Positions 1 through 64,000 of a DNA stretch of 64,000 bases are shown in pieces (within the stretch, counting starts at the first letter, position 1; each line of letters begins with the position of its first letter). The notes beneath the pieces are model-generated. The model was not told the origin of the DNA and searched no databases. It worked only from the letters and a program-made list of their open reading frames with translations. This DNA is from Parabacteroides distasonis ATCC 8503. Lineage in GTDB: Bacteria; Bacteroidota; Bacteroidia; Bacteroidales; Tannerellaceae. A program made the position numbers and the translations under genes. The stretch covers positions 2,261,501 to 2,325,500 of the forward strand of contig NC_009615.1 of NCBI RefSeq assembly GCF_000012845.1, in the 5' to 3' direction.

Positions 1-1
1 C

Positions 2-229
2 CTGTTCAAGTCTGTTTATCTCCAACTTTATATACATTGCCGAAAATTTATCCCCGCCCCGGAAGACGCAAAAGACATCTTACAAAACGTCTTCCTCCGC
101 TTTTGGGAAAAGCGTGAGAACATCGATATTCACACGTCTTTAAACGCTTATTTATACAGGGCTATACAGAACGAATGCCTCAATTACCTTCGTTCTACCG
201 GAACTCCCTATCTGATTAGCCATAATTAA
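2..229 (+). CDS. ECF sigma factor, N-terminal half (region 2), truncated by DNA inversion; 5' end outside window
   Basis: Frame 2 is open from the left edge to TAA at 227-229 (75 residues visible). It reads LFKSVYLQLYIHC...APEDAKDILQNVFLRFWEKRE...LNAYLYRAIQNECLNYLRSTGT, a typical sigma-70 region 2 of Bacteroidetes FecI-like ECF factors. After RSTGT it continues only with PYLISHN and stops, so region 4 is missing. The missing half lies on the opposite strand at 1299-1600 and starts with the same STGT codons inside a 13-bp inverted repeat. In this orientation the product would lack the -35-binding helix-turn-helix and should be inactive. Its start codon is upstream of the window. The sigma identity is clear from the motif; the split is seen directly; the inversion as cause is inference. 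Confidence 0.85.
   Translation: MFKSVYLQLYIHCRKFIPAPEDAKDILQNVFLRFWEKRENIDIHTSLNAYLYRAIQNECLNYLRSTGTPYLISHN
192..204 (+). repeat. Left inverted repeat of the invertible segment
   Basis: GTTCTACCGGAAC, lying inside the sigma reading frame as part of the codons for RSTGT. Its outer four bases on each side (GTTC/GAAC) are themselves palindromic around a 5-bp asymmetric core, the sort of layout used as a site-specific recombination core. The reverse complement occurs at 1588-1600, and I saw no third copy in the window. Confidence 0.9.
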
Positions 230-346
230 TAAATTTAAGATTAATAATAAGATCTAACAATGTTACGTTTTTTATCCGTATTACACTAAAAATCATCCAT
301 TTCTCATAAGCAAGACTGTTTTTAAGATTAATAATTCAATGATTTA
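230..346. promoter_or_regulatory. AT-rich stretch inside the invertible segment; would be the susC leader in the ON state
   Basis: No gene is visible here. When the segment is reversed, this stretch falls between fecR and susC and ends at an ATG (complement of 221-223) in frame with susC. It is therefore the likely place for the promoter recognised by the cognate ECF sigma factor. No consensus can be called from one example. Confidence 0.45.
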
Positions 347-1216
347 TTATTTGATTACTATAGTATCTTTCAGTATTTGATAGCGAATACCCGTATTCGT
401 CTTTATCACATTGAGAATCTCCGATAAATCTTCGTTGTTACGGAAACTACCGCTAAACCTTAATTTTTTTATCCCTTGATTTTCATAACGAAATACAACG
501 TTATAGTTCCTTTCCAACAACTTTGTTATATCTTGCAGATACATCATTTTAAAAGACAAGAAACCTCCTCTCCATTGAGCGAATAGTTTCTTATCGTAAG
601 GTACTACTTCTATCTTATTTCTACTTTTATCATAAACCGCCACTTGGTTAGGCTCAAGTAAGACCTCTTGTTTAGTCAACGTAGGTTGTACGGCGACCTT
701 GCCATTGAACAAGGTTGTGGTTAGTTGCGAGTCTTCCATATAAGCGGAAACATTAAAGGCCGTACCAATCGCTTTCACATCAATACCGTTTGCCTTTACA
801 ACAAATGGTAAGTCTTTATTCTTTGCGACTTCAAAATAAGCTTCTCCATCCAAATAAATGCTACGATTGGAATGGCCGTAGTTCTCCGCATATTCTAGAG
901 TTGTACAAGAGTTAAGCCAAACCCTCGTACCATCCGGTAATTGCAAATAGCTCTTCTCTCCTTTGCTCGTTACTAATTTATAATTTCCAACTGTCGATAA
1001 GTTCTCTTGATTCGTAAGATACAACGTTGATAGTGAAACACCTATGCCCAAAACCACGGCAGCGGCATATTTCATGTATTGAAGGAATAGCCTTCTTGTT
1101 TTCATTTTGGAAATAGTTTTTTTCTCTATGGATGAAAACAAACGCTCCCACTCCCTATCAACATCTACTTCGTCTTTGAGACTTTCCGCAATTATATTTT
1201 TTATATATTCTTTCAT
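347..1216 (-). CDS. FecR-family anti-sigma factor
   Basis: A 289-residue inner-membrane anti-sigma factor. A short cytoplasmic N-terminus (about 1-45) that would bind the sigma factor is followed by one membrane segment near 47-67 (YAAAVVLGIGVSLSTLYL) and a periplasmic FecR domain (about 85-185; DGTRVWLNSCTTLEY, GEAYFEVAKN, GTAFNVSAY). The C-terminal domain of about 70 residues (LLERNYNVVFRYEN, LSEILNVIKTNTGIRYQI) is the STN-like fold that contacts the receptor's N-terminal signalling domain. It lies 82 bases downstream of the sigma 3' half on the same strand, and both lie inside the invertible segment. In the present orientation they point away from susC and the sigma gene lacks its 5' half, so fecR probably has no normal promoter. 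Confidence 0.93.
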   Translation of the reverse strand: MKEYIKNIIAESLKDEVDVDREWERLFSSIEKKTISKMKTRRLFLQYMKYAAAVVLGIGVSLSTLYLTNQENLSTVGNYKLVTSKGEKSYLQLPDGTRVWLNSCTTLEYAENYGHSNRSIYLDGEAYFEVAKNKDLPFVVKANGIDVKAIGTAFNVSAYMEDSQLTTTLFNGKVAVQPTLTKQEVLLEPNQVAVYDKSRNKIEVVPYDKKLFAQWRGGFLSFKMMYLQDITKLLERNYNVVFRYENQGIKKLRFSGSFRNNEDLSEILNVIKTNTGIRYQILKDTIVIK

Positions 1217-1298
1217 TGTTTTTTCTCGATTCTATATGTATGACACTTCAAAACGATGTGCTACTTACAAGATTGATAGATTTTTGTATTATATTTTT

Positions 1299-1600
1299 TC
1301 AAGAAACCAGATAATCTTTCAATCTACTTTTCAAAATCTTAAGGGCTCTATATATCTGTGTTTCCACTGTACGGACGGAGATATCCAATTTATCTGCGAT
1401 CTCTTGGTTCTTGAGTCCATTTATACGACTCAATTTAAAAATGGATTTACATTGATCTGGTAATTCCTCTATCGTATTTTCCGTGATTCGTTCTATTTCA
1501 AAAATACTAAGTATCGAATAAGGATCATTATCTTCCACAGCCTCTTGTTTATCCATCTCTGATATTTCATATCGGGGAATGTCAATGGTTCCGGTAGAAC
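1299..1600 (-). CDS. ECF sigma factor, C-terminal half (region 4), detached by DNA inversion
   Basis: The reading frame is open on the - strand back to a stop at 1623-1625. From the inverted repeat on it reads STGTIDIPRYEISEMDKQE...DPYSIL, then a full sigma region 4: ELPDQCKSIFKLSRINGLKNQ followed by EIADKLDISVRTVETQIYRAL and KDYLVS. The first ATG (1554-1556) would give only 85 residues with no region 2. Fused through STGT to the fragment at 2-204 it makes a normal-looking ECF sigma factor with no lost or repeated codons. It therefore reads as half of one gene separated by inversion rather than an independent gene or decayed copy. Confidence 0.87.
1588..1600 (-). repeat. Right inverted repeat of the invertible segment
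   Basis: GTTCCGGTAGAAC on +, the exact reverse complement of 192-204. It lies immediately left of the present 5' end of the susC reading frame. The codons for GSSGRTN of ON-state SusC pass through it. Confidence 0.9.
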
Positions 1601-1637
1601 TAATTACAGAACCCTGAAAAAATCATTATTTTTAGGT

Positions 1638-4600
1638 TTGTGCTTAACCTTTTTCCAGCCGTACACAGTAGCGGCATCAGCACAAATTATATCCTTAAAT
1701 ATCACAAAAGGAACTATCACTGAAGTTTTTAAGGCGATTGAAGACCAAAGTGAATATAAATTCTTTTATAATGACAATCAAATCAATTTGAATAAACGGG
1801 TTGATGTCAATATCCATGAAGAATCCATAGAACAAGTATTAAACAATGTCTTTAGAGGTACGGATATTACGTATAAGATCGTCAAGAATCACGTAGTACT
1901 TACCAACAAGACCATGAAAGATACGGAGTTGCCATCCACCAACCAAAATCGCAAACGGCTAACCGGACAAGTAGTAGGACAAGATGGGGAGCCTCTGATC
2001 GGAGTAAACGTTGTAGTGAAAGGTACTACAATCGGATCTATGACCGATATGGACGGAAACTACATTCTAGAGAATGTTCCCTCCAATGCTACCGTTGAAT
2101 TCTCGTACATCGGCTATCTCCAACAAAGTATCAACGTAGGCAATAAAAGTAACCTCAACGTCACTTTAGCGGAAGACACTCAAAAGTTGGATGAGGTAGT
2201 AGTTGTTGGTTACGGTTCCTTCAAGAAAAGAGATTTAACCGGAGCTGTTTCTCAAGTAAAAGGAGACGAGATCTCGAACCTACCGCTTCGCAGCGCCGCC
2301 GACGCCTTGCAAGGAAAAGCAGCCGGTGTAACCATAACATCTAGTTCCGGTAGCCCAGGTTCACTCGGTAATGTCCGTATCCGTGGTGTCGGTACTATCA
2401 ATAATAATGATCCGTTGTATGTAGTAGATGGTCTACCTCAAGGTGATATCGGTTGGTTAAATGCCCGTGATATCGAGAGCATAGAGGTATTGAAAGACGC
2501 TTCCGCACAAGCGATCTATGGTGCCCGTGCTGCCAACGGTGTGATCCTAGTATCCACAAAGCGAGGAGCTTCCGGCGAGAGTTACCGAAGCAACATCGAG
2601 TTTGATATGAACATTGGTTTCCAAGATGTAGTGAAAACGTATGACATGCTAGACGCCGAAGGTTTCATGGAATATAAGAACCGGGCTTACGCCGCATCCG
2701 GGAAAGCCTTGATCGATGATTTCGCCACACCAGAGAAGCGAGAGCAGATCCTTACTTTCCTAGGGAAAAACGGAGGACGATCCGGTACGGATTGGTGGAA
2801 AGAGAGCACCCGTAAACCCAAGGAAGCTATCAGTCAGAATTACAACCTAGCTTTCTCCGGAGGTATGAAGAAACTCAGATACCGTGCTAGCTTTGGCTAT
2901 ATGGATCAACAAGGAATCTTGAAAGGTTCCGACTATGAACGCCTCTCCGGTCGGTTGAACGTAGACTCTGAGGTAACCAAGTGGTTGAACCTCTCCGCAA
3001 ATGTGAACGTCACGTACGAATCCAGGCGCAACCTAGATGAGAATAACTCTTACACAGCAACCGTGTTCAGTACCCTTGCGGCAGACCCAATCACTCCGGT
3101 ATATCGCGACAACCTAGTGGATATCCCAGATTTCTTGCAAAACCGAATTATGGGTGGTTATGAGCCGACCAATCCTTGGTCTCGCTATACAGGCGTAATT
3201 TACTCAAACAAACCGAACACGGTTGGACAGGTAGACCGCTCCGCATTAAATCAATGGCACGGGATCGCCACGAAAAGTAATATCTCCGGCGAAGTCAAGT
3301 TGTTACCCTTCTTGACCTTCAAATCCAGTATCGCTCTTGACTTAGTCCGTAACCAAAGCGACTCTTTCCGTCCTTCTTACTATCTGGATGGAGATGAGTA
3401 CTCCACTTATGCGGGCGCCAGTCGGAGCGTAGCGAATAAAGATTACTGGGTATTCGACAATTACCTAACTTACAATCAAAAATTCGACAAACATGCGGTA
3501 ACAGCCATGGTCGGTACCTCCGCAGAGAAAGAGCGCTACGAGGAGATCTACGCCTATAAAGAAGGACAGGTCAACAACAACCCGAACCAGCAGATCATCA
3601 ACGCCGGTACCATGAATCCCGCCGCATCAGGCTACTACGCCACGAGTACGCTGAATTCTTATTTCGGTCGTGTATTTTATTCCTTTGACAACCGTTATAT
3701 GATCACAGCCAATATCCGTTGGGATGGATCCTCTAAATTTGCGGATGGTAATCGCTGGGGTTACTTCCCCTCCGTATCCGCCGGTTGGAATTTCTCGGAA
3801 GAGAGCTTCATGAAGAACCTTGAGTGGCTGTCACAAGGTAAGTTAAGAGCAGCTTGGGGTGAGATCGGGAACCAGACTATCTCCTCCGGAGCCTATATGA
3901 ATACGTTCGGAAATGGTAGCTACTACCTCTTCGGTAATCCGTATCAGACGAACTTGTATGCCGGACGTACGCAGGTGGGTAATCCGGATCTGAAATGGGA
4001 GACTACTCGCCAACTGGACTTCGGATTGGATTTGGCCTTTTTCCAAGGTTCCTTGAGAGCAACCTTCGACTACTTTGACCGTCAGACAAGTGATATGTTG
4101 GTGCAAGTACCCGTGCCCAGTTCACTAGGATTCCCCAACACGCCGTGGATGAATGCCGGTAGCGTAAGCAATAAAGGTTTTGAAGTAACGCTCGGATACG
4201 ACGGTAAGATCGGGAACGACTTCCAATATCATATCAACGGAAACGTATCCACCTATAAAAATAAGGTAAAAAGCCTAGGTAGTGGAGCGAATATTCCGGG
4301 TAAAGGCATCCATCTAGGATACTTCTCCTATACGATGACAGAGCCAGGACAACCGATCGGTTATTTCTACGGATATAAAACCGATGGTGTCTTCCAGACC
4401 CAAGAAGAGATCGACAACTACAAGAACAACGGTCAAATGGTAATGCCAAACGCAAAGCCGGGCGACTTAAAGTTCCAAGATTTGAACAAAGATGGTAAAC
4501 TAGACGACGAAGACCGCACGATGACAGGAAATCCTCATCCAGACTTCACCTTTGGTTTGACCTTAGGCGCAGAATGGAAAGGATTCGACATCTCCGCCTT

Positions 4601-5039
4601 CTTCCAAGGATCAGTCGGCAATGACATCTTAAACATATTGAAATATGACATCTATTCAGGTACCGGTTGGTACAATGCTCCGAAGGATATATTAACAACC
4701 TACTGGAACGGACCGGGTAGTACAAACGAGAACTTCGCAATCGATGCGGATAGCCGCATGAACTTGGAGATGTCCGATTGGTATGTGGAAAATGGTTCTT
4801 ATGTTCGCTTGAAGAACCTGACAATCGGTTATACGCTTCCGTCCGAATGGACTAAGAAGATCACGATCAACAACCTTCGTTTCTTTGTTGCCGCACAGAA
4901 CTTATTCACGATCACCGGTTATTCCGGACTAGATCCTGAGATCGGAGAGATCAATAACTCGCCTCTTTACAAAGGCTGTGATATGGGATTCTATCCGCAA
5001 CCGCGTACATTCATGTTCGGTCTTAGTTTGAAATTATAA
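1638..5039 (+). CDS. SusC/RagA-family TonB-dependent outer-membrane receptor with STN domain; start codon removed by inversion
   Basis: A TonB-dependent transporter taking up an unknown ligand, probably a glycan, together with the SusD protein that follows. From the TTG at 1638 it has 1133 residues: the end of a signal peptide (to about 16), STN signalling domain (about 17-90), carboxypeptidase-regulatory-like domain (about 107-180), TonB box-like DEVVVVGYG (185-193), plug (about 198-310) and barrel ending in FMFGLSLKL. The frame is open back to 1563 without ATG and encodes LKKSLFLG just before the TTG, so the signal peptide's basic end precedes any usable start. Reversing 192-1600 supplies an ATG 23 codons upstream (1156 residues). 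The STN domain implies signalling to FecR. TTG at 1638 is a formal start only. Confidence 0.9.
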   Translation: MCLTFFQPYTVAASAQIISLNITKGTITEVFKAIEDQSEYKFFYNDNQINLNKRVDVNIHEESIEQVLNNVFRGTDITYKIVKNHVVLTNKTMKDTELPSTNQNRKRLTGQVVGQDGEPLIGVNVVVKGTTIGSMTDMDGNYILENVPSNATVEFSYIGYLQQSINVGNKSNLNVTLAEDTQKLDEVVVVGYGSFKKRDLTGAVSQVKGDEISNLPLRSAADALQGKAAGVTITSSSGSPGSLGNVRIRGVGTINNNDPLYVVDGLPQGDIGWLNARDIESIEVLKDASAQAIYGARAANGVILVSTKRGASGESYRSNIEFDMNIGFQDVVKTYDMLDAEGFMEYKNRAYAASGKALIDDFATPEKREQILTFLGKNGGRSGTDWWKESTRKPKEAISQNYNLAFSGGMKKLRYRASFGYMDQQGILKGSDYERLSGRLNVDSEVTKWLNLSANVNVTYESRRNLDENNSYTATVFSTLAADPITPVYRDNLVDIPDFLQNRIMGGYEPTNPWSRYTGVIYSNKPNTVGQVDRSALNQWHGIATKSNISGEVKLLPFLTFKSSIALDLVRNQSDSFRPSYYLDGDEYSTYAGASRSVANKDYWVFDNYLTYNQKFDKHAVTAMVGTSAEKERYEEIYAYKEGQVNNNPNQQIINAGTMNPAASGYYATSTLNSYFGRVFYSFDNRYMITANIRWDGSSKFADGNRWGYFPSVSAGWNFSEESFMKNLEWLSQGKLRAAWGEIGNQTISSGAYMNTFGNGSYYLFGNPYQTNLYAGRTQVGNPDLKWETTRQLDFGLDLAFFQGSLRATFDYFDRQTSDMLVQVPVPSSLGFPNTPWMNAGSVSNKGFEVTLGYDGKIGNDFQYHINGNVSTYKNKVKSLGSGANIPGKGIHLGYFSYTMTEPGQPIGYFYGYKTDGVFQTQEEIDNYKNNGQMVMPNAKPGDLKFQDLNKDGKLDDEDRTMTGNPHPDFTFGLTLGAEWKGFDISAFFQGSVGNDILNILKYDIYSGTGWYNAPKDILTTYWNGPGSTNENFAIDADSRMNLEMSDWYVENGSYVRLKNLTIGYTLPSEWTKKITINNLRFFVAAQNLFTITGYSGLDPEIGEINNSPLYKGCDMGFYPQPRTFMFGLSLKL

Positions 5040-5056
5040 TCTTAAAATGAATTATT

Positions 5057-6703
5057 ATGAAATCTATAGTTAACATAGGGAAATTACTTGTATCGATCGC
5101 ATGCGTCGGTGCCCTTACGACAAGCTGTAACAGCGACTTTCTAGACCGCCCGCCATTGGGAACATTGGATGAGGTAACTTATCTGAGTACCAAGGATGCC
5201 GGCTACAAACTTTTGGTCAATTGCTATCAGCCCTTACAAGATAGCTGGAACTATCAGGACATGAAATTTGTCTTGGGAGATCAATTGAGCGACGACTGCT
5301 CCAAAGGCGGCTCTGATGCAGGAGACCGCGTTCGTATCACGGAAATCGCCCGCGGGACACCAATGGCGACTAATCAAGTCTTGTCCGACCTTTGGACTCA
5401 TCGCTACCAAACAGCGATCTCAGCCTGCAACGTATTCCTGTCGCTAATCACACCTGAATCAGAATTGATCGATGATGCCGGAGGCTTGGTCAGCACAGAA
5501 ACCAAACAGCGATGGATCGCAGAGGCTCAATTCATGCGTGCGTTCTATTACTACGACCTAGCTACAATCTTCCAGAATATTCCACTAATTGACAAGCCCA
5601 TGGAAGTCGTCGACAAAAGTACGATCACGAAATCCAGCAAAGAGGAGGTCATGAACTTTATCCTGAAAGACCTGAACACCGCAATCGCCGAACCTAATCT
5701 ACCTAATGCAAAAAGCCTTCCGACCAGCGAGATTGGGCGAATCACCAAAGAGGCCGCCATGGCTTTCCGTGCTAGGGTATTGATGTTCTACGGCAACTAC
5801 GGAGAGGCTCTGAAAGACCTGAAGACAGTTGTCGAATCCGGAAGCTATGAATTAGTAGATGACTACGAGAAGCTATTCAATAACGCCACAGAGGGCTATA
5901 TGTCAAAAGAGTCCGTCTTCATCACCCTGCGCTCTTACATTCCTAGCTACACTAGCGGTAGCGTTTGTCCACAAATGAATGTCGGTCGCGGTATTGCCGG
6001 CGGATGGGGCGGCGAGTGTCCGACGAAGGATTTGGTAGACGAGTATGAGGTAGGCGATCCACGCTTGGTACACACGGTATTGTCATCCGGCGATATATTC
6101 GTCAAGAACGATGGTTCCGAAGAGGTACACGACTATTCCGGCTACGACAATTTCCCACAGCAACACAGCCGTAAGCAGTATCCAGACTTCTCCAGACGGC
6201 CACTAAACGATTTATTGAACACGGATTGGACCCACTATCACATCCGCTATGCCGATGTATTGCTGATGTACGCTGAATGCCTGATCGAGACGGATGGCGA
6301 CAAACAACTAGCGGCCGACCTGATCAACCAAGTACGTTATCGTGCCTTCGTGACAACCTCTTTGACAGATAGCTACGCTAAATACCGTAAGTTCAACCTC
6401 AAGGAGAGCGATCGAGTGACCGAGGATACTTTCAACGCTAAGTATAAAGTGAAAGCTTCCGATGATCTGCGTGCCGCCGTTCGCCACGAACGCCGTATCG
6501 AACTTGCAGGCGAGGGATTACGCTTCTACGACTTAATTCGCTGGGGCACCTTCGTATCTACAATGCAGAAATTCGGCAAGACTGATGAGGGCAAGTATTC
6601 CGGTGCCGGGACACTCGTCACCGATAAGACATACCCCTACCCGATTCCACAAAGCGAGATCGACTATGTAGGAGGCGCATTAACACAGAACGATAATTAT
6701 TAA
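5057..6703 (+). CDS. SusD/RagB-family surface glycan-binding lipoprotein
   Basis: A 548-residue outer-membrane lipoprotein that caps the SusC barrel and binds ligand. The signal peptide ends in a lipobox with cysteine at residue 24 (ALTTSC), followed by the typical NSDFLDRPPLG start. The N-terminal TPR-like SusD domain includes AEAQFMRAFYYYDLATIF near 155-172, and the C-terminal RagB domain includes RYADVLLMYAEC and VRHERRIELAGEGLRFYDLIRW. It ends PYPIPQSEIDYVGGALTQN, standard for the family. It starts 17 bases after susC and is clearly co-transcribed, so its expression should follow the state of the upstream switch. No glycoside hydrolase accompanies it, so the substrate cannot be named. Confidence 0.94.
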   Translation: MKSIVNIGKLLVSIACVGALTTSCNSDFLDRPPLGTLDEVTYLSTKDAGYKLLVNCYQPLQDSWNYQDMKFVLGDQLSDDCSKGGSDAGDRVRITEIARGTPMATNQVLSDLWTHRYQTAISACNVFLSLITPESELIDDAGGLVSTETKQRWIAEAQFMRAFYYYDLATIFQNIPLIDKPMEVVDKSTITKSSKEEVMNFILKDLNTAIAEPNLPNAKSLPTSEIGRITKEAAMAFRARVLMFYGNYGEALKDLKTVVESGSYELVDDYEKLFNNATEGYMSKESVFITLRSYIPSYTSGSVCPQMNVGRGIAGGWGGECPTKDLVDEYEVGDPRLVHTVLSSGDIFVKNDGSEEVHDYSGYDNFPQQHSRKQYPDFSRRPLNDLLNTDWTHYHIRYADVLLMYAECLIETDGDKQLAADLINQVRYRAFVTTSLTDSYAKYRKFNLKESDRVTEDTFNAKYKVKASDDLRAAVRHERRIELAGEGLRFYDLIRWGTFVSTMQKFGKTDEGKYSGAGTLVTDKTYPYPIPQSEIDYVGGALTQNDNY

Positions 6704-6725
6704 TCTTCAATTTTTATTACTGTAG

Positions 6726-6768
6726 CCCCCGCAGATAGTCCTTCTTGTTGTCTGCGGGGGTTTCTATT
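6726..6768 (+). terminator. Intrinsic terminator after susD
   Basis: A 10-bp perfect stem, CCCCCGCAGA (6726-6735) with TCTGCGGGGG (6751-6760), is followed by TTTCTATT, 23 bases after the susD stop. Confidence 0.85.
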
Positions 6769-6789
6769 CACGAAATACCTTAGAAATCC

Positions 6790-7530
6790 ATGAAACGAAT
6801 CTTATTTCTCCTAACCATCGCCCTCCTAAATTTGGGAAGTGGCCTATGCAAGACACGACAATCGTTAAGAATCATGAGCTACAACATCCGCATCGGGATC
6901 GGTATGGACCAACAGACCAATTTGAAGCGAATCGCTGAAGTGATCAACAAGATCCAGCCGGACTATGTCGGGCTACAAGAGGTGGACAGTGTATGCGAAC
7001 GCTCTGGATGGATCAACCAATATGCAGAATTAGCACGGTTGACCGGCATGTATCCAATCTTCGCACCTGCCACAGAACGTTCTAAGGGATTATACGGAAT
7101 CGCCGCACTCTCCCGCAAAAAACCTCGTAGCTACCAATACATACCTCTGCCGGGAAAGGAAGAGCCACGTACCTTCCTTTGTCTCGAATATCCGAACTAT
7201 ACCTTGTGTAACACACATTTCTCGCTCGACCCAGACTCTCGCCTGGCCTCTATACGACTCATCAATGAGACGATGAAAAGCGAAAACAAACCAATCCTGA
7301 TCACCGGAGACTTCAACATGGAGCCAGACTCTAAGGAATTCAAGGCGATGAAACAAACGTGGAGGCTCTTATCCGACCCTACGTTAGAGACCTACCCCTC
7401 GGATCATCCCCGTTTGCGTTTAGATTATATCTTCGGCGACCTAAGGCATGAATTTAGGATTATCAACGACCAAGTGATCGATATCCAGTCGTCCGATCAC
7501 CTGCCGATCTATATAGACGTGCTATTTTAA
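6790..7530 (+). CDS. Endonuclease/exonuclease/phosphatase-family protein, exported
   Basis: A 246-residue metal-dependent phosphodiesterase or phosphatase of the DNase I-like EEP fold. A signal peptide covers about 1-20 (RILFLLTIALLNLGSGLC). The family motifs appear in order: MSYNIR (metal-binding Asn), GLQEVD (catalytic Glu), NTHFS, ITGDFNMEPDS (catalytic Asp/Asn), LDYIF, and SSDHLPI (terminal Asp-His pair). Exported Bacteroidetes members probably act on sugar phosphates, phospholipids or nucleic acids; the substrate cannot be told here. It lies behind the susD terminator, so it may have its own promoter or depend on read-through. Confidence 0.88.
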   Translation: MKRILFLLTIALLNLGSGLCKTRQSLRIMSYNIRIGIGMDQQTNLKRIAEVINKIQPDYVGLQEVDSVCERSGWINQYAELARLTGMYPIFAPATERSKGLYGIAALSRKKPRSYQYIPLPGKEEPRTFLCLEYPNYTLCNTHFSLDPDSRLASIRLINETMKSENKPILITGDFNMEPDSKEFKAMKQTWRLLSDPTLETYPSDHPRLRLDYIFGDLRHEFRIINDQVIDIQSSDHLPIYIDVLF

Positions 7531-7539
7531 GCTTTCTCC

Positions 7540-7605
7540 CCCGGACATCCTCAGAATCCCGAACAATGCGAATCTAGAAATTCTTAATGTTGTCCGGGAT
7601 TTTCA
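7540..7605 (+). terminator. Probable terminator after the EEP-family gene
   Basis: CCCGGACA (7540-7547) pairs with TGTCCGGG (7591-7598) and is followed by ATTTTC. The loop is long (43 bases) but holds a smaller inner pairing, so the structure is plausible rather than certain. Confidence 0.5.
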
Positions 7606-7625
7606 TGCAATAAGAATACTTCCAA

Positions 7626-7656
7626 TTGGTTTTAAGCAAAATATTTCCTAGTTTTG
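7626..7656 (+). promoter_or_regulatory. Bacteroidetes sigma-ABfr-type promoter for the DUF4831 gene
   Basis: The -7 box TAGTTTTG (7649-7656) fits TAnnTTTG exactly and has TTGG 20 bases upstream (7626-7629). The gene starts 35 bases downstream. Confidence 0.65.
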
Positions 7657-7690
7657 CGCAATAATATACAGAATTAAAATAAACTGGGAT

Positions 7691-8758
7691 ATGAAGAATA
7701 TAATCATTATAGCTAGTTTACTCCTCGGGATGCCGCTTATGGCACAAACCAAGGTGGTAAAAAAGAACGCCGTAAAAGCCAATAATTTCGGAATCACCTA
7801 CTCGTTGCCCAAGACCTCGCTAGTCGTAGACGCCGAAGTGACGAAAGTAACTTGCAAAGCCGGGCCTTACTATCAATATGCAGAGAAGTATCTAGGCGTA
7901 AAAGATGCAGTCACGGAAGATAAGATTTATTTCGATCTCGGAAAAATCAGTCTGATCAACCGGGGATTACCCGATGCGGATAATACCTATATCGTAGAAT
8001 TCAAGCAAGGTACGGTCGCCCCTTACGCTTATCTTACCGAAGATGGATTATTATGCTCGATAAACGCAGAATATACACCAGTTGAATCCGAGCTAGATGC
8101 CGCAAAGAAAAATAAAGGCTCCCAACAAAAAGTGACAGACACTTCCGTTTTCTCGGAGGAATTACTAATGGCAGGCTCCACCGCCAAACAAGCGGAGGTG
8201 GCCGCTAAACAAATTTACCGTATCCGGGAAAGCCGTTTGAACATCTTGACCGGCGAGGCGGATAATTTACCCCCCGATGGTGAAGCCATGAAACTGGTGA
8301 TCCAGCAATTGGAGGAGCAAGAAAAAGCATTAACAAACCTATTCACCGGAATCTTGACCAAAGAAACCGAGCATTATGAGGTAAGTATCATCCCCCACGA
8401 CAACTTAGATAAAGAGGTATTGTTCCGTTTCTCCAAACAGCTAGGTATCGTAGACGCTGACGATTTGGGCGGTACCCCTGTCTATATGAACTTGAAAGCG
8501 ACAGAAAGAGCTCCGATCCTTGATGCCAAGGAAGCCGAGAAGAAAGACAAATCATTGAAAGGAATCGTCTACAATGTTCCGGGAAAAGCCAGCATAGAAA
8601 TACTAATGAACAAAAAAACGCTCTACAAAGGAGAGGCCCAAATTACTCAATTCGGAACACGGGAAGGATTAGCCCCTGTTATGTTTGAGGATAAGAAAGC
8701 CCCCGTCAAAGTTCTTTTCTATCCGGAAACCGGCGCCATAAAGCAAATTATTCAATAA
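7691..8758 (+). CDS. DUF4831-family exported protein
   Basis: A 355-residue protein with a signal peptide ending at about residue 19 (LLLGMPLMAQ). The segment YSLPKTSLVVDAEVTKV followed by AGPYYQYAEKYLG is characteristic of the Bacteroidetes DUF4831 family, whose function is unknown. A middle helical stretch (about 155-225, KQAEVAAKQIYRIRESRLNIL) and a C-terminal beta-rich part follow. It has its own promoter and is followed 26 bases later by a POT transporter in the same direction, so the two may be co-transcribed. Nothing in the sequence names a ligand or enzyme activity. Confidence 0.85.
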   Translation: MKNIIIIASLLLGMPLMAQTKVVKKNAVKANNFGITYSLPKTSLVVDAEVTKVTCKAGPYYQYAEKYLGVKDAVTEDKIYFDLGKISLINRGLPDADNTYIVEFKQGTVAPYAYLTEDGLLCSINAEYTPVESELDAAKKNKGSQQKVTDTSVFSEELLMAGSTAKQAEVAAKQIYRIRESRLNILTGEADNLPPDGEAMKLVIQQLEEQEKALTNLFTGILTKETEHYEVSIIPHDNLDKEVLFRFSKQLGIVDADDLGGTPVYMNLKATERAPILDAKEAEKKDKSLKGIVYNVPGKASIEILMNKKTLYKGEAQITQFGTREGLAPVMFEDKKAPVKVLFYPETGAIKQIIQ

Positions 8759-8784
8759 GTATAAACTAATATTATCTAAAACAC

Positions 8785-10440
8785 ATGTTACAAGGACAAC
8801 CTAAAGGTCTCTATGCCCTAGCACTCGCGAACACGGGCGAACGCTTCGGTTATTACACGATGCTTGCGATTTTCACATTATTCTTGCAAGCGAAATTCGG
8901 CTATACGGCCGCTGAGACATCAACGATTTTCGCTAGCTTCTTAGCGTTCGTGTATTTTATGCCATTGATTGGCGGTATGATGGCCGATAAGTTCGGTTAT
9001 GGAAAGATGGTTACCTCGGGTATCATCATCATGTTTGTCGGTTATCTTTTATTAGCCATCCCAACAGATGCCGCCTCGGGAAAAATCATGATGTTCGGCT
9101 CGCTAGCGCTAATCGCTTGCGGTACCGGATTATTTAAAGGTAACTTACAGGTGATGGTAGGTAATCTTTATGATGCCCCGGAATATAGAAGTAAACGTGA
9201 CCAAGCCTTTAGTTTGTTTTATATGGCGATCAATATCGGTGCCATGTACGCGCCTACGGCTGCCACTAAAATGACAGACTGGATGTTGGGTAAGTATAAC
9301 CTTTTCTACGAGTCACAAATTCCGGCACTCGCTCACCAATTCTTAAACGGAACCATCTCCGCAGAGAACAAAGAGGCACTCGCCGCTCTGCAAAGCGCAC
9401 AAGGTTTCACCGGCGATATGGCTACGTTCTGTTCCACGTATATCGAGAAGTTGTCTGAGGCATACAACTATGGATTCGGTGTGGCTTGTATCTCATTGAT
9501 CATATCGATGGCTATCTATATGGGATTCCGCTCTACCTTTAAGCATGCGGATGTCAATACCAAACAAGCAAAGGCTTCCCACGCTCCGCAAGAGGAATTG
9601 TCACCTGCCGAGACGAAACAACGTATCACCGCCTTGCTGCTGGTATTCGCCGTGGTATTGTTCTTCTGGATGGCTTTCCATCAAAATGGTCTGACAATGA
9701 CGTTCTTTGCTCGCGACTATACGGCCAACCAAGTGACCGGACTGGATCGTATCGGCTTTGATGTGATTAACTTAACATTATTGGTTATCGCCGTGTATGG
9801 AGGATTCGCTATCGCACAATCCACAACGAGCAAAGGCAAAACGATCGCCGGCATCGTGACCGTGGCCGCATTAGCCGCTCTAGGTATCAAATATATGGCT
9901 ATGCCGGAAACCGTAACGATCCTTCCGCAGACCTTCCAGCAATTTAACCCGTTCTTCGTGGTTGTATTGACTCCGGTATCGTTGGCGATCTTTGGTTATC
10001 TGGCTAATAAGAAGAAAGAGCCGTCCGCTCCTCGTAAGATCGGATTGGGTATGATGATCGCCGCTTGCGGTTTCTTGATCTTAGCGATCGGTTCTATGGG
10101 CTTGCCTACACCGGACGCTTTAGCGGCAGATAGCAAATTGCAGGTATTGGTTTCTCCGAACTGGTTGATCTCGACTTATCTGGTATTGACCTTCGCCGAA
10201 TTATTGCTTTCTCCGATGGGTATCTCTTTCGTATCCAAAGTGGCTCCTCCTAAATACAAAGGTATGATGATGGGTGGTTGGTTCGTGGCTACGGCTATCG
10301 GTAACTATCTGGTCGCTATCATCGGTTATTTGTGGGGAAGCATGCAATTATGGATGGTATGGAGCGTGTTGATCGTTCTTTGCTTACTGTCTGCGTTGTT
10401 CATGTTCTCTATCATGAAGAAACTAGATAAAGTGGCTTGA
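8785..10440 (+). CDS. POT/PTR-family proton-coupled oligopeptide transporter
   Basis: A 551-residue major-facilitator-type importer of di- and tripeptides driven by the proton gradient. Features seen are the N-terminal GERFGYYTMLAIFTLFL helix, GGMMADKFGYGK after helix 2 and the PTR signature FSLFYMAINIGAMYAP near 150-165, with about 12-14 membrane helices in all. The usual ExxER motif of helix 1 is reduced: NTGER has Asn where the first Glu normally sits, so proton coupling may differ from the model proteins. A cytoplasmic insertion (about 255-275, KQAKASHAPQEELSPAE) separates the two bundles. No peptidase is adjacent. Confidence 0.9.
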   Translation: MLQGQPKGLYALALANTGERFGYYTMLAIFTLFLQAKFGYTAAETSTIFASFLAFVYFMPLIGGMMADKFGYGKMVTSGIIIMFVGYLLLAIPTDAASGKIMMFGSLALIACGTGLFKGNLQVMVGNLYDAPEYRSKRDQAFSLFYMAINIGAMYAPTAATKMTDWMLGKYNLFYESQIPALAHQFLNGTISAENKEALAALQSAQGFTGDMATFCSTYIEKLSEAYNYGFGVACISLIISMAIYMGFRSTFKHADVNTKQAKASHAPQEELSPAETKQRITALLLVFAVVLFFWMAFHQNGLTMTFFARDYTANQVTGLDRIGFDVINLTLLVIAVYGGFAIAQSTTSKGKTIAGIVTVAALAALGIKYMAMPETVTILPQTFQQFNPFFVVVLTPVSLAIFGYLANKKKEPSAPRKIGLGMMIAACGFLILAIGSMGLPTPDALAADSKLQVLVSPNWLISTYLVLTFAELLLSPMGISFVSKVAPPKYKGMMMGGWFVATAIGNYLVAIIGYLWGSMQLWMVWSVLIVLCLLSALFMFSIMKKLDKVA

Positions 10441-10468
10441 CAATTGAGAATTGAGAATTGAAAATTAG
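10441..10468 (+). repeat. Short tandem AATTGAGA-type repeat
   Basis: Three imperfect copies of an AATTGA(G/A)A unit directly follow the POT gene stop. There is no stem structure. Confidence 0.5.
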
Positions 10469-10471
10469 AGG

Positions 10472-10936
10472 ATGAGGAAGTCGTATACATATCGTTCGCA
10501 GGCACTCCGTTTCAGAAGATGGAGCCGGAAGGCGTATGCGGCTTTCATCAGTATACAGAGGGCTGTTACGATCGGACAATTATCCTTTTCCGTAGCCGAT
10601 CGCTTCGAAAAAAAGAACCAGTCTTTACATACCGGTATCGGTACGTTCACGGACGGATTTTTCGAAGAGGATAACGAGGAGAGGGAGAATACCGAGGAGA
10701 ACAAACGGAGCCTCGCGGTATCGCATGGACTGTTTACGGCATTACTCCCGGTATTGGTATCAAATGAGATCGCTCATCCGGCTCATCGTGTAGCTCACTA
10801 TACATTATATAATATAGTAAAGGCGGGAAGTATTCTTTCGGATACTTTCCGCCTTTCTTATTTCCATCCGGTTGTAGAGACGGGACGTGCCCCGTCTCTA
10901 CAACTGGGTATATATATACACGGAATTATTAAATGA
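10472..10936 (+). CDS. Hypothetical small basic protein or leader ORF upstream of the biotin operon
   Basis: A 154-residue frame. The first half is strongly basic and looks protein-like (MRKSYTYRSQALRFRRWSRK, then AYAAFISIQRAVTIGQLSFSVAD), then becomes acidic (FFEEDNEERENTEENK). I recognise no domain. The second half reads through a 15-bp terminator hairpin (10819-10856) and a dispersed palindromic repeat (10871-10904), which give the low-complexity tail VVETGRAPSLQLGIYIHG. That tail is unlikely to be selected protein. Either the ORF is real with an accidental tail, or it is a leader whose translation affects the terminator before bioB. It ends six bases before the bioB ATG. Confidence 0.45.
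   Translation: MRKSYTYRSQALRFRRWSRKAYAAFISIQRAVTIGQLSFSVADRFEKKNQSLHTGIGTFTDGFFEEDNEERENTEENKRSLAVSHGLFTALLPVLVSNEIAHPAHRVAHYTLYNIVKAGSILSDTFRLSYFHPVVETGRAPSLQLGIYIHGIIK
10819..10860 (+). terminator. Strong hairpin terminator 87 bases upstream of bioB
   Basis: A 15-bp stem with one G-T wobble (10819-10833 with 10842-10856) and an 8-base loop is followed by CTTATTT. It lies inside the preceding small reading frame, which makes attenuation of the bio operon possible. Confidence 0.75.
10871..10904. repeat. Dispersed palindromic repeat, copy 1
   Basis: GTTGTAGAGACGGGA...CCCGTCTCTACAAC forms a near-perfect hairpin. The same element recurs at 14361-14412, 59829-59866 and 62531-62566, with a remnant at 13208-13221. 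Confidence 0.85.
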
Positions 10937-10942
10937 GAGAAA

Positions 10943-11926
10943 ATGACAATAGAAGAAGCAAAGCAGCACATCCTAGAGGGTGGGAAGATTACTGAGGAAC
11001 AGGCTTTAAGCTTGGCGAATCACCCGGACAAAGAGGCGCTTTACGAGGCCGCCCACCAAATCACCCGCCATTTTATGGGGAATAAGTTCGACACTTGTTC
11101 CATCATCAACGCCAAAAGCGGTAATTGCAGCGAGGATTGTAAATGGTGCGCACAATCGGGACATTACAAGACCCTCGTAAACTTATATCCTTTGCTTCCG
11201 GCCAAGGAATGTGTCTATCATGCGGTATATAACCGGAAACAGGGTATCCGGCGTTTTGCCTTGGTGACTAGCGGTAAGCGAGTATCGGATAAAGAATTGG
11301 AACAGATCACCGATACGATCCGGCAAATCAAGCGGCAAAGCGATATTAAATGCTGTGCCTCCATGGGATTGCTAACCCGCTCCCAACTCCAATCGCTTTA
11401 CGATAGCGGAGTGGAGAATTATCACTGCAATATCGAGACTGCCCCTTCCTATTTCCGTCAACTCTGTTCCACGCATACGATTGAGCAGAAGATGGAAACC
11501 ATCCATACCGCCCGGGAAATCGGTTTCCGCATCTGCTGCGGTGGTATTATCGGCATGGGCGAGACGATGAAGGAGCGAATCGAGATGGCTTGTTTCTTAC
11601 AGAAAGAAGGTGTCTTATCCATCCCTCTCAATTTATTACAGCCGATACCGGGAACTCCTATGGAGAATACACAGATCCTAGAAGAAGAGGAATGGCTAAC
11701 AACGATCGCCCTTTTCCGCTTGATCAATCCAAACGCATTTCTCCGTTTCTCCGGCGGACGGGCACAATTAAGCGAGGTCACGCAACGGAAATCCCTACAT
11801 ATAGGGATTAACTCCGCGATCATCGGAGACTTATTAACGACTATCGGAAGCAAGGTAGAGGAAGACAAAGTCTTATTTACCTCCGAAGGCTATTCACTCA
11901 CCGAAAACACCGATTGGGAAAAATGA
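10943..11926 (+). CDS. bioB: Biotin synthase
   Basis: A radical-SAM enzyme that inserts sulfur into dethiobiotin, the last step of biotin synthesis. The 327-residue protein has the CxxxCxxC motif in [15 protein letters not shown] (Cys62, 66, 69), which binds the 4Fe-4S cluster and SAM. The second-cluster region is represented by [18 protein letters not shown] and [14 protein letters not shown], with the conserved ending [14 protein letters not shown]. Length and motifs fit the family. The ATG at 10943 follows a purine-rich GAGAGAAA. It is first in bioB-A-F-G-C-(gap)-D, and its stop overlaps the bioA start (ATGA). Confidence 0.96.
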
Positions 11927-13203
11927 CAACAACCGAACTTTTACAATACGACCGGGATCATCTATGGCATCCCTACACCTCGACCATCGATCCACTTCCC
12001 GTCTATCCGGTATCCAAAGCGGAGGGCGTAACGATAACCCTTGCGGACGGCAGGGAGCTAATAGACGGAATGTCTTCTTGGTGGGCGGCAGTCCACGGAT
12101 ACAACCATCCGGTACTTAACGCGGCGGCTAAAGCCCAATTGGATAAGATGAGTCATATCATGTTCGGGGGATTCACGCACGAGCCGGCTGTCGAGTTGAC
12201 CGCTAAATTATTACCGCTATTGCCCCCTTCTCTAGAAAAGATATTCCTAGCGGATAGCGGCTCGGTCGCCGTGGAGGTAGCCTTAAAGATGGCGATCCAA
12301 TACTGGCAGTCCAAAGGCATACCGGGAAAACATACCTTCGCCACGATCCGTAGCGGTTATCACGGGGATACTTGGCACGCCATGTCGGTATGCGATCCGG
12401 TGACGGGTATGCATGGGATCTTCTCCGGAAGCCTACCCATCCAATACTTCATACCTCAACCTTCGGTCCGATTCGGCGAGGAATGGAGAGAGGAGGCCAT
12501 GGCTCCCTTGCGGGATTTACTAGAGCGGCATGCCGACGAGATCGCCGCCTTGATCTTGGAACCGGTCGTACAGGGGGCAGGAGGCATGTATTTCTACTCC
12601 CCCACTTTCCTCGTTCGTGCCCGGGAACTTTGCGAGCGGTATAACGTCTTATTGATATTCGACGAGATAGCGACTGGCTTCGGGCGTACCGGAAAGTTGT
12701 TCGCATGGGAACATGCGGGAGTCGAACCCGATATCATGTGTATCGGAAAGGCATTGACGGGAGGTTATCTTACGCTTTCCGCCACGATCACGACAAAGCC
12801 GATAGCCGACACGATCTGTTCCGGCGAGGCGGGATGCTTTATGCATGGACCTACGTTTATGGGAAATCCCTTGGCATGCGCTATCGCTTCGGCCTCGATC
12901 TCTTTATTGATCGCCAGTCACTGGCAGGAGAAAGTGAAGCTTATAGAGGAGCAATTGCGGGCGGAGTTAGCGCCAGCCGCCAAGCTGCCTGAAGTCGCTG
13001 AGGTACGGGTATTGGGGGCGATCGGGGTTATCGAGATGAAGCATCCGGTGGATATGGCGGTATTGCAACGTCGATTCGTAGAGGAAGGGATATGGGTACG
13101 TCCATTCGGACGGCTGGTTTATCTCATGCCTCCTTTCGTTATCTCCACGTATGAACTATCCAGACTAACCTCCGGATTATTGAGAGTATTAACGCATAAT
13201 TAA
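11923..13203 (+). CDS. bioA: Adenosylmethionine-8-amino-7-oxononanoate aminotransferase
   Basis: A PLP-dependent aminotransferase that converts KAPA to DAPA with SAM as amino donor. I chose the ATG at 11923, which overlaps the bioB stop as ATGA; an in-frame ATG at 11914 would add three residues. The sequence shows [23 protein letters not shown], the PLP-binding [41 protein letters not shown] and the lysine loop [11 protein letters not shown] with Lys276 forming the Schiff base. The SSWW motif distinguishes BioA from other class III aminotransferases. At 427 residues it has the normal length. Confidence 0.96.
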
Positions 13204-13207
13204 CATA

Positions 13208-13221
13208 TCTACAACCGGGTA
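13208..13221. repeat. Remnant of the dispersed palindromic repeat between bioA and bioF
   Basis: TCTACAACCGGGTA matches the right end of the copies at 59829 and 62531, including the CGGGT tail. The hairpin itself is absent. Confidence 0.5.
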
Positions 13222-13233
13222 ATATATAGATAT

Positions 13234-14427
13234 ATGAAATCATATAACGAGCAACTTACGGCTTTACGAGCCTCCGGGAATCTTAGGCACCTACCGGAAG
13301 TCGAGCATCAAGGAATATGGATATTAAAAGAGGGAATGCGTATGCTGAATCTCTCTTCCAACGATTATCTTGGATTAGCCAGCCGGCAGGATTTACAAGA
13401 GGAGTTTCAAGCATCCACACAAGACCGCTTCTATCCCTACTCCTCCTCATCATCCCGCTTGCTGACGGGTAATTTCTCCGTCTATACGAAACTGGAGAAA
13501 CAGATCGCCCGCTCCTTCGACCGGGAAGCCGCATTGATCTTCAATAGCGGCTATCATGCCAACACCGGAATCCTCCCGGCCTTAACCGATAAACAGACCT
13601 TATTACTCGCCGACAAGCTGGTGCACGCCAGCATCATCGATGGCATCTTGTTGAGTGGCTCCCCATTCCTCCGTTACCGCCACAACGACTATGACCAACT
13701 GGAACGCCTCGTACAAAAGAACGCCTGTCAATACGAGACGATCATCATCTTGACCGAAAGCATTTTCAGCATGGACGGGGATGTAGCGGATTTAAACCGC
13801 CTGATAGCTATCAAAAGGCAATATCCCAATATCCTATTGTACGTAGACGAGGCTCATGCCATCGGAGCCCGTGGAAAGACGGGGCTAGGTATCGCCGAGG
13901 AACAAAGTTGTATCCAAGAGATCGATCTATTGGTCGGTACTTTCGGCAAGGCGTTAGCGTCTATGGGGGCCTATTTGGTTTGTTCCCGTACGATACGGGA
14001 ATATCTGGTCAATACGATGCGACCGCTCATATTCAGTACGGCCCTGCCACCGTTCCAAATCGCATGGACTTCCTTCATCTGGGAGCAACTCCCCTCGTTC
14101 ACGAAGGAACGGGAGAATCTTCTAGCATATAGCCGATTGCTGGCGGAGGCTTTAACGGGCAAAGGAGGCGAGATCAGCCAAAGCCACATCATCCCTTTCA
14201 TTGTGGGAGAGAGCGAGGATTGCGTACGGAAAGCGGAAGAGCTACAACGAAAAGGCTTCTACTGCCTCCCCGTTCGCCCGCCGACAGTGCCCAAAGGTAC
14301 CTCCCGTATCCGCTTCTCCCTTACGGCAAACCTCACAATAAAAAATATTCATCAACTGATTGTAGAGACGGGGCGTGCCTTGTCTCCCACCGGGACATGC
14401 CCCGTCTCTACACCCCCGGATAGATAA
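13234..14427 (+). CDS. bioF: 8-amino-7-oxononanoate synthase with a repeat-derived C-terminal tail
   Basis: A PLP enzyme that condenses pimeloyl-ACP with alanine to give KAPA. Motifs: LNLSSNDYLGLA, SSSSRLLTGNF, FNSGYHAN, DKLVHASIIDG, ESIFSMDGDVADL, YVDEAHAIGARG and the lysine loop VGTFGKALASMG (Lys239). The catalytic body ends near residue 376 (IKNIHQLIVE). The final residues, TGRALSPTGTCPVSTPPDR, are encoded by a dispersed palindromic repeat at 14361-14412, so the repeat has replaced or extended the natural end of the protein. The tail is outside the active site, so activity is probably kept. The gene follows bioA after 30 bases. Confidence 0.95.
   Translation: MKSYNEQLTALRASGNLRHLPEVEHQGIWILKEGMRMLNLSSNDYLGLASRQDLQEEFQASTQDRFYPYSSSSSRLLTGNFSVYTKLEKQIARSFDREAALIFNSGYHANTGILPALTDKQTLLLADKLVHASIIDGILLSGSPFLRYRHNDYDQLERLVQKNACQYETIIILTESIFSMDGDVADLNRLIAIKRQYPNILLYVDEAHAIGARGKTGLGIAEEQSCIQEIDLLVGTFGKALASMGAYLVCSRTIREYLVNTMRPLIFSTALPPFQIAWTSFIWEQLPSFTKERENLLAYSRLLAEALTGKGGEISQSHIIPFIVGESEDCVRKAEELQRKGFYCLPVRPPTVPKGTSRIRFSLTANLTIKNIHQLIVETGRALSPTGTCPVSTPPDR
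14361..14412. repeat. Dispersed palindromic repeat, copy 2 (compound), inside the 3' end of bioF
   Basis: The outer arms TGTAGAGACGGGGC and GCCCCGTCTCTACA flank a second, degenerate inner pair (GTGCCTTGTCTCCC / CGGGACATG). It looks like two copies fused or nested. It is translated as the BioF C-terminus. Confidence 0.8.
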
Positions 14428-14440
14428 CTGGATAGATAGT

Positions 14441-15106
14441 ATGTATATAGATAAGATAATAAATAAGCTATCCCCTAGTCTGATCCTCTGTCTCGCCGGC
14501 TGGTCCACCTCGCCGGAGCTTTTCCGCCATCTGGAAGTACCGGAGCAGACAGACCTATGGATTGCCTACGATTACAGGACGCTCGCATTCGAAGAGACAT
14601 TCGCCCCCTATAAAGAGGTACATCTGGTCGCTTGGTCTCTAGGCGTATGGGTAGCCACCCGACTCTGGGCAGGCCACCGATCCTTTACCACGGCGACCGC
14701 CCTGAACGGTACCCCTTTTCCCATGCACGATACGCTAGGCATCCCGACCGCGATCTTCGAGGGAACCCTCCATCATATCAGCGAGGAAGGTATGCGTCGC
14801 TTTAACCGCAGGATGTGCGGAGACAAGGAGACATTCAATTGCTATTCGGAACTCTCACCACGTCCGCTGGAGGAGATCAAGGAGGAACTGGAATCTCTAT
14901 ATAATCAGATCCTCCCGGAAAAGCTCGAATCAGCCGATCCGCGGATATCCGCCTTCTGGGATCAAGCCATCCTGTCCACCGAAGATAAGATATTCCCGGC
15001 AACCAACCTCCGGAACTACTGGCAAGGCCGTTGCCCCATCCAAGAGATCAAGGCGCCTCATCTTCCTTTTTACCACTATCAATCATGGAACGAATTATGG
15101 AAGTAA
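14441..15106 (+). CDS. bioG: Pimeloyl-ACP methyl ester esterase, BioG type
   Basis: An alpha/beta-hydrolase that removes the methyl group from pimeloyl-ACP methyl ester once the chain is built, so BioF can use it. The 221-residue protein has the family start LILCLAGWSTSPELF and the nucleophile elbow HLVAWSLGVWVA (Ser). The ending APHLPFYHYQSWNELW carries the likely catalytic His. I chose the ATG at 14441 because the frame upstream of it (to 14375) is translated repeat. It takes the place of E. coli BioH. Its last bases overlap the bioC start. Confidence 0.9.
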   Translation: MYIDKIINKLSPSLILCLAGWSTSPELFRHLEVPEQTDLWIAYDYRTLAFEETFAPYKEVHLVAWSLGVWVATRLWAGHRSFTTATALNGTPFPMHDTLGIPTAIFEGTLHHISEEGMRRFNRRMCGDKETFNCYSELSPRPLEEIKEELESLYNQILPEKLESADPRISAFWDQAILSTEDKIFPATNLRNYWQGRCPIQEIKAPHLPFYHYQSWNELWK

Positions 15107-15858
15107 TCGAACAAGAACGGATCCGCCGGCGTTTCAGCCAAGCGGTGAATACATACGACGATCACGCGGATGCCCAGAAACGGATATGCGCCCATCTGGT
15201 ACAGCTATTGACCGTATACACCTCCTCTCATTTCCGCAGGGTGCTGGAAATCGGTTGCGGAAGCGGCGGATTCACCCGTTTATTAAAACAAGAATGCCAA
15301 ATCGAGGAATGGGTACTCAACGATCTTTGCGAGACTTGGCAAAGCGCCATCGAGGAGTTGTTTCCTTCCGCCACTCCTCTATTCTTGGCCGGTGATGCCG
15401 AGCGACTGGCTTTTCCCGGCACGTTCGACTTGATTGCCTCGGCCTCCGCCCTGCAATGGATGAAAGACCTTCCACGTTTCCTCCATAAGCTATCGTCCAC
15501 CCTATCGCCCGGAGGCATGCTGGCTTTCAACACCTTCACGCCAGACAACCTTCACGAGATCAAGGAACTGACCGGAGAAGGGCTCACCTATCCTACCGCC
15601 GGACAATTAAGGGAGTGGTTATCCACCTACTTCCAGATCGTCCATGAAGAGGAAGGAAATATCGCCCTGACCTTCCGGCACCCGCTGGAGGTGCTAAGAC
15701 ATCTAAAGTACACGGGGGTCACGGCCAACGCCTCTTGCGTCTGGACACGGGGAAAACAGGAACGTTTCTGCCGGGATTATCAAGAGAGATTCCCCTCGGC
15801 GGATGGTGGGGTCACATTAACTTACCGTCCACTCTATATCTTAGTGGTCAAAAGATAA
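15085..15858 (+). CDS. bioC: Malonyl-ACP O-methyltransferase
   Basis: A SAM-dependent methyltransferase that caps malonyl-ACP so that fatty-acid synthase can build the pimeloyl chain. The frame opens at 15031, but MERIMEVIEQERIRRRFSQA from the ATG at 15085 is the natural start; ATG at 15097 is an alternative. It shows the BioC N-terminus RRFSQAVNTYDDHADAQ and the SAM loop VLEIGCGSGGFTRLL, followed by DLIASASALQWMKDL and GGMLAFNTF. It has 257 residues and overlaps the end of bioG by 22 bases, so the two are translationally coupled. Confidence 0.93.
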   Translation: MERIMEVIEQERIRRRFSQAVNTYDDHADAQKRICAHLVQLLTVYTSSHFRRVLEIGCGSGGFTRLLKQECQIEEWVLNDLCETWQSAIEELFPSATPLFLAGDAERLAFPGTFDLIASASALQWMKDLPRFLHKLSSTLSPGGMLAFNTFTPDNLHEIKELTGEGLTYPTAGQLREWLSTYFQIVHEEEGNIALTFRHPLEVLRHLKYTGVTANASCVWTRGKQERFCRDYQERFPSADGGVTLTYRPLYILVVKR

Positions 15859-15867
15859 AGGTGAGGT

Positions 15868-16055
15868 AGGTCGCCTCTTCCGAGGTATTGATCCTTTCAC
15901 CTATATGATATGATCGTATCACAAGGGTGAAACGATCTTTTCACCTAGGTGATACGTTCTTTTCACAAAGGTGAAAAGATCAATAGCGCAGAAGAAAAGG
16001 AATAAATCTCTTAGAGACAAGGAGTAATATCCATAGAGACAAAAGATTAATCAAG
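15868..16055. repeat. 22-bp-period dyad repeat cluster 1, between bioC and bioD
   Basis: Four consecutive 22-bp units (starts 15890, 15912, 15934, 15956) begin with GATC or GTTC. Each centres on an imperfect dyad of the form TTTCACC..GGTGA. A fifth, divergent unit with its own dyad (CCTC...GAGG) may precede it at 15868. TAGAGACAA recurs at 16012 and 16034, again 22 bp apart. The 219-base gap holds no ORF. Function unknown. Confidence 0.75.
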
Positions 16056-16077
16056 CAACTATTTAAACAACAGAACA

Positions 16078-16758
16078 ATGAACCATCAAACGAAAGAAAA
16101 TGTATTATTTATCTCCGGCATAGACACGAACGTCGGAAAGACCGTAGCCACCGGAATGATCGCCAAGGCATTGGCGAAAGCCGGAAAGAAAGTGATCACC
16201 CAAAAGATGATACAGACCGGATGCGAGCACGTATCGGAGGATATCGAGGCACACCGCCAAATCCAAGGGCTCCCCTTTACCGACGAGGATACGCAAGGAC
16301 TGACTTGTCCTTATATCTTCACCTATCCCTGCTCTCCTCATATGGCGGCGGCGAAAGATGGAAGACGTATCGATTTAGACACGATCACCCAAGCCACTCG
16401 GCGATTGCGAGAGACCTACGAGTATGTATTACTGGAAGGAGCTGGAGGACTGATGGTTCCGAACGACATGGAATCCCTCACGATCGATTATGTAAAGGAA
16501 CAGGCGTATCCCTTGATACTTGTCACGTCCGGCAAGCTGGGAAGTATCAATCATACTTTGCTCAGCCTGTACGCCTGCGAACGATACGGCATCGAGGTAA
16601 AAGCCATCGTCTATAACCAATATCCAAGCATCGACCCACTGATCGAGGCGAATACCTTGGAGTATCTAAAGGCCAAATTCCCGGAGATCCCCTTAATCCT
16701 CCTTCCGGAAATGAAAAAGGGAAGCGAGGAGCTTCCCGATATTCGCCCGTTGCTATAA
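16078..16758 (+). CDS. bioD: Dethiobiotin synthetase
   Basis: An ATP-dependent carboxylase that closes the ureido ring of dethiobiotin from DAPA and CO2. The 226-residue protein has the P-loop GIDTNVGKT (residues 14-22) and the DAPA-binding KMIQTGC. It also shows PHMAA, LEGAGGLMVPN (the GAGG Walker-B-like loop) and LVTSGKLGSINHTLL. The position, 219 bases after bioC, suggests it belongs to the bio operon but is separated from it by a block of 22-bp repeats. It converges with the YkvA-like gene, only seven bases away, with no clear terminator between. Confidence 0.95.
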   Translation: MNHQTKENVLFISGIDTNVGKTVATGMIAKALAKAGKKVITQKMIQTGCEHVSEDIEAHRQIQGLPFTDEDTQGLTCPYIFTYPCSPHMAAAKDGRRIDLDTITQATRRLRETYEYVLLEGAGGLMVPNDMESLTIDYVKEQAYPLILVTSGKLGSINHTLLSLYACERYGIEVKAIVYNQYPSIDPLIEANTLEYLKAKFPEIPLILLPEMKKGSEELPDIRPLL

Positions 16759-16765
16759 CGCCCTA

Positions 16766-17158
16766 TCAAGCCGGATCAGGAAACAGATCCAGTATTTTCT
16801 GATCCGCTTTTCTCCGGATCTCCGGTGTAATGCTATCCTTCACCATTTTCAATACGAAAGTCATCACCGCCACATCGTCCGTGAAGCCGATAATGGGGAG
16901 CACGCTCTCCGGGATCAAGTCGAAAGGCAATATAAAGTATCCTAAAGCCCCGATTATATAAGCCTTATGTTGAAGAGGTACCTTTTCATCCTGCAACATA
17001 TAATACAGCGTGAAGACAGGACGCAATACCGTAGCCCCCACTTTCTTCGCTACCCGCTCTATCTTCTTCCAGAAACTCTTCTCCGAGAAATAAGTCCCAT
17101 ATCTTTGTATCTCATGTACTTCCTCGAAAGGAACATCCTCAATCTTTCTTGTGTCCAT
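16766..17158 (-). CDS. YkvA-like DUF1232 membrane protein
   Basis: A 130-residue protein with the DUF1232 core (about 62-105): KAYIIGALGYFILPFDLIPE, then GFTDDVAVM. This is a short hydrophobic hairpin typical of YkvA proteins, whose role is unknown. The N-terminal part is charged and cytoplasmic-looking (SEKSFWKKIERVAKKVG). It is a single gene with a TATCTTTG -7 box just upstream on its strand (17186-17193). Confidence 0.88.
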   Translation of the reverse strand: MDTRKIEDVPFEEVHEIQRYGTYFSEKSFWKKIERVAKKVGATVLRPVFTLYYMLQDEKVPLQHKAYIIGALGYFILPFDLIPESVLPIIGFTDDVAVMTFVLKMVKDSITPEIRRKADQKILDLFPDPA

Positions 17159-17395
17159 AAACGAATCCTATTAAATCATCTTTCACAAAGATAACAAGTA
17201 GTGTAGAAAAATTGCACATCAAATGAGGAAATATTACACAATGCCACCTCCACACCCGTATTCAAAGCTTTTCGTAATAATCTCATAAGAAAACAATTAT
17301 AAAGAAATCTACAGGATTTATCACATCTGGCACGCCTTTTTCAGATAATCCTTTAGTTAGTATAGGTATTAATAAGACGTTTTAAACAAAAAGAG
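17159..17395. promoter_or_regulatory. Divergent intergenic region before the second susC
   Basis: 237 bases, AT-rich, no gene. On the - strand TATCTTTG (17186-17193) is a -7 box for the DUF1232 gene. On the + strand TGGCACG at 17328 resembles a sigma-54 -24 element, but the -12 element has TC instead of GC. No inverted repeats like those at the first susC were found. Confidence 0.5.
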
Positions 17396-20300
17396 ATGAG
17401 AAATGTAAAAACATGGGGCATACTATTCCTATGTCTACTTCTATTGCCCGGGGTAGCGTATGCACAAAAAAGACAGATCGAGGGAACGGTGATTTCCCAA
17501 GAGGACAAGGAGCCTCTGATAGGAGCGACCGTTATCGTAAAAGGGAGCCTGTCGGGAGCAGAGACCGATCTCGACGGGCATTTCACGCTGGAAGTTGATC
17601 CTGACGCCAAATTCATTATTGTCGATTACATCGGCATGAAGCAGACCCAAGTACCTATCCCGAAAAGCGGTATCTTAAACGTGGCTTTACAACCGGAGGC
17701 GATGAACCTCGATGAGGTCGTGGTAACCGGTTACGGTAACTTCTCACGTTCTTCCTTTACCGGTTCCGCCAACACTTTACGGGCTGACCTACTGAAAGAG
17801 ATGCCGGTGGTTTCCATAGAACAAAAACTACAAGGCATGACCTCCGGTGTCAATATCACGGGAAGCTCCGGGCAACCGGGAGCGAACGCATCCATCCGTA
17901 TCCGTGGTATGGGCTCGTTCAACGCATCGAACGAACCTTTGTTTGTGATAGACGGAGTTCCCGTCACCTCGGGAAACCTAAGTACCGGAAGCGGATCGGA
18001 GGCCTCCTACATGAACAATGCCAAGACCAACATCATGAGTACGATCAATCCCTCCGATATCGAGAATATCACGGTTATAAAGGATGCCGCCGCCGCCTCC
18101 CTTTACGGTTCCCGTGCGGCCAACGGTGTTATCTTGATCACGACCAAACAAGGATCGAAAGGACGTACCCGGGTCACGTTGAACGCTAGCGCAGGATTCT
18201 CGGACGCGGCGGTAGACTTCCGCCCGACCCTCAACGGAGAGCAACGCCGGGAACTACTTTATGAAGGCTTGGTTAATTACGCGCAAGACCAGATCGCCAA
18301 AGATCCCGCATCTTTCACCCAGACTCCGGAAGAGTACGCCAACGCCAATATCGGGGCATACACTTCTGTTCCCGCTTTAGGCTATACCGATTGGAAAGAC
18401 GTGTTGATGAGACAGGCCGTACATCAAAATTATGAGGCTTCCGTTTCCGGTGGCTCCGAGAACACGACGGTCTACAGCTCCTTGGGTTATCAAAAACAAG
18501 AGGGTCTGGTGGAGAACTCATCGATGGAACGATACTCCGGACGCTTTAACGTACAACAAAAGATCGGCAAACGAGGCGAGGCCGGAGCGAACCTCATGTT
18601 CTCGCAAGTGAATCAAGAGATGAACGAGGAACGTACATCCAGTATCAATCCTTTCTATTGCATGGCAGTAGCCACTCCTCCCTCCTACCCAGTATTTAAC
18701 GAGGATGGTTCCTACGCCAATACCTATCCCGGAACGAACGTAAATCCTTTGCGGGATATGCGTACCGACTATAACCGGGTTCGTATGACCCGTATCTTCG
18801 GTACGGCGCACGGTGCGGTAGAGATTATCAAAGGACTTAAATTAAAGGAAGTACTCAGCTATGATTATAGCATCCAAAAGGATGCCCGCTATTTCAACGC
18901 ATTAAGCGGGGCGGGTCCCAAGAGCGGTAGCGATGCCCAATCGTCCAAAGGTTTTATCGAATACGGGAAATTGATCTCTTCTACCTCATTGAACTACGTG
19001 AGGACATTCGCCAACAAACATCATCTGGATGTACTAGCCGCTTATGAGGCGGAAAGTTTCCAGACAGATAAAGCCGCCGGTGAGAAAAGCAAGATGCCGT
19101 CCGACCAATTATTCGAGCCGGACAATGCCGCCGTTATAAACAGTTTCGTATCCTCTACACAGGATTATCGGTTGCTTTCTTATCTAACCCGCTTGAATTA
19201 TGATTACGACAACCGGTATTATATCGCCGGAAGTTTCCGCCGGGATGGTAGTTCCCGATTGGCACCGGAGCATCGCTGGGGTAATTTCTGGTCGGTCTCA
19301 GGCATGTGGCATCTGGGAGCCGAGGATTTCATGAAAGCCGTAAAGCCGGTGTTGAGCGATGTCAAGATCCGTGCCTCTTATGGCGTGAACGGTAATCAGC
19401 CGGGATCTTATTACGGTTATATGGGTTTATATAGTTACGGAAAGAACTATATGGATAACCCCGGTTCGTATGAAAGCACACAAGCCAATCCCAATCTAAA
19501 ATGGGAGAAGAACTATAATATGAACCTCGGACTAGACCTCGCGTTTATCGATCGCATCTTCGTAACGCTCGAGTATTACAATCGTGACACCAAGGATTTG
19601 CTTTACAACCGTCCGATCAGCGCCACGACCGGATTCCTGAACTATCTGGGTAATCTGGGGCAGTTAAACAATAAAGGTGTCGAGCTGGAGGTTCGTTCCT
19701 TGAATATCTCGAACGCAGATTTTAATTGGACTACGGTATTGAACTTGACACATAACAAGAATAAGATCGTGGCCCTTGATGGTAATCTCGATCAAGTGGT
19801 AGAAAGTAGTTGGTTTATCCGGAAAATAGGATTGCCATTCAATACATTCTATGTAAAGGAATTCGCCGGGGTAGATCCCTCGAGCGGAAATGCGCTGTAT
19901 TATAAAAATACGGAAGACGAGAACGGCAATCTAGACCGCACCTTGACCCAAGATGTCAATGAGGCGCAAGCGGTTCCTTATAAACAAGTAGATCCGAAGA
20001 TATCCGGCGGCCTTACCAATATCCTTTCTTATAAATGGTTCGACTTGGCCTTTACGCTCTCTTATTCATTGGGCGGCTATTCTTTCGACAAGACCGGTAC
20101 GTATATCGAGACAGACGGAGCCAGCGAAGGAAACCGCAACCTGCCCATCTATGAGTTAGACCGTTGGCAAAAGCCCGGTGATATCACCGACATTCCCCGT
20201 TTCGTATTGGGACGCTCCGACAAAGTGAGCGGTGGTTCCTCTCGCTTCGTACATAGTACGGATCACTTGCGGTTAAAGAACCTGACGTTCGGGTTTACCC

Positions 20301-20482
20301 TGCCTCATAACTGGACCGATAAAGTCTTGCTGGATAAAGTCCGTGTCTATTTCTCCGGCAGCAACTTGCTGACTTGGGCGAAATGGAAGCAATATGATCC
20401 GGAAGTGCCCGTATCCGGCGAGGTATTCTGCGAGACACCGCCCATGCGAACCTTTAGCTTCGGCGTGGAAGTTAATTTCTAA
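17396..20482 (+). CDS. SusC/RagA-family TonB-dependent receptor (no STN domain)
   Basis: A 1028-residue outer-membrane transporter. The signal peptide ends near residue 24 (LLLLPGVAYAQ), followed directly by a carboxypeptidase-regulatory-like domain (about 27-100, IEGTVISQEDKEPLIGATV), the TonB box-like DEVVVTGYG (106-114), plug (about 120-235, QPGANASIRIRGMGS) and barrel ending FSFGVEVNF. With no STN domain it should not signal to a FecR protein, and no sigma/anti-sigma pair is next to it. The next gene, 34 bases on, is its SusD partner. No hydrolase accompanies the pair, so the ligand is unknown. Confidence 0.94.
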   Translation: MRNVKTWGILFLCLLLLPGVAYAQKRQIEGTVISQEDKEPLIGATVIVKGSLSGAETDLDGHFTLEVDPDAKFIIVDYIGMKQTQVPIPKSGILNVALQPEAMNLDEVVVTGYGNFSRSSFTGSANTLRADLLKEMPVVSIEQKLQGMTSGVNITGSSGQPGANASIRIRGMGSFNASNEPLFVIDGVPVTSGNLSTGSGSEASYMNNAKTNIMSTINPSDIENITVIKDAAAASLYGSRAANGVILITTKQGSKGRTRVTLNASAGFSDAAVDFRPTLNGEQRRELLYEGLVNYAQDQIAKDPASFTQTPEEYANANIGAYTSVPALGYTDWKDVLMRQAVHQNYEASVSGGSENTTVYSSLGYQKQEGLVENSSMERYSGRFNVQQKIGKRGEAGANLMFSQVNQEMNEERTSSINPFYCMAVATPPSYPVFNEDGSYANTYPGTNVNPLRDMRTDYNRVRMTRIFGTAHGAVEIIKGLKLKEVLSYDYSIQKDARYFNALSGAGPKSGSDAQSSKGFIEYGKLISSTSLNYVRTFANKHHLDVLAAYEAESFQTDKAAGEKSKMPSDQLFEPDNAAVINSFVSSTQDYRLLSYLTRLNYDYDNRYYIAGSFRRDGSSRLAPEHRWGNFWSVSGMWHLGAEDFMKAVKPVLSDVKIRASYGVNGNQPGSYYGYMGLYSYGKNYMDNPGSYESTQANPNLKWEKNYNMNLGLDLAFIDRIFVTLEYYNRDTKDLLYNRPISATTGFLNYLGNLGQLNNKGVELEVRSLNISNADFNWTTVLNLTHNKNKIVALDGNLDQVVESSWFIRKIGLPFNTFYVKEFAGVDPSSGNALYYKNTEDENGNLDRTLTQDVNEAQAVPYKQVDPKISGGLTNILSYKWFDLAFTLSYSLGGYSFDKTGTYIETDGASEGNRNLPIYELDRWQKPGDITDIPRFVLGRSDKVSGGSSRFVHSTDHLRLKNLTFGFTLPHNWTDKVLLDKVRVYFSGSNLLTWAKWKQYDPEVPVSGEVFCETPPMRTFSFGVEVNF

Positions 20483-20515
20483 ACACAACAATTCATTCGA
20501 TAAAAAAGAAATACA

Positions 20516-22003
20516 ATGAAATGGTCAATTAAATATATCGTAAGCGCTCTTCCTTTCTTATTCACGGCTTGTTCCGGAGATTGGCTGGATCTGGATCCCT
20601 CCACTTCCGTAACCAGCGATAACGCTATTCAGTCACTGGAAGACGCTAAAACCGCATTAAATGGAATCTATCGCATAGCATCCGAGCATAGTTATTATGG
20701 AGACAACTACCTCTATTATGCCGACTGCCGTGGCGAAGACGTACAAGCTCGTATTGACAAAGGTCCCGGCAGACGTGTATCTCCGTACTATCTGTTCAAC
20801 GTAGCCGCCGACGACGCTTTTAATATCACGAGAGTATGGAACCAACCCTATATCGTGATTCATCAAGCGAACAGCTTAATCGAGAAAATAGACAACGGTA
20901 GCGTCCAAACCTCCGACACGCAAGAAATCGCCCGTATAAAAGCAGAGGCGTTGGCTATGCGTGGCTTGGCCTTATTCGATTTAACCCGCCTCTTTGGCAT
21001 GCCTTATACACTGGATAATGGGGCGTCCTTGGGTGTGCCCATCGAGATCAAGACGGAGTTGCCGACTCACCAACCGTCTCGCAACACGGTAGCCGAATGC
21101 TACAACCAAGTGATCAAAGACCTGACCGAAGCCTTACCCAACCTTGTTACAACCAAATCCGACGGTCACCAAAATGTATGGAGCGTGAAAGCACTTCTAT
21201 CTCGTATCTATTTATATATGAACGACAACGAGAACGCCCTTAAATACGCTCAAGAAGTAATCAATAACGGAGGTCTTTATACCTTGTTCACGTACGATGA
21301 GTATACCTCCGTATGGGGAAAAGACTTCAATTCCGAATCCCTGTTCGAGTTCTACTTTACGCTTACCGAGCCTTCCGGCGGTAGTGGCGGAGAGGGCGCT
21401 CCCATGGTATATGCCGATAACGTGAAAGATTGGAACAATTTGGTCTTGACGAAAGATTTCTTGGATTTACTGGGTGAAGACCCGGATGATGTTCGCCATG
21501 CCTTATGCCGCTTACCTCAAAAACCGGACGAGGATATCCTTCCAACCGGTTCGACCGGACATCCTAAATATCTGGCGAAGTATCCCGGAAAAACAGGAGA
21601 TGTATTGACCGGCAATCCGCAAGACAATGACCTATGCATCATCCGTCTGTCCGAGATATACTTAAATGCGGCCGAGGCAGCTTTCAAGCTAGGAAAACGT
21701 AGCGAGGCGTTAGGCTACCTGAATCAAATCGTAAGCCGAGCCAACCCCAATAAATCCGTTAGCGACTCCGAGCTTTCCCTAGAGAGAATCCTTAAAGAAC
21801 GCCGCAAAGAATTGGTTGGCGAAGGACATGCGTTCTTTGATTACATGCGTAACAATATTCCGGTAATCCGCAAGGGCGGTTGGCATTTGCCGCAATTACC
21901 TACCGACGCACAGGTGATCAACGCTTCCGATCCCCGGGTAGCACTCCCGATTCCGCAAAGCGAGATCGACGCAAACCCGAATATCGTACAGAATAAACGG
22001 TAA
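20516..22003 (+). CDS. SusD/RagB-family lipoprotein
   Basis: A 495-residue partner of the preceding SusC. The lipobox cysteine is residue 19 (LPFLFTAC), followed by SGDWLDLDPS. The SusD domain includes AEALAMRGLALFDLTRLFG, and the C-terminal RagB part includes CIIRLSEIYLNAAEAAF and LKERRKELVGEGHAFFDYMR, ending LPIPQSEIDANPNIVQN. A strong terminator follows, so the pair forms a two-gene operon. Confidence 0.94.
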   Translation: MKWSIKYIVSALPFLFTACSGDWLDLDPSTSVTSDNAIQSLEDAKTALNGIYRIASEHSYYGDNYLYYADCRGEDVQARIDKGPGRRVSPYYLFNVAADDAFNITRVWNQPYIVIHQANSLIEKIDNGSVQTSDTQEIARIKAEALAMRGLALFDLTRLFGMPYTLDNGASLGVPIEIKTELPTHQPSRNTVAECYNQVIKDLTEALPNLVTTKSDGHQNVWSVKALLSRIYLYMNDNENALKYAQEVINNGGLYTLFTYDEYTSVWGKDFNSESLFEFYFTLTEPSGGSGGEGAPMVYADNVKDWNNLVLTKDFLDLLGEDPDDVRHALCRLPQKPDEDILPTGSTGHPKYLAKYPGKTGDVLTGNPQDNDLCIIRLSEIYLNAAEAAFKLGKRSEALGYLNQIVSRANPNKSVSDSELSLERILKERRKELVGEGHAFFDYMRNNIPVIRKGGWHLPQLPTDAQVINASDPRVALPIPQSEIDANPNIVQNKR

Positions 22004-22006
22004 CCA

Positions 22007-22054
22007 ACAAGAAAAAGGGGAATGGCATTAAAACCATTCCCCTTTTTCTTGTTT
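22007..22054. terminator. Bidirectional terminator between susD and the DUF417 gene
   Basis: A stem of about 19 bp (AACAAGAAAAAGGGGAATGG pairs with its complement ending at 22053) with an 8-base loop. A-rich and T-rich flanks suit both directions, and convergent genes end on either side. Confidence 0.88.
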
Positions 22055-22057
22055 CGC

Positions 22058-22639
22058 TTATTTCTTTTTCAAGATCCGTTGCGCCGAATCCGACAGCACC
22101 ACGATCGCACCGGCCAGTATCGCCGTATCTTTTATCACCAATCGCCCGGCCCCCGATAATAACGGGAAACCAAATTCCCCGCTGCCGAGATTAGGTACCC
22201 AGACCTCCGGAGTCGTGACCAAGAAGGACAACGTCCCGAACGTCATGATTATAGCCAACCCCGCTCCTACCAAACCGATCTTCGGCGAGAAAATGCCGAG
22301 GAAAGTCAAGATACCAATCGCCATGATCAAGATTCCCAAGCCACGAGAGAAGCCATACGTGTTATTCTCTTGATGCCACTCATGCTTCGCTTGATCGAAC
22401 TCACCCTCTTTTAATTTATACGTCTTATATTCGGGAGCGCTTTTCGTATAGAAGAAACTCATGAAAGGGCTGTTCGCCACAAACGGAACGATGCCTTCCG
22501 CTTCATAATTCCAGAACTTCAAACCGCCGATCCACACAAATATGATCAAGATCGATATACGGATCAAATGAATACCTAGCTTCTGAGTAGAGGCCGCCAC
22601 TTGCAAAAACGAGTAAAACAGGTCATTCAACTTTTTCAT
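22058..22639 (-). CDS. DUF417 (YkgB/RclC-like) inner-membrane protein
   Basis: A 193-residue protein with four predicted membrane helices. The family signature includes LIRISILIIFVWIGGLKFWNYEAEGI followed by VANSPF, and STLxFL-like TFGTLSFLVTTPEVW near 135-150. The DUF417 family includes E. coli YkgB/RclC, linked to reactive-chlorine tolerance, but the biochemical role is unknown. The divergently minded AraC regulator lies upstream on the same strand, 93 bases away, and could control it. Confidence 0.85.
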   Translation of the reverse strand: MKKLNDLFYSFLQVAASTQKLGIHLIRISILIIFVWIGGLKFWNYEAEGIVPFVANSPFMSFFYTKSAPEYKTYKLKEGEFDQAKHEWHQENNTYGFSRGLGILIMAIGILTFLGIFSPKIGLVGAGLAIIMTFGTLSFLVTTPEVWVPNLGSGEFGFPLLSGAGRLVIKDTAILAGAIVVLSDSAQRILKKK

Positions 22640-22732
22640 CTTATTATTTGTTTTATAGTATTGAACTTATACCGCAAAGATCGGTAGAAACACCTATCCC
22701 GTAAATGGCGATTTTACCGGATGAGTTAGCAA

Positions 22733-23569
22733 TTATTCCCGTTTCTCTCTTTTCCGGTACTCAGAGACGCTTTCTCCCGTCATTTTCTTGAAAAAACGGC
22801 TGAATGTGGCTTGATCCTCGAAGCCCAAGATCTCCGTGATTTCCTTCGCGCTCTTCTGGCTATATAATAGCAATCGTTTGGCCTCAGCCTCAATTCGTTC
22901 GTGAATGATCCGTAACGGAGAAGGTAATCCGCAAGTCGTAAAAAGGTTGGATAGGGTTTTTGGGGAGCGATGCAGCATATCCGCATAATCTTGGACCATC
23001 TTCTTTTCCTTAAAATGGTTATCTACCAATACATAGAACTGGCGAACCATATCGAACGCCTTTTCCCGTTCCGGGCTTACCGAAAACTTCTCACGTGCGA
23101 TCCGGGTGCACAAAATAATGAAACGTTTCAGTAAGATACGCAGCATCTCCTCTTGCAAATTATCCTTTATGGCGTACTCACTCGTTAGGCTGTCGGTGAT
23201 ATCGCGCAAAGAGGCAACTTGGGATTCGCTCAATTTCAATTGCATCACATTGGAAGTCCCGTTAAAAAGAAAACCATTACACGACACCTCATTGTCATGT
23301 CCGAAAATACAATAGAAGTTACTGTTAAACAGAAGGGTCAAGTACTCGCCATTGATCGCCTTGAACTCGATATGGTGCAAAGGAGTCAAGGGAATAATCT
23401 CACCTTTCACTAAGGTAGTCGGTACGTGATCGATCTCCAGTCGCAACGAACCGCTTTGTACCCAAATAAACTTGTAAAGCGTATTATCTTTCTGCAAAGC
23501 AAGGTTCGTGTGATACGAATCGGTCAACGCTATATTACCTCTTAAGCGAGTATTAAAAATATATTCCAT
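22733..23569 (-). CDS. AraC-family transcriptional regulator
   Basis: A 278-residue regulator. The N-terminal cupin-like sensing domain (about 1-150) includes SGSLRLEIDHVPTTLVKGE and LTPLHHIEF. The C-terminal double helix-turn-helix (about 178-275) has the second-HTH signature SAKEITEILGFEDQATFSRFFKKMTGESVSEYRK. The inducer is unknown. The adjacent downstream DUF417 gene is the obvious candidate target, by analogy with RclR next to rclABC in E. coli, although no cysteine-based sensing can be argued from this sequence alone. Confidence 0.92.
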   Translation of the reverse strand: MEYIFNTRLRGNIALTDSYHTNLALQKDNTLYKFIWVQSGSLRLEIDHVPTTLVKGEIIPLTPLHHIEFKAINGEYLTLLFNSNFYCIFGHDNEVSCNGFLFNGTSNVMQLKLSESQVASLRDITDSLTSEYAIKDNLQEEMLRILLKRFIILCTRIAREKFSVSPEREKAFDMVRQFYVLVDNHFKEKKMVQDYADMLHRSPKTLSNLFTTCGLPSPLRIIHERIEAEAKRLLLYSQKSAKEITEILGFEDQATFSRFFKKMTGESVSEYRKREKRE

Positions 23570-23688
23570 AGATTTCTTCCGGATTTTAAGACGGATAAAG
23601 ATAACAATATTATATAAACAAAAAGCGAAAGTTCACTTTATTCCCAGCAAACTTCCGCGTCACTAATCCCCAAAACACACTATACGAG

Positions 23689-24159
23689 TTATTTCGACTC
23701 TAATAAAATATCATCTACCAATTTCTTCAACTCATTCTTCGGCATAGCCCCTTGAACCATACTCGGTTCTTTCTTCATCGGTACAAACAATAAAGAAGGA
23801 ATACTACGGATACCGAAAACACTCGCTAAATCCGCCTCTTTATCGACATTCACCTTATATACGTTGATTTTACCCTCGTACTCTTTGCTGATCTCATCCA
23901 AGATAGGAGACATCATCTTACAAGGGCCACACCAAGTGGCATAGAAATCGATAACCGCAGGTTTATCACCCTCGAACTTCCATGCGTTCGGGTTTGTCTC
24001 AAAGTCATACACTTTCTTTACGAAATCTTCTTGTGTTAATTCTGTTACTGTCATTTTATTTTCTGTTTTATTGTTATTATTCTTATTTCCATTACTAGCG
24101 TTCGCCATTCCTACCAAAAGACTTGCGAACAATACGGCACCGACCTTAATAAAACCCAT
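23689..24159 (-). CDS. Exported thioredoxin
   Basis: A 156-residue thioredoxin-fold protein with the active site WCGPC (Cys77 and Cys80), cis-proline loop IRSIPSLLF and the usual FYATWCGPCKMMSPIL context. Unlike cytoplasmic TrxA it begins with a signal peptide (LFASLLVGMANASNG, about 1-23) and an Asn/Lys-rich linker (25-33), so it should work in the periplasm. It would take part in disulfide reduction or the Bacteroides-type periplasmic thioredoxin stress response. It has no operon partner; the gene upstream ends 219 bases away. Confidence 0.92.
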   Translation of the reverse strand: MGFIKVGAVLFASLLVGMANASNGNKNNNNKTENKMTVTELTQEDFVKKVYDFETNPNAWKFEGDKPAVIDFYATWCGPCKMMSPILDEISKEYEGKINVYKVNVDKEADLASVFGIRSIPSLLFVPMKKEPSMVQGAMPKNELKKLVDDILLESK

Positions 24160-24312
24160 CTTGAACCTCCTTTTTATTTATTACTTTGTCTTCTATTTAC
24201 ATTGCAAAGTTCATCTTATTTCCACGATTAAGAAATGGCCATATCGCCGGATAAGTTTGCAATACTTCCCGATCCCCATCAAAAAAGTATAAAATAAGTT
24301 TTTTCAAGATAA

Positions 24313-24342
24313 ATGCCGAACCTTGCTAACAAGATCCGGCAT
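24313..24342 (-). terminator. Probable terminator of the ECF-sigma operon
   Basis: ATGCCG (24313-24318) pairs with CGGCAT (24337-24342), with further weak inner pairing. On the - strand it is followed by a T-rich stretch. It lies just after the stop of the outer-membrane protein gene. Confidence 0.5.
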
Positions 24343-24377
24343 ATCGTACGTTCTTTATCTCGCAAAAACTCAACGAC

Positions 24378-25283
24378 CTACAAATGCAACTGCAAGCCGA
24401 TAGAAACCGGATGCACCTTCGGACCTTTCCCATTTTCAAAGAGGTCGATCGGTAAGTACTTGGCGTAAAGACCGATCCAATCCCAACCGGCTTGAAATAA
24501 GAAATCCATAGTTACCGGACGGATATTCATACCGGAACCCATTTTCTCTTTGTGCTTTTTACCGGAAGCGTCATTATATACGATCTTCGAGGAAGAACAA
24601 GTCTTGATCACACCGACTACACCCGCAGACAAGAAGAATTCACTCGAACGCTTTTTAGGTTGCCATTCCAATAACAACGGAATGGTCAGACTCGTGATAT
24701 TCAACTTACTCGCTTTCAACGTAACACCCTCAGGAGCCGGACGCAAAGCCGTAACACCGTCTATCTCCTTGAAATACTCATTCGTATCTATCCGGTAACG
24801 GCTCCAACGCATACCGGCACCGATCACCACCGCCCAACGATACCGAGAGAACGGGAACGCTTTTTCCAATACATTCAAATTATATTCCAATGAGTTTCCA
24901 CTACGAAGGGAGACTCCGTCTACATCATTTACATGTAAACTCCCATCCGCGAAGTTCGCGAAGCCCATTCCAAAACCGGCCCAATGCGGATTGAAGTCCT
25001 TATCCCAAGTAGGCACAGGGATATTGATAGACTTCACGTGTTTACGGCGTTCATAGCTTTGTCCGTCCCGGTAATGCCCTTCGAAGATCAACTCGTCGTC
25101 CACGGAATCACCATCCTCGTCTACCTCATACACCCTGACTTTCATGCGATCGCCATTATCTTTCACCTCGATACGTTTTCTCTCAAGGGTGATAATCGTA
25201 TCCCCAGCCAAAGGCTCAACCTCAGCGGCCATCAACCCGATTACCGGGAAGCAAACCATTAAGACTAAAAGTATTCTTTTCAT
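24378..25283 (-). CDS. Outer-membrane beta-barrel-like protein (PorT-like), last gene of the ECF-sigma operon
   Basis: A 301-residue exported protein with a signal peptide (RILLVLMVCFPVIGLMAA, about 1-20). A charged periplasmic stretch (about 28-90, EVDEDGDSVDDELIFEG) precedes the main part, which reads as alternating amphipathic strands with aromatic girdles (HWAGFGMGFANFADG, YRWAVVIGAGMRWSRY, LNITSLTIPLLLEWQP, AGWDWIGLYAKYLP, IGLQLHL). The ending and pattern fit Bacteroidetes outer-membrane beta-barrel proteins of the PorT type. Placement behind a sigma/anti-sigma pair suggests an envelope-stress or surface-remodelling role (inference). Confidence 0.75.
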   Translation of the reverse strand: MKRILLVLMVCFPVIGLMAAEVEPLAGDTIITLERKRIEVKDNGDRMKVRVYEVDEDGDSVDDELIFEGHYRDGQSYERRKHVKSINIPVPTWDKDFNPHWAGFGMGFANFADGSLHVNDVDGVSLRSGNSLEYNLNVLEKAFPFSRYRWAVVIGAGMRWSRYRIDTNEYFKEIDGVTALRPAPEGVTLKASKLNITSLTIPLLLEWQPKKRSSEFFLSAGVVGVIKTCSSSKIVYNDASGKKHKEKMGSGMNIRPVTMDFLFQAGWDWIGLYAKYLPIDLFENGKGPKVHPVSIGLQLHL

Positions 25284-25304
25284 CTTCCTATCTGTTTTGT
25301 TTGT

Positions 25305-25790
25305 TTATAAATCTTTCTTCGTAAATAATAGCGTGATTAAATCATCACTATCCAAATCTCCCTCAATGTACACCAAGGTTATTACCCCTTTCTTGCTGAC
25401 CTTAAAAAGGACAAAACGGTTGATATCTGCTTCTACGCCCTTCAACTGGTAATAAGCGGAGACTACCCCTCCATCGTCCGTCACCTCTTTGATCTTCCGG
25501 GCCCCTTTCTGGTCCGCTTCCAGACATTGGCGGGTAAACCGCAGGGCTTCCGGATCATCTTTGATCGTAATACTCTTATAACGAGTCATGCCATACGTTT
25601 CCAACATCTCGTTAGACAACTCCACCATCGTGACATTACGTTTTTTGCCATATCGTTGAAAGACTTCCTGAATCTTCAAGTCTTTCTGTGTCTCGGCAGC
25701 CGAGACACCACAAGGCATTAAGCAAAATACCGCCACCAGCAACCATAACATGTATTTGAACCGTCTCATATTTACAGTATTTTTATTCAT
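25305..25790 (-). CDS. Exported protein resembling DUF6108
   Basis: About 160 residues with a signal peptide (MRRFKYMLWLLVAVFCLMPC, then GVSAAE). The mature part (IQEVFQRYGKKRNVTMVELSNEMLE ... YYQLKGVEADINRFVLFKVSKKG) resembles the Bacteroidetes DUF6108/DUF4252 group of small periplasmic proteins of unknown function. Starts are possible at 25799, 25790 and 25769. The last leaves no overlap with the upstream gene and begins directly at the signal peptide; I report 25790 as a compromise. It lies third in the sigma/anti-sigma/this/barrel operon. Confidence 0.7.
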   Translation of the reverse strand: MNKNTVNMRRFKYMLWLLVAVFCLMPCGVSAAETQKDLKIQEVFQRYGKKRNVTMVELSNEMLETYGMTRYKSITIKDDPEALRFTRQCLEADQKGARKIKEVTDDGGVVSAYYQLKGVEADINRFVLFKVSKKGVITLVYIEGDLDSDDLITLLFTKKDL

Positions 25791-26328
25791 TATCATCAAA
25801 TAAAGAACGAAGCTCGTTCAATTGGTTATCAATAATCATACGGTCGGCCTCATCACGATCCGCTTCCGGAAAGTACTCATCCGCAGGTGTGGCCACCTCC
25901 TGCAAAGCTTCCAGCGCCATGGAGCGAACTTTATGAATATCCGTATAACAACGACCGTTTATAACGACATAATTATCCGAGCAGAAGCAAGGATCTACCG
26001 GATTCAACAGATGGTTAAGCCCCAAAAGCAGCAAGAAACTGGCGGCGATACCGGATACCAAATACAACACGGATCGTAAAGTAAACGTCTTCTTTTCCTC
26101 CACCTTTTCCGCATCCAGCATAAAAAGGATATCCTCATCAATCGGAATCAATGCCTCATCCGGCTGTCGCTCCTTCCGGCTCTCTTCCTCCAAATAGGTA
26201 AACATAGGCGTATAGACCGCCAACCTGTCCGGAACATTCCCGGAAGTAAAGAAGGCTCGAAGTTCCCGCTCTTCTTCCGAAGAGGTTTCTCCTTCAAAAT
26301 ATCGGTTTAATAACTCGTCTATGTCCAT
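25783..26328 (-). CDS. Putative membrane-bound anti-sigma factor
   Basis: A 181-residue protein. The N-terminal MDIDELLNRYFEGETSSEEE (1-20) is the short acidic helix seen at the start of many Bacteroidetes anti-sigma factors. One membrane segment follows near 85-108 (SVLYLVSGIAASFLLLLGLN), then a small periplasmic part with CFCSDNYVVINGRCYTD and an acidic tail. It has no zinc-binding HxxxCxxC. Its start overlaps the end of the ECF sigma gene by ten bases, which argues strongly for a sigma/anti-sigma pair. The activity is inferred from context. Confidence 0.7.
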   Translation of the reverse strand: MDIDELLNRYFEGETSSEEERELRAFFTSGNVPDRLAVYTPMFTYLEEESRKERQPDEALIPIDEDILFMLDAEKVEEKKTFTLRSVLYLVSGIAASFLLLLGLNHLLNPVDPCFCSDNYVVINGRCYTDIHKVRSMALEALQEVATPADEYFPEADRDEADRMIIDNQLNELRSLFDDNE

Positions 26329-26831
26329 TTCTCTTGTTTATTTAATTGTAAAAACTGTTCCCGTATCTTTTTCCGAGCCCTTGAGAGATTCACCCGGACA
26401 TTCTCGACCGGTGTAGCCGTGATCTCCGCGATCTCGGCTAACTCATAGCCTTCTATATCCTTCATCCGGATAATGGTTTGCTGCAAAGTGGGCAACTGGG
26501 CGATCAAGCGCCGTATGCACTCGGCGGCATCCTTTTGCTCCAGTTGTTCGTCCGGGCTTACCGCTTCCGATATCAATGTAACGCTCTCCAACTCCGATCC
26601 CTGCGGCTTTCGCAACTTTATCTTATCCAATGAGAGATTTTTCGTAACCTGCATAGCCAGCGCCTCCACGCTATGGTAGGCATCCAGTTTTTCCCGGATA
26701 TACCAAAGCTTTATGAATGCCTCTTGCACCACATCCTCAGCATCGGCTGCGTCCTCAACCAGTCTCCGGGAGAAATTCAACATCTTCTGCCGGAGAGGTA
26801 GTACGGTTATTTTAAACGTCTCAAGTTCCAT
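26319..26831 (-). CDS. ECF RNA polymerase sigma factor
   Basis: About 170 residues from the ATG at 26829-26831 (MELETFKITVLPLRQKMLNF). The frame opens 13 codons earlier, but those residues are hydrophobic and do not fit the family. Region 2 contains DAADAEDVVQEAFIKLWYIR, and region 4 contains LPTLQQTIIRMKDIEGYELA followed by EIAEITATPVENVRVNLSRARK. It heads a four-gene operon and is regulated, by inference, through the overlapping downstream membrane protein. It differs from the FecI type at the left edge of the window, having no FecR or SusC neighbour. Confidence 0.92.
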   Translation of the reverse strand: MELETFKITVLPLRQKMLNFSRRLVEDAADAEDVVQEAFIKLWYIREKLDAYHSVEALAMQVTKNLSLDKIKLRKPQGSELESVTLISEAVSPDEQLEQKDAAECIRRLIAQLPTLQQTIIRMKDIEGYELAEIAEITATPVENVRVNLSRARKKIREQFLQLNKQEKWT

Positions 26832-26939
26832 TTCTATAATCAAGACGACAAAGGAAGAAAAACATATCATGGAAAATTAACTTATTTGGAAAAAACTTTG
26901 CCTGTCACCCGTTTGTTTGTAATAGAAAACTTAAACGTT

Positions 26940-27392
26940 ATGAAACTAAAAGTATCATTTACAGCCATTTTATTCATGAGCTGCTGCTTATTCCTCACCG
27001 TAGGTTGCCAACAAAAGAAACAAGGTTTCGATGACAAATCGGTCTCTCAAGCGATTCAAAAGGTGATCCAGATAAAATATCCGGGGGCGACCATTACCGA
27101 TTACGATAAAGATGCCGCAGGTGTAGAAGTCGACATCAAGGATAAAGGCGTTAAGAAAGAGGTTCTGCTCGGCAAAAATAACGAGTGGCTAAGTACGAAA
27201 TTCGATATCCATGCCGAAGATGTTCCCGTAGACATCATGGATAACCTAACAAATTCGGCTTATCATGAATATAAGATAGATGAGGTGACACAAATAGACA
27301 AGCCTTCGGGAACATTTTACGTATTCAAACTAGAGCATGAGAACAATGAGGTTCGTCTCACGTTTAACTCAGAGGCCCAATTATTGAAGTAG
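26940..27392 (+). CDS. PepSY-like periplasmic lipoprotein
   Basis: About 150 residues from the ATG at 26940. The frame opens at 26886, but the lipoprotein signal peptide starts here. The lipobox is LFLTVGC. The mature part contains one Bacteroidetes PepSY-like (BLIP-II-inhibitor-like) repeat pair: IKYPGATITDYDKDAAGVEVDI and later VDIMDNLTNSAYHEYKIDEVTQID. Such repeats occur in proteins encoded beside two-component systems and are thought to inhibit proteases or sense the envelope. It directly precedes a response regulator/histidine kinase pair and has paralogues on the far side at 29492 and 29985. Confidence 0.8.
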   Translation: MKLKVSFTAILFMSCCLFLTVGCQQKKQGFDDKSVSQAIQKVIQIKYPGATITDYDKDAAGVEVDIKDKGVKKEVLLGKNNEWLSTKFDIHAEDVPVDIMDNLTNSAYHEYKIDEVTQIDKPSGTFYVFKLEHENNEVRLTFNSEAQLLK

Positions 27393-27441
27393 AACGATAC
27401 TGAATCTTTTCTTATTCCAGATTTTTATCAGAATATTTCAG

Positions 27442-27449
27442 TAGCTTTG
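27442..27449 (+). promoter_or_regulatory. -7 box of the response-regulator gene
   Basis: TAGCTTTG fits TAnnTTTG, 20 bases before the start codon. No good -33 element is visible. Confidence 0.4.
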
Positions 27450-27469
27450 TGTGATTAACAAGCTAGCCT

Positions 27470-28150
27470 ATGAAAATTCTGGTAGTCGAAGATGAAAACG
27501 CACTGAGAGAAGTTATCGTTCGTTCTCTTGAAAAAGAACGATATGTGGTAGAGAGCGCTTCCTCTTTCCGGGAAGCTTCTCTTAAAATAAATGATTATGA
27601 TTACGATTGTATCGTATTGGACATCATGCTTCCGGGAGGTAGCGGCCTTACCCTTTTGAAGGAATTAAGGGCCTTACGCAAGAAAGACAGTATCATCATT
27701 ATCTCCGCAAAAGACTCTATCGAGGATAAAGTTACAGGATTAGATCTTGGGGCCGATGATTATCTGACCAAGCCTTTCCATCTGGCGGAATTGAACGCCC
27801 GCATCAAGAGCGTTATCCGCCGCAAGCAACAAGATGGGGAATTGCAACTGTCTTTAGCGAACCTAACGATATATCCCGATAAACATTCCGTCTATATAAA
27901 CGGGAAAGAGATCGTATTGAACCGTAAGGAGTTCGATCTGCTCTACTATTTCATATCCAACCCCAACCGTTTGATCAGCAAAGCTACTTTAGCCGAGTCC
28001 GTCTGGGGAGATTATATAGACCAAGCCGATAATTTCGACTTCATCTATAGCCAAGTAAAAAACTTGCGAAAGAAATTAAAAGCCGCCGGAGCCATCCCCG
28101 AAATAAAGGCGGTCTATGGCTTCGGTTACAAAATGACCGACGAGGAATAA
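27470..28150 (+). CDS. OmpR/PhoB-family response regulator
   Basis: A 226-residue DNA-binding response regulator. The receiver domain (1-115) has the acidic pair Glu7/Asp8, phospho-acceptor Asp51 in CIVLDIMLPGGSG, the switch Ser in IIIISAKDS and Lys in DDYLTKPF. The winged-helix domain (about 130-225) includes LNRKEFDLLYYFISNPNRLI and the ending VYGFGYKM. It is followed two bases later by its histidine kinase. The neighbours are PepSY-like lipoproteins, the most likely targets or accessory sensors. Confidence 0.95.
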   Translation: MKILVVEDENALREVIVRSLEKERYVVESASSFREASLKINDYDYDCIVLDIMLPGGSGLTLLKELRALRKKDSIIIISAKDSIEDKVTGLDLGADDYLTKPFHLAELNARIKSVIRRKQQDGELQLSLANLTIYPDKHSVYINGKEIVLNRKEFDLLYYFISNPNRLISKATLAESVWGDYIDQADNFDFIYSQVKNLRKKLKAAGAIPEIKAVYGFGYKMTDEE

Positions 28151-28152
28151 AT

Positions 28153-29424
28153 ATGAAGCTAATCCATTACACCCTCCGCAATTTATTTGTCCCCATATTG
28201 GTCATTTTCGCCGCTTGGGGATGTGTTTTCTGCCTTATGATTCTACATGAGGTAGAAGACGAGACAAATGACAGCCTTGAGAACTACAAAGAGATTATCA
28301 TCCGCTCCGCCTTAGCGGACAGCACATTGCTGAAAGATCATGTGGATATCATGACCCGGTACTACATTCGTGAGGTTCCGGAAAGCGAAGCGAAACTAGA
28401 TAAGGACGAGTTCTACGATACTACGGTATACATAGAGATAGAGCAAGAATACGAACCGGTTCGTGCCTTACGCACTTATTTCATGACAAAAGATCGTAAA
28501 TTCTACGAACTGACGCTGGAGTTATCCACCTTAGAACAAGAAGATATGATCGAGACGATTATCTGGAGCATGGCCGTCTTATATATCGCATTGATAAGTT
28601 GTATCTTATTCGTGATCCATCGAGGATTCAAAAGAAGCTTTAAGCCTTTATATAAGCTATTAAGCTGGCTGAAAAGTTTTCAAGTAGGCAAATATAATCC
28701 TCCATTAAACAACCCTACACCCATCGAGGAATTTAAGATATTAAACGAGACCGTTCAAGAAAGCGTCAACCAGAGCGACAAGCTATACAACAAACAAAGA
28801 CATTTCGTAGAGAATGCCGCCCACGAGTTACAAACTCCATTGGCCGTATGCATGAACAAATTAGAATTATTAAGCGAACATCCAGATTGCACAGAAGATC
28901 AACTGAAAGAGATCGCTGGCTTGCATCAAGCGTTGAACGGCATCATCCGGTTGAATAAATCCCTCCTATTACTTTCTCGGATAGATAACAAACAATTCCC
29001 CGAGACCCGGGATATTTGCCTAAATCATCTTATCCATAAGATATTAGAAGGAATTAATGACATATACGAAAGAAAAGCTCTCCACTTACGAGTTTCAGAA
29101 AAAGAGAGTTTGGTATGCACCATGAATGAATCGCTGGCCACTACGTTAATCACCAATCTCATTAAAAACGCCTATGTCCATAATTACGAGAAAGGGGATA
29201 TAGGAATCACGATCTCTCGTCGTATGCTTACAATCGCAAATACGGGAATCGACAAAACCCTTGATAAGGAATTATTATTTGCCCGTTTTGCCAGCCAAAG
29301 CAAACAACAAGAATCGACGGGCCTTGGGTTGGCCATTGTCAAATCAATAGTCGATCTATATTCGATCCGGATAGATTACCAATACGCAAATGGCATGCAT
29401 ACATTCACATTATTATTCTATTAA
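28153..29424 (+). CDS. Sensor histidine kinase
   Basis: A 423-residue membrane kinase partner of the preceding regulator. Two membrane segments (about 11-31 and 138-157) enclose a periplasmic sensor of about 105 residues rich in acidic residues (EVEDETNDSLE, ESEAKLDKDEF). The phospho-acceptor is His224 in VENAAHELQTPLAV. The ATPase domain has the N box (LITNLIKNAYVHNYEKG) and the G box STGLGLAIVKSIVDLY. The acidic sensor could bind cations or cationic peptides (inference). HAMP-like sequence between helix 2 and the H box is weak. Confidence 0.94.
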   Translation: MKLIHYTLRNLFVPILVIFAAWGCVFCLMILHEVEDETNDSLENYKEIIIRSALADSTLLKDHVDIMTRYYIREVPESEAKLDKDEFYDTTVYIEIEQEYEPVRALRTYFMTKDRKFYELTLELSTLEQEDMIETIIWSMAVLYIALISCILFVIHRGFKRSFKPLYKLLSWLKSFQVGKYNPPLNNPTPIEEFKILNETVQESVNQSDKLYNKQRHFVENAAHELQTPLAVCMNKLELLSEHPDCTEDQLKEIAGLHQALNGIIRLNKSLLLLSRIDNKQFPETRDICLNHLIHKILEGINDIYERKALHLRVSEKESLVCTMNESLATTLITNLIKNAYVHNYEKGDIGITISRRMLTIANTGIDKTLDKELLFARFASQSKQQESTGLGLAIVKSIVDLYSIRIDYQYANGMHTFTLLFY

Positions 29425-29491
29425 CGGCCGAAATTCCCAATTTTTTCCAAAATGCATCCTTTTCTTTGCGGTATAATAAAAAACAAGGCAT

Positions 29492-29935
29492 ATGAAAAGG
29501 ATCAATTATTTACTGATAGTCTTATCATTATTATCTGTCATGGCTTGTGCCGGCAATGATAAGATCACGAGTGACACCAACATATTGCCGGTTTCCAGCC
29601 GCCAATTCATATCGGATCATTTTAAAGACATCCCAGTATCGCATATCCAAATAGAGAAAAATCTGATCCGGATTAGCAGTTACGACGTGATCCTCACGGA
29701 CGGGACCAATGTTGAGTTTAACCATAAAGGAGAATGGAAAGAGATTAAACGGCATGGGCTCCCTATCCCGCCAGCGATCATTCCGGAGGTAATACAAGAC
29801 CTTATCAAGAAAAACTATTCATCGAATAAGGTTGTTAAAATAGAAAAAGAGATACGGGATTATGAGATAAAGCTAGATAACGGTCTTGAGATGACATTCG
29901 ACTTAAAAGGGAACTTGATTGATATCGATGACTAA
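29492..29935 (+). CDS. PepSY-like lipoprotein
   Basis: A 147-residue protein with a lipobox (LSLLSVMAC, Cys19) and a PepSY-like repeat pair: SSRQFISDHFKDIPVSHIQI ... VEFNHKGEWKEI and a second IPEVIQDLIKKNYSSNKVVK ... MTFDLKGNLIDID. This alternation of a helix with a strand ending in a WxEI or G-N-L-I-D turn defines the group. It is preceded by the kinase and followed by a larger paralogue, so the two probably form the output of the two-component system. The function is unproven. Confidence 0.8.
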   Translation: MKRINYLLIVLSLLSVMACAGNDKITSDTNILPVSSRQFISDHFKDIPVSHIQIEKNLIRISSYDVILTDGTNVEFNHKGEWKEIKRHGLPIPPAIIPEVIQDLIKKNYSSNKVVKIEKEIRDYEIKLDNGLEMTFDLKGNLIDIDD

Positions 29936-29984
29936 TAGACACTCTAAGATAAGTATTAATATATTTTTAATTAAAATCAATCGT

Positions 29985-30827
29985 ATGAAAACAAAAGCAT
30001 TCATAATGGCAACTTTGGTTTGCAGCTCATTCGTATTCATGTCATGTGATGACGATGATGACAAATTCACACCTGAGAGTATTGTAACAAAAGCCTTTGA
30101 CACAAAATATCCGGATGCGCAACGTGTCAGTTGGGAGAACGAGGCAGGCTATGTCAAAGCAGAATTTTACACCGGTTCATATGAGGCTGAAGCGTGGTTT
30201 GATCCGCAAGGCAACTGGATGCTGACAGAGACCGATCTTCCTTACAACGCTTTGCCCCAAACCGTAAAAAACAGTTTCGAGGCAAGCCTATACGCTAAAT
30301 GGAAGATAGACGATGTAGATATGCTAGAACGTCCGGACGCTGGTACCATTTACGTTCTCGACGTTGAAAATGGCGAGCAAGATGCAGACCTACATTATAC
30401 GGAAGGTGGTATTCTCATCAAGGAAGTAACCGATGGTAACGGCGACAACGAGCATCGTCCCTCTGTTACCCCCAGCGCTATTAAGGAACTCATTTCAGAG
30501 ATGTATCCGGGAGCGACAATCCTTGAGATAGATACGGAGACAAAAGGTACCGAGGTGGATATCCTTCATGAGAATATCCATAAGGAAGTTTGGCTGGATA
30601 CCCAGAACAAATGGTTATATACGGAGTGGGAAATACGCTCTTCCCAAGTACCCGATATCGTGATGACCGCATTCAAGGCCTCCGCATATGCCTCTTATCA
30701 AATCGATGATATCCATGTCATTCAAAAAGCGGAAGGACTCTCTTATGAGTTCGAGCTGGAGCAAGGAGACCGAGATATAACAATTCTTTTTAATGAAGAA
30801 GGGATCTTAGTCTCTCCTACCCATTAA
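29985..30827 (+). CDS. PepSY-like lipoprotein with four repeat halves
   Basis: 280 residues from the ATG at 29985; the frame runs open from 29919 but overlaps the previous gene. The lipobox SFVFMSC is followed by DDDDDKF, an acidic run after the lipid cysteine of the kind that can favour surface export of Bacteroides lipoproteins. Two PepSY-like units follow: TKAFDTKYPDAQRVSWENE / WFDPQGNWMLTETDLPYNAL and SEMYPGATILEIDTETKGTE / LDTQNKWLYTEWEIRSSQVP. It is thus a duplicated form of the neighbouring single-unit paralogues. Confidence 0.8.
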   Translation: MKTKAFIMATLVCSSFVFMSCDDDDDKFTPESIVTKAFDTKYPDAQRVSWENEAGYVKAEFYTGSYEAEAWFDPQGNWMLTETDLPYNALPQTVKNSFEASLYAKWKIDDVDMLERPDAGTIYVLDVENGEQDADLHYTEGGILIKEVTDGNGDNEHRPSVTPSAIKELISEMYPGATILEIDTETKGTEVDILHENIHKEVWLDTQNKWLYTEWEIRSSQVPDIVMTAFKASAYASYQIDDIHVIQKAEGLSYEFELEQGDRDITILFNEEGILVSPTH

Positions 30828-30840
30828 AAAAAGGCTCTTT

Positions 30841-30906
30841 ATCGCAGTACTACTGCAACCCACGTGCAGTATTGCCGCAACCGCCGTGCAGTAGTACCGC
30901 AAAAAA
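30841..30906. repeat. 22-bp-period dyad repeat cluster 2
   Basis: Three consecutive 22-bp units (starts 30841, 30863, 30885) centre on a GCAGTAnTACyGCA-like dyad. The sequence differs from clusters 1 and 3, but the period is the same. It lies between convergent genes with no ORF. Confidence 0.75.
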
Positions 30907-30946
30907 ACCTCTTGAACTATATCGGAGTGGATGGATAAGGAAAGAA

Positions 30947-31576
30947 TTACTGAAAATGATATTTCTGCCACGTATAGACTTTCGGTTCAATGAGATACGG
31001 CTCTATTTTCTCACGAGCCTCTTGGCTCAGATATTGAGGAGTCGTATAAATGGCAGTCAAAGTCTGATCATCCGGACTCAATCGATATTGAATTAAATCC
31101 ATATCCAAATGTGAGGCGGCCTCTTGATAGGCTTCGTCTTTCTTATCTATTCCCTGCTTGATATACCAATCGGAAGTTGGCTGCGTGAATAAATCGGATG
31201 TTGCCAAAGGCTCCCAATTGGTCGTGAAAAACTCGATACGGCTATCCGGAACCGGGCCGTTTACCGTAGAGATCATACAAACCACGTAGGTATTGTTTAC
31301 CAAGGGAAGTAATTTCATCTCTACCGTGCTACGCTCCGTAGTCTGTAGCAAAAGGTAATCGTTCGTTAGCTTTTGCAAGGTAGAAAAGCCATTCATCGTA
31401 TTTTTCAGCCGGGATTCTTTTCCTGAAGTATAAAGATCCACCAAATCCTTTCGCCAAGCGTGCTCCAATTGAGGAATGTATTGGTCTGGCATTGCCGTGA
31501 ACACACTTGTCATATCTTGTGCGTTCATTCCCAACGCAAAGACACAGATCAACAACGTAACTATAACTCGTCTCAT
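30947..31576 (-). CDS. DUF3256-family exported protein
   Basis: A 209-residue protein with a signal peptide (LLICVFALGMNAQ, about 1-19). The segment MTSVFTAMPDQYIPQLEHAW followed by RKDLVDLY and LQKLTNDYLLLQTTERST is typical of DUF3256, a Bacteroidetes family of unknown role. It lies third in a row behind truA and a DMT exporter on the same strand. A separate -7 box, TATATTTG (31600-31607 on -), 24 bases before its ATG, suggests it can also be transcribed alone. Confidence 0.82.
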   Translation of the reverse strand: MRRVIVTLLICVFALGMNAQDMTSVFTAMPDQYIPQLEHAWRKDLVDLYTSGKESRLKNTMNGFSTLQKLTNDYLLLQTTERSTVEMKLLPLVNNTYVVCMISTVNGPVPDSRIEFFTTNWEPLATSDLFTQPTSDWYIKQGIDKKDEAYQEAASHLDMDLIQYRLSPDDQTLTAIYTTPQYLSQEAREKIEPYLIEPKVYTWQKYHFQ

Positions 31577-31587
31577 TATCTAATTTT

Positions 31588-32484
31588 CTATTTTGTCCCC
31601 AAATATAGGAATATCATTCCTAACAACACAAGGAATAAGTCGATCGCCTTGTTCTTTAAGTTTTTTTCATGGAAGAAGATGGCTCCCGCCAAGAATGTCA
31701 CCAATACGTTACTCCGACGTACCATCGATACGATCGAGATCATAGAATCCGGGAATGTCAAGGCATAAAAGTACACCCAATCCGCCACGCATAAGAATAC
31801 GGAGATAAAGATGATATTCCATCGCCATTGGAAAGGCGTGCTCTTTTTCCGGTTCGGATACCATAGAAACAACAGGATAAATGACATGATAACACATTGA
31901 TAGACATTAAACCAGACTTGTACCGTCATTACATCCATACTACGCATCAAATGCTTATCATACAATCCGCTCATCGCTCCGGTCAAGATAGACAGGACCG
32001 TGAAGAAGATCCATTTATTATGGGCAAAATGAATCCCCTCTTTCTTCCCCGATGAGGAAAGGAGATAAAAGGAAGCGATAGAAAGCAAGACTCCGACCCA
32101 TTGAAATAGATTCAGCCGTTCCCCGAACAGAAGCATCGCACCCAGTAATGTAAGCACGGGCTGGCTGGCCTTGATCGGCCCGGTTATCGTCAGCGGCAAA
32201 TGTTTCAAGGCAAAATACCCCGATATCCAAGAGGATAAGACGATCACCGCCTTTATCAATACCTTCAGATGGTCCTCCAAAGAGGCACGGGGTACATACA
32301 CCATCGTCCCGTCCAAGCAATCCGTATAAAAAGAGAGCAAGATGAACGGGACGAAAATCAAACTGCTTATGAGCGTATTGAAGAATAAAACGGGAATAAC
32401 GGCATTCCCATTTAACGACATTTTCTTATTGACCTCATAACAACCTAACAAGAAGGCGGAGAGGAAGGCTAGAGCTAACCACAT
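31588..32484 (-). CDS. EamA/DMT-superfamily transporter
   Basis: A 298-residue protein with ten predicted membrane helices in two EamA repeats (about 1-140 and 155-296). Typical sequence includes PLTITGPIKASQPVLTLLGAMLLFGERLNLFQWVGVLLSIASFYL at the end of the first repeat (long motif abbreviated by position: about 92-136). The second repeat ends SMVRRSNVLVTFLAGAIFFHEKNLKNK. The substrate is unknown; the family exports amino acids, nucleotide sugars and other metabolites. It starts three bases after the truA stop, so it is co-transcribed with it. Confidence 0.88.
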   Translation of the reverse strand: MWLALAFLSAFLLGCYEVNKKMSLNGNAVIPVLFFNTLISSLIFVPFILLSFYTDCLDGTMVYVPRASLEDHLKVLIKAVIVLSSWISGYFALKHLPLTITGPIKASQPVLTLLGAMLLFGERLNLFQWVGVLLSIASFYLLSSSGKKEGIHFAHNKWIFFTVLSILTGAMSGLYDKHLMRSMDVMTVQVWFNVYQCVIMSFILLFLWYPNRKKSTPFQWRWNIIFISVFLCVADWVYFYALTFPDSMISIVSMVRRSNVLVTFLAGAIFFHEKNLKNKAIDLFLVLLGMIFLYLGTK

Positions 32485-32487
32485 GGT

Positions 32488-33246
32488 TTAATCCTCCACT
32501 GGAAAGAGTTCTTCCGGGTACGTGACGTCTACCAAGAACAGGGCGTGTCCCGGCACGGAGGTTCCGGCCTTGCAACGATCCTTTGCCTCAATCACGTTTC
32601 GGAAGCCGTCTATCGTTAAACGTCCTCTTCCGACTTCCAATAAAGTACCAACGATCGCACGCACCATATTACGAAGGAAACGGTCTGCACGGATCGTAAA
32701 CACCCAAATATCCCCTTCTTGCGTCCAACCCGCATGTTGGATATGGCAATTATTCGTCTTTACATCCGTATGCAACTTACTGAAACTCGTAAAATCGATA
32801 TAATCGAATAAGACCTTACACGCCTCGTTCATCGCCTCGAAATCCAAACGACCGGGAAGCTTATAAACCAGCTCGTGATTAAACGGGTCTTTCTTTGTCG
32901 TAACATAATATTTATAGGTTCGCGAGGTAGCGTCGAAGCGGGCATGCGCCTCCGGTACGACCGGCACGATCTTATAAACGGCGATATCTTTGGGCAGGAG
33001 CCTATTCAATTTTTCCGCGAGGAATACCAAATCCCCGATCGGTTCCTCCCAATCAAAATGTGCGATCATCAAGTGGGCATGTACGCCGGCATCGGTACGG
33101 CCGGCCCCCACAATAGGCACGGGCGTACGCATCAAGATGGCCAAGGCCTCCTCTATAGATTGCTGCACCGTCATACCATTCGGCTGGATCTGCCAGCCCC
33201 GAAAATTCTTTCCGTTATATCCCAGATATATAAAATATCGTCTCAC
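32488..33246 (-). CDS. truA: tRNA pseudouridine(38-40) synthase
   Basis: Modifies U38-U40 of the tRNA anticodon arm. Motifs: [22 protein letters not shown], the catalytic-Asp loop [31 protein letters not shown], and [19 protein letters not shown]. The frame is open to GTG at 33285, but that codon coincides with the likely -7 box (TACCTTTG, 33285-33292 on -). I therefore prefer the GTG at 33244-33246, which begins at the usual RRYFIYL of the family (about 253 residues). It is the first gene of a truA-DMT operon. Confidence 0.93.
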
Positions 33247-33311
33247 GCTTATGCTCTTTACTTTCTCTTTTCTAAAATATGGCACAAAGGTACAGAAATC
33301 CTGCCAAGCCG

Positions 33312-33342
33312 TTGCCCGAATGGGCTAAAAAGTTTAATTTTG
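33312..33342 (+). promoter_or_regulatory. Promoter of the AspT-like transporter gene
   Basis: TTG at 33312-33314 and TAATTTTG at 33335-33342 with a 20-base spacer match the Bacteroides -33/-7 consensus. The gene starts 35 bases downstream. Confidence 0.65.
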
Positions 33343-33376
33343 CATCTTTAACAGCTTCACTTCAAAACTATCTGAC

Positions 33377-34975
33377 ATGTTTGAAACATTACTTCAGTCT
33401 TCTTATTTTGCCCTGTTTCTGATCATAGCGCTTGGATTCATGCTAGGCCGGATACAGATCAAAGGTCTTTCGCTAGATGTATCGGCAGTTATTTTCATCG
33501 CCCTGTTATTCGGTCATTTTGGGGTTATCATACCCAAGGAATTAGGGAATATGGGGTTGGTGTTATTCATCTTTACCATTGGTATCCAAGCGGGCCCCGG
33601 ATTTTTCGACTCCTTCCGTTCCAAAGGCAAGACACTCATTATCCTGACGTTATTAATTGTCGGTTCGGCATGCTTGACAGGAATCTTATTCAAGTATATC
33701 TTGGATATCGATACCCCGAGTATCGTCGGTCTGATCGCCGGGGCATTGACGAGTACGCCCGGTTTGGCGGTAGCGATCGACTCCACGCAATCATCCGCAG
33801 CATCCATCGCCTATGGCATCGCTTATCCGTTCGGCGTAATCGGCGTGATCCTTTTCGTGAAACTATTGCCCAAAATGCTTCGCAAGGATTTGATAGCCGA
33901 GGCTAAAGCGCTGGAAGCCCAACGGAAAAGCCAATATCCTACATTACATACCGCCGCATTTAAAGTCACGAATAAAAACATCTGCGGAAAGAGTTTGGCA
34001 CAATTGCAGGTACGGGCCATGACCGGAGCGGTAGTCTCCCGTATAAAACACGACAATGTCATATCTATGCCAACTCCCCATACCACGCTTAACGAGGGAG
34101 ATTTACTGAAGGCCGTAGGTAACGACAAAGCCTTGGAGCAACTGACATTATTGTTGGGAGAACGTATCGAGGGAGATCTGCCGTTAAGTGGCGGACAGAC
34201 CTTGCAATCCCTGTTACTGACCAATAAGAGCATTATCAATAAATCGCTAGGCCATTTAAATTTACAAGGAACTTTCGGTTGTACGGTAACCCGTGTACGT
34301 CGAAGCGGAATCGACCTTTCCCCGGAACCTAATTTGGTGTTGAAGTTTGGAGATAAGTTGATGGTCGCCGGCGAGAAAGAAAGCGTAAATGAACTCGCCC
34401 AATTCATTGGCAATGATGAGAAACGTCTTTCGGATACAGACTTTTTCCCGATCGCTATGGGTATCGTATTAGGCGTATTGTTTGGAAAATTAAATATATC
34501 CTTCTCGGATTCCTTCTCATTCTCTCCGGGACTAACCGGCGGTATCCTTATGGTTGCCTTGGTATTAAGCGCCATCGGAAAAACAGGTCCGATCATCTGG
34601 TCAATGTCCGGTTCCGCTAATAACCTGCTTCGCCAATTGGGATTATTGCTATTCCTCTCCGAGGTCGGGACATCCGCCGGTGTAAATCTGGTTTCCACTT
34701 TCCAATCAAGCGGTTTAACTTTATTCGGAGTCGGTATCGCTATAACAATGATCCCTATGATTATAGCCGTATTAGCTGGATATTATTTCTTTAAGATCAA
34801 CATTCTCGATTTAGTCGGAACAATCGCCGGTGGTATGACCAGTACCCCGGGACTTGCCGCCGCAGATTCTATGACAGACAGCCCAGCCCCAAGCGTGGCT
34901 TATGCGACGGTTTATCCGATAGCGATGGTATTCCTGATCTTGTTTATACAGATGATAGCGAATTTGATTGTCTAA
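33377..34975 (+). CDS. AspT/YbjL-family putative transporter with two RCK_C domains
   Basis: A 532-residue membrane protein. Two homologous membrane halves (about 1-170 and 355-532) each contain the duplication signature GxxAGALTSTPGLA: LIAGALTSTPGLAVAIDSTQ and IAGGMTSTPGLAAADSMTDS. Between them lie two TrkA-C/RCK-C regulatory domains (about 195-275 and 280-355, NICGKSLAQLQVRAMTGAVV and NEGDLLKAVG / FGDKLMVAGEKESVNEL). Members include the aspartate:alanine exchanger and the uncharacterised YidE/YbjL. The substrate is not predictable here. Monocistronic, with a clear promoter. Confidence 0.9.
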   Translation: MFETLLQSSYFALFLIIALGFMLGRIQIKGLSLDVSAVIFIALLFGHFGVIIPKELGNMGLVLFIFTIGIQAGPGFFDSFRSKGKTLIILTLLIVGSACLTGILFKYILDIDTPSIVGLIAGALTSTPGLAVAIDSTQSSAASIAYGIAYPFGVIGVILFVKLLPKMLRKDLIAEAKALEAQRKSQYPTLHTAAFKVTNKNICGKSLAQLQVRAMTGAVVSRIKHDNVISMPTPHTTLNEGDLLKAVGNDKALEQLTLLLGERIEGDLPLSGGQTLQSLLLTNKSIINKSLGHLNLQGTFGCTVTRVRRSGIDLSPEPNLVLKFGDKLMVAGEKESVNELAQFIGNDEKRLSDTDFFPIAMGIVLGVLFGKLNISFSDSFSFSPGLTGGILMVALVLSAIGKTGPIIWSMSGSANNLLRQLGLLLFLSEVGTSAGVNLVSTFQSSGLTLFGVGIAITMIPMIIAVLAGYYFFKINILDLVGTIAGGMTSTPGLAAADSMTDSPAPSVAYATVYPIAMVFLILFIQMIANLIV

Positions 34976-35002
34976 ATCTTTATTTATTGAAAAACATAGA
35001 AT

Positions 35003-36970
35003 ATGAGAAGAAAGAACATGAAAAAAACCGCGGCTTTATTCCTCTTAAGTGTAGGTGTAAACTGCATGACCGCACAAGACATCGTTCCTGTCCATGAGTT
35101 TGACATCGATATACAGAAAGTAGGCTCGCCTATCCAGTCAACCATGTATGGAATCTTCTTCGAGGATATCAATTTCGGGGCAGATGGAGGATTGTATGCG
35201 GAGCTAATCAAGAACCGCTCCTTCGAGTTTGAGAATCCATGGGGAGGTTGGGAGCCTTTCGGCGATGTAAGTATAGCTGAGAAGAATCCCTGTTTCAACA
35301 AAAACCCCCATTACGCACACCTGACTTATACCGGGCAAATCACCGGAACCGGTCTGGAGAACGAAGGCTTCAAAGGTATCGGTATAAAGGCTGACGAAAA
35401 TTACGACTTTTCCTTATATGCCCGTACCGAGACCAATAACCCGATCAAACTACGTATTGAATTAGTAAACAGGGATAACGATATTTATGAGACACAACAC
35501 CTAGAGATAAAAGGAAAAGACTGGAAGAAATATTCCGTTATCTTGTCTCCCAAAGCTACCGAGGCTAAATCACGCCTACGCATCACGATGGAAACGGCAG
35601 GTACTTTGGATATGGAACATATCTCCCTTTTCCCGGAAAAAACATTCAACAATCGCACGAACGGCCTACGCCGCGATCTGGCACAAGCGTTGAAAGATCT
35701 AAAGCCGGGAATCTTTCGTTTCCCGGGTGGATGTATCGTTGAGGGTACAACCATCGCCACACGCTACCAATGGAAAAATACGGTAGGCCCCGTAGAGAAC
35801 CGGCCTATCAATATCAGCCGATGGAATTATACATTTCCTCACAAGAAATTCCCGGATTATTATCAATCTTACGGTTTGGGATTCTTTGAGTATTTCCAAT
35901 TAAGCGAAGATATCGGAGCCGAGCCCCTGCCTGTATTGAATTGCGGGCTGTCATGCCAGTTTGAGAATGAGGGTATGGACCAGCATGTGCCGGTAGATAA
36001 ATTACAACCTTATATAGACGATGCCTTGGACTTAATCGAATTCGCCAATGGCCCGATTACCTCCCAATGGGGCAAAGTGCGTGCGGATATGGGGCATCCG
36101 GCTTCTTTTAATCTGAAATTTATCGCTATCGGCAACGAGCAATGGGGACCATTATATCCCGAACGCCTCGAACCATTCGTGAAAGCCATCCGAGCCAAAT
36201 ATCCGGAGATCAAAATCATCGGCAGTTCCGGTCCTGATTCGGAAGGAAAAGATTTCGAATATCTATGGCCGGAGATGAAACGCTTAAAAGTAGATCTGGT
36301 GGATGAACATTTCTATCGCTCACCGGAATGGTTCCTAAATAGTGCCAAACGATATGATTCGTATGATCGGCAAGGCCCCAAAGTGTTCGCCGGTGAATAT
36401 GCTTGCCACCCGACTAACCGGGAGAATAGCTTCCTGACCGCATTATGCGAGGCTGCGTTTATGACCGGTCTTGAACGGAATGCCGACGTGGTGGAATTAT
36501 GTACATACGCCCCTTTATTCGCACATGTCGATGCGTGGCAATGGCGTCCGGACTTAATCTGGTTCAACAACCTAAACATCGTGAAAACTCCTAACTACTA
36601 TGTACAACAATTATACGGGCACAATGCCGGAACAAACGTATTGCCCCTGACGATGAACAAAGAAGCCGTTACCGGGCAAAGCGAGCTATTCGCCACAGCC
36701 GCCCTCGACAAAGGCACAAACGAGCTCATCATCAAAATCGTCAATACCGGCATCCAGAGCAAAAAGATCCAATTAAACCTAAACGGAATCTCATCCGGCA
36801 AGCATAAAGGAAAGTTGATGGTCTTACATGCCTCAGACTTAGAAGCGAAGAACACATTGGGTAAACCGGAAACAGTCATACCCATTGAATCAGCGGTGGA
36901 ACTAGAGGCTCCCGCTACTGAAGTCTCCGTCCAACCATTGAGTTTCTTAGTCTATAGGATATCGCTATAA
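35003..36970 (+). CDS. Alpha-L-arabinofuranosidase, GH51
   Basis: A 655-residue retaining glycosidase that releases arabinofuranose from arabinan or arabinoxylan side chains. A signal peptide (about 6-24 of the long start; ATG at 35018 is an alternative) indicates export. The family motif MYGIFFEDINFGADGGLYAE is near residue 48. The acid/base is Glu379 in AIGNEQWG and the nucleophile is Glu465 in VFAGEYACH. A C-terminal beta-sandwich follows (NTGIQSKKIQLNLNGIS). An N-terminal CBM4-like region (about 95-210) precedes the barrel. It is not beside either SusC/D pair, so its link to a utilisation locus is uncertain. Confidence 0.94.
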   Translation: MRRKNMKKTAALFLLSVGVNCMTAQDIVPVHEFDIDIQKVGSPIQSTMYGIFFEDINFGADGGLYAELIKNRSFEFENPWGGWEPFGDVSIAEKNPCFNKNPHYAHLTYTGQITGTGLENEGFKGIGIKADENYDFSLYARTETNNPIKLRIELVNRDNDIYETQHLEIKGKDWKKYSVILSPKATEAKSRLRITMETAGTLDMEHISLFPEKTFNNRTNGLRRDLAQALKDLKPGIFRFPGGCIVEGTTIATRYQWKNTVGPVENRPINISRWNYTFPHKKFPDYYQSYGLGFFEYFQLSEDIGAEPLPVLNCGLSCQFENEGMDQHVPVDKLQPYIDDALDLIEFANGPITSQWGKVRADMGHPASFNLKFIAIGNEQWGPLYPERLEPFVKAIRAKYPEIKIIGSSGPDSEGKDFEYLWPEMKRLKVDLVDEHFYRSPEWFLNSAKRYDSYDRQGPKVFAGEYACHPTNRENSFLTALCEAAFMTGLERNADVVELCTYAPLFAHVDAWQWRPDLIWFNNLNIVKTPNYYVQQLYGHNAGTNVLPLTMNKEAVTGQSELFATAALDKGTNELIIKIVNTGIQSKKIQLNLNGISSGKHKGKLMVLHASDLEAKNTLGKPETVIPIESAVELEAPATEVSVQPLSFLVYRISL

Positions 36971-36991
36971 TCTATCATACATACGAATGTT

Positions 36992-37354
36992 ATGAATATT
37001 GAAGAGTTTAGGGAATATTGCCTTTCGTTGAATGGTGTTTATGAAAAAATGCCTTTCACGAATGTTCCTGATAAATACAGTCGGGACGTTCTTTGCTTTT
37101 ATGTAGGAAGTAAATGGTTCTGCTTCGTAAATATCGAAGTATTTGATTTTTGCTGTATCAAATGTGACCCGAATGAATCGGGAGAGTTGCAAGCTCGATA
37201 CTCTGGCATAACACCCGGTTGGCATATGAATAAAAAATACTGGATTAGTGTCTATTTTAATCAAGATGTACCCGACAACAAGATCAAAGAGCTTATAAAA
37301 CAATCCTACGATATCGTATATCAATCTCTTCCTAAAAAGGAAAAAGGGATGTAG
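36992..37354 (+). CDS. MmcQ/YjbR-family DUF419 protein
   Basis: A 120-residue protein that begins MNIEEFREYCLSLNGVYEKMPF and continues LCFYVGSKWFCFVNIEVFD...IKCDPNESGELQARYSGITPG, then WHMNKKYWISVYF. This is the CyaY-like double-wing fold of the MmcQ/YjbR family, thought to bind DNA. It lies 21 bases after the arabinofuranosidase on the same strand and may be co-transcribed by position alone. Confidence 0.88.
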   Translation: MNIEEFREYCLSLNGVYEKMPFTNVPDKYSRDVLCFYVGSKWFCFVNIEVFDFCCIKCDPNESGELQARYSGITPGWHMNKKYWISVYFNQDVPDNKIKELIKQSYDIVYQSLPKKEKGM

Positions 37355-37446
37355 ATTTTAGCGCAGTTACTCCGTTTATTTTCCATTTGAGAAGGACGTT
37401 TGAAAGATTATACGTACATTTGTGAATTCACCTAAACAGCTTAAAT

Positions 37447-39591
37447 ATGATGCAGACGAATTTACAATTGGACCTTGCCTTCAACTATCTGGAAAATACC
37501 GGAACCAACATCTTCCTTACCGGAAAAGCGGGAACAGGAAAGACCACATTCTTGAAAAAACTTAAAGAGACTTCCCCAAAACGGATGATTGTGGTAGCAC
37601 CTACCGGAGTGGCGGCGATTAATGCGGGAGGGGTAACCATTCACTCCTTCTTTCAGCTACCTTTCGGACCGTATATACCGGGTAGCGAAATGGCCTCCGG
37701 GCAAAATAAATCCTATTCTCATAAATTCAGCCGGGATAAGATCAATATCATCCGTAGTATGGACCTGCTCGTGATTGATGAGGTCAGTATGGTACGTGCC
37801 GATTTGCTGGATGCTATCAGTGATATGCTACGTCGTTATCGGGATAGGAATAAACCCTTTGGGGGCGTTCAATTATTATTGATCGGAGATTTACAACAAT
37901 TAGCCCCCGTAGCGAAGGAGGACGAATGGAATTTGTTGAGAGAACATTACGCCTCTCCCTTCTTTTTTGACAGTAAGGCTCTTTCCGAAAGTGATTATCT
38001 TTGCATCGAATTAACTCAAGTATATCGCCAAGCGGACGATACGTTCGTACGCTTATTGAACAATATCCGGGAAAACCGCTTCGACGAGAATACGCTACAC
38101 ACCTTAAACCAACGTTATATCCCCAATTTTAAACCAAATGACAAAGCAGGTTATATCACGCTGACAACCCATAATTATCAAGCCCAGCAAATCAATAACC
38201 GGAAGTTGCAAGAATTACCCGGCCCGGCTTATACGTACAAGGCGGAGATCAAGGATGACTTTCCAGCTTACTCCTACCCGACCGACGAGGTATTGGAGCT
38301 AAAGCAAGACGCTCAAGTCATGTTCGTAAAAAACGACTCTTCCGGCGAAAGGCGATATTATAACGGAAAGATCGGCCGAATTGTCTTCATCAGCCCGAGC
38401 AAGATTATCGTATCCGACGAATTAGGAAACGATATCACCGTAGACCGGGAGACATGGACAAACGTGAAATATACGATCGACGAGAACACGAAGGATATCA
38501 CGGAGACAATCGCCGGCTCTTTCAGCCAATACCCACTGAAAACCGCTTGGGCGATCACGATCCATAAAAGCCAAGGCTTGACTTTCGAGCATGCCATCAT
38601 CGACGCATCCGCCGCCTTCTCACACGGACAAGTCTACGTTGCTTTGAGCCGTTGCAAGACATTGGAAGGAATGGTATTAAGTAGCCCGATCACTCGAAAC
38701 GCCATGATTAGCGATGAGAAGATATTAAGTTATACCTCTTCCCTCTCGGAGCGTCAACCGTGTGAAGACCAACTGCGTCAAGCCCAACAACAGTATTATT
38801 TGAGATTGGCAACCGAGCTATTCGACTTCAATCCCGTACAACAAAAGTTGCAATATACATCTTACGCGGCATACACCCATCTGCAAAAACTATACCCGGA
38901 ATTAAGCAACCAATATCCCCGGGTACGGGATTATTTCCGTTCGGATATAGTAGAAGTAGGCGAACGTTTCTGCCAGCAACTCACCCGTATGATCTCCAGC
39001 ACGAATCTCTATGATACGGACGAGCATATACAAGACCGCATCCGAAAAGGTTGCGCTTACTTTCTGGAAAAGATCGAGACCTATTGCCTCCCTTTGATAG
39101 AGGCTTCCGATGTAGAGATCGACAATAAAGAGGCCCGTAAGGCATTTACATCCGCATTAAAAGCTTTCAGCGATGAGCTTACGATCAAGGTCGCTACATT
39201 AAAAGCCTGCCAAGATGGTTTTCGTCTCATCGACTATCTATCCGCCAAGGCTAAAGCGAACATTGAGGAGTCGGCTGTTGCCAGCAAGCAGAAATCGACG
39301 CGGAAATCGACGGAAGCGGAAAAGATCCCCGTCTCCACGGATGTCTTACATCCTGAGCTATATGCCCGTTTGAAACAATGGAGATACGAGCTTGCCGTAG
39401 AAAAGGAGTTGCCTCCTTACACGATCTTGCAACAGAAAGCCTTAATTGGCGTTTGCAACACTTTGCCCACGAACTCGAAAGAACTGTTGAAGATACCCGG
39501 AATCGGCAAAAAGATCATAGAGAACTACGGTGAGACCCTATTAGAAATCGTATCTTCCTACTCACCTTCCACGCATGGGAACGGGCTGTGA
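37447..39591 (+). CDS. PIF1/RecD-like superfamily 1 helicase with C-terminal HRDC domain
   Basis: A 714-residue ATP-dependent 5'-3' DNA helicase. Walker A GKAGTGKTTFLKKL (about 26-39), motif Ia VAPTGVAAINAGGVTIHSFF, Walker B LLVIDEVSMVRADLLD and GDLQQLAPV are typical of PIF1. The ending AITIHKSQGLTFEHAIID and VYVALSRCKTLEGMVLSS are motifs V and VI. The C-terminal HRDC domain (about 632-705) is LYARLKQWRYELAVEKELPP ... LLKIPGIGKKIIENYGETLLEIV. A -7 box TACATTTG lies at 37415-37422. The 3' end overlaps the convergent MFS gene by 30 bases. Confidence 0.93.
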   Translation: MMQTNLQLDLAFNYLENTGTNIFLTGKAGTGKTTFLKKLKETSPKRMIVVAPTGVAAINAGGVTIHSFFQLPFGPYIPGSEMASGQNKSYSHKFSRDKINIIRSMDLLVIDEVSMVRADLLDAISDMLRRYRDRNKPFGGVQLLLIGDLQQLAPVAKEDEWNLLREHYASPFFFDSKALSESDYLCIELTQVYRQADDTFVRLLNNIRENRFDENTLHTLNQRYIPNFKPNDKAGYITLTTHNYQAQQINNRKLQELPGPAYTYKAEIKDDFPAYSYPTDEVLELKQDAQVMFVKNDSSGERRYYNGKIGRIVFISPSKIIVSDELGNDITVDRETWTNVKYTIDENTKDITETIAGSFSQYPLKTAWAITIHKSQGLTFEHAIIDASAAFSHGQVYVALSRCKTLEGMVLSSPITRNAMISDEKILSYTSSLSERQPCEDQLRQAQQQYYLRLATELFDFNPVQQKLQYTSYAAYTHLQKLYPELSNQYPRVRDYFRSDIVEVGERFCQQLTRMISSTNLYDTDEHIQDRIRKGCAYFLEKIETYCLPLIEASDVEIDNKEARKAFTSALKAFSDELTIKVATLKACQDGFRLIDYLSAKAKANIEESAVASKQKSTRKSTEAEKIPVSTDVLHPELYARLKQWRYELAVEKELPPYTILQQKALIGVCNTLPTNSKELLKIPGIGKKIIENYGETLLEIVSSYSPSTHGNGL

Positions 39592-40929
39592 GATACGGAG
39601 ACAACTCACGATAGCGGCGACTAAAGCGAAACCGATCGCTACATACATACAAACCGGCATACTATCGGTGGCAGAGGTAACACTAAAGATCAAAGCGACA
39701 AATGTCGTCCCCAGCGTTTGCCCCAACAGTCGTGCCGTACCTTGCATACCGTTCGCCCCGCCACTCCGGGAACGAGGGGCGGCCGATATCATCGTGCTAT
39801 TATTCGGGGTCTGGAACAGGCCGAAACCCATACCGCAAAGCATCAATCGCCAAGCGATATCCATATTGGTGGGTTGCCCCGGCAATAAAGCCAATAGAAG
39901 AAGTCCGGTCGCATACACCACCATTCCGATACCGCCTAACAATCCGGGATGATATTTCTCGATCAGCCTCCCGGCTACCGGAGCGGTCAAGATCGTCGCT
40001 ACCGGCCAAGGAGTCAACAGCAGCCCCGTCTCCACCTCATTTCTTCCGGCCACATTTTGCAAATAAAAGGGTAATGATACCATCGCCAACAACTGTGCCG
40101 TAAATGAAGTGATCGAGGATAATACGGACAAGGCGAATATCGGAATCCGCATCAAGTCCAATGGCAATATCGGAACCTCCTGCCGTAGTTGCCTGCGGAT
40201 AAAAAATGTTCCGATCACCAATAGAAGAAGAACCTGTAAAGCGATCATTCTCCAGTTCTCATGATGGGCGATGCCTTCCAACGAATAAATCAGCAATCCG
40301 AAAGTCAGGGCATTCGAGATTCCACCGATCTTATCAAACTTTCGTTTCGGCCCATCCTTGCAAGGATTTTGAGGCAAAAGAAAATAACCCGTTATAATCG
40401 CGCAAATCCCTAAAGGTACGTTGATAGCGAACAACCAATTCCAAGAAGCGACTGATAAGATAGCGCCCGCCAACGACGGCCCGGCAGCAATCGATACCGC
40501 CACGACCATGGCATTGATACTCATTCCCCGCCCTATATATTGTGGAGGATAAATAATACGAAGTAAAGCGGTCGTCACGCTCATGATAGCCGAGGCTCCG
40601 ATCCCTTGCAATATTCTCGCGACCGTCAACATGGCGAAAGACGAGGATAAGGCACAAAATAATGACGTTGAGCAGAATATTGTCGTCCCGATCAAGAAAA
40701 TCCGCTTATATCCATAAATATCTCCCAAAGCGGAGAACGATAAAAGAGACATCGTAATCGTTAGCTGATAAGCGTTGACAATCCAGATCGTGGAGGAAGG
40801 GGATGTCCCGAATTCACGGGACAAGGTAGGAAGCGCCACGTTGACAATCGTGCCGTCCAACACGGACATGGTCAATGCCAACGCAACCGCTATTACTGCC
40901 CAATAACGCCTCGGTATAAATCGTATCAT
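39562..40929 (-). CDS. DHA2-type MFS transporter (EmrB/QacA-like)
   Basis: A 455-residue multidrug-efflux-type transporter. The start RYWAVIAVALALTMSVLDGTIVNVALPTL carries motif D1-like LDGTIVNVALP (abbreviated). Further marks are YQLTITMSLLSFSALGDIYGYKR, motif C-like ISIAAGPSLAGAILS and FQTPNNSTMISAAPRSRSGGANG late in the protein. About 13-14 membrane helices are predicted. It follows a DUF4923 gene after six bases on the same strand. The last 30 bases overlap the helicase gene on the opposite strand. The substrate is unknown. Confidence 0.9.
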   Translation of the reverse strand: MIRFIPRRYWAVIAVALALTMSVLDGTIVNVALPTLSREFGTSPSSTIWIVNAYQLTITMSLLSFSALGDIYGYKRIFLIGTTIFCSTSLFCALSSSFAMLTVARILQGIGASAIMSVTTALLRIIYPPQYIGRGMSINAMVVAVSIAAGPSLAGAILSVASWNWLFAINVPLGICAIITGYFLLPQNPCKDGPKRKFDKIGGISNALTFGLLIYSLEGIAHHENWRMIALQVLLLLVIGTFFIRRQLRQEVPILPLDLMRIPIFALSVLSSITSFTAQLLAMVSLPFYLQNVAGRNEVETGLLLTPWPVATILTAPVAGRLIEKYHPGLLGGIGMVVYATGLLLLALLPGQPTNMDIAWRLMLCGMGFGLFQTPNNSTMISAAPRSRSGGANGMQGTARLLGQTLGTTFVALIFSVTSATDSMPVCMYVAIGFALVAAIVSCLRISQPVPMRGR

Positions 40930-40935
40930 ATTACA

Positions 40936-41559
40936 TTATTTCTTCAAATCGAAACCCAGCATCATGCCATCATATTCACTTGCCAACTTATTGATAGCTT
41001 TCAAGGTCGTATTGCTGGATATAGAAGAAACCGTGCTCAAGAACTTCAGTAATTTATCCGCGTTAAAAAGCAATGTCAACTCATTACCAGAAAGGACGAC
41101 ATGGGCGGTAAGCGTAGAAACGGTCAGCTTCTTATTACCCACCGTATACCGTAACGTCACCGTTTTATCTTCCGGACTCACCGAGTAAGTACCTTTCAAG
41201 CTTCCCCTTTTCAACGCGCTCGTAAACGTACTATCCGAATTAAAGACATAATTAAATACACCTTCCACGATACCTACTTTCGCGCAATATTCCTTCATTT
41301 TCTTCTCTGCCTCGGTAGCAGCCAAGCTTCCCGCTACATTCTTCAAGGCATTATCACCTTCCAGTTGCAGGGCAGGGTTCACATACATCCAAGTTCCCTG
41401 TAAATTCTCGAAAGTCACGGCTTTCCCTCCGGTGACAGAAGTCACGGCGTTCTTTACGGCAGATGAATTTAAGATATCTTTCAAGGACTGTCCCTTCATG
41501 TTTCCGGGAATCAACAAAAGGCCGCATACGACCATCCACATACATAGTAACTTTTTCAT
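40936..41559 (-). CDS. DUF4923-family lipocalin-like exported protein
   Basis: A 207-residue protein with a signal peptide (LLCMWMVVCGLLLIPGNMKGQ, about 3-23). A glycine-containing linker precedes VTFENLQGTWMYVNPALQLEG and a run of strands (VFNYVFNSDSTFTSALKRGSLKGTYSV ... KTVTLRYTVGNKKL). This fits the DUF4923 lipocalin-like family of Bacteroidetes, role unknown. TATCTTTG on the - strand (41593-41600) is a likely -7 box. It probably leads a two-gene unit with the MFS transporter. Confidence 0.82.
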   Translation of the reverse strand: MKKLLCMWMVVCGLLLIPGNMKGQSLKDILNSSAVKNAVTSVTGGKAVTFENLQGTWMYVNPALQLEGDNALKNVAGSLAATEAEKKMKEYCAKVGIVEGVFNYVFNSDSTFTSALKRGSLKGTYSVSPEDKTVTLRYTVGNKKLTVSTLTAHVVLSGNELTLLFNADKLLKFLSTVSSISSNTTLKAINKLASEYDGMMLGFDLKK

Positions 41560-41613
41560 CTCTTTGTTTTTTACTCAATTAGAAAAATCGGCCAAAGATA
41601 CGAATATTATTCA

Positions 41614-41621
41614 TACATTTG
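41614..41621 (+). promoter_or_regulatory. -7 box of the zinc-peptidase gene
   Basis: TACATTTG matches TAnnTTTG, 28 bases before the ATG at 41649. The opposite-strand promoter of the DUF4923 gene lies in the same short region. Confidence 0.4.
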
Positions 41622-41648
41622 TTTTAAATAACTTTATACAAACATACC

Positions 41649-43655
41649 ATGAGAAAGCAAGTCGTACGTATTTGTATGTTACTGGCCTGCGCCTTTAGCT
41701 TTATGCAAGGGCAAGCCAGCATCCAGCCTTCTATCGTAAAAGCTACGATTGACGAGCTAATAGCCAAGGACGCTAAGAATCAAGCAGGAATCACAAAGGG
41801 TGTCGAGCAAGTAGCCCGCCTCTGGCAAACCTCCGATGGGGATGAGCAAGCGTTTCAAACCTTCTGCCGGGAGAATTATCTATCCGATCCCGCCGAAAAA
41901 GACCAAGTTTTCCTCAAGATCAGCGAGTATATTGAAGGTATCAATGGCAATTTCAACGAGATGGTACTCTGTCTGCAACGAAATTTGAACCTAGATACCG
42001 GACCTCTACACGCCATCGATGAGAAATTCGGATCCTACAGCCCCAGTTCCCACCTAATGGACGATCTATACGCCAACAAGATCGGCTTCATCATCGCCCT
42101 CAACTTTCCCCAACTTACTCTCAAGGAGAAAGAGGCGTTAGGGAATGACCGTAAAGCATGGGCCTACGCCCGGCTAGGCGATATGTTTACGGAACGGATA
42201 CCGGCGGAAGTAAAGCAAGCCGCCGCAGATACGGAAAGTGACGCGGATATTTACATAGCGGATTATAATATCTATATGGGGCATTTACTAACTCCTAAAG
42301 GAAAAACCATTTTCCCCTCCGACATGCGCTTACTTTGCCATTGGAACCTTCGCGACGAGATCAAGGCCAATTATAACAAAGGAAAAGAGGGATTGGAAAA
42401 ACAACGGATGGTATATGAGATCATGAAGCGAATCATCTCGCAAGAAATCCCGAAAGAGGTGATCAACTCGGATCGTTACGAATGGAACCCGTACGCCAAT
42501 ACGTTATCTCAAGCAGGAAATGAACTAGAAGGTACCCCTGAAAGCCCGGCCCGCTATCAGAAAATGTTGAATAACTTCAACGCCATGCAGCGTATAGACA
42601 AATATACGGGAAACACCTATATAGACCGTAAGTTCACGGAAGATATGGAAATAGATGTCAACGATGTAGAAGCCCTGTTCGATCAATTCCTTTCCGCCCC
42701 CGAACTAAAGGAAGTGGGGAAAATCATCTCCAAACGCCTCGGACGCAAACTGGAAGCCTACGATATATGGTACGATGGCTTCAAGGCCCGTAGCAATCTG
42801 GACGAGAACAAGCTAAACGAGCAAACCCGTACCCTGTATCCCGATGCGGTAACGATGGAAAAGAAGCTACCGGAAATATTACAGAAACTAGGATTCAGCC
42901 CCGATCGTGCCCAATATCTAGCGGATAAGATCGCAGTCGATCCCGCCCGTGGTTCCGGTCATGCGTGGGGAGCCTCCATGAAAGGCCAGCGTTCCCGTTT
43001 ACGTACCCGTATCCCTTCACAAGGGATGGATTACAAAGGATATAATATCGCCATCCACGAGTTCGGACATAACGTAGAGCAAACGATCTCATTATATGAT
43101 GTCGATTATTATATGCTCAACGGAGTTCCCAATACGGCTTTCACCGAAGCGCTGGCCTTTGTCTTCCAGAAAAGAGACCTTGAGTTACTGGGCATAAAAG
43201 ACGAGAATCCGGAAAAAGAAAAGATGGATATCTTGGATAAGATATGGAGCATGTATGAGATTTGCGGTGTTTCCATGCTGGATATCTCCGTATGGAAATG
43301 GATGTACGCACATCCTAACGCTACCGCCGGGGAATTGCAGGAGGCCGTGATCCGTCTTTCCAAGGAAATCTGGAATAAGTATTACGCTCCGGTATTCGGT
43401 GTAAAAGACGAGACCGTTCTAGCGATTTACTCCCATATGATCGGTTATCCGCTCTACCTTTCCGCCTACGCTTTCGGACAGATTATCGAGTTCCAGCTAG
43501 AGAACTACCTCAATGGCAAGGATTTCGCGAATGAGGTTAGCCGGATATTCAAGCAAGGCCGCCTCACCCCGAATGTGTGGATCAAGCAAGCTACCGGCAA
43601 CGATCTTACCGTAGATCCGATGTTGGAAGCGCTTCGTAAGGTATTAAAAGACTAA
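41649..43655 (+). CDS. Exported zinc metallopeptidase (HEFGH gluzincin)
   Basis: A 668-residue protein with a signal peptide (about 1-23, MLLACAFSFMQGQAS). The zinc site is HEFGH at residues 470-474, and the downstream TEALAFVFQKRDLELLG (near 500) supplies the probable third zinc ligand (Glu) typical of gluzincins such as M3/M2-like peptidases. The helical N-terminal half (INGNFNEMVLCLQRNLNLDT, YARLGDMFTERIP) resembles M3-type oligopeptidases, but the overall family cannot be fixed by eye. It probably degrades peptides in the periplasm. It is monocistronic with a terminator after it. Confidence 0.82.
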   Translation: MRKQVVRICMLLACAFSFMQGQASIQPSIVKATIDELIAKDAKNQAGITKGVEQVARLWQTSDGDEQAFQTFCRENYLSDPAEKDQVFLKISEYIEGINGNFNEMVLCLQRNLNLDTGPLHAIDEKFGSYSPSSHLMDDLYANKIGFIIALNFPQLTLKEKEALGNDRKAWAYARLGDMFTERIPAEVKQAAADTESDADIYIADYNIYMGHLLTPKGKTIFPSDMRLLCHWNLRDEIKANYNKGKEGLEKQRMVYEIMKRIISQEIPKEVINSDRYEWNPYANTLSQAGNELEGTPESPARYQKMLNNFNAMQRIDKYTGNTYIDRKFTEDMEIDVNDVEALFDQFLSAPELKEVGKIISKRLGRKLEAYDIWYDGFKARSNLDENKLNEQTRTLYPDAVTMEKKLPEILQKLGFSPDRAQYLADKIAVDPARGSGHAWGASMKGQRSRLRTRIPSQGMDYKGYNIAIHEFGHNVEQTISLYDVDYYMLNGVPNTAFTEALAFVFQKRDLELLGIKDENPEKEKMDILDKIWSMYEICGVSMLDISVWKWMYAHPNATAGELQEAVIRLSKEIWNKYYAPVFGVKDETVLAIYSHMIGYPLYLSAYAFGQIIEFQLENYLNGKDFANEVSRIFKQGRLTPNVWIKQATGNDLTVDPMLEALRKVLKD

Positions 43656-43673
43656 ACTACAGACCAAAAGAAA

Positions 43674-43710
43674 AGCCATCCCGATACCGAGATGGCTTTC
43701 TTTATTTATA
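43674..43710. terminator. Terminator between the zinc peptidase and aldolase genes
   Basis: AAAGCCATC pairs with GATGGCTTT (through 43702), followed by CTTTATTTA on +. The A-rich left side suits the - strand as well. The genes are convergent. Confidence 0.78.
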
Positions 43711-43725
43711 TCAAGAAACTTCCGA

Positions 43726-44724
43726 TTATAACTTGTCGTTAGAACCAAGAACGTTGATGATCTTGTGTTTGTAAAGTTTCTCCATGTTATCACGAGCCGG
43801 GCCCAGATATTTACGAGGATCGAATTCAGCCGGTTTCTCAGCGAAAGTCTTGCGGATAGCGGCAGTCATCGCCAAACGAGAGTCTGAGTCGATATTGATC
43901 TTACATACAGAAGATTTAGCAGCCTTACGCAACCACTCTTCAGGAATACCGATAGCAGCCTTCAAAGCGCCACCGAATTTGTTGATAGTCTCAACCTCTT
44001 CCTGAGGAACAGAAGAAGAACCGTGAAGAACGATAGGGAATCCCGGAAGTTTCTCCATAACAGCGTCCAAAACGTCGAATGCCAATGGAGGAGGAACCAT
44101 CTTACCTGTAACAGGGTCGATCGTACATTGCTCCGGAGTGAACTTATAAGCACCGTGAGAAGTACCGATTGAGATAGCCAAAGAATCGCAGCCCGTACGA
44201 GTAGCGAAGTCGATAACTTCCTCAGGATTGGTATAAGTGTGGTGGTCTGAAGAAACCTCATCCTCAACACCTGCCAATACACCAAGCTCGCCTTCTACAG
44301 TTACATCGAATTGATGAGCGTACTCAACAACTTTCTTAGTCAAAGCGATGTTCTCTTCATAAGGAAGGTGAGAACCGTCGATCATTACAGATGAGAAGCC
44401 AGAGTCGATACAGCTCTTGCAAGTCTCAAACGTATCACCATGGTCTAAGTGAAGAACGATCTGAGGATTCGGGCAACCTAATTCCTTAGCATATTCAACA
44501 GCACCCTGTGCCATGTAACGAAGCAAAGTAGCGTTTGCGTACTGGCGAGCGCCCTTTGAAACTTGCAAAATAACCGGAGATTTTGTCTCTACAGCAGCCT
44601 TGATGATAGCCTGCATCTGTTCCATGTTATTGAAGTTGAAAGCAGGGATAGCATATCCGCCCTTGATAGCCTTAGCGAACATTTCTTTTGTGTTCACCAA
44701 GCCCAAATCTTTGTAATTTACCAT
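43726..44724 (-). CDS. fba: Class II fructose-bisphosphate aldolase
   Basis: A zinc-dependent glycolytic and gluconeogenic enzyme that splits fructose-1,6-bisphosphate. The 332-residue protein shows IPAFNFNNMEQMQAI, the zinc/catalytic block IVLHLDHGDTFETCKSCIDS then GFSSVMIDGSHLPYEEN, GELGVLAGVEDEV, and VLHGSSSVPQEEV with CKINIDSDSRLAMT. The C-terminal PRKYLGPARDNMEKLYKHKI is usual for this subgroup. Strong codon bias and a TATCTTTG -7 box (44766-44773 on -) fit high expression. The -33 spacing is not ideal. Confidence 0.95.
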   Translation of the reverse strand: MVNYKDLGLVNTKEMFAKAIKGGYAIPAFNFNNMEQMQAIIKAAVETKSPVILQVSKGARQYANATLLRYMAQGAVEYAKELGCPNPQIVLHLDHGDTFETCKSCIDSGFSSVMIDGSHLPYEENIALTKKVVEYAHQFDVTVEGELGVLAGVEDEVSSDHHTYTNPEEVIDFATRTGCDSLAISIGTSHGAYKFTPEQCTIDPVTGKMVPPPLAFDVLDAVMEKLPGFPIVLHGSSSVPQEEVETINKFGGALKAAIGIPEEWLRKAAKSSVCKINIDSDSRLAMTAAIRKTFAEKPAEFDPRKYLGPARDNMEKLYKHKIINVLGSNDKL

Positions 44725-44855
44725 AGTTGTTATTATGTTATTACGTTAATGATTAAAAACTTGCACAAAGATAATCAAGATTCACGACAAATGATGCTTC
44801 AAAGCATATAAAATAACACAAAATCAACGCCCTTGAAAAAAATAATACGATTTTC

Positions 44856-44886
44856 TTTGTTTGTTTGTGGCAAACCCTTACCTTTG
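44856..44886 (+). promoter_or_regulatory. Strong promoter of rpmE2
   Basis: TTTG (44856-44859) and TACCTTTG (44879-44886) are separated by 19 bases, a full match to the Bacteroides -33/-7 consensus. The gene starts 61 bases downstream of the -7 box. Confidence 0.75.
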
Positions 44887-44947
44887 CAAGCCAAAATACC
44901 GGTTACCAAATATATACAGAGTATAAATTAAAATAGATAATAAAGCA

Positions 44948-45202
44948 ATGAAAAAAGGTATTCATCCTGAAAATTATCGTCCTGTAGTATTTAAGGACAT
45001 GTCAAACGATGATGTATTCATCACTCGTTCTACTATTAACGCTAAAGAGACGATCGAGATCGACGGCGTAACTTATCCGTTGGTAAAGGTCGAGATCTCT
45101 AACACTTCTCACCCGTTCTACACTGGTAAGTCTAAGTTGGTCGATACAGCCGGACGTGTTGATAAGTTCATGAGCCGTTATGGTAACCGTAACAAGAAAT
45201 AA
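44948..45202 (+). CDS. rpmE2: 50S ribosomal protein L31 type B
   Basis: An 84-residue ribosomal protein: [20 protein letters not shown], then [40 protein letters not shown] and a basic end. It contains no cysteine, so it is the zinc-free (type B, C-minus) form that replaces zinc-binding L31. In Bacteroidetes this is generally the main L31. It has its own consensus promoter and an intrinsic terminator that carries the next gene's promoter. Confidence 0.97.
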
Positions 45203-45229
45203 GATTTCTTTCTTTAAGAAATAAAAAAA

Positions 45230-45259
45230 GGTCACGATTTGTATCGTGGCCTTTTTTTG
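45230..45259 (+). terminator. Terminator of rpmE2
   Basis: GGTCACGAT (45230-45238) pairs with ATCGTGGCC (45243-45251) over a 4-base loop, followed by seven T residues. Confidence 0.85.
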
Positions 45260-45267
45260 TATCTTTG
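45238..45267 (+). promoter_or_regulatory. Promoter embedded in the rpmE2 terminator
   Basis: TTTG (45238-45241), in the terminator loop, and TATCTTTG (45260-45267), just after the T-run, are 18 bases apart. They form the -33/-7 pair for the kinase-like gene at 45292. Confidence 0.65.
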
Positions 45268-45291
45268 CCGGAGTTAACATAATGAAATATC

Positions 45292-46389
45292 ATGGCAAAA
45301 ACGAAAGAACAATTACTAAACATCTTGGATCAGTTCCAGTTGGACGAGAAAGTAGTTTCCGCTGAACCATTCGGAAACGGACACATTAATGATACATTGA
45401 AAGTGACCAACGAGAAAGGGGAGATCAAATACGTGCTACAGCGTATCAACCATTTAATCTTCACCAATGTGGATATGCTGCAAAATAACATCCATGTGGT
45501 TACCACTCATATCCGCAAAAAGCTGGAGGAAAAAGGTGAAACGGATATCGACCGTAAGGTATTAACCTTCTTGCCGACTAAAGACGGGAAAAAATATTAT
45601 TTCGATGGAGATAGTTATTGGCGGGTATGCCTATTCATCCCTCGCAGCAAAAGCTATGAGGAAGTAACTCCTGAGCTTTCTTATGAGGCTGGCAAAGCGT
45701 TCGGTGATTTCCAGACCATGTTGTCCGATATACCCGAGGGTACGCTGGGCGAGACCATCCCGGATTTCCATAATATGGAGTTCCGCTTGCGACAATTCCA
45801 TGAGGCTGTAGCCGCTAATCCGGCAGGCCGGTTGGAAGAGGTGAAAGATTTGGTAGAGGAGATCGAGAAACGTGCCGAAGCGATGTGCATTCAAGAACGC
45901 CTGTACCGTGAGGGCCAATTGAAGAAACGCACGAACCATTGCGATACAAAAGTTAACAATATGATGTTTGACGCTGATAGCGACAAGGTGCTTTGCGTGA
46001 TCGACTTGGACACCGTGATGCCGGGCTTCGTCCTTTCCGATATCGGCGACTTTATCCGTACCGGAGCCAATACGGGTGCCGAGGACGATGAGAATCTGGA
46101 TAACGTAAACGTTAATATGGAGATATTCAAAGCCTATACCCGTGGATACATGGAAAAGGCCAAGGCGTTCTTAACTCCTACCGAGATCAAATTGCTACCT
46201 TACGGTGGACGCTTATTGACTTATATGCAGACCGTTCGTTTCTTAACCGATTATATCAACGGCGATACCTATTACAAGATCCATAGCCCGAAACATAACT
46301 TAATCCGTACGAAAGCCCAATTCAAGCTACTTCAAAGCCTAGAAGCCCATGCGGAAGAGATGGATCAGTTCATGAATCAATGGTTATAA
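45292..46389 (+). CDS. Aminoglycoside-phosphotransferase-fold sugar kinase (NahK-like)
   Basis: A 365-residue kinase-fold protein. GNGHINDTLKV is the nucleotide loop, YVLQRINHLIFTNVDMLQNN supplies the lysine-bearing strand region, HCDTKVNNMMFD is the Brenner HxDxxxxN catalytic loop and CVIDLDTVMPG the metal-binding motif. The pattern QRINHxIFxxxxxLxxN occurs in proteins annotated as N-acetylhexosamine 1-kinase-like, so a sugar is a more likely substrate than an antibiotic. It stands alone between terminators, with a promoter that overlaps the rpmE2 terminator. Confidence 0.85.
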   Translation: MAKTKEQLLNILDQFQLDEKVVSAEPFGNGHINDTLKVTNEKGEIKYVLQRINHLIFTNVDMLQNNIHVVTTHIRKKLEEKGETDIDRKVLTFLPTKDGKKYYFDGDSYWRVCLFIPRSKSYEEVTPELSYEAGKAFGDFQTMLSDIPEGTLGETIPDFHNMEFRLRQFHEAVAANPAGRLEEVKDLVEEIEKRAEAMCIQERLYREGQLKKRTNHCDTKVNNMMFDADSDKVLCVIDLDTVMPGFVLSDIGDFIRTGANTGAEDDENLDNVNVNMEIFKAYTRGYMEKAKAFLTPTEIKLLPYGGRLLTYMQTVRFLTDYINGDTYYKIHSPKHNLIRTKAQFKLLQSLEAHAEEMDQFMNQWL

Positions 46390-46410
46390 TATAAAGTAAC
46401 TAAGGAATAT

Positions 46411-46455
46411 AAAAACGGGCGGGGTGACTCATCGATTCATCCCGCCCATTCTTTT
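46411..46455. terminator. Bidirectional terminator between the kinase-like and Dabb genes
   Basis: GGGCGGGGTGA (46419-46429 region) pairs with TCATCCCGCCC (to 46447), with AAAAA on the left and TTCTTTTTATTT on the right. Convergent genes end on both sides. Confidence 0.85.
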
Positions 46456-46856
46456 TATTTCGTCCAATAATCCAACACCGTAACCGCCGATGCCTTCCCT
46501 CCTAACACCTTGCCAAATGCTTTATGCGCCGGATGTACCAAATAGGCGTCCCGATCCGCATCCGAATGAAAAGTCAAGAAAAAGCAATGAGTCAAGCCCT
46601 GTTGCAATCCCTCCGGACTACAATCCGTTCCCCACTCATATCCTTTGATCAAGTCGATTTGAGAAGGCAACTTACAAAAGGCATCCTCAACCTCTTTCAC
46701 CTGCGCCTCGGACACATCCGGCTTAAAACCGAACATAACAACATGGCGAAGAACTTTCTCCGGCTTTTGATCACTCGAATAGCTTACCATTAATACAGAA
46801 AATACGATAATCGCAAGGATAAATAATACAGATACTACTTTCTTCATGATATTCAA
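46455..46856 (-). CDS. Dabb-family (stress-responsive A/B barrel) protein with membrane anchor
   Basis: A 133-residue protein. The Dabb ferredoxin-like domain (about 34-131) reads VLRHVVMFGFKPDVSEAQVK, CKLPSQIDLIKGYEWGTDCS, LTHCFFLTFHSDADRDAYLV and HPAHKAFGKVL. It is preceded by a hydrophobic segment (about 5-25, VVSVLFILAIIVFSVLMVSY), so the domain is anchored in or exported across the inner membrane. ATG at 46847 is an alternative start. The family's role in bacteria is unclear. Confidence 0.88.
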   Translation of the reverse strand: MNIMKKVVSVLFILAIIVFSVLMVSYSSDQKPEKVLRHVVMFGFKPDVSEAQVKEVEDAFCKLPSQIDLIKGYEWGTDCSPEGLQQGLTHCFFLTFHSDADRDAYLVHPAHKAFGKVLGGKASAVTVLDYWTK

Positions 46857-46980
46857 GATTAGATTTCTATTGCATTTATACGGCCCAAAGATAGTATAAA
46901 ATCCAGTACAGCTTGCCCAAAACCTCCATATCCTTTAGCCCTTTCCATCCCTATCTTTAGACTTTTCCTCAAGAGACATC

Positions 46981-47068
46981 CATCATCTATCAACTGTTGG
47001 ACGATCATGCAACGACTGGTAGAAGATCGTGCAACAGTTGGTAGATGATCATGCAACGGCTGTTGCAT
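46981..47068. repeat. 22-bp-period dyad repeat cluster 3
   Basis: Four consecutive units (starts 46981, 47003, 47025, 47047), the last three beginning GATCATGCAAC or GATCGTGCAAC. Each centres on a CAAC(A/G)(G/A)(T/C)TG dyad. The spacing is exactly 22 bp. Confidence 0.8.
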
Positions 47069-47085
47069 GATGAATACAAGCAGAC

Positions 47086-47121
47086 AAAAAGGCTAACACC
47101 TGTAAGAATACAGCCTTAGCC
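47086..47121 (-). terminator. Terminator of the NtrC-type kinase gene
   Basis: GGCTAA (47091-47096) pairs with TTAGCC (47116-47121), with inner CTGTA/TACAG pairing. On the - strand it is followed by TTTTTGTC. Confidence 0.75.
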
Positions 47122-47157
47122 TACAAGGGAAAAACCTCAAACCATAAAGGGATTATT

Positions 47158-48459
47158 TCAACTAAACCAAATCTTAAACCTTGTCAATCCATCCGCGTAA
47201 GAGCGGAGAGAGAATCGGCAATCATGTTTTAACAGCACCTCACGGATAAAGATCAAGCCGATACCTTGTCCGTTCGGTTTCGTAGAGAAGAACGGGCTGA
47301 ACAGTTTCGTTTCCGTTTCCTTGTCGATGCCCTTGCCCGTATCGGCTATCTCCAAGCAGGTAGGACGCACTGTCGTCCGGATATAGATCTTTCCGTCCCG
47401 GTCGATGGATTCGGCGGCATTCTTGATAATATTGACCAAGACTTGCTCGAATAATGAATTATCCAAATTCACGACTGGAGATTCCTCGCTCAGATCCATA
47501 ACAATCTCGATATTCCGGTTCTGGCAAACTGTCTCCATAAAGCGTTTACAAGCGGACACCACTTGGTTCAATGCTTGCGGACGACTTTGGGGTTCGGGTA
47601 TACGCACCACATCGGCGAAATTGGTGATGAAATGGCTCATGCTATAGCAGCGTTCTATGGAGACCCGCAAAACCTCGCAGACATCCTCCATATCTTCCAT
47701 CCCGCTGAAAGTAGACTCCAACGTATCCAAGGTAGAGGTGATACCCGCGGTCGTATTATTCACCTCATGAGAGATCATACGTATCACTTTCTCATACGCT
47801 TTCTTCTCGGCCTTGAACACCTCTTGGGTCAACGTCTCTATCAAATAAAACGGGTGGTGAAAACCTCGATCCACAAATGAGGAATGCGTACATTTATAAA
47901 TATTAGCGTCGTTCAACCGGACGGTTTGCGCTTGATACATCGGAACCCGTACCAATTCTTCCGCCAAGGGAGAATCTAGTTGAAGAAAACGTTTTCCCAC
48001 CATATCCTCCGAGCTTTGCGCGCCAAACAATTTACATGCGGCCGGGTTCATGGATAGAATCTCCTCATCCAAGTTCAAGATGATCACTCCCATCGGAGAG
48101 GCGTTGACCAGCAAGTCCAAGAAATGGTTTTGCTCCCGGAGGTGCAAACGCTCATTCTTCAACTGCTCCATCATCTTATTAAACACATCGACCACCCGGT
48201 CCGCCTCCGTTTGCCCGACCTTTCCCAAGCGGGAACTAAAGTCTTGCTCTTTCAACAGCTCCATACCGTTACCGATGATATGCAAGGGCTTTATGATACG
48301 GCGATAAAAGACAAATAAATAGATGATCGTAAGCAAGACCAAGGCTTCTACCGCGAAAAACATCCGGATAGAAGACGTATAAAAGACATAATAAGTCACC
48401 ACCGCCAATATAGTCAACAGCAGCGTCGTCAATATCCAGAATAGTCCTTTCAGCCTCAT
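47158..48459 (-). CDS. NtrB-like sensor histidine kinase with PAS domain
   Basis: A 433-residue membrane kinase. Two membrane segments near the N-terminus (about 7-28 and 34-50) are separated by only a few residues, so there is almost no periplasmic sensor. A HAMP-like stretch (about 52-105) and a PAS domain (about 107-200, LDLLVNASPMGVIILNLDEE) follow. The phospho-acceptor is in RMISHEVNNTTAGI, and the ATPase domain has VNIIKNAAESIDRDG and ADTGKGIDKETETKLFSPFF then GIGLIFIREVL. It is encoded 12 bases after its sigma-54-type regulator and behind tolC. It probably senses membrane state from within (inference). Confidence 0.93.
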   Translation of the reverse strand: MRLKGLFWILTTLLLTILAVVTYYVFYTSSIRMFFAVEALVLLTIIYLFVFYRRIIKPLHIIGNGMELLKEQDFSSRLGKVGQTEADRVVDVFNKMMEQLKNERLHLREQNHFLDLLVNASPMGVIILNLDEEILSMNPAACKLFGAQSSEDMVGKRFLQLDSPLAEELVRVPMYQAQTVRLNDANIYKCTHSSFVDRGFHHPFYLIETLTQEVFKAEKKAYEKVIRMISHEVNNTTAGITSTLDTLESTFSGMEDMEDVCEVLRVSIERCYSMSHFITNFADVVRIPEPQSRPQALNQVVSACKRFMETVCQNRNIEIVMDLSEESPVVNLDNSLFEQVLVNIIKNAAESIDRDGKIYIRTTVRPTCLEIADTGKGIDKETETKLFSPFFSTKPNGQGIGLIFIREVLLKHDCRFSLRSYADGLTRFKIWFS

Positions 48460-48471
48460 CCTTGCCTCTTC

Positions 48472-49842
48472 TTATTTATCGATCGGGATTCCGTATTTCT
48501 CTAATCTCCGGTACAAGGCGGCACGACTGATTCCCAACGCCGTAGCGACATGCGATAAATTACCTCCATGCGCTTCCAAGGAGCGTAAGATGGTTTGCTT
48601 CTCCAACTCATCCAAGGTCAAGCCCTCCAAAGAAGGCGGAATCGTCGATTTAGCACCGGATGTATTCATGCAATGAACCTCGAAATCAGCGGTATCCAAA
48701 AGCGTCTTACCCGACACAAGGATCGTCCGCTCCACCAAGTTCTTCAACTCACGGATATTACCGGGAAAAGGGAGACGGCTTAAATAGGTCTGGGCATCCG
48801 ATGAGAACTCCACCCTCGGTAGCCCATTGATCTCCGATTGCTTATCCGCGAAATACCGGGCCAGCAATGGGATATCCTCCCTTCGCTCACGTAAGGCGGG
48901 TAAATGCACCGTGATCAAATTGATCCGGTAAAAAAGATCCTCACGGAACGTACGGTCCGCCACCATCGATCGTAAATCCCGGTTTGTAGCGCTTACGACC
49001 CGTATATCCACCTTCCGGGGACGGCTATCCCCCAAGACCTCAAAGGTCTGGTCTTGCAATACCCGAAGCAGCTTTACTTGGCAAGACAGTTCCAAATCGC
49101 CGATCTCATCCAAGAAGATCGTACCTTTGTTCGCCATCTCGAAACGCCCTACCCGATCCATGTACGCGTCCGTAAAAGCCCCCTTCTTATGTCCGAACAT
49201 CTCGCTCTCAAAAAGACTTTGGGAAAGTCCGCCTAGGTTTACTTTTACGAAAGCCTCTTTCGACCGGGGGCTATTCGCATGGATCGCTTCCGCTATCAGC
49301 TCTTTACCCGTACCGCTCTCGCCGGTAATCAAGACAGAGGCGTTTGTCGGAGCGATACGCGAGACCGTCCCCAAGACATCCATCAAAGCGGCACTTTGCC
49401 CCACGATCTTATCAAAATGAAATTTATGATCGGCATCCGAACGGTTCAAGGGAGCGTTTGCCTCCTTCTTCTGCTCGCTCAGTTCCAAGGCGGTCCGGAT
49501 CGATTTTAATAATACCAAGTTATTCCAAGGCTTCGTGATAAAATCGAAGGCTCCGGCTTGCATTCCCTGCACGGCCAAAGAGATCGATCCCCAAGCGGTC
49601 ATCAAGATCACGGGTACATCGGGACGAAAGATCTTCACCTGTCTCAATAATTGAATCCCCTCCTCGCCCGTGGTAGTCAACGTGAAGTTCATATCCATCA
49701 AGATCAGCTCCGGCGCCGTGGCACGGACCACCTCCAAGGCCTCCTTCGGCCCCGGAACCGCCTCCGGCCGGAAACCCGCACGTTTTAGCAGGAATGTAAG
49801 CGAGGAACGAACAGCCGCATCATCATCTATTATCAGTATCAT
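48472..49842 (-). CDS. NtrC-family sigma-54-dependent response regulator
   Basis: A 456-residue activator. The receiver domain has Asp50 (LILMDMNFT). The AAA+ domain (about 145-380) has Walker A TGESGTGKELIAEA, the sigma-54 contact loop GAFTDA (a variant of GAFTGA), Walker B TIFLDEIGDL and the arginine region FREDLFYRINLITVHLPALRERR. The C-terminal Fis-type HTH is LSHVATALGISRAALYRRLEKYG. It lies in a tolC-regulator-kinase operon whose own promoter looks sigma-54 dependent, so it is probably autoregulated. The shared upstream palindromes make it the likely controller of the downstream permease array as well. Confidence 0.95.
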   Translation of the reverse strand: MILIIDDDAAVRSSLTFLLKRAGFRPEAVPGPKEALEVVRATAPELILMDMNFTLTTTGEEGIQLLRQVKIFRPDVPVILMTAWGSISLAVQGMQAGAFDFITKPWNNLVLLKSIRTALELSEQKKEANAPLNRSDADHKFHFDKIVGQSAALMDVLGTVSRIAPTNASVLITGESGTGKELIAEAIHANSPRSKEAFVKVNLGGLSQSLFESEMFGHKKGAFTDAYMDRVGRFEMANKGTIFLDEIGDLELSCQVKLLRVLQDQTFEVLGDSRPRKVDIRVVSATNRDLRSMVADRTFREDLFYRINLITVHLPALRERREDIPLLARYFADKQSEINGLPRVEFSSDAQTYLSRLPFPGNIRELKNLVERTILVSGKTLLDTADFEVHCMNTSGAKSTIPPSLEGLTLDELEKQTILRSLEAHGGNLSHVATALGISRAALYRRLEKYGIPIDK

Positions 49843-49851
49843 ATAATCAAT

Positions 49852-51336
49852 TTATCGTTTCACGATTTCCTCGAAATCGGCATCTAATGTACGATTATTC
49901 AAGAAATCATACAATGTTATACTACGGATGTTATAAAAATAACGCCAGTAATAATACAGTTCTTGGATATGCTTTTGCTTCGCGTCATCCTTCGAACTCT
50001 GGGCGTCATTCAAGTCTAGGATATCGATCTTTCCGATCATGAAAGTCTCGATCGAGGTCTTGTAGCGCTTTTCCGCCAACGTGTCCACCTCGGCGGCTAT
50101 CTCCAATTGAGCGGCTTGATTATTGAAATTCTCCACCAAGAGGAAGATATCTTGATTAAAATCCATTTGCTCCTGACGGATCTTGGAAAGTACGACATCC
50201 CGATTCGATTCGGCTACTTTTACCTTTCCCTTCCGTTTTCCCCAGTCCAAGATAGGAATCGAAAGCCCGACCTCTACGATCTGGTTATCTTTCAACGGGT
50301 TGTAAGCTCCTCGCATGGACATATCCTTACCGGTATAACCCACGGAGGCAAACAGGTTAATACTTCGACGGTTTCCCTTGGCGGTCGCCACATCATAATC
50401 CGCTTCCAACTGGCGGCGCATGATATTCTTTGAGAATGAGTTATTTTCTTGAGCCTTCTCCAATACCGCCTGATAATCCATACGGACCCCTTCTATCGCC
50501 TCGGGAAGAACAGGCTCGATCACGTCTTGCTCGCTCATCCCTAAAAAGGAACGGAGCTTGAACATCATCGCGTTATAATTGGATTGGGCCTCGGTTAGCT
50601 TACCTTTCGCTTGCAAGGCCGACTGTTTCAAACGCATCAACTCGCTCTCCGAGATATGCCCGATCTTACGCTTCGCTACCGCTATGTCATAGAGTTTATT
50701 GGCGTTCAGCAAGTTCTGATTACAGATATCCAGATTATCTTCCGCCAACAGTAAGTTGAAGTAATTCGTGATGGTAGCGATCGTTACATTCTCCACGTTC
50801 TCCATATAAGCGGCCTTAGCCTCTTGGTAACGAACAGGCTCGATACGACGTTTCCATTTTTGGTCATTCACGCCGAAGATCGGTTGCGTCAATGTCAAAC
50901 TAACAGGTACGCTCATAAACTCGTTGTAAGCGCCACTACCTAGCTGACGGGTAAAATCCAAGGAGGTATTCAAGGCGATCTTACCTCCGGTCAAGGCTAT
51001 GTTCTGGGCGATAGAGATCTCTCCATTTAAGCCTAAGGCATTGTTTTGCACATAGGTATAAGAACCATCCGATTGCTGGTACTTCGAGTATTGCTTGCTA
51101 TATGAAGGCAGAGTCCCCGTAAATATCACTTCCGGCAACTGATCCGCCCGATGCGTACGGAATTCCCAATAGGCCGTTCGCAACTCATTGAGCGCCACGG
51201 CAGCGTCTACGGATTGAAGCTGTGCGATCTGGATCGCTTGCCGCAGGGTTATTCGAACTTTATTCGTATTGTCTTGGGCACATACTCCCGAAATCCCCGC
51301 CCACAGACAACACATCGCTATATAGATCCTTCTCAT
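49852..51336 (-). CDS. TolC-family outer-membrane efflux protein
   Basis: A 494-residue protein with a signal peptide (about 1-20, MCCLWAGISGVCAQ). It shows the two-fold repeat of long coiled-coil helices and strands typical of TolC: ITLRQAIQIAQLQSVDAAVAL, NYFNLLLAEDNLDICNQNLLN with KLYDIAVAKRKIGHISESEL, then VGLSIPILDWGKRKGKVKVAE and EVDTLAEKRYKTSIETFMIG. It is the outer channel of a tripartite exporter. It is the first gene of a three-gene operon with the sigma-54 activator and its kinase. The inner components are probably the FtsX/MacB-type permeases at 54-64 kb. Confidence 0.93.
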   Translation of the reverse strand: MRRIYIAMCCLWAGISGVCAQDNTNKVRITLRQAIQIAQLQSVDAAVALNELRTAYWEFRTHRADQLPEVIFTGTLPSYSKQYSKYQQSDGSYTYVQNNALGLNGEISIAQNIALTGGKIALNTSLDFTRQLGSGAYNEFMSVPVSLTLTQPIFGVNDQKWKRRIEPVRYQEAKAAYMENVENVTIATITNYFNLLLAEDNLDICNQNLLNANKLYDIAVAKRKIGHISESELMRLKQSALQAKGKLTEAQSNYNAMMFKLRSFLGMSEQDVIEPVLPEAIEGVRMDYQAVLEKAQENNSFSKNIMRRQLEADYDVATAKGNRRSINLFASVGYTGKDMSMRGAYNPLKDNQIVEVGLSIPILDWGKRKGKVKVAESNRDVVLSKIRQEQMDFNQDIFLLVENFNNQAAQLEIAAEVDTLAEKRYKTSIETFMIGKIDILDLNDAQSSKDDAKQKHIQELYYYWRYFYNIRSITLYDFLNNRTLDADFEEIVKR

Positions 51337-51366
51337 CTTAGTATAAGTTTTTTTACCCTGCCTAAG

Positions 51367-51381
51367 GCAAAAGGCATGCCA
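51367..51381 (-). promoter_or_regulatory. Sigma-54 promoter of tolC-regulator-kinase operon
   Basis: On the - strand TGGCATGCCTTTTGC has GG and GC exactly ten bases apart and matches the TGGCAC-N5-TTGC consensus at most positions. It lies about 30 bases before the tolC ATG. Confidence 0.8.
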
Positions 51382-51425
51382 AAAACATATACTATTGATA
51401 ATCCGATAAATAGGAATATTTAAAG

Positions 51426-51455
51426 TGTTCGATAATGAACAGTGTGTTCGTTTTT
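51426..51455. promoter_or_regulatory. Probable enhancer (activator-binding) site of the sigma-54 regulator, upstream of tolC
   Basis: TGTTCGATAATGAACA (51426-51441) is a near-perfect palindrome about 45 bases upstream of the -24 element, followed by a half site in TGTGTTCGTTTTT (51443-51455). The same sequences recur near 57047-57059 and 57139-57173. Confidence 0.7.
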
Positions 51456-51461
51456 GGATAC

Positions 51462-52166
51462 TTATCTTTGAATGAGTTGATTATTGACGATCGATTTATA
51501 TACCTCTTCCCGTAAAGGACGCGACACCGGGATTTTATGCTCCCCAATGATTAATAGATTTCCTTCTATCGCTTGTACATAAGAAAGATTTACGATGAAA
51601 GAGCGGTGCACTTGCATAAAAATTTGTGCCGGCAGCGTTTCCTGTATACTCTTCAACCGGAGATGAACGATCTCTTTGGAAGTGAGGGTATGGATAACAA
51701 TATAGTTCTCCATGCCCTCTATAAATTGAATCTCCTTTAAATAAAGCCTTTTAAGTTGCTTCTCCGTCTTGACGAAGATATAAGCGGGCTCCTCGCTTTT
51801 CGATGTAGATTCCATCAACGCATGTGCTTTATTGACCGATTTCAGGAAACGGGAAAAAGAGATTGGTTTCAATAAATAGTCCACCACGTCAAACTCATAT
51901 CCTCTCAACGCATACCGCTCGTATGCCGAGGTGATAATTACCTTAGGAGCGTTCTGAGCACTCTCCAAGAAGTCCAGTCCGGACATATCCGGCATCTCTA
52001 TATCCAGAAAAAGCAAATCCGCCTGAACCGAATTCAGCATATTATTGAGTTGTATAGCGTCCTCACATTCTCCGACGATGGTCAGAAAATCAATTTTACC
52101 GATGTGTCGCCGAAGTCCTTTTCTGGCGATTGGCTCATCATCCGTTATGATACACTTTATTTCCAT
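51462..52166 (-). CDS. LytTR-family response regulator
   Basis: About 234 residues from the ATG at 52164-52166, one base after the kinase stop; the frame opens ten codons earlier. The receiver domain has Asp9/Asp10 and phospho-acceptor Asp55 (LLFLDIEMPDMSG), with VIITSAYERYALRGYEFDVV and DYLLKPISFSRF. The C-terminal LytTR DNA-binding domain includes IQFIEGMENYIVIHTLTSKE and FMQVHRSFIVNLSYVQAIEG. It pairs with the LytS-like kinase upstream. The targets are unknown. Confidence 0.93.
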   Translation of the reverse strand: MEIKCIITDDEPIARKGLRRHIGKIDFLTIVGECEDAIQLNNMLNSVQADLLFLDIEMPDMSGLDFLESAQNAPKVIITSAYERYALRGYEFDVVDYLLKPISFSRFLKSVNKAHALMESTSKSEEPAYIFVKTEKQLKRLYLKEIQFIEGMENYIVIHTLTSKEIVHLRLKSIQETLPAQIFMQVHRSFIVNLSYVQAIEGNLLIIGEHKIPVSRPLREEVYKSIVNNQLIQR

Positions 52167-52167
52167 A

Positions 52168-53220
52168 TTATTCTGATAAATCAATACATAACTCAACCCT
52201 AAAACGGGTATTGTCTTTTTTTATACGTAACTCATGTTTATCCGGGTACAATAGTTCCAACCGTTTTCTCAGATTGTCGATCCCAATGCCTTTCCCCTTT
52301 CTTTGTTCCAAGAAATCCGGATTGAAAGTATTGCTTACCCCCAAACAGACCTTTGCCCCCTCTTTCCGCATAGATACTTGTATCCGATACGCTCCGCCTA
52401 TATATTTAAACGCATTCTCCAATAATGGCTGGAAAAGCAACGGATGTATTTTTTGTCCGGTCAATTCCGGGTCAAAGGACTCCTCGAACTGTAAGCGTTT
52501 CGTCATACGAAGTCGCTGGAATTGAATATATGTTCGCAAATAATCAATCTCCTCTTCGATCGTCACTTTCGTATTTATATCATATAATTGATAACGGAGT
52601 AAGTCCGAAAGTAACTCTACAGCCTCAATCGCTTCCTCATTTTCCTCATCGATCAAGAAATAGATCGTATTCAAGGCATTAAACAGGAAATGGGGATGGT
52701 ATTGCATCTTCAGCAGCTTCAATTGCGTTTCCAGCTGATCTACTCTCAGTTTCTCCAATTGAACGATTTTCTCCGAATAGCGTTTGGCTAATATATTATT
52801 ACGGATCAAGAAATAGTATAGGAGAAAGATCGGCACAGCTACCGCATTGATCATTAACGCCTCTCCCCACCGATAGGTCGTTCCATTTATAGAATAGATC
52901 ACGATATATAAGCCGATATTGAGCACGACTAAATTAAACAAGACCACCCATAGATATTCCCGGAATACCGGGCGGGACCTCCGCTCTTTATTCCTATCTA
53001 AAAAAGTATTAGCCAAGTAATTAAAAAACAAATAAGATAAGCTAACGCCGATCAATATAATAGCAAGGGCCTTGATACGCCCGATCCACGCGTCCACTCC
53101 CAGTTCCCACATGCGGACACCATAAGCGACATCCGTAACAATCCACAGGCAACAGATCGTCAATATCGCCATTAGCAACGGACTTAGAAAGTTATATTTT
53201 ATCTTCATATCTGATTTCAA
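52168..53220 (-). CDS. LytS/YehU-type membrane histidine kinase
   Basis: A 350-residue kinase with four membrane helices in the first 150 residues (LLMAILTICCLWIVTDVAYG, IKALAIILIGVSLSYLFFNYL, YLWVVLFNLVVLNIGLYIVI, MINAVAVPIFLLYYFLI). The His_kinase domain has the phospho-acceptor in MQYHPHFLFNALNTIYFLI, and the degenerate ATPase has VCLGVSNTF and GKGIGIDNLRKRLELLYP. ATG at 53208 is an alternative start. There is no large sensor loop, so the signal is probably sensed in the membrane. It is co-transcribed with the LytTR regulator. Confidence 0.93.
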   Translation of the reverse strand: MKSDMKIKYNFLSPLLMAILTICCLWIVTDVAYGVRMWELGVDAWIGRIKALAIILIGVSLSYLFFNYLANTFLDRNKERRSRPVFREYLWVVLFNLVVLNIGLYIVIYSINGTTYRWGEALMINAVAVPIFLLYYFLIRNNILAKRYSEKIVQLEKLRVDQLETQLKLLKMQYHPHFLFNALNTIYFLIDEENEEAIEAVELLSDLLRYQLYDINTKVTIEEEIDYLRTYIQFQRLRMTKRLQFEESFDPELTGQKIHPLLFQPLLENAFKYIGGAYRIQVSMRKEGAKVCLGVSNTFNPDFLEQRKGKGIGIDNLRKRLELLYPDKHELRIKKDNTRFRVELCIDLSE

Positions 53221-53426
53221 GCCATAAATTTATTCTTTTACTTTGATCTATGCTCATATCACAGGTACTTTTTTAATCAACGAAGTTATCGTTCCAGATA
53301 AAAACCAACAAGTAATCTTGACGAATTGCGGAATATGAAAGGTGAATATCCTGTTTGTTCGTCAGGATATGCGATAAAGGCAAAAAATACCTATATTTGC
53401 CCTCCTCAATAAGAGATGCTATAAAA
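53221..53426. other. Intergenic region between the LytS kinase and dgkA
   Basis: 206 bases without a gene. TATATTTG (53392-53399) is a -7 box for dgkA. An open frame on the - strand reads across dgkA and is not credible. Confidence 0.5.
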
Positions 53427-53804
53427 ATGAAGAATGACGGTTTCACATTTCGAAAGAGAGCCAGAAGCTTTAAATTCGCTTTCAACGGAATCAAGCTATT
53501 GATCACGAAGGAGCATAACGCTTGGATCCATTGTTTCGCGGCAGTTTGCGTACTTATCGCCGGAATGGTATTTGGACTTTCCCGCATGGAATGGATCGCA
53601 GTAACGATCGTGATCGGAGCGGTATTAGCTGCCGAGGCGGTCAATTCATCCATCGAGGCCCTAGCAGATTTGGTCTCCCCTGAGTATAATGAGGCTATCA
53701 AGCGAACGAAAGACTTGGCGGCGGGAGCTGTATTATTGATGGCGATAGCGGCAGCAATCGTCGGGTTCGTCATTTTTATACCTAAAATAGCAACTATATT
53801 TTAA
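53427..53804 (+). CDS. dgkA: Diacylglycerol kinase-type (DgkA/UdpK) integral membrane kinase
   Basis: A 125-residue three-helix membrane kinase from the ATG at 53427; the frame opens 24 codons earlier, outside the family. Motifs: FKFAFNGIKLLITKEHNAWI, the catalytic GAVLAAEAVNSSIEALADLV (metal- and nucleotide-binding Glu/Asn) and KRTKDLAAGAVLLMAI. In bacteria such proteins phosphorylate diacylglycerol or undecaprenol. The next gene, four bases on, is a PAP2 phosphatase, so undecaprenyl-phosphate recycling is plausible (inference). Confidence 0.93.
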   Translation: MKNDGFTFRKRARSFKFAFNGIKLLITKEHNAWIHCFAAVCVLIAGMVFGLSRMEWIAVTIVIGAVLAAEAVNSSIEALADLVSPEYNEAIKRTKDLAAGAVLLMAIAAAIVGFVIFIPKIATIF

Positions 53805-53808
53805 ATCT

Positions 53809-54366
53809 ATGAGACATATCCTTTTCGCAATTACAATGCTCATGCTATGCCTGTCCGTTAACGGACAAGAATTGAAGGTGACCGGTAGCCGGAAAGCCGT
53901 ACGGACCTCGGGAGACGTATTGGTGTTTATCACTCCGGTGGCGAGTCTAGCGACCGTATTGGCAACCCAAGATTGGCAAGGGCTGAAACAAGGCGTATTC
54001 ACCGGGGTTACGACATTGGGCGTAACCTATGCGCTGAAATACCTAGTGAAGAAAGAGCGGCCCGACTTCAGCGATAATCATTCGTTCCCATCCATGCATA
54101 CCTCCGTATCCTTTGCGGGAGCCGCTTTTATCCAAAGGCGTTATGGATGGAAATGGGGTATTCCGGCTTATGCGGTATCTACCTACGTGGGTTGGAGCCG
54201 GGTCTATGGGAAGAAGCATGATTGGTGGGACGTGGCGGCGGGAGCCGTTATCGGCGCCGGTAGCGCCTATATCTTTACCCGTCCGTTCGCAAAGAAACAT
54301 AACCTGTCTATCAGCCCGGTAGCGGGAGACGGGCATTATGGGGTATATGCGTCAATGACGTTTTAA
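53809..54366 (+). CDS. PAP2-family phosphatase, exported
   Basis: A 185-residue phosphatidic-acid-phosphatase-like enzyme with a signal peptide (about 1-20, FAITMLMLCLSVNGQ). The three PAP2 motifs are KKERPD (K-x6-RP type), SFPSMHTSVSFAGAAF (PSxH) and WSRVYGKKHDWWDVAAGAVI (SR-x5-H-x3-D). Soluble or loosely membrane-bound members act in the periplasm on lipid phosphates, including undecaprenyl pyrophosphate. It is paired with dgkA at a four-base gap. A terminator follows. Confidence 0.92.
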   Translation: MRHILFAITMLMLCLSVNGQELKVTGSRKAVRTSGDVLVFITPVASLATVLATQDWQGLKQGVFTGVTTLGVTYALKYLVKKERPDFSDNHSFPSMHTSVSFAGAAFIQRRYGWKWGIPAYAVSTYVGWSRVYGKKHDWWDVAAGAVIGAGSAYIFTRPFAKKHNLSISPVAGDGHYGVYASMTF

Positions 54367-54394
54367 CTCGCGAATTTTTGCCAAACACGAAAAC

Positions 54395-54430
54395 AGCCCG
54401 GCCATGTATCACTACAAGACCGGGCTTTCA
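54395..54430. terminator. Terminator between the PAP2 gene and the permease array
   Basis: AGCCCGG (54395-54401) pairs with CCGGGCT (54420-54426), with A-rich left and T-rich right flanks. Convergent genes end on either side. Confidence 0.75.
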
Positions 54431-54465
54431 ATTGTGTGTAAGTGTAATATGTTAAACAAAAAGTG

Positions 54466-55707
54466 TTATTCATACCGTAAGGCATCCGCAGGTTCCAACC
54501 GTGCCATTTGATGAGCCGGATACCATATCCCCAAGATGATCATCACCGCCATGACTAAGTAGGTTATAAGGAACCCCGCCGCAAAACGGGCTATCGTATA
54601 ATCCATATAGAATCCTTTCGTCAATTCCGACACATGAAGATTAAAACAGATCAATAAGGCCGGGACAGCGATCAATGTCAACAATAATACCCCCTCGGCA
54701 ATCATGATCCCCTTTAAGCTAAAACGGGTGGAACCCAAAGCGATCCGCAACCCCATCTCCCCTTTCCGTTGTTCCGTGCGGAACCAGAACGTGCCGATGA
54801 TCCCCAAGAATATATTGAACAGCAAGAATCCCATCACGGCTATCTGGTTCTGCAACTCGGATTTTACGCCATTCCTTAATTCCATGCTATATCTCAAGTC
54901 CAAGTATGGGATGACATCCAGCAAATACAAACGATCTATGGAGAGTTGCTTCTCCATTTGCTTCACGAAGAACTCCGGGAAATCATGATCCGCAGAAGGG
55001 TTTACCCGGATGGCGATCTTCACATGGAAATCGGTATCGTCCTCGGCGATCTCTTCATCCGTCAAAGGCATGAACAGCCAGCTACAGCTTTTCGTGAAAC
55101 GGTCGGCACGGAAATCGGCGGTAACCCCACCGATCGATCGCCTATCCCCCCAGAAGGAAATCCCCTCATCCCGTTTGCCGCCTTTCTCCTGAAATTCCCT
55201 AAACAGGCCGGCGGAAAGAACGACCTGACGCCCGTTCAGCATCTCTTCCCAATCCTTCTTCTCGCCCTCCATGGGACGGAAATTAAACACCTCCAGAAAA
55301 CCGGGTGTCACTTCCAGTAGCTTCACGTACTCTACATTTATCGAATCGTTCACGGCAACATGCATGTACCGGTTCTCTCCCGTATGCGGCATGGACATCA
55401 GCCCCGCACCCACCGCCTCCACACCCGGGCAGGTCTTGATACGGTCGATCGCCGTCAGCATGCTGCGTCCGGAAGTGATGTATCGATAGGTAGAATCCAT
55501 CTCGTTCCGGTCTACCTCTTCCACACCCATCGAGATCCAATAGACATGGTCGATATCCCATCCCATCGGGGCGAAGAAGACTTTCCCAACCGCCATTAGC
55601 GAATCGATTATGTACCACAGAACCACGAATACCAGCAGGATCTCGGCGGCAATCCACCCATTGCGCCTACGTTGGTTCCAGATGATCTTTACTAGATGCT
55701 TTATCAT
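54466..55707 (-). CDS. FtsX/MacB-type ABC transporter permease (A-type, pair 1)
   Basis: A 413-residue permease. N-terminal helix (about 18-38, WIAAEILLVFVVLWYIID), a large periplasmic MacB-like domain (about 40-275), and three C-terminal helices in the FtsX fold (FLLFNIFLGIIGTFWFRTEQ, MIAEGVLLLTLIAVPALLI, FLITYLVMAVMIILGIW), ending PAHQMARLEPADALRYE. The conserved GEMGLRIALGSTRFSLK joins helix 2 to 3. A-type members start with KIIWNQRRRN. It lies downstream of a B-type partner (36-base gap), and the pair is expressed from a sigma-54 promoter at 57071. Confidence 0.92.
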   Translation of the reverse strand: MIKHLVKIIWNQRRRNGWIAAEILLVFVVLWYIIDSLMAVGKVFFAPMGWDIDHVYWISMGVEEVDRNEMDSTYRYITSGRSMLTAIDRIKTCPGVEAVGAGLMSMPHTGENRYMHVAVNDSINVEYVKLLEVTPGFLEVFNFRPMEGEKKDWEEMLNGRQVVLSAGLFREFQEKGGKRDEGISFWGDRRSIGGVTADFRADRFTKSCSWLFMPLTDEEIAEDDTDFHVKIAIRVNPSADHDFPEFFVKQMEKQLSIDRLYLLDVIPYLDLRYSMELRNGVKSELQNQIAVMGFLLFNIFLGIIGTFWFRTEQRKGEMGLRIALGSTRFSLKGIMIAEGVLLLTLIAVPALLICFNLHVSELTKGFYMDYTIARFAAGFLITYLVMAVMIILGIWYPAHQMARLEPADALRYE

Positions 55708-55743
55708 ATCAGTGACGAATTATAGAATTAACAAAACCGGTTA

Positions 55744-57045
55744 TTACTTATCATTCAATGAATCCACTATATTCCCATTAGAGGCATTCCACGCCGGAAT
55801 CGCCGCACTCAGCAGATTCAGCAATAAACAGAACAGGAAAGCAAAGAAGAATATAGCCGGACGGATCAACATCCCCGCGCTCAACGTCAGGCCGCTATTC
55901 AAGGAAGCCAGCTCGAACGAGCCTAGCAGCCAATCCTTAAGCAAGAAGACCGCCACATAGGAGAACAGCAATCCCAACACCCCGCCCAATAACGTCACGG
56001 CGAGATTCTCCGCCAGTACCTGCCGTATCAACGTGCCACGGTTCGCACCGAACGCTTTCCGTACCCCCAGCTCCCCCATGCGTTTCTGCATCCTTGACGC
56101 AGTAAGCCCGCTAAGGTTCATAGCCGGGACCAGAAGCAAGACGATCAAGACCAACGCATACTGCCCCAACATTCTCGGCACGTCGGGCACGACATTACTC
56201 CACAAGCGAAGGCGGCTCTCCATCTGCGTATCCGGCTGCTTCATCAAGTCAATCTTGAGTTCTTGCAAGGAATTATTAAACCGGGCTACGTTTTGCTCCA
56301 CCTCGGTCTTGATCTTGTTGAAGTCACCGCTTGAGCGAGCCAATATCAAGACCCGATAACTACCGATCAGACCCTCCAATGTCTCCTCGTTTATCAGCCG
56401 ATCCACATCGGATTGAGCATAAGGAATCCAGATCTGGGCATACGCACGGTTGGCGAGAGGAGATACGTCCTCCACGATACCGCCAACCACATATGGACGG
56501 CGTGCCACCAATATCGTTTGCCCGATCACGCTCTCGTCTGCCAACCCGAATATACGGAGTGCCAACCTGCGACTGATCACCGCTTTCTTGATATTACTCT
56601 CCACATCGCTCCGCAGGAATGGTTTTCCCGCCAAGAACTCGAAATCGAAGATCTTCCAGAAGCCCTCGTCGGTCCGTATCTGATCGCATTTCATCCGTCT
56701 CGTTTGATCCGTGGAAGTGACCAGCGTTTGCATCCGCATCAATTGCATGCTGACGGCCTCCGGGGTTTTCAGCGTAAAGAAGCACTCCTTAGCCACACGG
56801 CCACCGACAAGGGAATAGTTCATACCGCCATCCTCCTCATTCTTATGCGTGATCGCCACGTCCTTCACATAAAGCGTCCGATCCCGGTTCAACTCCGGCT
56901 TGAAGCCTTTATTTTGTATCTCGAAGACAATGACCATCACCATGATCATGCAGATCGCCAAGGCCGTGCCCAGAATGGTAATCACGCTGAAGAAAGGGCT
57001 TTCTTTCAGCATCTGTAGAGCTTGTCTAAAATATTGCCTATACAT
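55744..57045 (-). CDS. FtsX/MacB-type ABC transporter permease (B-type, pair 1)
   Basis: A 433-residue permease. N-terminal helix (about 19-42, VITILGTALAICMIMVMVIVF), periplasmic MacB-PCD domain, three C-terminal helices (YALVLIVLLLVPAMNLSGL, LAVTLLGGVLGLLFSYVAVF, IFFFAFLFCLLLNLLSAAIP) and the conserved RMGELGVRKAFGANRGTLIR. B-type members begin MY(K/R).Y..QA..(L/M)(L/I) and end PAWNASNGNIVDSLN. No nucleotide-binding domain lies in the same polypeptide, so it needs a separate ATPase. It is preceded by its own sigma-54 promoter and enhancer palindromes. Confidence 0.92.
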   Translation of the reverse strand: MYRQYFRQALQMLKESPFFSVITILGTALAICMIMVMVIVFEIQNKGFKPELNRDRTLYVKDVAITHKNEEDGGMNYSLVGGRVAKECFFTLKTPEAVSMQLMRMQTLVTSTDQTRRMKCDQIRTDEGFWKIFDFEFLAGKPFLRSDVESNIKKAVISRRLALRIFGLADESVIGQTILVARRPYVVGGIVEDVSPLANRAYAQIWIPYAQSDVDRLINEETLEGLIGSYRVLILARSSGDFNKIKTEVEQNVARFNNSLQELKIDLMKQPDTQMESRLRLWSNVVPDVPRMLGQYALVLIVLLLVPAMNLSGLTASRMQKRMGELGVRKAFGANRGTLIRQVLAENLAVTLLGGVLGLLFSYVAVFLLKDWLLGSFELASLNSGLTLSAGMLIRPAIFFFAFLFCLLLNLLSAAIPAWNASNGNIVDSLNDK

Positions 57046-57070
57046 ATGTGTTCGTTTTTATGACTGTTAT

Positions 57071-57085
57071 CTATCTATTAGCAAA
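57071..57085 (-). promoter_or_regulatory. Sigma-54 promoter of permease pair 1
   Basis: On the - strand TGGCACAGCATTTGC has GG-N10-GC and fits TGGCAC-N5-TTGC fully, ending about 26 bases before the ATG at 57045. Confidence 0.85.
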
Positions 57086-57130
57086 TGCTGTGCCAAAGAT
57101 GTAAGCAGCTGTATATCAACAGCCATATCA

Positions 57131-57175
57131 TAAAAAAGTGTCCGATAACGAACATCTGGCTCGTTATCGGACACT
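57131..57175 (-). terminator. Terminator of permease pair 2 that also carries enhancer palindromes
   Basis: A 15-bp perfect stem (57137-57151 with 57161-57175) and 9-base loop is followed on the - strand by TTTTTTA. Each arm holds TGTCCGATAACGA, matching the tolC enhancer palindrome, about 55-90 bases upstream of the -24 element of the next promoter. Confidence 0.8.
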
Positions 57176-57200
57176 CCCGAAAGCAGGCTAGCTACCCTGA

Positions 57201-58463
57201 TCACTCGTAATGCAGAGCCTCCGCCGGCTCCAAGCGAGCTGTCGAGCGGGCGGGATACCATACGCCACAGATGATCATGAGGACGATCAAGACAAACGTA
57301 ATCCCTCCGCAAATCGCGAAGCGCAGCCACGTGAACGGAAGCTGATAGGTATCTATCAAATCCATATGGGCGATGTTGAAGCTGATGAGTAAGGACGGGA
57401 TGAACGCCAAGACCAGCAATAGGACACCCTCTCCCACCATGATCGAGTTCAACTGACGGCGGGTAGAGCCTAAGGCCATCCTAAGCCCCATCTCGCCTTT
57501 GCGATATTCCGTACGGAACCAGAAGGTACCGATGATGCCGAGGAATATATTCGCCAATAGGAAGCAGGCTACCGCCACACGGGTTTTCACCTCGTTCTCT
57601 ACGCCGATCGAACGGATATAACCGTCGCGAATATATGACAAGGGCTGTACGTCTAGCAGATAGAGGTTGCCTAGCCGAAGCTGTTCGGCCATATCCTTGC
57701 GGAAGCGTGCGGGGAAATCAGCATTATCGACATCCGGACGGACACGTACGCAGAGTCGCACGGCATCTATCATCCCCTCATAGTATCCTTCCTCCATCCG
57801 GCTTAGCCGCAGGGCCCTATAGACGTTGGGTTCCGCCTTGGTGTACTCATGACGGCGGATGGGGACGCTGATACCACGGATCGTCTCCTCGATCTCGTCG
57901 GTCACATTCCCCCGGTACGCCTTTTGCCCGAGTAGGGAAAGGCCGGGATTCATCGTCTCCACGTCGGCGGAGATTACGATGGAGTTGTTATCCTCGATGG
58001 CCCGTTTCAAGGAAGCCGTCTTGCCGTCCTTATCATAGATACGGAACACGTCGAAGAACTCCGGGGTGACGAAAGCATAGCGGCAGGGCACCTGCAATGT
58101 ATCAATCCGCCAAACGAGGTTACGGCTTCCCATATAATAAGGCATCCCCCCATCCGTAAGGCAGGCCGATTCCACGCCGGGATAGGTGCGGATGCGATCC
58201 AACGCCGTCAGCAGATGAACACCATCCGGCCGCTCCCGCTTCTCCTTCGGGATATAATCCGGGCTTCTTTCCGAAAGGCTACTGATCACGATGCTGTACG
58301 TATGCCGGATATCGAAGCCCAGAGGAGCCGTATACGTGCGCCCCATCACATACAGGTAGTCCACAAGGAACCAAAGGAAGACCGAGACCAGCAATAACTC
58401 AGCCCACAACCAAGCGTTTTGCTTGCGCTGGTTCCAGATCAATTGTAATAAATGTTGTATCAT
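57201..58463 (-). CDS. FtsX/MacB-type ABC transporter permease (A-type, pair 2)
   Basis: A 420-residue A-type permease paralogous to the gene at 54466. It begins QLIWNQRKQNAWLWAELLLV, with N-terminal helix about 18-40, periplasmic domain about 42-285, and C-terminal helices (FLLANIFLGIIGTFWFRTEY, MVGEGVLLLVLAFIPSLLI, GGITFVLIVLMIICGVW). It shows the same KGEMGLRMALGSTRRQL loop and ends PARSTARLEPAEALHYE. It follows its B partner after 43 bases; the intrinsic terminator at 57131-57175 ends the unit. Confidence 0.92.
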   Translation of the reverse strand: MIQHLLQLIWNQRKQNAWLWAELLLVSVFLWFLVDYLYVMGRTYTAPLGFDIRHTYSIVISSLSERSPDYIPKEKRERPDGVHLLTALDRIRTYPGVESACLTDGGMPYYMGSRNLVWRIDTLQVPCRYAFVTPEFFDVFRIYDKDGKTASLKRAIEDNNSIVISADVETMNPGLSLLGQKAYRGNVTDEIEETIRGISVPIRRHEYTKAEPNVYRALRLSRMEEGYYEGMIDAVRLCVRVRPDVDNADFPARFRKDMAEQLRLGNLYLLDVQPLSYIRDGYIRSIGVENEVKTRVAVACFLLANIFLGIIGTFWFRTEYRKGEMGLRMALGSTRRQLNSIMVGEGVLLLVLAFIPSLLISFNIAHMDLIDTYQLPFTWLRFAICGGITFVLIVLMIICGVWYPARSTARLEPAEALHYE

Positions 58464-58506
58464 ATCTTTCTATTATTTTAGTATAGCTATCATCCAACGC
58501 AGGAGA

Positions 58507-59796
58507 TTAATGAACATTCTCGTTGAGAGCCGAGATGATACGCATCCTTGAGGCTCGCCAAGCCGGGATGCCGGCGCTCAGCAGGTTCAACGCAAGACAA
58601 GCAAGGAACGCGTAAAGGAAGATCAATGGATTGAACATCATCTCCGCATTGACGAAGGTGCGACCGATACCCATCGATGCCGTGCCCGTATCTAGCAACC
58701 AATCGGACAAGAGCAATACGGAGGCGTATGAGAAAAACAGACCTAACACACCTCCCAGCAAGGTCTGCAACAGATTCTCGTAGAGTACCTGCGTCAGTAA
58801 TTCCGAGCGTGTCGCCCCGAACGCCTTCCTCACCCCGATCTCCGCCATACGTTTACGCATCCGGCTTTGCGTGATACCGCTCATGTTGATGGCAGGGATC
58901 AGCAAAAGGACAAGAACGATGATAACATATTTCATGACCAGTTCCCGTACATTCGGCTCAGAGAAAGCATCCTCGCGAGCCAAATCGCCCAAATGGGTAT
59001 CAGGTCCTCCTCCAATTTTCAGTAGGTGCGTGCTTTGTGATTCGTTAAGGCGAGCGATATTCGCCTCAGCCTCGGAGTGGATCGCATCAAAGTCGGCGGA
59101 CGAACTTGCGAGGATATAACAACGGAAGCCCCCGACGAGACGGTCGGAACCATTATCATACAGGGAATTGTCGGTGGTATAAGGCAACCAGACATCGCCA
59201 TAGGCAGACTCGGCCAGCAGGGAGACATCCCGCACGACGGCACGGATGGTATAGGGCACGTAGCTGATCTCGACGGTACGGCCTACGACCTCGGTCGTGC
59301 CATAGAGCCGACGTGCCACGGACTCGCTTACCACAGCATCCATGATGCCACTTTGTACTTCTTCCTCGCCATAAGGCTTACCAGAGAGGAAACGAAAGTT
59401 GAAGATATTCCAGAACGCCGCGTCCGTAAAGGTCACGTCGCACTTGAACTCCACCGTATGATCCGCCACTGCCGCCAAGCGTTGCACGCCATGATACGCC
59501 ATGCCTACCTTCTCGGCAGAGCGCAAGGGATAGAAACAATCTTTCACCACCCGGGAAGCGAGAAGGTAGCAGTCGTTATAAGATTCGTTCTCTTTGTAGG
59601 AGGCACGGGTATCACTGACGTACATCATCCGGTCCCGATTGTCTTCCGGTGAGTAATTGGCGGTACGCATCTGCCATACGATCACGATCACCATGATCAT
59701 GCAAATCGCCAAGGCCGTACCGAAGATAGAGACTCCGGAAAGGAGCTTGTTCTCTTTCAATAAGGCCCAGGCTTGTTTCAAATAGATCTTGTACAT
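58507..59796 (-). CDS. FtsX/MacB-type ABC transporter permease (B-type, pair 2)
   Basis: A 429-residue B-type permease. It begins MYKIYLKQAWALLKENKLLS, with helix about 20-42 (IFGTALAICMIMVIVIVW), the MacB-like domain, conserved RMAEIGVRKAFGATRSELLT, and helices YVIIVLVLLLIPAINMSGI, LLQTLLGGVLGLFFSYASVL and FLYAFLACLALNLLSAGIPA. It ends PAWRASRMRIISALNENVH, a little longer than its relatives. The intergenic space upstream holds a dispersed palindromic repeat and no sigma-54 promoter, so it is probably read from further upstream. Confidence 0.92.
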   Translation of the reverse strand: MYKIYLKQAWALLKENKLLSGVSIFGTALAICMIMVIVIVWQMRTANYSPEDNRDRMMYVSDTRASYKENESYNDCYLLASRVVKDCFYPLRSAEKVGMAYHGVQRLAAVADHTVEFKCDVTFTDAAFWNIFNFRFLSGKPYGEEEVQSGIMDAVVSESVARRLYGTTEVVGRTVEISYVPYTIRAVVRDVSLLAESAYGDVWLPYTTDNSLYDNGSDRLVGGFRCYILASSSADFDAIHSEAEANIARLNESQSTHLLKIGGGPDTHLGDLAREDAFSEPNVRELVMKYVIIVLVLLLIPAINMSGITQSRMRKRMAEIGVRKAFGATRSELLTQVLYENLLQTLLGGVLGLFFSYASVLLLSDWLLDTGTASMGIGRTFVNAEMMFNPLIFLYAFLACLALNLLSAGIPAWRASRMRIISALNENVH

Positions 59797-59828
59797 ATTT
59801 ATTCAATTTAATTATACTATCAGTCGGT

Positions 59829-59866
59829 GGGAGACGGGGCACGCCCCGTCTCTACAACCGGGTATT
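59829..59866. repeat. Dispersed palindromic repeat, copy 3, between permease pairs 2 and 3
   Basis: GGGAGACGGGGCACGCCCCGTCTC is the core, with the left TGTA arm lost. The flanks (CTATCAGTCGGTG on the left, CTACAACCGGGT and TTATCTGTTATCCGTCAT on the right) are nearly the same as at 62521-62587. Confidence 0.85.
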
Positions 59867-59871
59867 ATCTG

Positions 59872-61170
59872 TTATCCGTCATACCGCAGCGCCTCGGCCG
59901 GCTCCATCTCGGCGGCCTTGCTGGCGGGGAGCCAGACGGCAAGCAGGATGACGATAGCCAGCAGTATCCATGTCAAGATATTCACCAGCAAGAAACGGAG
60001 CGGCAGGATCGCCGGCCAGTAATGCTCCGGCAAGGTCCCTTTGGGGATGTCCAAGAAGCCGACCATCACGAATTGAGCCTCTATCAACAAAGCGAGCGGG
60101 GTAGCCATGAGTAACAGGCATATGCCCTCACGAGCCATCTGGCTACGTATCTCTTCACGGGGCGAACCGATCGCCATGCGCAACCCGATCTCTCCCCGGC
60201 GCATCCGCACCCGGTACCAGAACGTACCCATCACGCAAAGCAGGATATTCAGTCCCAAGAAGGCCATCAACGCCATACGGACCCGGTAATCGTAGGTAAT
60301 GCCAAAGGAATAATCGGTATCGGCCTTGATCCGTTCATAGGAGGTCAGGCGTTTCAGGTAGAAGTTCCCCACCCGAAGCTCACGGCTCATCTTCTCCCGG
60401 AACGTATCGGCGAAACGAGGGCCTGCCACGGCAGGATCGATCCGTATGAAATAATTCATCTCGGGGATCTCCTCCGCCGAGGGACGGATCGCCAAGAAGG
60501 CGGCACCTTGGGGTAGGCTATTGTCAAAACGCTTGATATCCTCTAATACGCCCTTTACGATATAAGTCGGGCCCTCCTCGTCGAAAGGGTCTTTCACCTC
60601 ACGCCCAACGGCGGATGCCTCTCCAAATACCTTTCGCTCCACCATCCGGGTGGTTACTATAGCGCGGGGGTCTCCCCAATCAAAATCGGATGTAGATACC
60701 GGACGGCCGTCTTTGGCGTACGAATGGTTGAAGACCGACAGGAAATCCGTGGTAGGATCTATCTCATACCTCATGACCGCTTCCCGCTTACTCGTATCGG
60801 CCGCGTTCGCCAAACCGATACCGTAATAACAGCCCGTATAAGGCGTGGAGTAACAGCCCGAGGCCGCGCCCATCGCCTGCACTCCCGGATAATCACGCAA
60901 GCGGTCTTTTATCCGCTCATAATTTCCCAGCATGGCGATCGAGTCGCTCTCGGCGGCTCGATAGTCGGGGGAGGTTTCCGGCAAGAGGCCCATTTCTACC
61001 TGCCAGACATTCGCGTAGCCACGTCCGGAGGGGAGGCTACGGTTATAGATCTCCACGAAGAAGTAATCCACCATGTACCACGCTAGGCAAAAGGCGAGCA
61101 GCAACTCCACACACACCCACACGTTGCTACGCCAGCGGTTCATCAATTGTATCCAAGTTATTTTCCACAT
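59872..61170 (-). CDS. FtsX/MacB-type ABC transporter permease (A-type, pair 3)
   Basis: A 432-residue A-type permease: IQLMNRWRSNVWVCVELLLA at the start, helix about 18-40 (LLLAFCLAWYMVDYFFVEIY), and periplasmic domain to about 290. The C-terminal helices are MALMAFLGLNILLCVMGTFW, GICLLLMATPLALLIEAQFV and LVNILTWILLAIVILLAVWL. The conserved loop is RRGEIGLRMAIGSPREEIR. It ends PASKAAEMEPAEALRYDG. It is more diverged than pairs 1 and 2, and by eye richer in G+C. It follows its B partner after 17 bases. Confidence 0.91.
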   Translation of the reverse strand: MWKITWIQLMNRWRSNVWVCVELLLAFCLAWYMVDYFFVEIYNRSLPSGRGYANVWQVEMGLLPETSPDYRAAESDSIAMLGNYERIKDRLRDYPGVQAMGAASGCYSTPYTGCYYGIGLANAADTSKREAVMRYEIDPTTDFLSVFNHSYAKDGRPVSTSDFDWGDPRAIVTTRMVERKVFGEASAVGREVKDPFDEEGPTYIVKGVLEDIKRFDNSLPQGAAFLAIRPSAEEIPEMNYFIRIDPAVAGPRFADTFREKMSRELRVGNFYLKRLTSYERIKADTDYSFGITYDYRVRMALMAFLGLNILLCVMGTFWYRVRMRRGEIGLRMAIGSPREEIRSQMAREGICLLLMATPLALLIEAQFVMVGFLDIPKGTLPEHYWPAILPLRFLLVNILTWILLAIVILLAVWLPASKAAEMEPAEALRYDG

Positions 61171-61187
61171 ATCTTTCTTCCCTCCAT

Positions 61188-62507
61188 TTAAGCGTTCAAC
61201 GAATCAACGATAGGTCGCCTTGACGCACGCCAAGCGGGCCACAACGCCGACATCAGGTTTAACAGGGAACATACGCACAAGGCGATCAAGAAGACCCACG
61301 GGTTGAACAGCATCCCCATGGAGAGCGATACGTCCACACCATCCGGGGCGGCATCCGAGAAGCCGTTGCCGATCTTGAAGACCCACGAACTGGCGAACGT
61401 CACCAACAGGAAGGAGAACAGGAGTCCCACCAAGCCGCCCAGCAGCGTATACAGGAAGTTCTCCATCAAGACCTGCCCGATCAACGCCCCCTTGGGAGCC
61501 CCGAAAGCACGCCGCACGCCCAGCTCGCCCAGACGCCGCTCCATACGGGAATCGGCCATGCCCGAGAGGCTGACGGCGGGGACGAGCAGCAGGAGCAGGA
61601 AAATCACCCCATAACGGCTCAAGTCTCCCACGATATCCGGCTCCACGTTCGACCAATACCGGAAGATACTCTCCCAATGGCGATCCGGCTGCCCAAGAAG
61701 GGAGAACTCACGTTTACCATCCACGTTCAACGATTGGTTGAAGCGACGCACGTTATCCGCCACCGCCTCCCGCACCTTGCCGATATCGGCCTTGTCCTTC
61801 ACGAGCATATAGACCTTCAAGGGGCCTAGCCCGGGCATACGCACCTCCGAGTATCGGACCCGCTCCTCGAAGTCGGGCACTTGGGTATATGGGTACCAGA
61901 CCTGCGAGAAAACCCGATCCATCAGGTAAGATACGTCATCCACCACGCCCACCACACGAAATGAGGTAAAGTCGAGGCTCAAGGTCTGCCCCACGGCACT
62001 ACCTTCTCCATAAAGCCTCTTGGCCAGTGAGCGGGCGATTACCGCCACGGGCATCCCCGACCGGAAATCGGCCTCGGTGAAAGGCTTGCCCTCCAGGAAA
62101 CGGAAGGAGAACACTTTCCAGAACCCATCGTTTACCCCCATCTTCATGACCGGTATCTGCACGGGACTGCCCACCGGCTGCACGAAAGCGGAGGCGGCGT
62201 CATCGCAACATAGCGCCAACGCCTCCAAGCCGGGCACCCCCGCAAGGCACTCTTCCACGAAGCGGGGCGATACCGGGCCACTGCTCGTGCCCCCTTTCTC
62301 ATTCTTCAGCGCAGCGCTCTTCACGGTCAGCAACCGGTCCCGGTCCATCTCCGGATAAATAGAGGCCATTTTCACGTAAAACACGATGGACAGCACCATC
62401 ACCAGCGAGATCGCCAATCCCGTCCCCACGATATAGACCGAGCTGAACAGCCGTTCTTGCCGGATCAGGGCCCATGCTTGTTTTAAGTAGATCTTATACA
62501 TATTCAT
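61188..62507 (-). CDS. FtsX/MacB-type ABC transporter permease (B-type, pair 3)
   Basis: A 439-residue B-type permease. It starts MNMYKIYLKQAWALIRQERL; ATG two codons later matches its relatives. It has helix about 22-45 (IVGTGLAISLVMVLSIVFYV), conserved RLGELGVRRAFGAPKGALIG, and helices YGVIFLLLLLVPAVSLSGMA, FLYTLLGGLVGLLFSFLLVT and FLIALCVCSLLNLMSALWPA. It ends PAWRASRRPIVDSLNA. The G+C-rich codon choice (GGC, GCC, CTC, TCC) differs from most genes in the window. A dispersed palindromic repeat lies just upstream. Confidence 0.91.
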   Translation of the reverse strand: MNMYKIYLKQAWALIRQERLFSSVYIVGTGLAISLVMVLSIVFYVKMASIYPEMDRDRLLTVKSAALKNEKGGTSSGPVSPRFVEECLAGVPGLEALALCCDDAASAFVQPVGSPVQIPVMKMGVNDGFWKVFSFRFLEGKPFTEADFRSGMPVAVIARSLAKRLYGEGSAVGQTLSLDFTSFRVVGVVDDVSYLMDRVFSQVWYPYTQVPDFEERVRYSEVRMPGLGPLKVYMLVKDKADIGKVREAVADNVRRFNQSLNVDGKREFSLLGQPDRHWESIFRYWSNVEPDIVGDLSRYGVIFLLLLLVPAVSLSGMADSRMERRLGELGVRRAFGAPKGALIGQVLMENFLYTLLGGLVGLLFSFLLVTFASSWVFKIGNGFSDAAPDGVDVSLSMGMLFNPWVFLIALCVCSLLNLMSALWPAWRASRRPIVDSLNA

Positions 62508-62530
62508 TCCATTTAAATATTCTATCAGTC

Positions 62531-62566
62531 GGTGAGAGACGGGGCACGCCCCGTCTCTACAACCGG
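62531..62566. repeat. Dispersed palindromic repeat, copy 4, between permease pairs 3 and 4
   Basis: GAGACGGGGC-A-CGCCCCGTCTC core with CTACAACCGGGTG on the right. The sequence and its flanks closely match copy 3, as expected if a pair was duplicated together with its spacer. Confidence 0.85.
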
Positions 62567-62576
62567 GTGTTATCTG

Positions 62577-63836
62577 TTATCCGTCATAGCGCAGGGCATC
62601 GGCGGGTTCCAAGCTGGAGGCTTTGCGGGCCGGATACCAAGTGGCAAGGCTGATGATGAGCGCCAAGATCAGCCAAGTCAGCAGGGAGTTGATCAGGAAG
62701 CAGCCTACCTTGGATTCTACCAAGCCGGGCGGCATCAAGTCAATCCAGGCCAGATTCACGCAAATCAACAGGGCCGGGACGGTGGCGATCGTCAGCAACA
62801 TCAAGCCCTCCCCCATCACCAAGCCCAAGATGGAGGCACGCGTGGAACCCATCGCCATACGCAAGCCCAGCTCCGCACGGCGGCGGCTCACGTGAAACCA
62901 GAACGTGCCGATCACCGCGAGGAACACGTTCGTGAGCAGGAACAGGCCCAGAGCGGAGACGATCCGCTGGGCGTTACTCTCGATCGAGTTCTCCAGATAA
63001 GAGGATCGCACGTCGGGGTAGGCTCGCACCTCCGACACCCAGAAGTTGCCCACCATCAATTGACGCTTCATCGCTTTCAGGAACCGATCGGCGTAACCGG
63101 CCGTAGCCACGGAAGGGCGAAGGCGGAAGGTTATCTGCACCTGTGTAAGATCGTTAAGCTCCCGCAGGTCGAGCAAGGAGAAGAGGATACATTGCTTCCG
63201 GCGGTCGAACTCGTCATTGCGGACCGGCCCTGTCACCGCCACCACGTGTCCGGGAAGGGTATCACCATGCAGGTAGATATCGGCCCCGATAGCGTCGGTC
63301 GTGCCATATAGCCGCCTCGCCAACTCCGCCGATATCACCCGATCCCTGCCTTCCCTTGTCCCGGACAGAGCCTCGCCCAGCCTCTCCGGGCTTTCGCCCG
63401 AGGCGGGACGGATGCCAAACACACGGAAGTAGTCCGGCGAGACGGTCATCAGCCGTACGCTTACGCTGACGGAATCCCTCGTCACCCGGCTTCCCGACCA
63501 AGAAAGGGTATAGGGCAAGGAAGAGACGGAGAGCGCCACGGCCTCCACGTCGGCATGCCCCCGGAGGCGTTCCACGATACGCTCCACGTCGCGCGCAGCC
63601 TCATCGCCGCCCTCCTCGTAGGTAACGAACGAGGGACTGTTGGAGGGACGGACGGCCAATACCGCATGGTAGACGCCCTCGAGGTCGTAGCCCACCGGCT
63701 CATACCACGACTTACCCATCATCAAGAAGTAGCTGGTCATGAACCAGATCACCACGAACACCACCAGCAACTCGGCCAGTATCCATCCGCTGCCCCCCAT
63801 GCGGGACCTTATCAGTTTCAATATATGTATTATCAT
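62577..63836 (-). CDS. FtsX/MacB-type ABC transporter permease (A-type, pair 4)
   Basis: A 419-residue A-type permease: KLIRSRMGGSGWILAELLVV at the start, helix about 18-40 (LVVFVVIWFMTSYFLMMG), and periplasmic domain to about 280. The C-terminal helices are LGLFLLTNVFLAVIGTFWF, GEGLMLLTIATVPALLICVN and FLINSLLTWLILALIISLATW. The loop is RRAELGLRMAMGSTRASILG. It ends PARKASSLEPADALRYDG, the same ending as pair 3. It is 15 bases downstream of its B partner. Codon use is again G+C rich. Confidence 0.91.
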   Translation of the reverse strand: MIIHILKLIRSRMGGSGWILAELLVVFVVIWFMTSYFLMMGKSWYEPVGYDLEGVYHAVLAVRPSNSPSFVTYEEGGDEAARDVERIVERLRGHADVEAVALSVSSLPYTLSWSGSRVTRDSVSVSVRLMTVSPDYFRVFGIRPASGESPERLGEALSGTREGRDRVISAELARRLYGTTDAIGADIYLHGDTLPGHVVAVTGPVRNDEFDRRKQCILFSLLDLRELNDLTQVQITFRLRPSVATAGYADRFLKAMKRQLMVGNFWVSEVRAYPDVRSSYLENSIESNAQRIVSALGLFLLTNVFLAVIGTFWFHVSRRRAELGLRMAMGSTRASILGLVMGEGLMLLTIATVPALLICVNLAWIDLMPPGLVESKVGCFLINSLLTWLILALIISLATWYPARKASSLEPADALRYDG

Positions 63837-63851
63837 AACCGTATCTCCTAT

Positions 63852-64000
63852 TTATCCATTCAACGCATCCGTTATATTCCCCCTCACGATCCTCCAAGCG
63901 GGCAGCATCGAGGAAAGCAGGTTCAATGCGACGCAAACCCCGAAGGCGTACGCGAAGACCGACATATTGAGCAGCATCCCCGGCGAGAGGAAGACATCCC
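63852..64000 (-). CDS. FtsX/MacB-type ABC transporter permease (B-type, pair 4), C-terminal part only
   Basis: The - strand frame ends with TAA at 63852-63854 and is open to the window edge. The visible 48 residues read DVFLSPGMLLNMSVFAYAFG then VCVALNLLSSMLPAWRIVRG and NITDALNG. This is the last membrane helix and the PAWR...I.DALN ending of the B-type permeases. It completes a fourth B/A pair. Its start, and probably the ATPase and membrane-fusion genes, lie beyond the window. Confidence 0.88.
   Translation of the reverse strand, partial: DVFLSPGMLLNMSVFAYAFGVCVALNLLSSMLPAWRIVRGNITDALNG

Follow-up and report, generated by a model that had tools for sequence, protein, structure and literature searches.

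In the genome of Parabacteroides distasonis ATCC 8503 (G000; a single contig of 4,811,379 bases), a split ECF sigma factor gene is located at the beginning of the window, the 64,000-nucleotide stretch of DNA analyzed here (G000:C1:2261501-2325500; positions below are those of the window unless a contig or locus is named). The N-terminal half of the gene, containing region 2 (PF04542, 3.2e-13), occupies 1..204 on the + strand, and its start ATG lies on the same strand 62 bases upstream of the window (G000:C1:2261439; L003:9939). The C-terminal half, which comprises the linker and region 4 (PF08281, 3.7e-16, within 1299-1556), is found on the - strand at 1299..1587. Behind it on that strand lies fecR (347..1216), which encodes a 289-aa anti-sigma factor or transducer (PF04773, 1.4e-16; PF16344, 8.8e-20). 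A previous reading made from the letters and their open reading frames (the sequence-only reading) had placed the two sigma regions and fecR in this way, and the Pfam matches and coordinates agree with it. Also on the - strand are a 123-bp susC leader, extending from the fecR stop codon to the susC ATG (224..346), and a stranded susC start (191..223) with its ATG (CAT at 221-223) and the first codons, MANQIGSSGR. The susC body, encoding the signal peptide core and the STN, plug and barrel portions (TIGR04056, 7.8e-290), lies on the + strand at 1601..5039. It is followed on the same strand by susD, encoding the partner lipoprotein (5057..6703; PF07980, 4.4e-37), and, downstream of susD, by a gene of the endonuclease/exonuclease/phosphatase family (6790..7530; PF03372, 3.4e-21). 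The first start codon in the susC frame as it stands is a TTG at 1638, with no ATG, GTG or TTG between the upstream stop codon and that position. The FecR domains (PF04773/PF16344) and the STN domain (PF07660) mark the cluster as an ECF sigma/FecR/STN-SusC module, and P0001, a full-length homologue of the sigma factor, scored 162 bits against TIGR02985 (cut-off, 126.4). P numbers denote clusters or listed proteins from a search of 5.8 billion proteins that had been grouped into clusters at 90% identity. Elsewhere in the genome, a second region-2 match without region 4, an 85-aa frame at G000:C1:3246329, had no partner in the ORF list.

Two identical 13-bp sites in inverted orientation, each of the form GTTC-N5-GAAC, bound a 1,409-bp segment (192..1600), as the sequence-only reading had reported. 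The left site, GTTCTACCGGAAC (192..204, + strand), is read in frame as R85-S-T-G-T89 of the sigma factor, where the region 2 match ends; a linker of about 35 residues follows it in the restored protein; in P0001, the region 2 match stops at residue 87 and region 4 starts at residue 125. The right site (1588..1600, - strand) is the reverse complement of the left one and, in the opposite orientation of the segment, codes for S-S-G-R-T of SusC. These are the only two exact copies of the sequence in the genome, and a reversed-pattern control gave 0. The segment contains the C-terminal half of the sigma gene, fecR and the susC leader, and no recombinase gene. We refer to the orientation in G000 as OFF and to the inverse as ON, both states being predicted from the reading frames.

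When 192-1600 was inverted in silico, the sigma gene became one 184-aa frame passing through RSTGT. In the same step fecR, which is intact in either orientation, came to stand ahead of susC together with the leader of 123 bp and the ATG with its first codons, so that susC acquired an in-frame ATG exactly 23 codons upstream (MANQIGSSGRTNYRTLKK...) and a length of 1156 aa. Both repairs had been predicted in just this form, through STGT in the sigma factor and at 23 codons in susC; that the leader travels with the segment adds to what the sequence-only reading had noted. The restored lengths of both proteins equal those in P. gordonii, whose locus is in the ON order and lacks the sigma site; the sigma factor is 184 aa long in G008, and SusC 1156 aa long in G008, G012 and G037, all of them ON and devoid of the sigma site. 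The sigma factor is 183-185 aa long in the remaining ON-order genomes, and SusC is 1155-1165 aa long in G002, G003 and G023. In G002, G003, G008, G012, G037 and G023 the counterpart of the restored SusC N-terminus, MANQIGSSGRT, has the conserved form MANHxGSSG, and because of this conservation in six other genomes the ATG carried by the segment is very probably the true susC start.

The window contains 94 perfect inverted pairs of at least 11 bp within 5 kb, and 6 of these reach at least 13 bp; a 13-bp repeat is therefore not rare by itself. Inversion extended an ATG frame at both junctions for 4 of the 94 pairs, and only the flip of 192-1600 restored large frames twice (from 96 to 184 aa and from 12 to 1156 aa), the runner-up gaining 45 and 154 aa. 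On the basis of these control flips and of the gene order in relatives, a chance repeat was rejected.

The locus was searched for at the DNA level in 38 Parabacteroides genomes, with 8 candidates scored per genome (7 in one). A match of some kind was detected in 19 of them and, at this sensitivity, a syntenic locus in nine, two of which are OFF (G000 and G004) and seven ON (G023, G035, G003, G002, G008, G037 and G012). This comparison across related Parabacteroides, which had been suggested as a check, revealed the opposite order at both arms in G023, where the gene order breaks at the arms, and at the sigma arm in G035. The sigma site is present in G000, G004, G023 and G035. G004 is 92% identical to the first 1.8 kb of the window (89.9% over the segment DNA). 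G023 carries a one-base change of the spacer, the same on both arms, and G035 retains the sigma arm and has a deletion of susC and most of susD. At the position of the sigma site, G003 reads RSNRI, G002 RSSKI, G008 RTLKT, and G037 and G012 RTMKT, and these five genomes are presumably not switchable via this site. Full-length sigma clusters, whose junctions read RSTGT, RSTRT or RSPGT, also represent the opposite orientation. Searches of viral contigs for the exact junctions gave no match with either of two patterns.

Among the protein clusters, OFF fragments of the sigma factor make up P0121 (236 members), P0122 (442), P0057 (11) and P0058 (4), and full-length forms make up P0001 (142), P0004 (30), P0002, P0003 and P0005 (1 each); these sizes count the members of each cluster and are not switch frequencies. 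The first 89 residues of P0002, P0003 and P0005 match those of the OFF fragments of G004, P0057 and P0058 without a difference, and over the same stretch P0001 differs from G004 at 2 positions and from G000 at 3. Both RSTGT and RSPGT occur in OFF as well as full-length forms: P0127 (OFF) and P0008 (full-length) both read RSPGT, with 5 differences over 89 residues. P0004 reads HSTGT, so that its sigma site is altered. Seen from the side of the C-terminal half, the OFF junction is present in seven listed proteins (P0044-P0047 and P0049-P0051). A clean full-length sigma factor of the exact G000 allele was not found among the proteins listed, P0001 being 93% identical; P0027 shows the exact ON junction predicted for this allele, within a chimeric assembled protein. 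In P0059 the N-terminal half of the sigma factor is fused directly to SusC over the site, an arrangement that resembles a deletion there.

If the spacers of the two sites stay identical and susC keeps SSGRT, the sigma factor can read only RS-[TPAS]-[GR]-T (not counting stop variants); spacer identity would then set this part of the sigma linker, since SSGRT has to be preserved in the susC arm. We compared this expectation with 140 sigma-type proteins (the best 120 of 516 plus all 31 of a second, overlapping set), 66 of which carry the anchor and 74 of which were left out. A pentapeptide allowed by the reverse complement of the SSGRT codons was found in all 14 anchored OFF-junction fragments, in 9 of 48 longer anchored proteins (including the chimera P0027 and the deletion form P0059) and in 0 of 4 other truncated anchored proteins. 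The 14 fragments are not independent: RSTGT forms close to P. distasonis account for 10, and several of these resemble assembly variants; the other four are P0127, P0070 and P0072 (RSPGT) and P0083 (RSPRT). Omitted for lack of the anchor were P0123, an OFF tail with a garbled junction, and five proteins that enter the OFF junction in another frame. The residues past the OFF junction, ISH or ICH, correspond to the reverse complement of the susC start, ATGGC[TA]AAT. The N-terminus of SusC was dropped as a database marker of orientation, since the ON genome G023 is also represented by a protein starting from the TTG (P0171); for the same reason P0145 (2525 members) is uninformative on orientation. 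P0148 and P0149 show the ON start of SusC.

Nei-Gojobori comparison of the two OFF genomes, G000 and G004, gave dN/dS values of 0.051 for the N-terminal half of the sigma factor (only 5 synonymous changes and 1 other), 0.234 for its C-terminal half, 0.163 for fecR and 0.045 for susC (dS, 1.47). Both sigma halves, fecR and susC are thus under purifying selection between two genomes in which sigma and susC are broken. The sequence-only reading had held that a decayed duplicate would undo its interpretation; a search of the genome with the 1.8-kb stretch gave a single match (8 of 42 first-look candidates scored), and with dN/dS at 0.05-0.23 this explanation was rejected. For fecR of G000 and of G035, which has lost susC, dN/dS was 0.347. 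The C-terminal half of the sigma gene is more diverged than the N-terminal half (dS, 0.42 vs 0.10), indicating partly separate histories of segment and flank. The best fecR tree contains at least two orientation changes and pairs G000 (OFF) with G035 (ON) at 85/99, and its well-supported branches force only one change. The tree of the N-terminal sigma half is poorly resolved, and one change suffices in 28% of its bootstrap trees.

Sites of the form GTTC-N5-GAAC number 119 in G000 (67 and 52 in two pattern searches); the reversed pattern occurs 98 and 109 times, and the motif per se is therefore not enriched. Eight pairs lie within 2 kb of each other, and four of these have identical spacers, all four inverted and none direct, against a shuffled mean of 0.0146, with 0 of 5000 shuffles reaching 4. 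G002 has 78 sites, which form five inverted pairs and one direct pair at distances up to 2 kb (mean of the shuffles, 0.037; 0 of 5000) and six inverted and two direct pairs within 15 kb. All eight loci with close inverted pairs in these two genomes, including the four in G002 with pairs within 2 kb, adjoin or lie within genes for SusC-type TonB receptors. The shuffle statistics cover G000 and G002; pairs were inspected in part in G003, G004 and G008 (in G008, among the matches listed), and sites were counted in G012, G023, G035 and G037. Apart from the locus described here, the identical-spacer pairs of G000 (L079, L080 and L081) flank short intergenic segments upstream of susC genes identified by Pfam. 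The L079 pair encloses 234 bp with a promoter-like motif, TATATTTGC, directed towards susC; the L080 pair encloses 551 bp between two divergent susC genes; and the L081 pair encloses 494 bp with a promoter-like motif pointing away, both motifs having been recognized by eye. The sites of a further pair, 1902141/1912559, are 10 kb apart. In G008 (L089) and G004 (L099), pairs with about 3 kb between their sites lie in unrelated genes and were set aside as looking like chance. The sequence-only reading had contrasted the locus with simple promoter flipping; the contrast stands for the anatomy, but the type of site is that of the short intergenic pairs upstream of susC, and the locus looks like a variant of this intergenic susC-site system rather than a separate one.

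At 4.9 kb from the L080 pair lies a gene (L080:3391-4566; G000:C1:583390-584565) for a tyrosine recombinase of 392 aa, in which arm-binding, SAM-like and catalytic domains were recognized, and its orthologues in G004 (100%), G002 (79%) and G003 (78%) lie 4.8-4.9 kb from a site pair. This position in four genomes makes it the best candidate for the enzyme. The tyrosine recombinase family PF00589 gave 36 matches (34 above the cut-off), none of them within about 240 kb of the locus. In G035, an ON metagenome-assembled genome that is 83% complete, no close orthologue of the candidate was found, the best match being 34%. PF00239 gave four matches, the nearest about 110 kb away, and a serine recombinase is not favored.

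The site at the susC start has other partners in relatives. In G002 an inverted partner is found at a distance of 14.5 kb, where a second susC-like gene has its 5′ end; this gene has SusC domains and is followed by susD, and its DNA match to G000 susC begins exactly at the site. In G003 the distance to the inverted partner is 9.9 kb, and the second susC-like gene whose 5′ end lies there is a remnant. An arrangement of this kind, with the partner at another susC cassette or at what is left of one, is that of a SusC/SusD exchange and suggests that cassette exchange preceded the sigma switch; the sigma-side site is best read as a later partner, acquired in the P. distasonis group. Loci L087 and L096, in G002 and G003, consist of sigma, fecR, a site pair about 170-180 bp apart and susC, suggesting that sigma/fecR/susC modules are also switched at the leader. 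In P. bouchesdurhonensis (L085), a fecR/susC site pair occurs at 4930 and 5480, in the single orientation seen; it may be a second, independent case, in which a flip would truncate FecR and behead SusC. We tentatively propose, as a conjecture slightly less likely than not to be right, a class of module-dismantling invertons in which SusC/SusD exchange sites gained partners inside sigma or anti-sigma genes, so that one flip would break regulator and receptor together.

Taken together, these data make it highly probable that the locus is a reversible, recombinase-driven switch that dismantles a sigma/FecR/SusC module. We infer an enzyme, reversibility within one strain and an effect on expression as follows. 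A tyrosine recombinase acting in trans would recognize the two GTTC-N5-GAAC sites with their identical 5-bp spacers, one within the linker codons of sigma and the other within the first codons of susC. Signaling from an STN-bearing SusC through FecR to the sigma factor is established for FecR/STN systems. In the ON state, sigma, fecR and the susC leader with its ATG are co-directional; the STN domain of SusC would signal via FecR to sigma, and sigma would activate susC and susD. In the OFF state, sigma exists as two fragments on opposite strands and SusC is without leader, start codon and first codons; activator and receptor would be lost jointly, and both would be regained on re-inversion. 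The "double lock" on activator and receptor that the sequence-only reading had proposed holds in this sense for the predicted coding frames.

Several observations count against such a switch: the OFF clusters are the larger ones, the arms are short (13 bp), the motif is not enriched, no PF00589 gene lies nearby, the well-supported branches of the fecR tree force only one change, P0027 is chimeric, and G035, which has lost susC, shows no close orthologue of the candidate recombinase. A one-time inversion in an OFF ancestor, since frozen, with sigma and susC as decaying pseudogenes, would fit the OFF orientation of the single-contig G000, the size of the largest OFF clusters (236 and 442 vs 142 and 30), the absence of a recombinase gene close by and the single change forced by the well-supported branches. 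Decay is nevertheless at odds with the low dN/dS of both sigma halves, fecR and susC and with the intact frames and arms in both OFF genomes. A single frozen event also sits poorly with the identical N-terminal halves shared by OFF and full-length forms, with the grouping of OFF G000 with ON G035 at 85/99, and with OFF junctions that carry other pentapeptides (P0127, P0070, P0072 and P0083), and we regard it as unlikely.

Rare illegitimate inversion at short chance repeats is slightly less credible again; there would be no dedicated recombinase, and selection would keep the cells that can revert. Arms of just 13 bp, and the 94 perfect pairs of at least 11 bp within 5 kb in the window, would allow for it, but it leaves unexplained why close pairs with identical spacers far exceed the shuffled expectation, why SusC-type genes are found at 8 of 8 loci in G000 and G002, and why the spacer change of G023 is present on both arms. 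That the finished genome was misassembled or misoriented is extremely improbable: inverted repeats can mislead assembly, though here they span only 13 bp, and the independent assembly of G004 (record NZ_SRYM01000002.1) has the same orientation with segment DNA at 89.9% identity, as do clusters with OFF junctions comprising hundreds of members. The observation made in the sequence-only reading is confirmed, and its interpretation as a switch is supported; neither of the two findings that it had named as refuting turned up.

Tsr0667 of Bacteroides fragilis is a tyrosine recombinase. It has been described as serving inversions of the shufflon type at three SusC/SusD clusters and in nine further regions (PMC4747536), and is named as the invertase of the B. 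fragilis SusC/SusD shufflons (PMC4747536, PMC11852207). The present locus resembles that system in having inverted sites at susC genes, with probable phase variation of the receptor, and in the use of one type of site at several susC loci, all four G000 pairs being inverted and at susC-type genes. In the B. fragilis system as described, promoters or susC/susD genes are exchanged, whereas here each site lies in the coding frame of a different gene, one of them the sigma gene, which is split. A 2009 abstract reportedly gives the Tsr0667 site consensus as AGTYYYN4GDACT; in the ON state the arm at susC agrees with it and the arm in sigma deviates at its two outer bases, and in the OFF state neither arm agrees in full. 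A shufflon would have at least three compatible sites or an alternative cassette, but G000 has only two exact sites. An alternative susC cassette is present in G002, and a remnant of one in G003.

The invertible promoters (invertons) of Bacteroidales share the type of site and the neighborhood, as seen in the three pairs upstream of susC (L079, L080 and L081). In a simple inverton the sites are intergenic and the genes intact either way, whereas here the segment carries coding sequence, the ON sites lie in coding frames and the OFF orientation breaks two genes. Intragenic inversions, which likewise alter coding sequence, are said to have both repeats within one gene (Chanin et al. 2024); here one repeat is in sigma and the other in susC, and a single step joins or breaks both genes, one of which encodes a transcription activator. 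Of the split sigma genes encountered in our literature search, the nearest was sigK with skin; a large serine recombinase excises this element in the mother cell, restoring sigK (PMC5025042). There, too, an interrupted sigma gene is restored through site-specific recombination, but the present case is an inversion rather than an insertion, has no recombinase in the segment and is in principle reversible. Promoter, cassette and within-gene inversions in Bacteroidales are reviewed in parts of PMC12632263, and passages of PMC5903667 report numerous inversion sites in P. distasonis with the loci unnamed; PMC13114119 deals, in the part concerned, with other sigma factors and an invertible polysaccharide promoter. 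A term search of the main text of PMC11892184 returned no mention of distasonis, sigma or SusC. Among the titles, abstract openings and passages listed, no description of a sigma gene split by inversion was found. We regard the locus as a variant among the Bacteroidales susC inversion systems, and do not claim membership of the Tsr0667 group proper.

A flip of 1.4 kb of DNA may thus switch a whole sensing-and-uptake system on or off. If so, this would be a heritable switch that acts on the coding sequence of an activator and of the adjacent receptor together, and OFF cells could hardly leak the receptor. SusC/SusD complexes may in general be costly or serve as docking points for phages, and in either case such tightness may matter. 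The locus also illustrates that a recombination site can be written into, and kept in, two reading frames, and that annotation may call genes flipped in this way broken.

A 174-aa protein (P0059; source label, Parabacteroides) carries region 2 of the sigma factor fused directly to SusC at the recombination site, a structure that looks like the product of a deletion of the invertible segment. A full-length sigma factor in which the site is altered, reading HSTGT, is represented by a cluster of 30 members (P0004, from a protein database clustered at 90% identity) and is possibly an allele locked in the ON state. In the Parabacteroides MAG G035, the sigma and fecR genes are arranged in the ON order (8223–9821 of stretch L035, G035:C5:155000-169366), and susC and most of susD are missing. 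The genome of P. distasonis ATCC 8503 (G000) contains a second match to sigma region 2, in an 85-aa frame at G000:C1:3246329-3246496, where region 4 is absent and no inversion was seen.

In P. bouchesdurhonensis (G002), two susC/susD cassettes face each other, one of them behind sigma-fecR, and the same site is present at the 5′ end of each (positions 5335 and 19825 of L038, G002:C2:1236000-1255999). This arrangement suggests a likely exchange of susC/susD cassettes; the second cassette is present as a remnant in another Parabacteroides genome, G003 (L082). At a different locus of P. bouchesdurhonensis, an inverted pair with identical spacers (4930 and 5480 of L085, G002:C2:1588000-1598000) has one site within fecR and its partner within the STN region of susC. 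Inversion would truncate FecR and behead SusC; the intact orientation was the sole one observed.

Inverted pairs were also found upstream of susC genes in P. distasonis ATCC 8503. Two divergent susC genes have a 551-bp pair (9447 and 9998 of L080, G000:C1:580000-597000) between them, and a promoter-like motif is found close to one of its arms. The pair looks like a toggle choosing between two receptors; the same stretch encodes a tyrosine recombinase (L080:3391-4569). Upstream of a susC/susD operon on the minus strand is a 494-bp pair (6469 and 6963 of L081, G000:C1:3014000-3028000); the promoter-like motif points away from the operon, which in the sequenced genome is therefore possibly OFF. 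A third pair, of 234 bp (4345 and 4579 of L079, G000:C1:240000-250000), precedes susC/susD and has the same spacer as a pair in G004 (L083, 5040 and 5275) that lies upstream of the corresponding susC there.

The GTTC-N5-GAAC site type was also observed elsewhere. Two inverted sites with identical spacers lie 10 kb apart in P. distasonis ATCC 8503 (G000:C1:1902141 and 1912559). Identical-spacer pairs in P. gordonii (G008; stretches L084, L091 and L093) lie close not to susC but to genes for a repeated protein, which begins MASNEPKKRS or MALNEPKKRS and, in L093, contains an HU-type DNA-binding domain and DUF4469. In P. gordonii, other loci may make use of this type of site.
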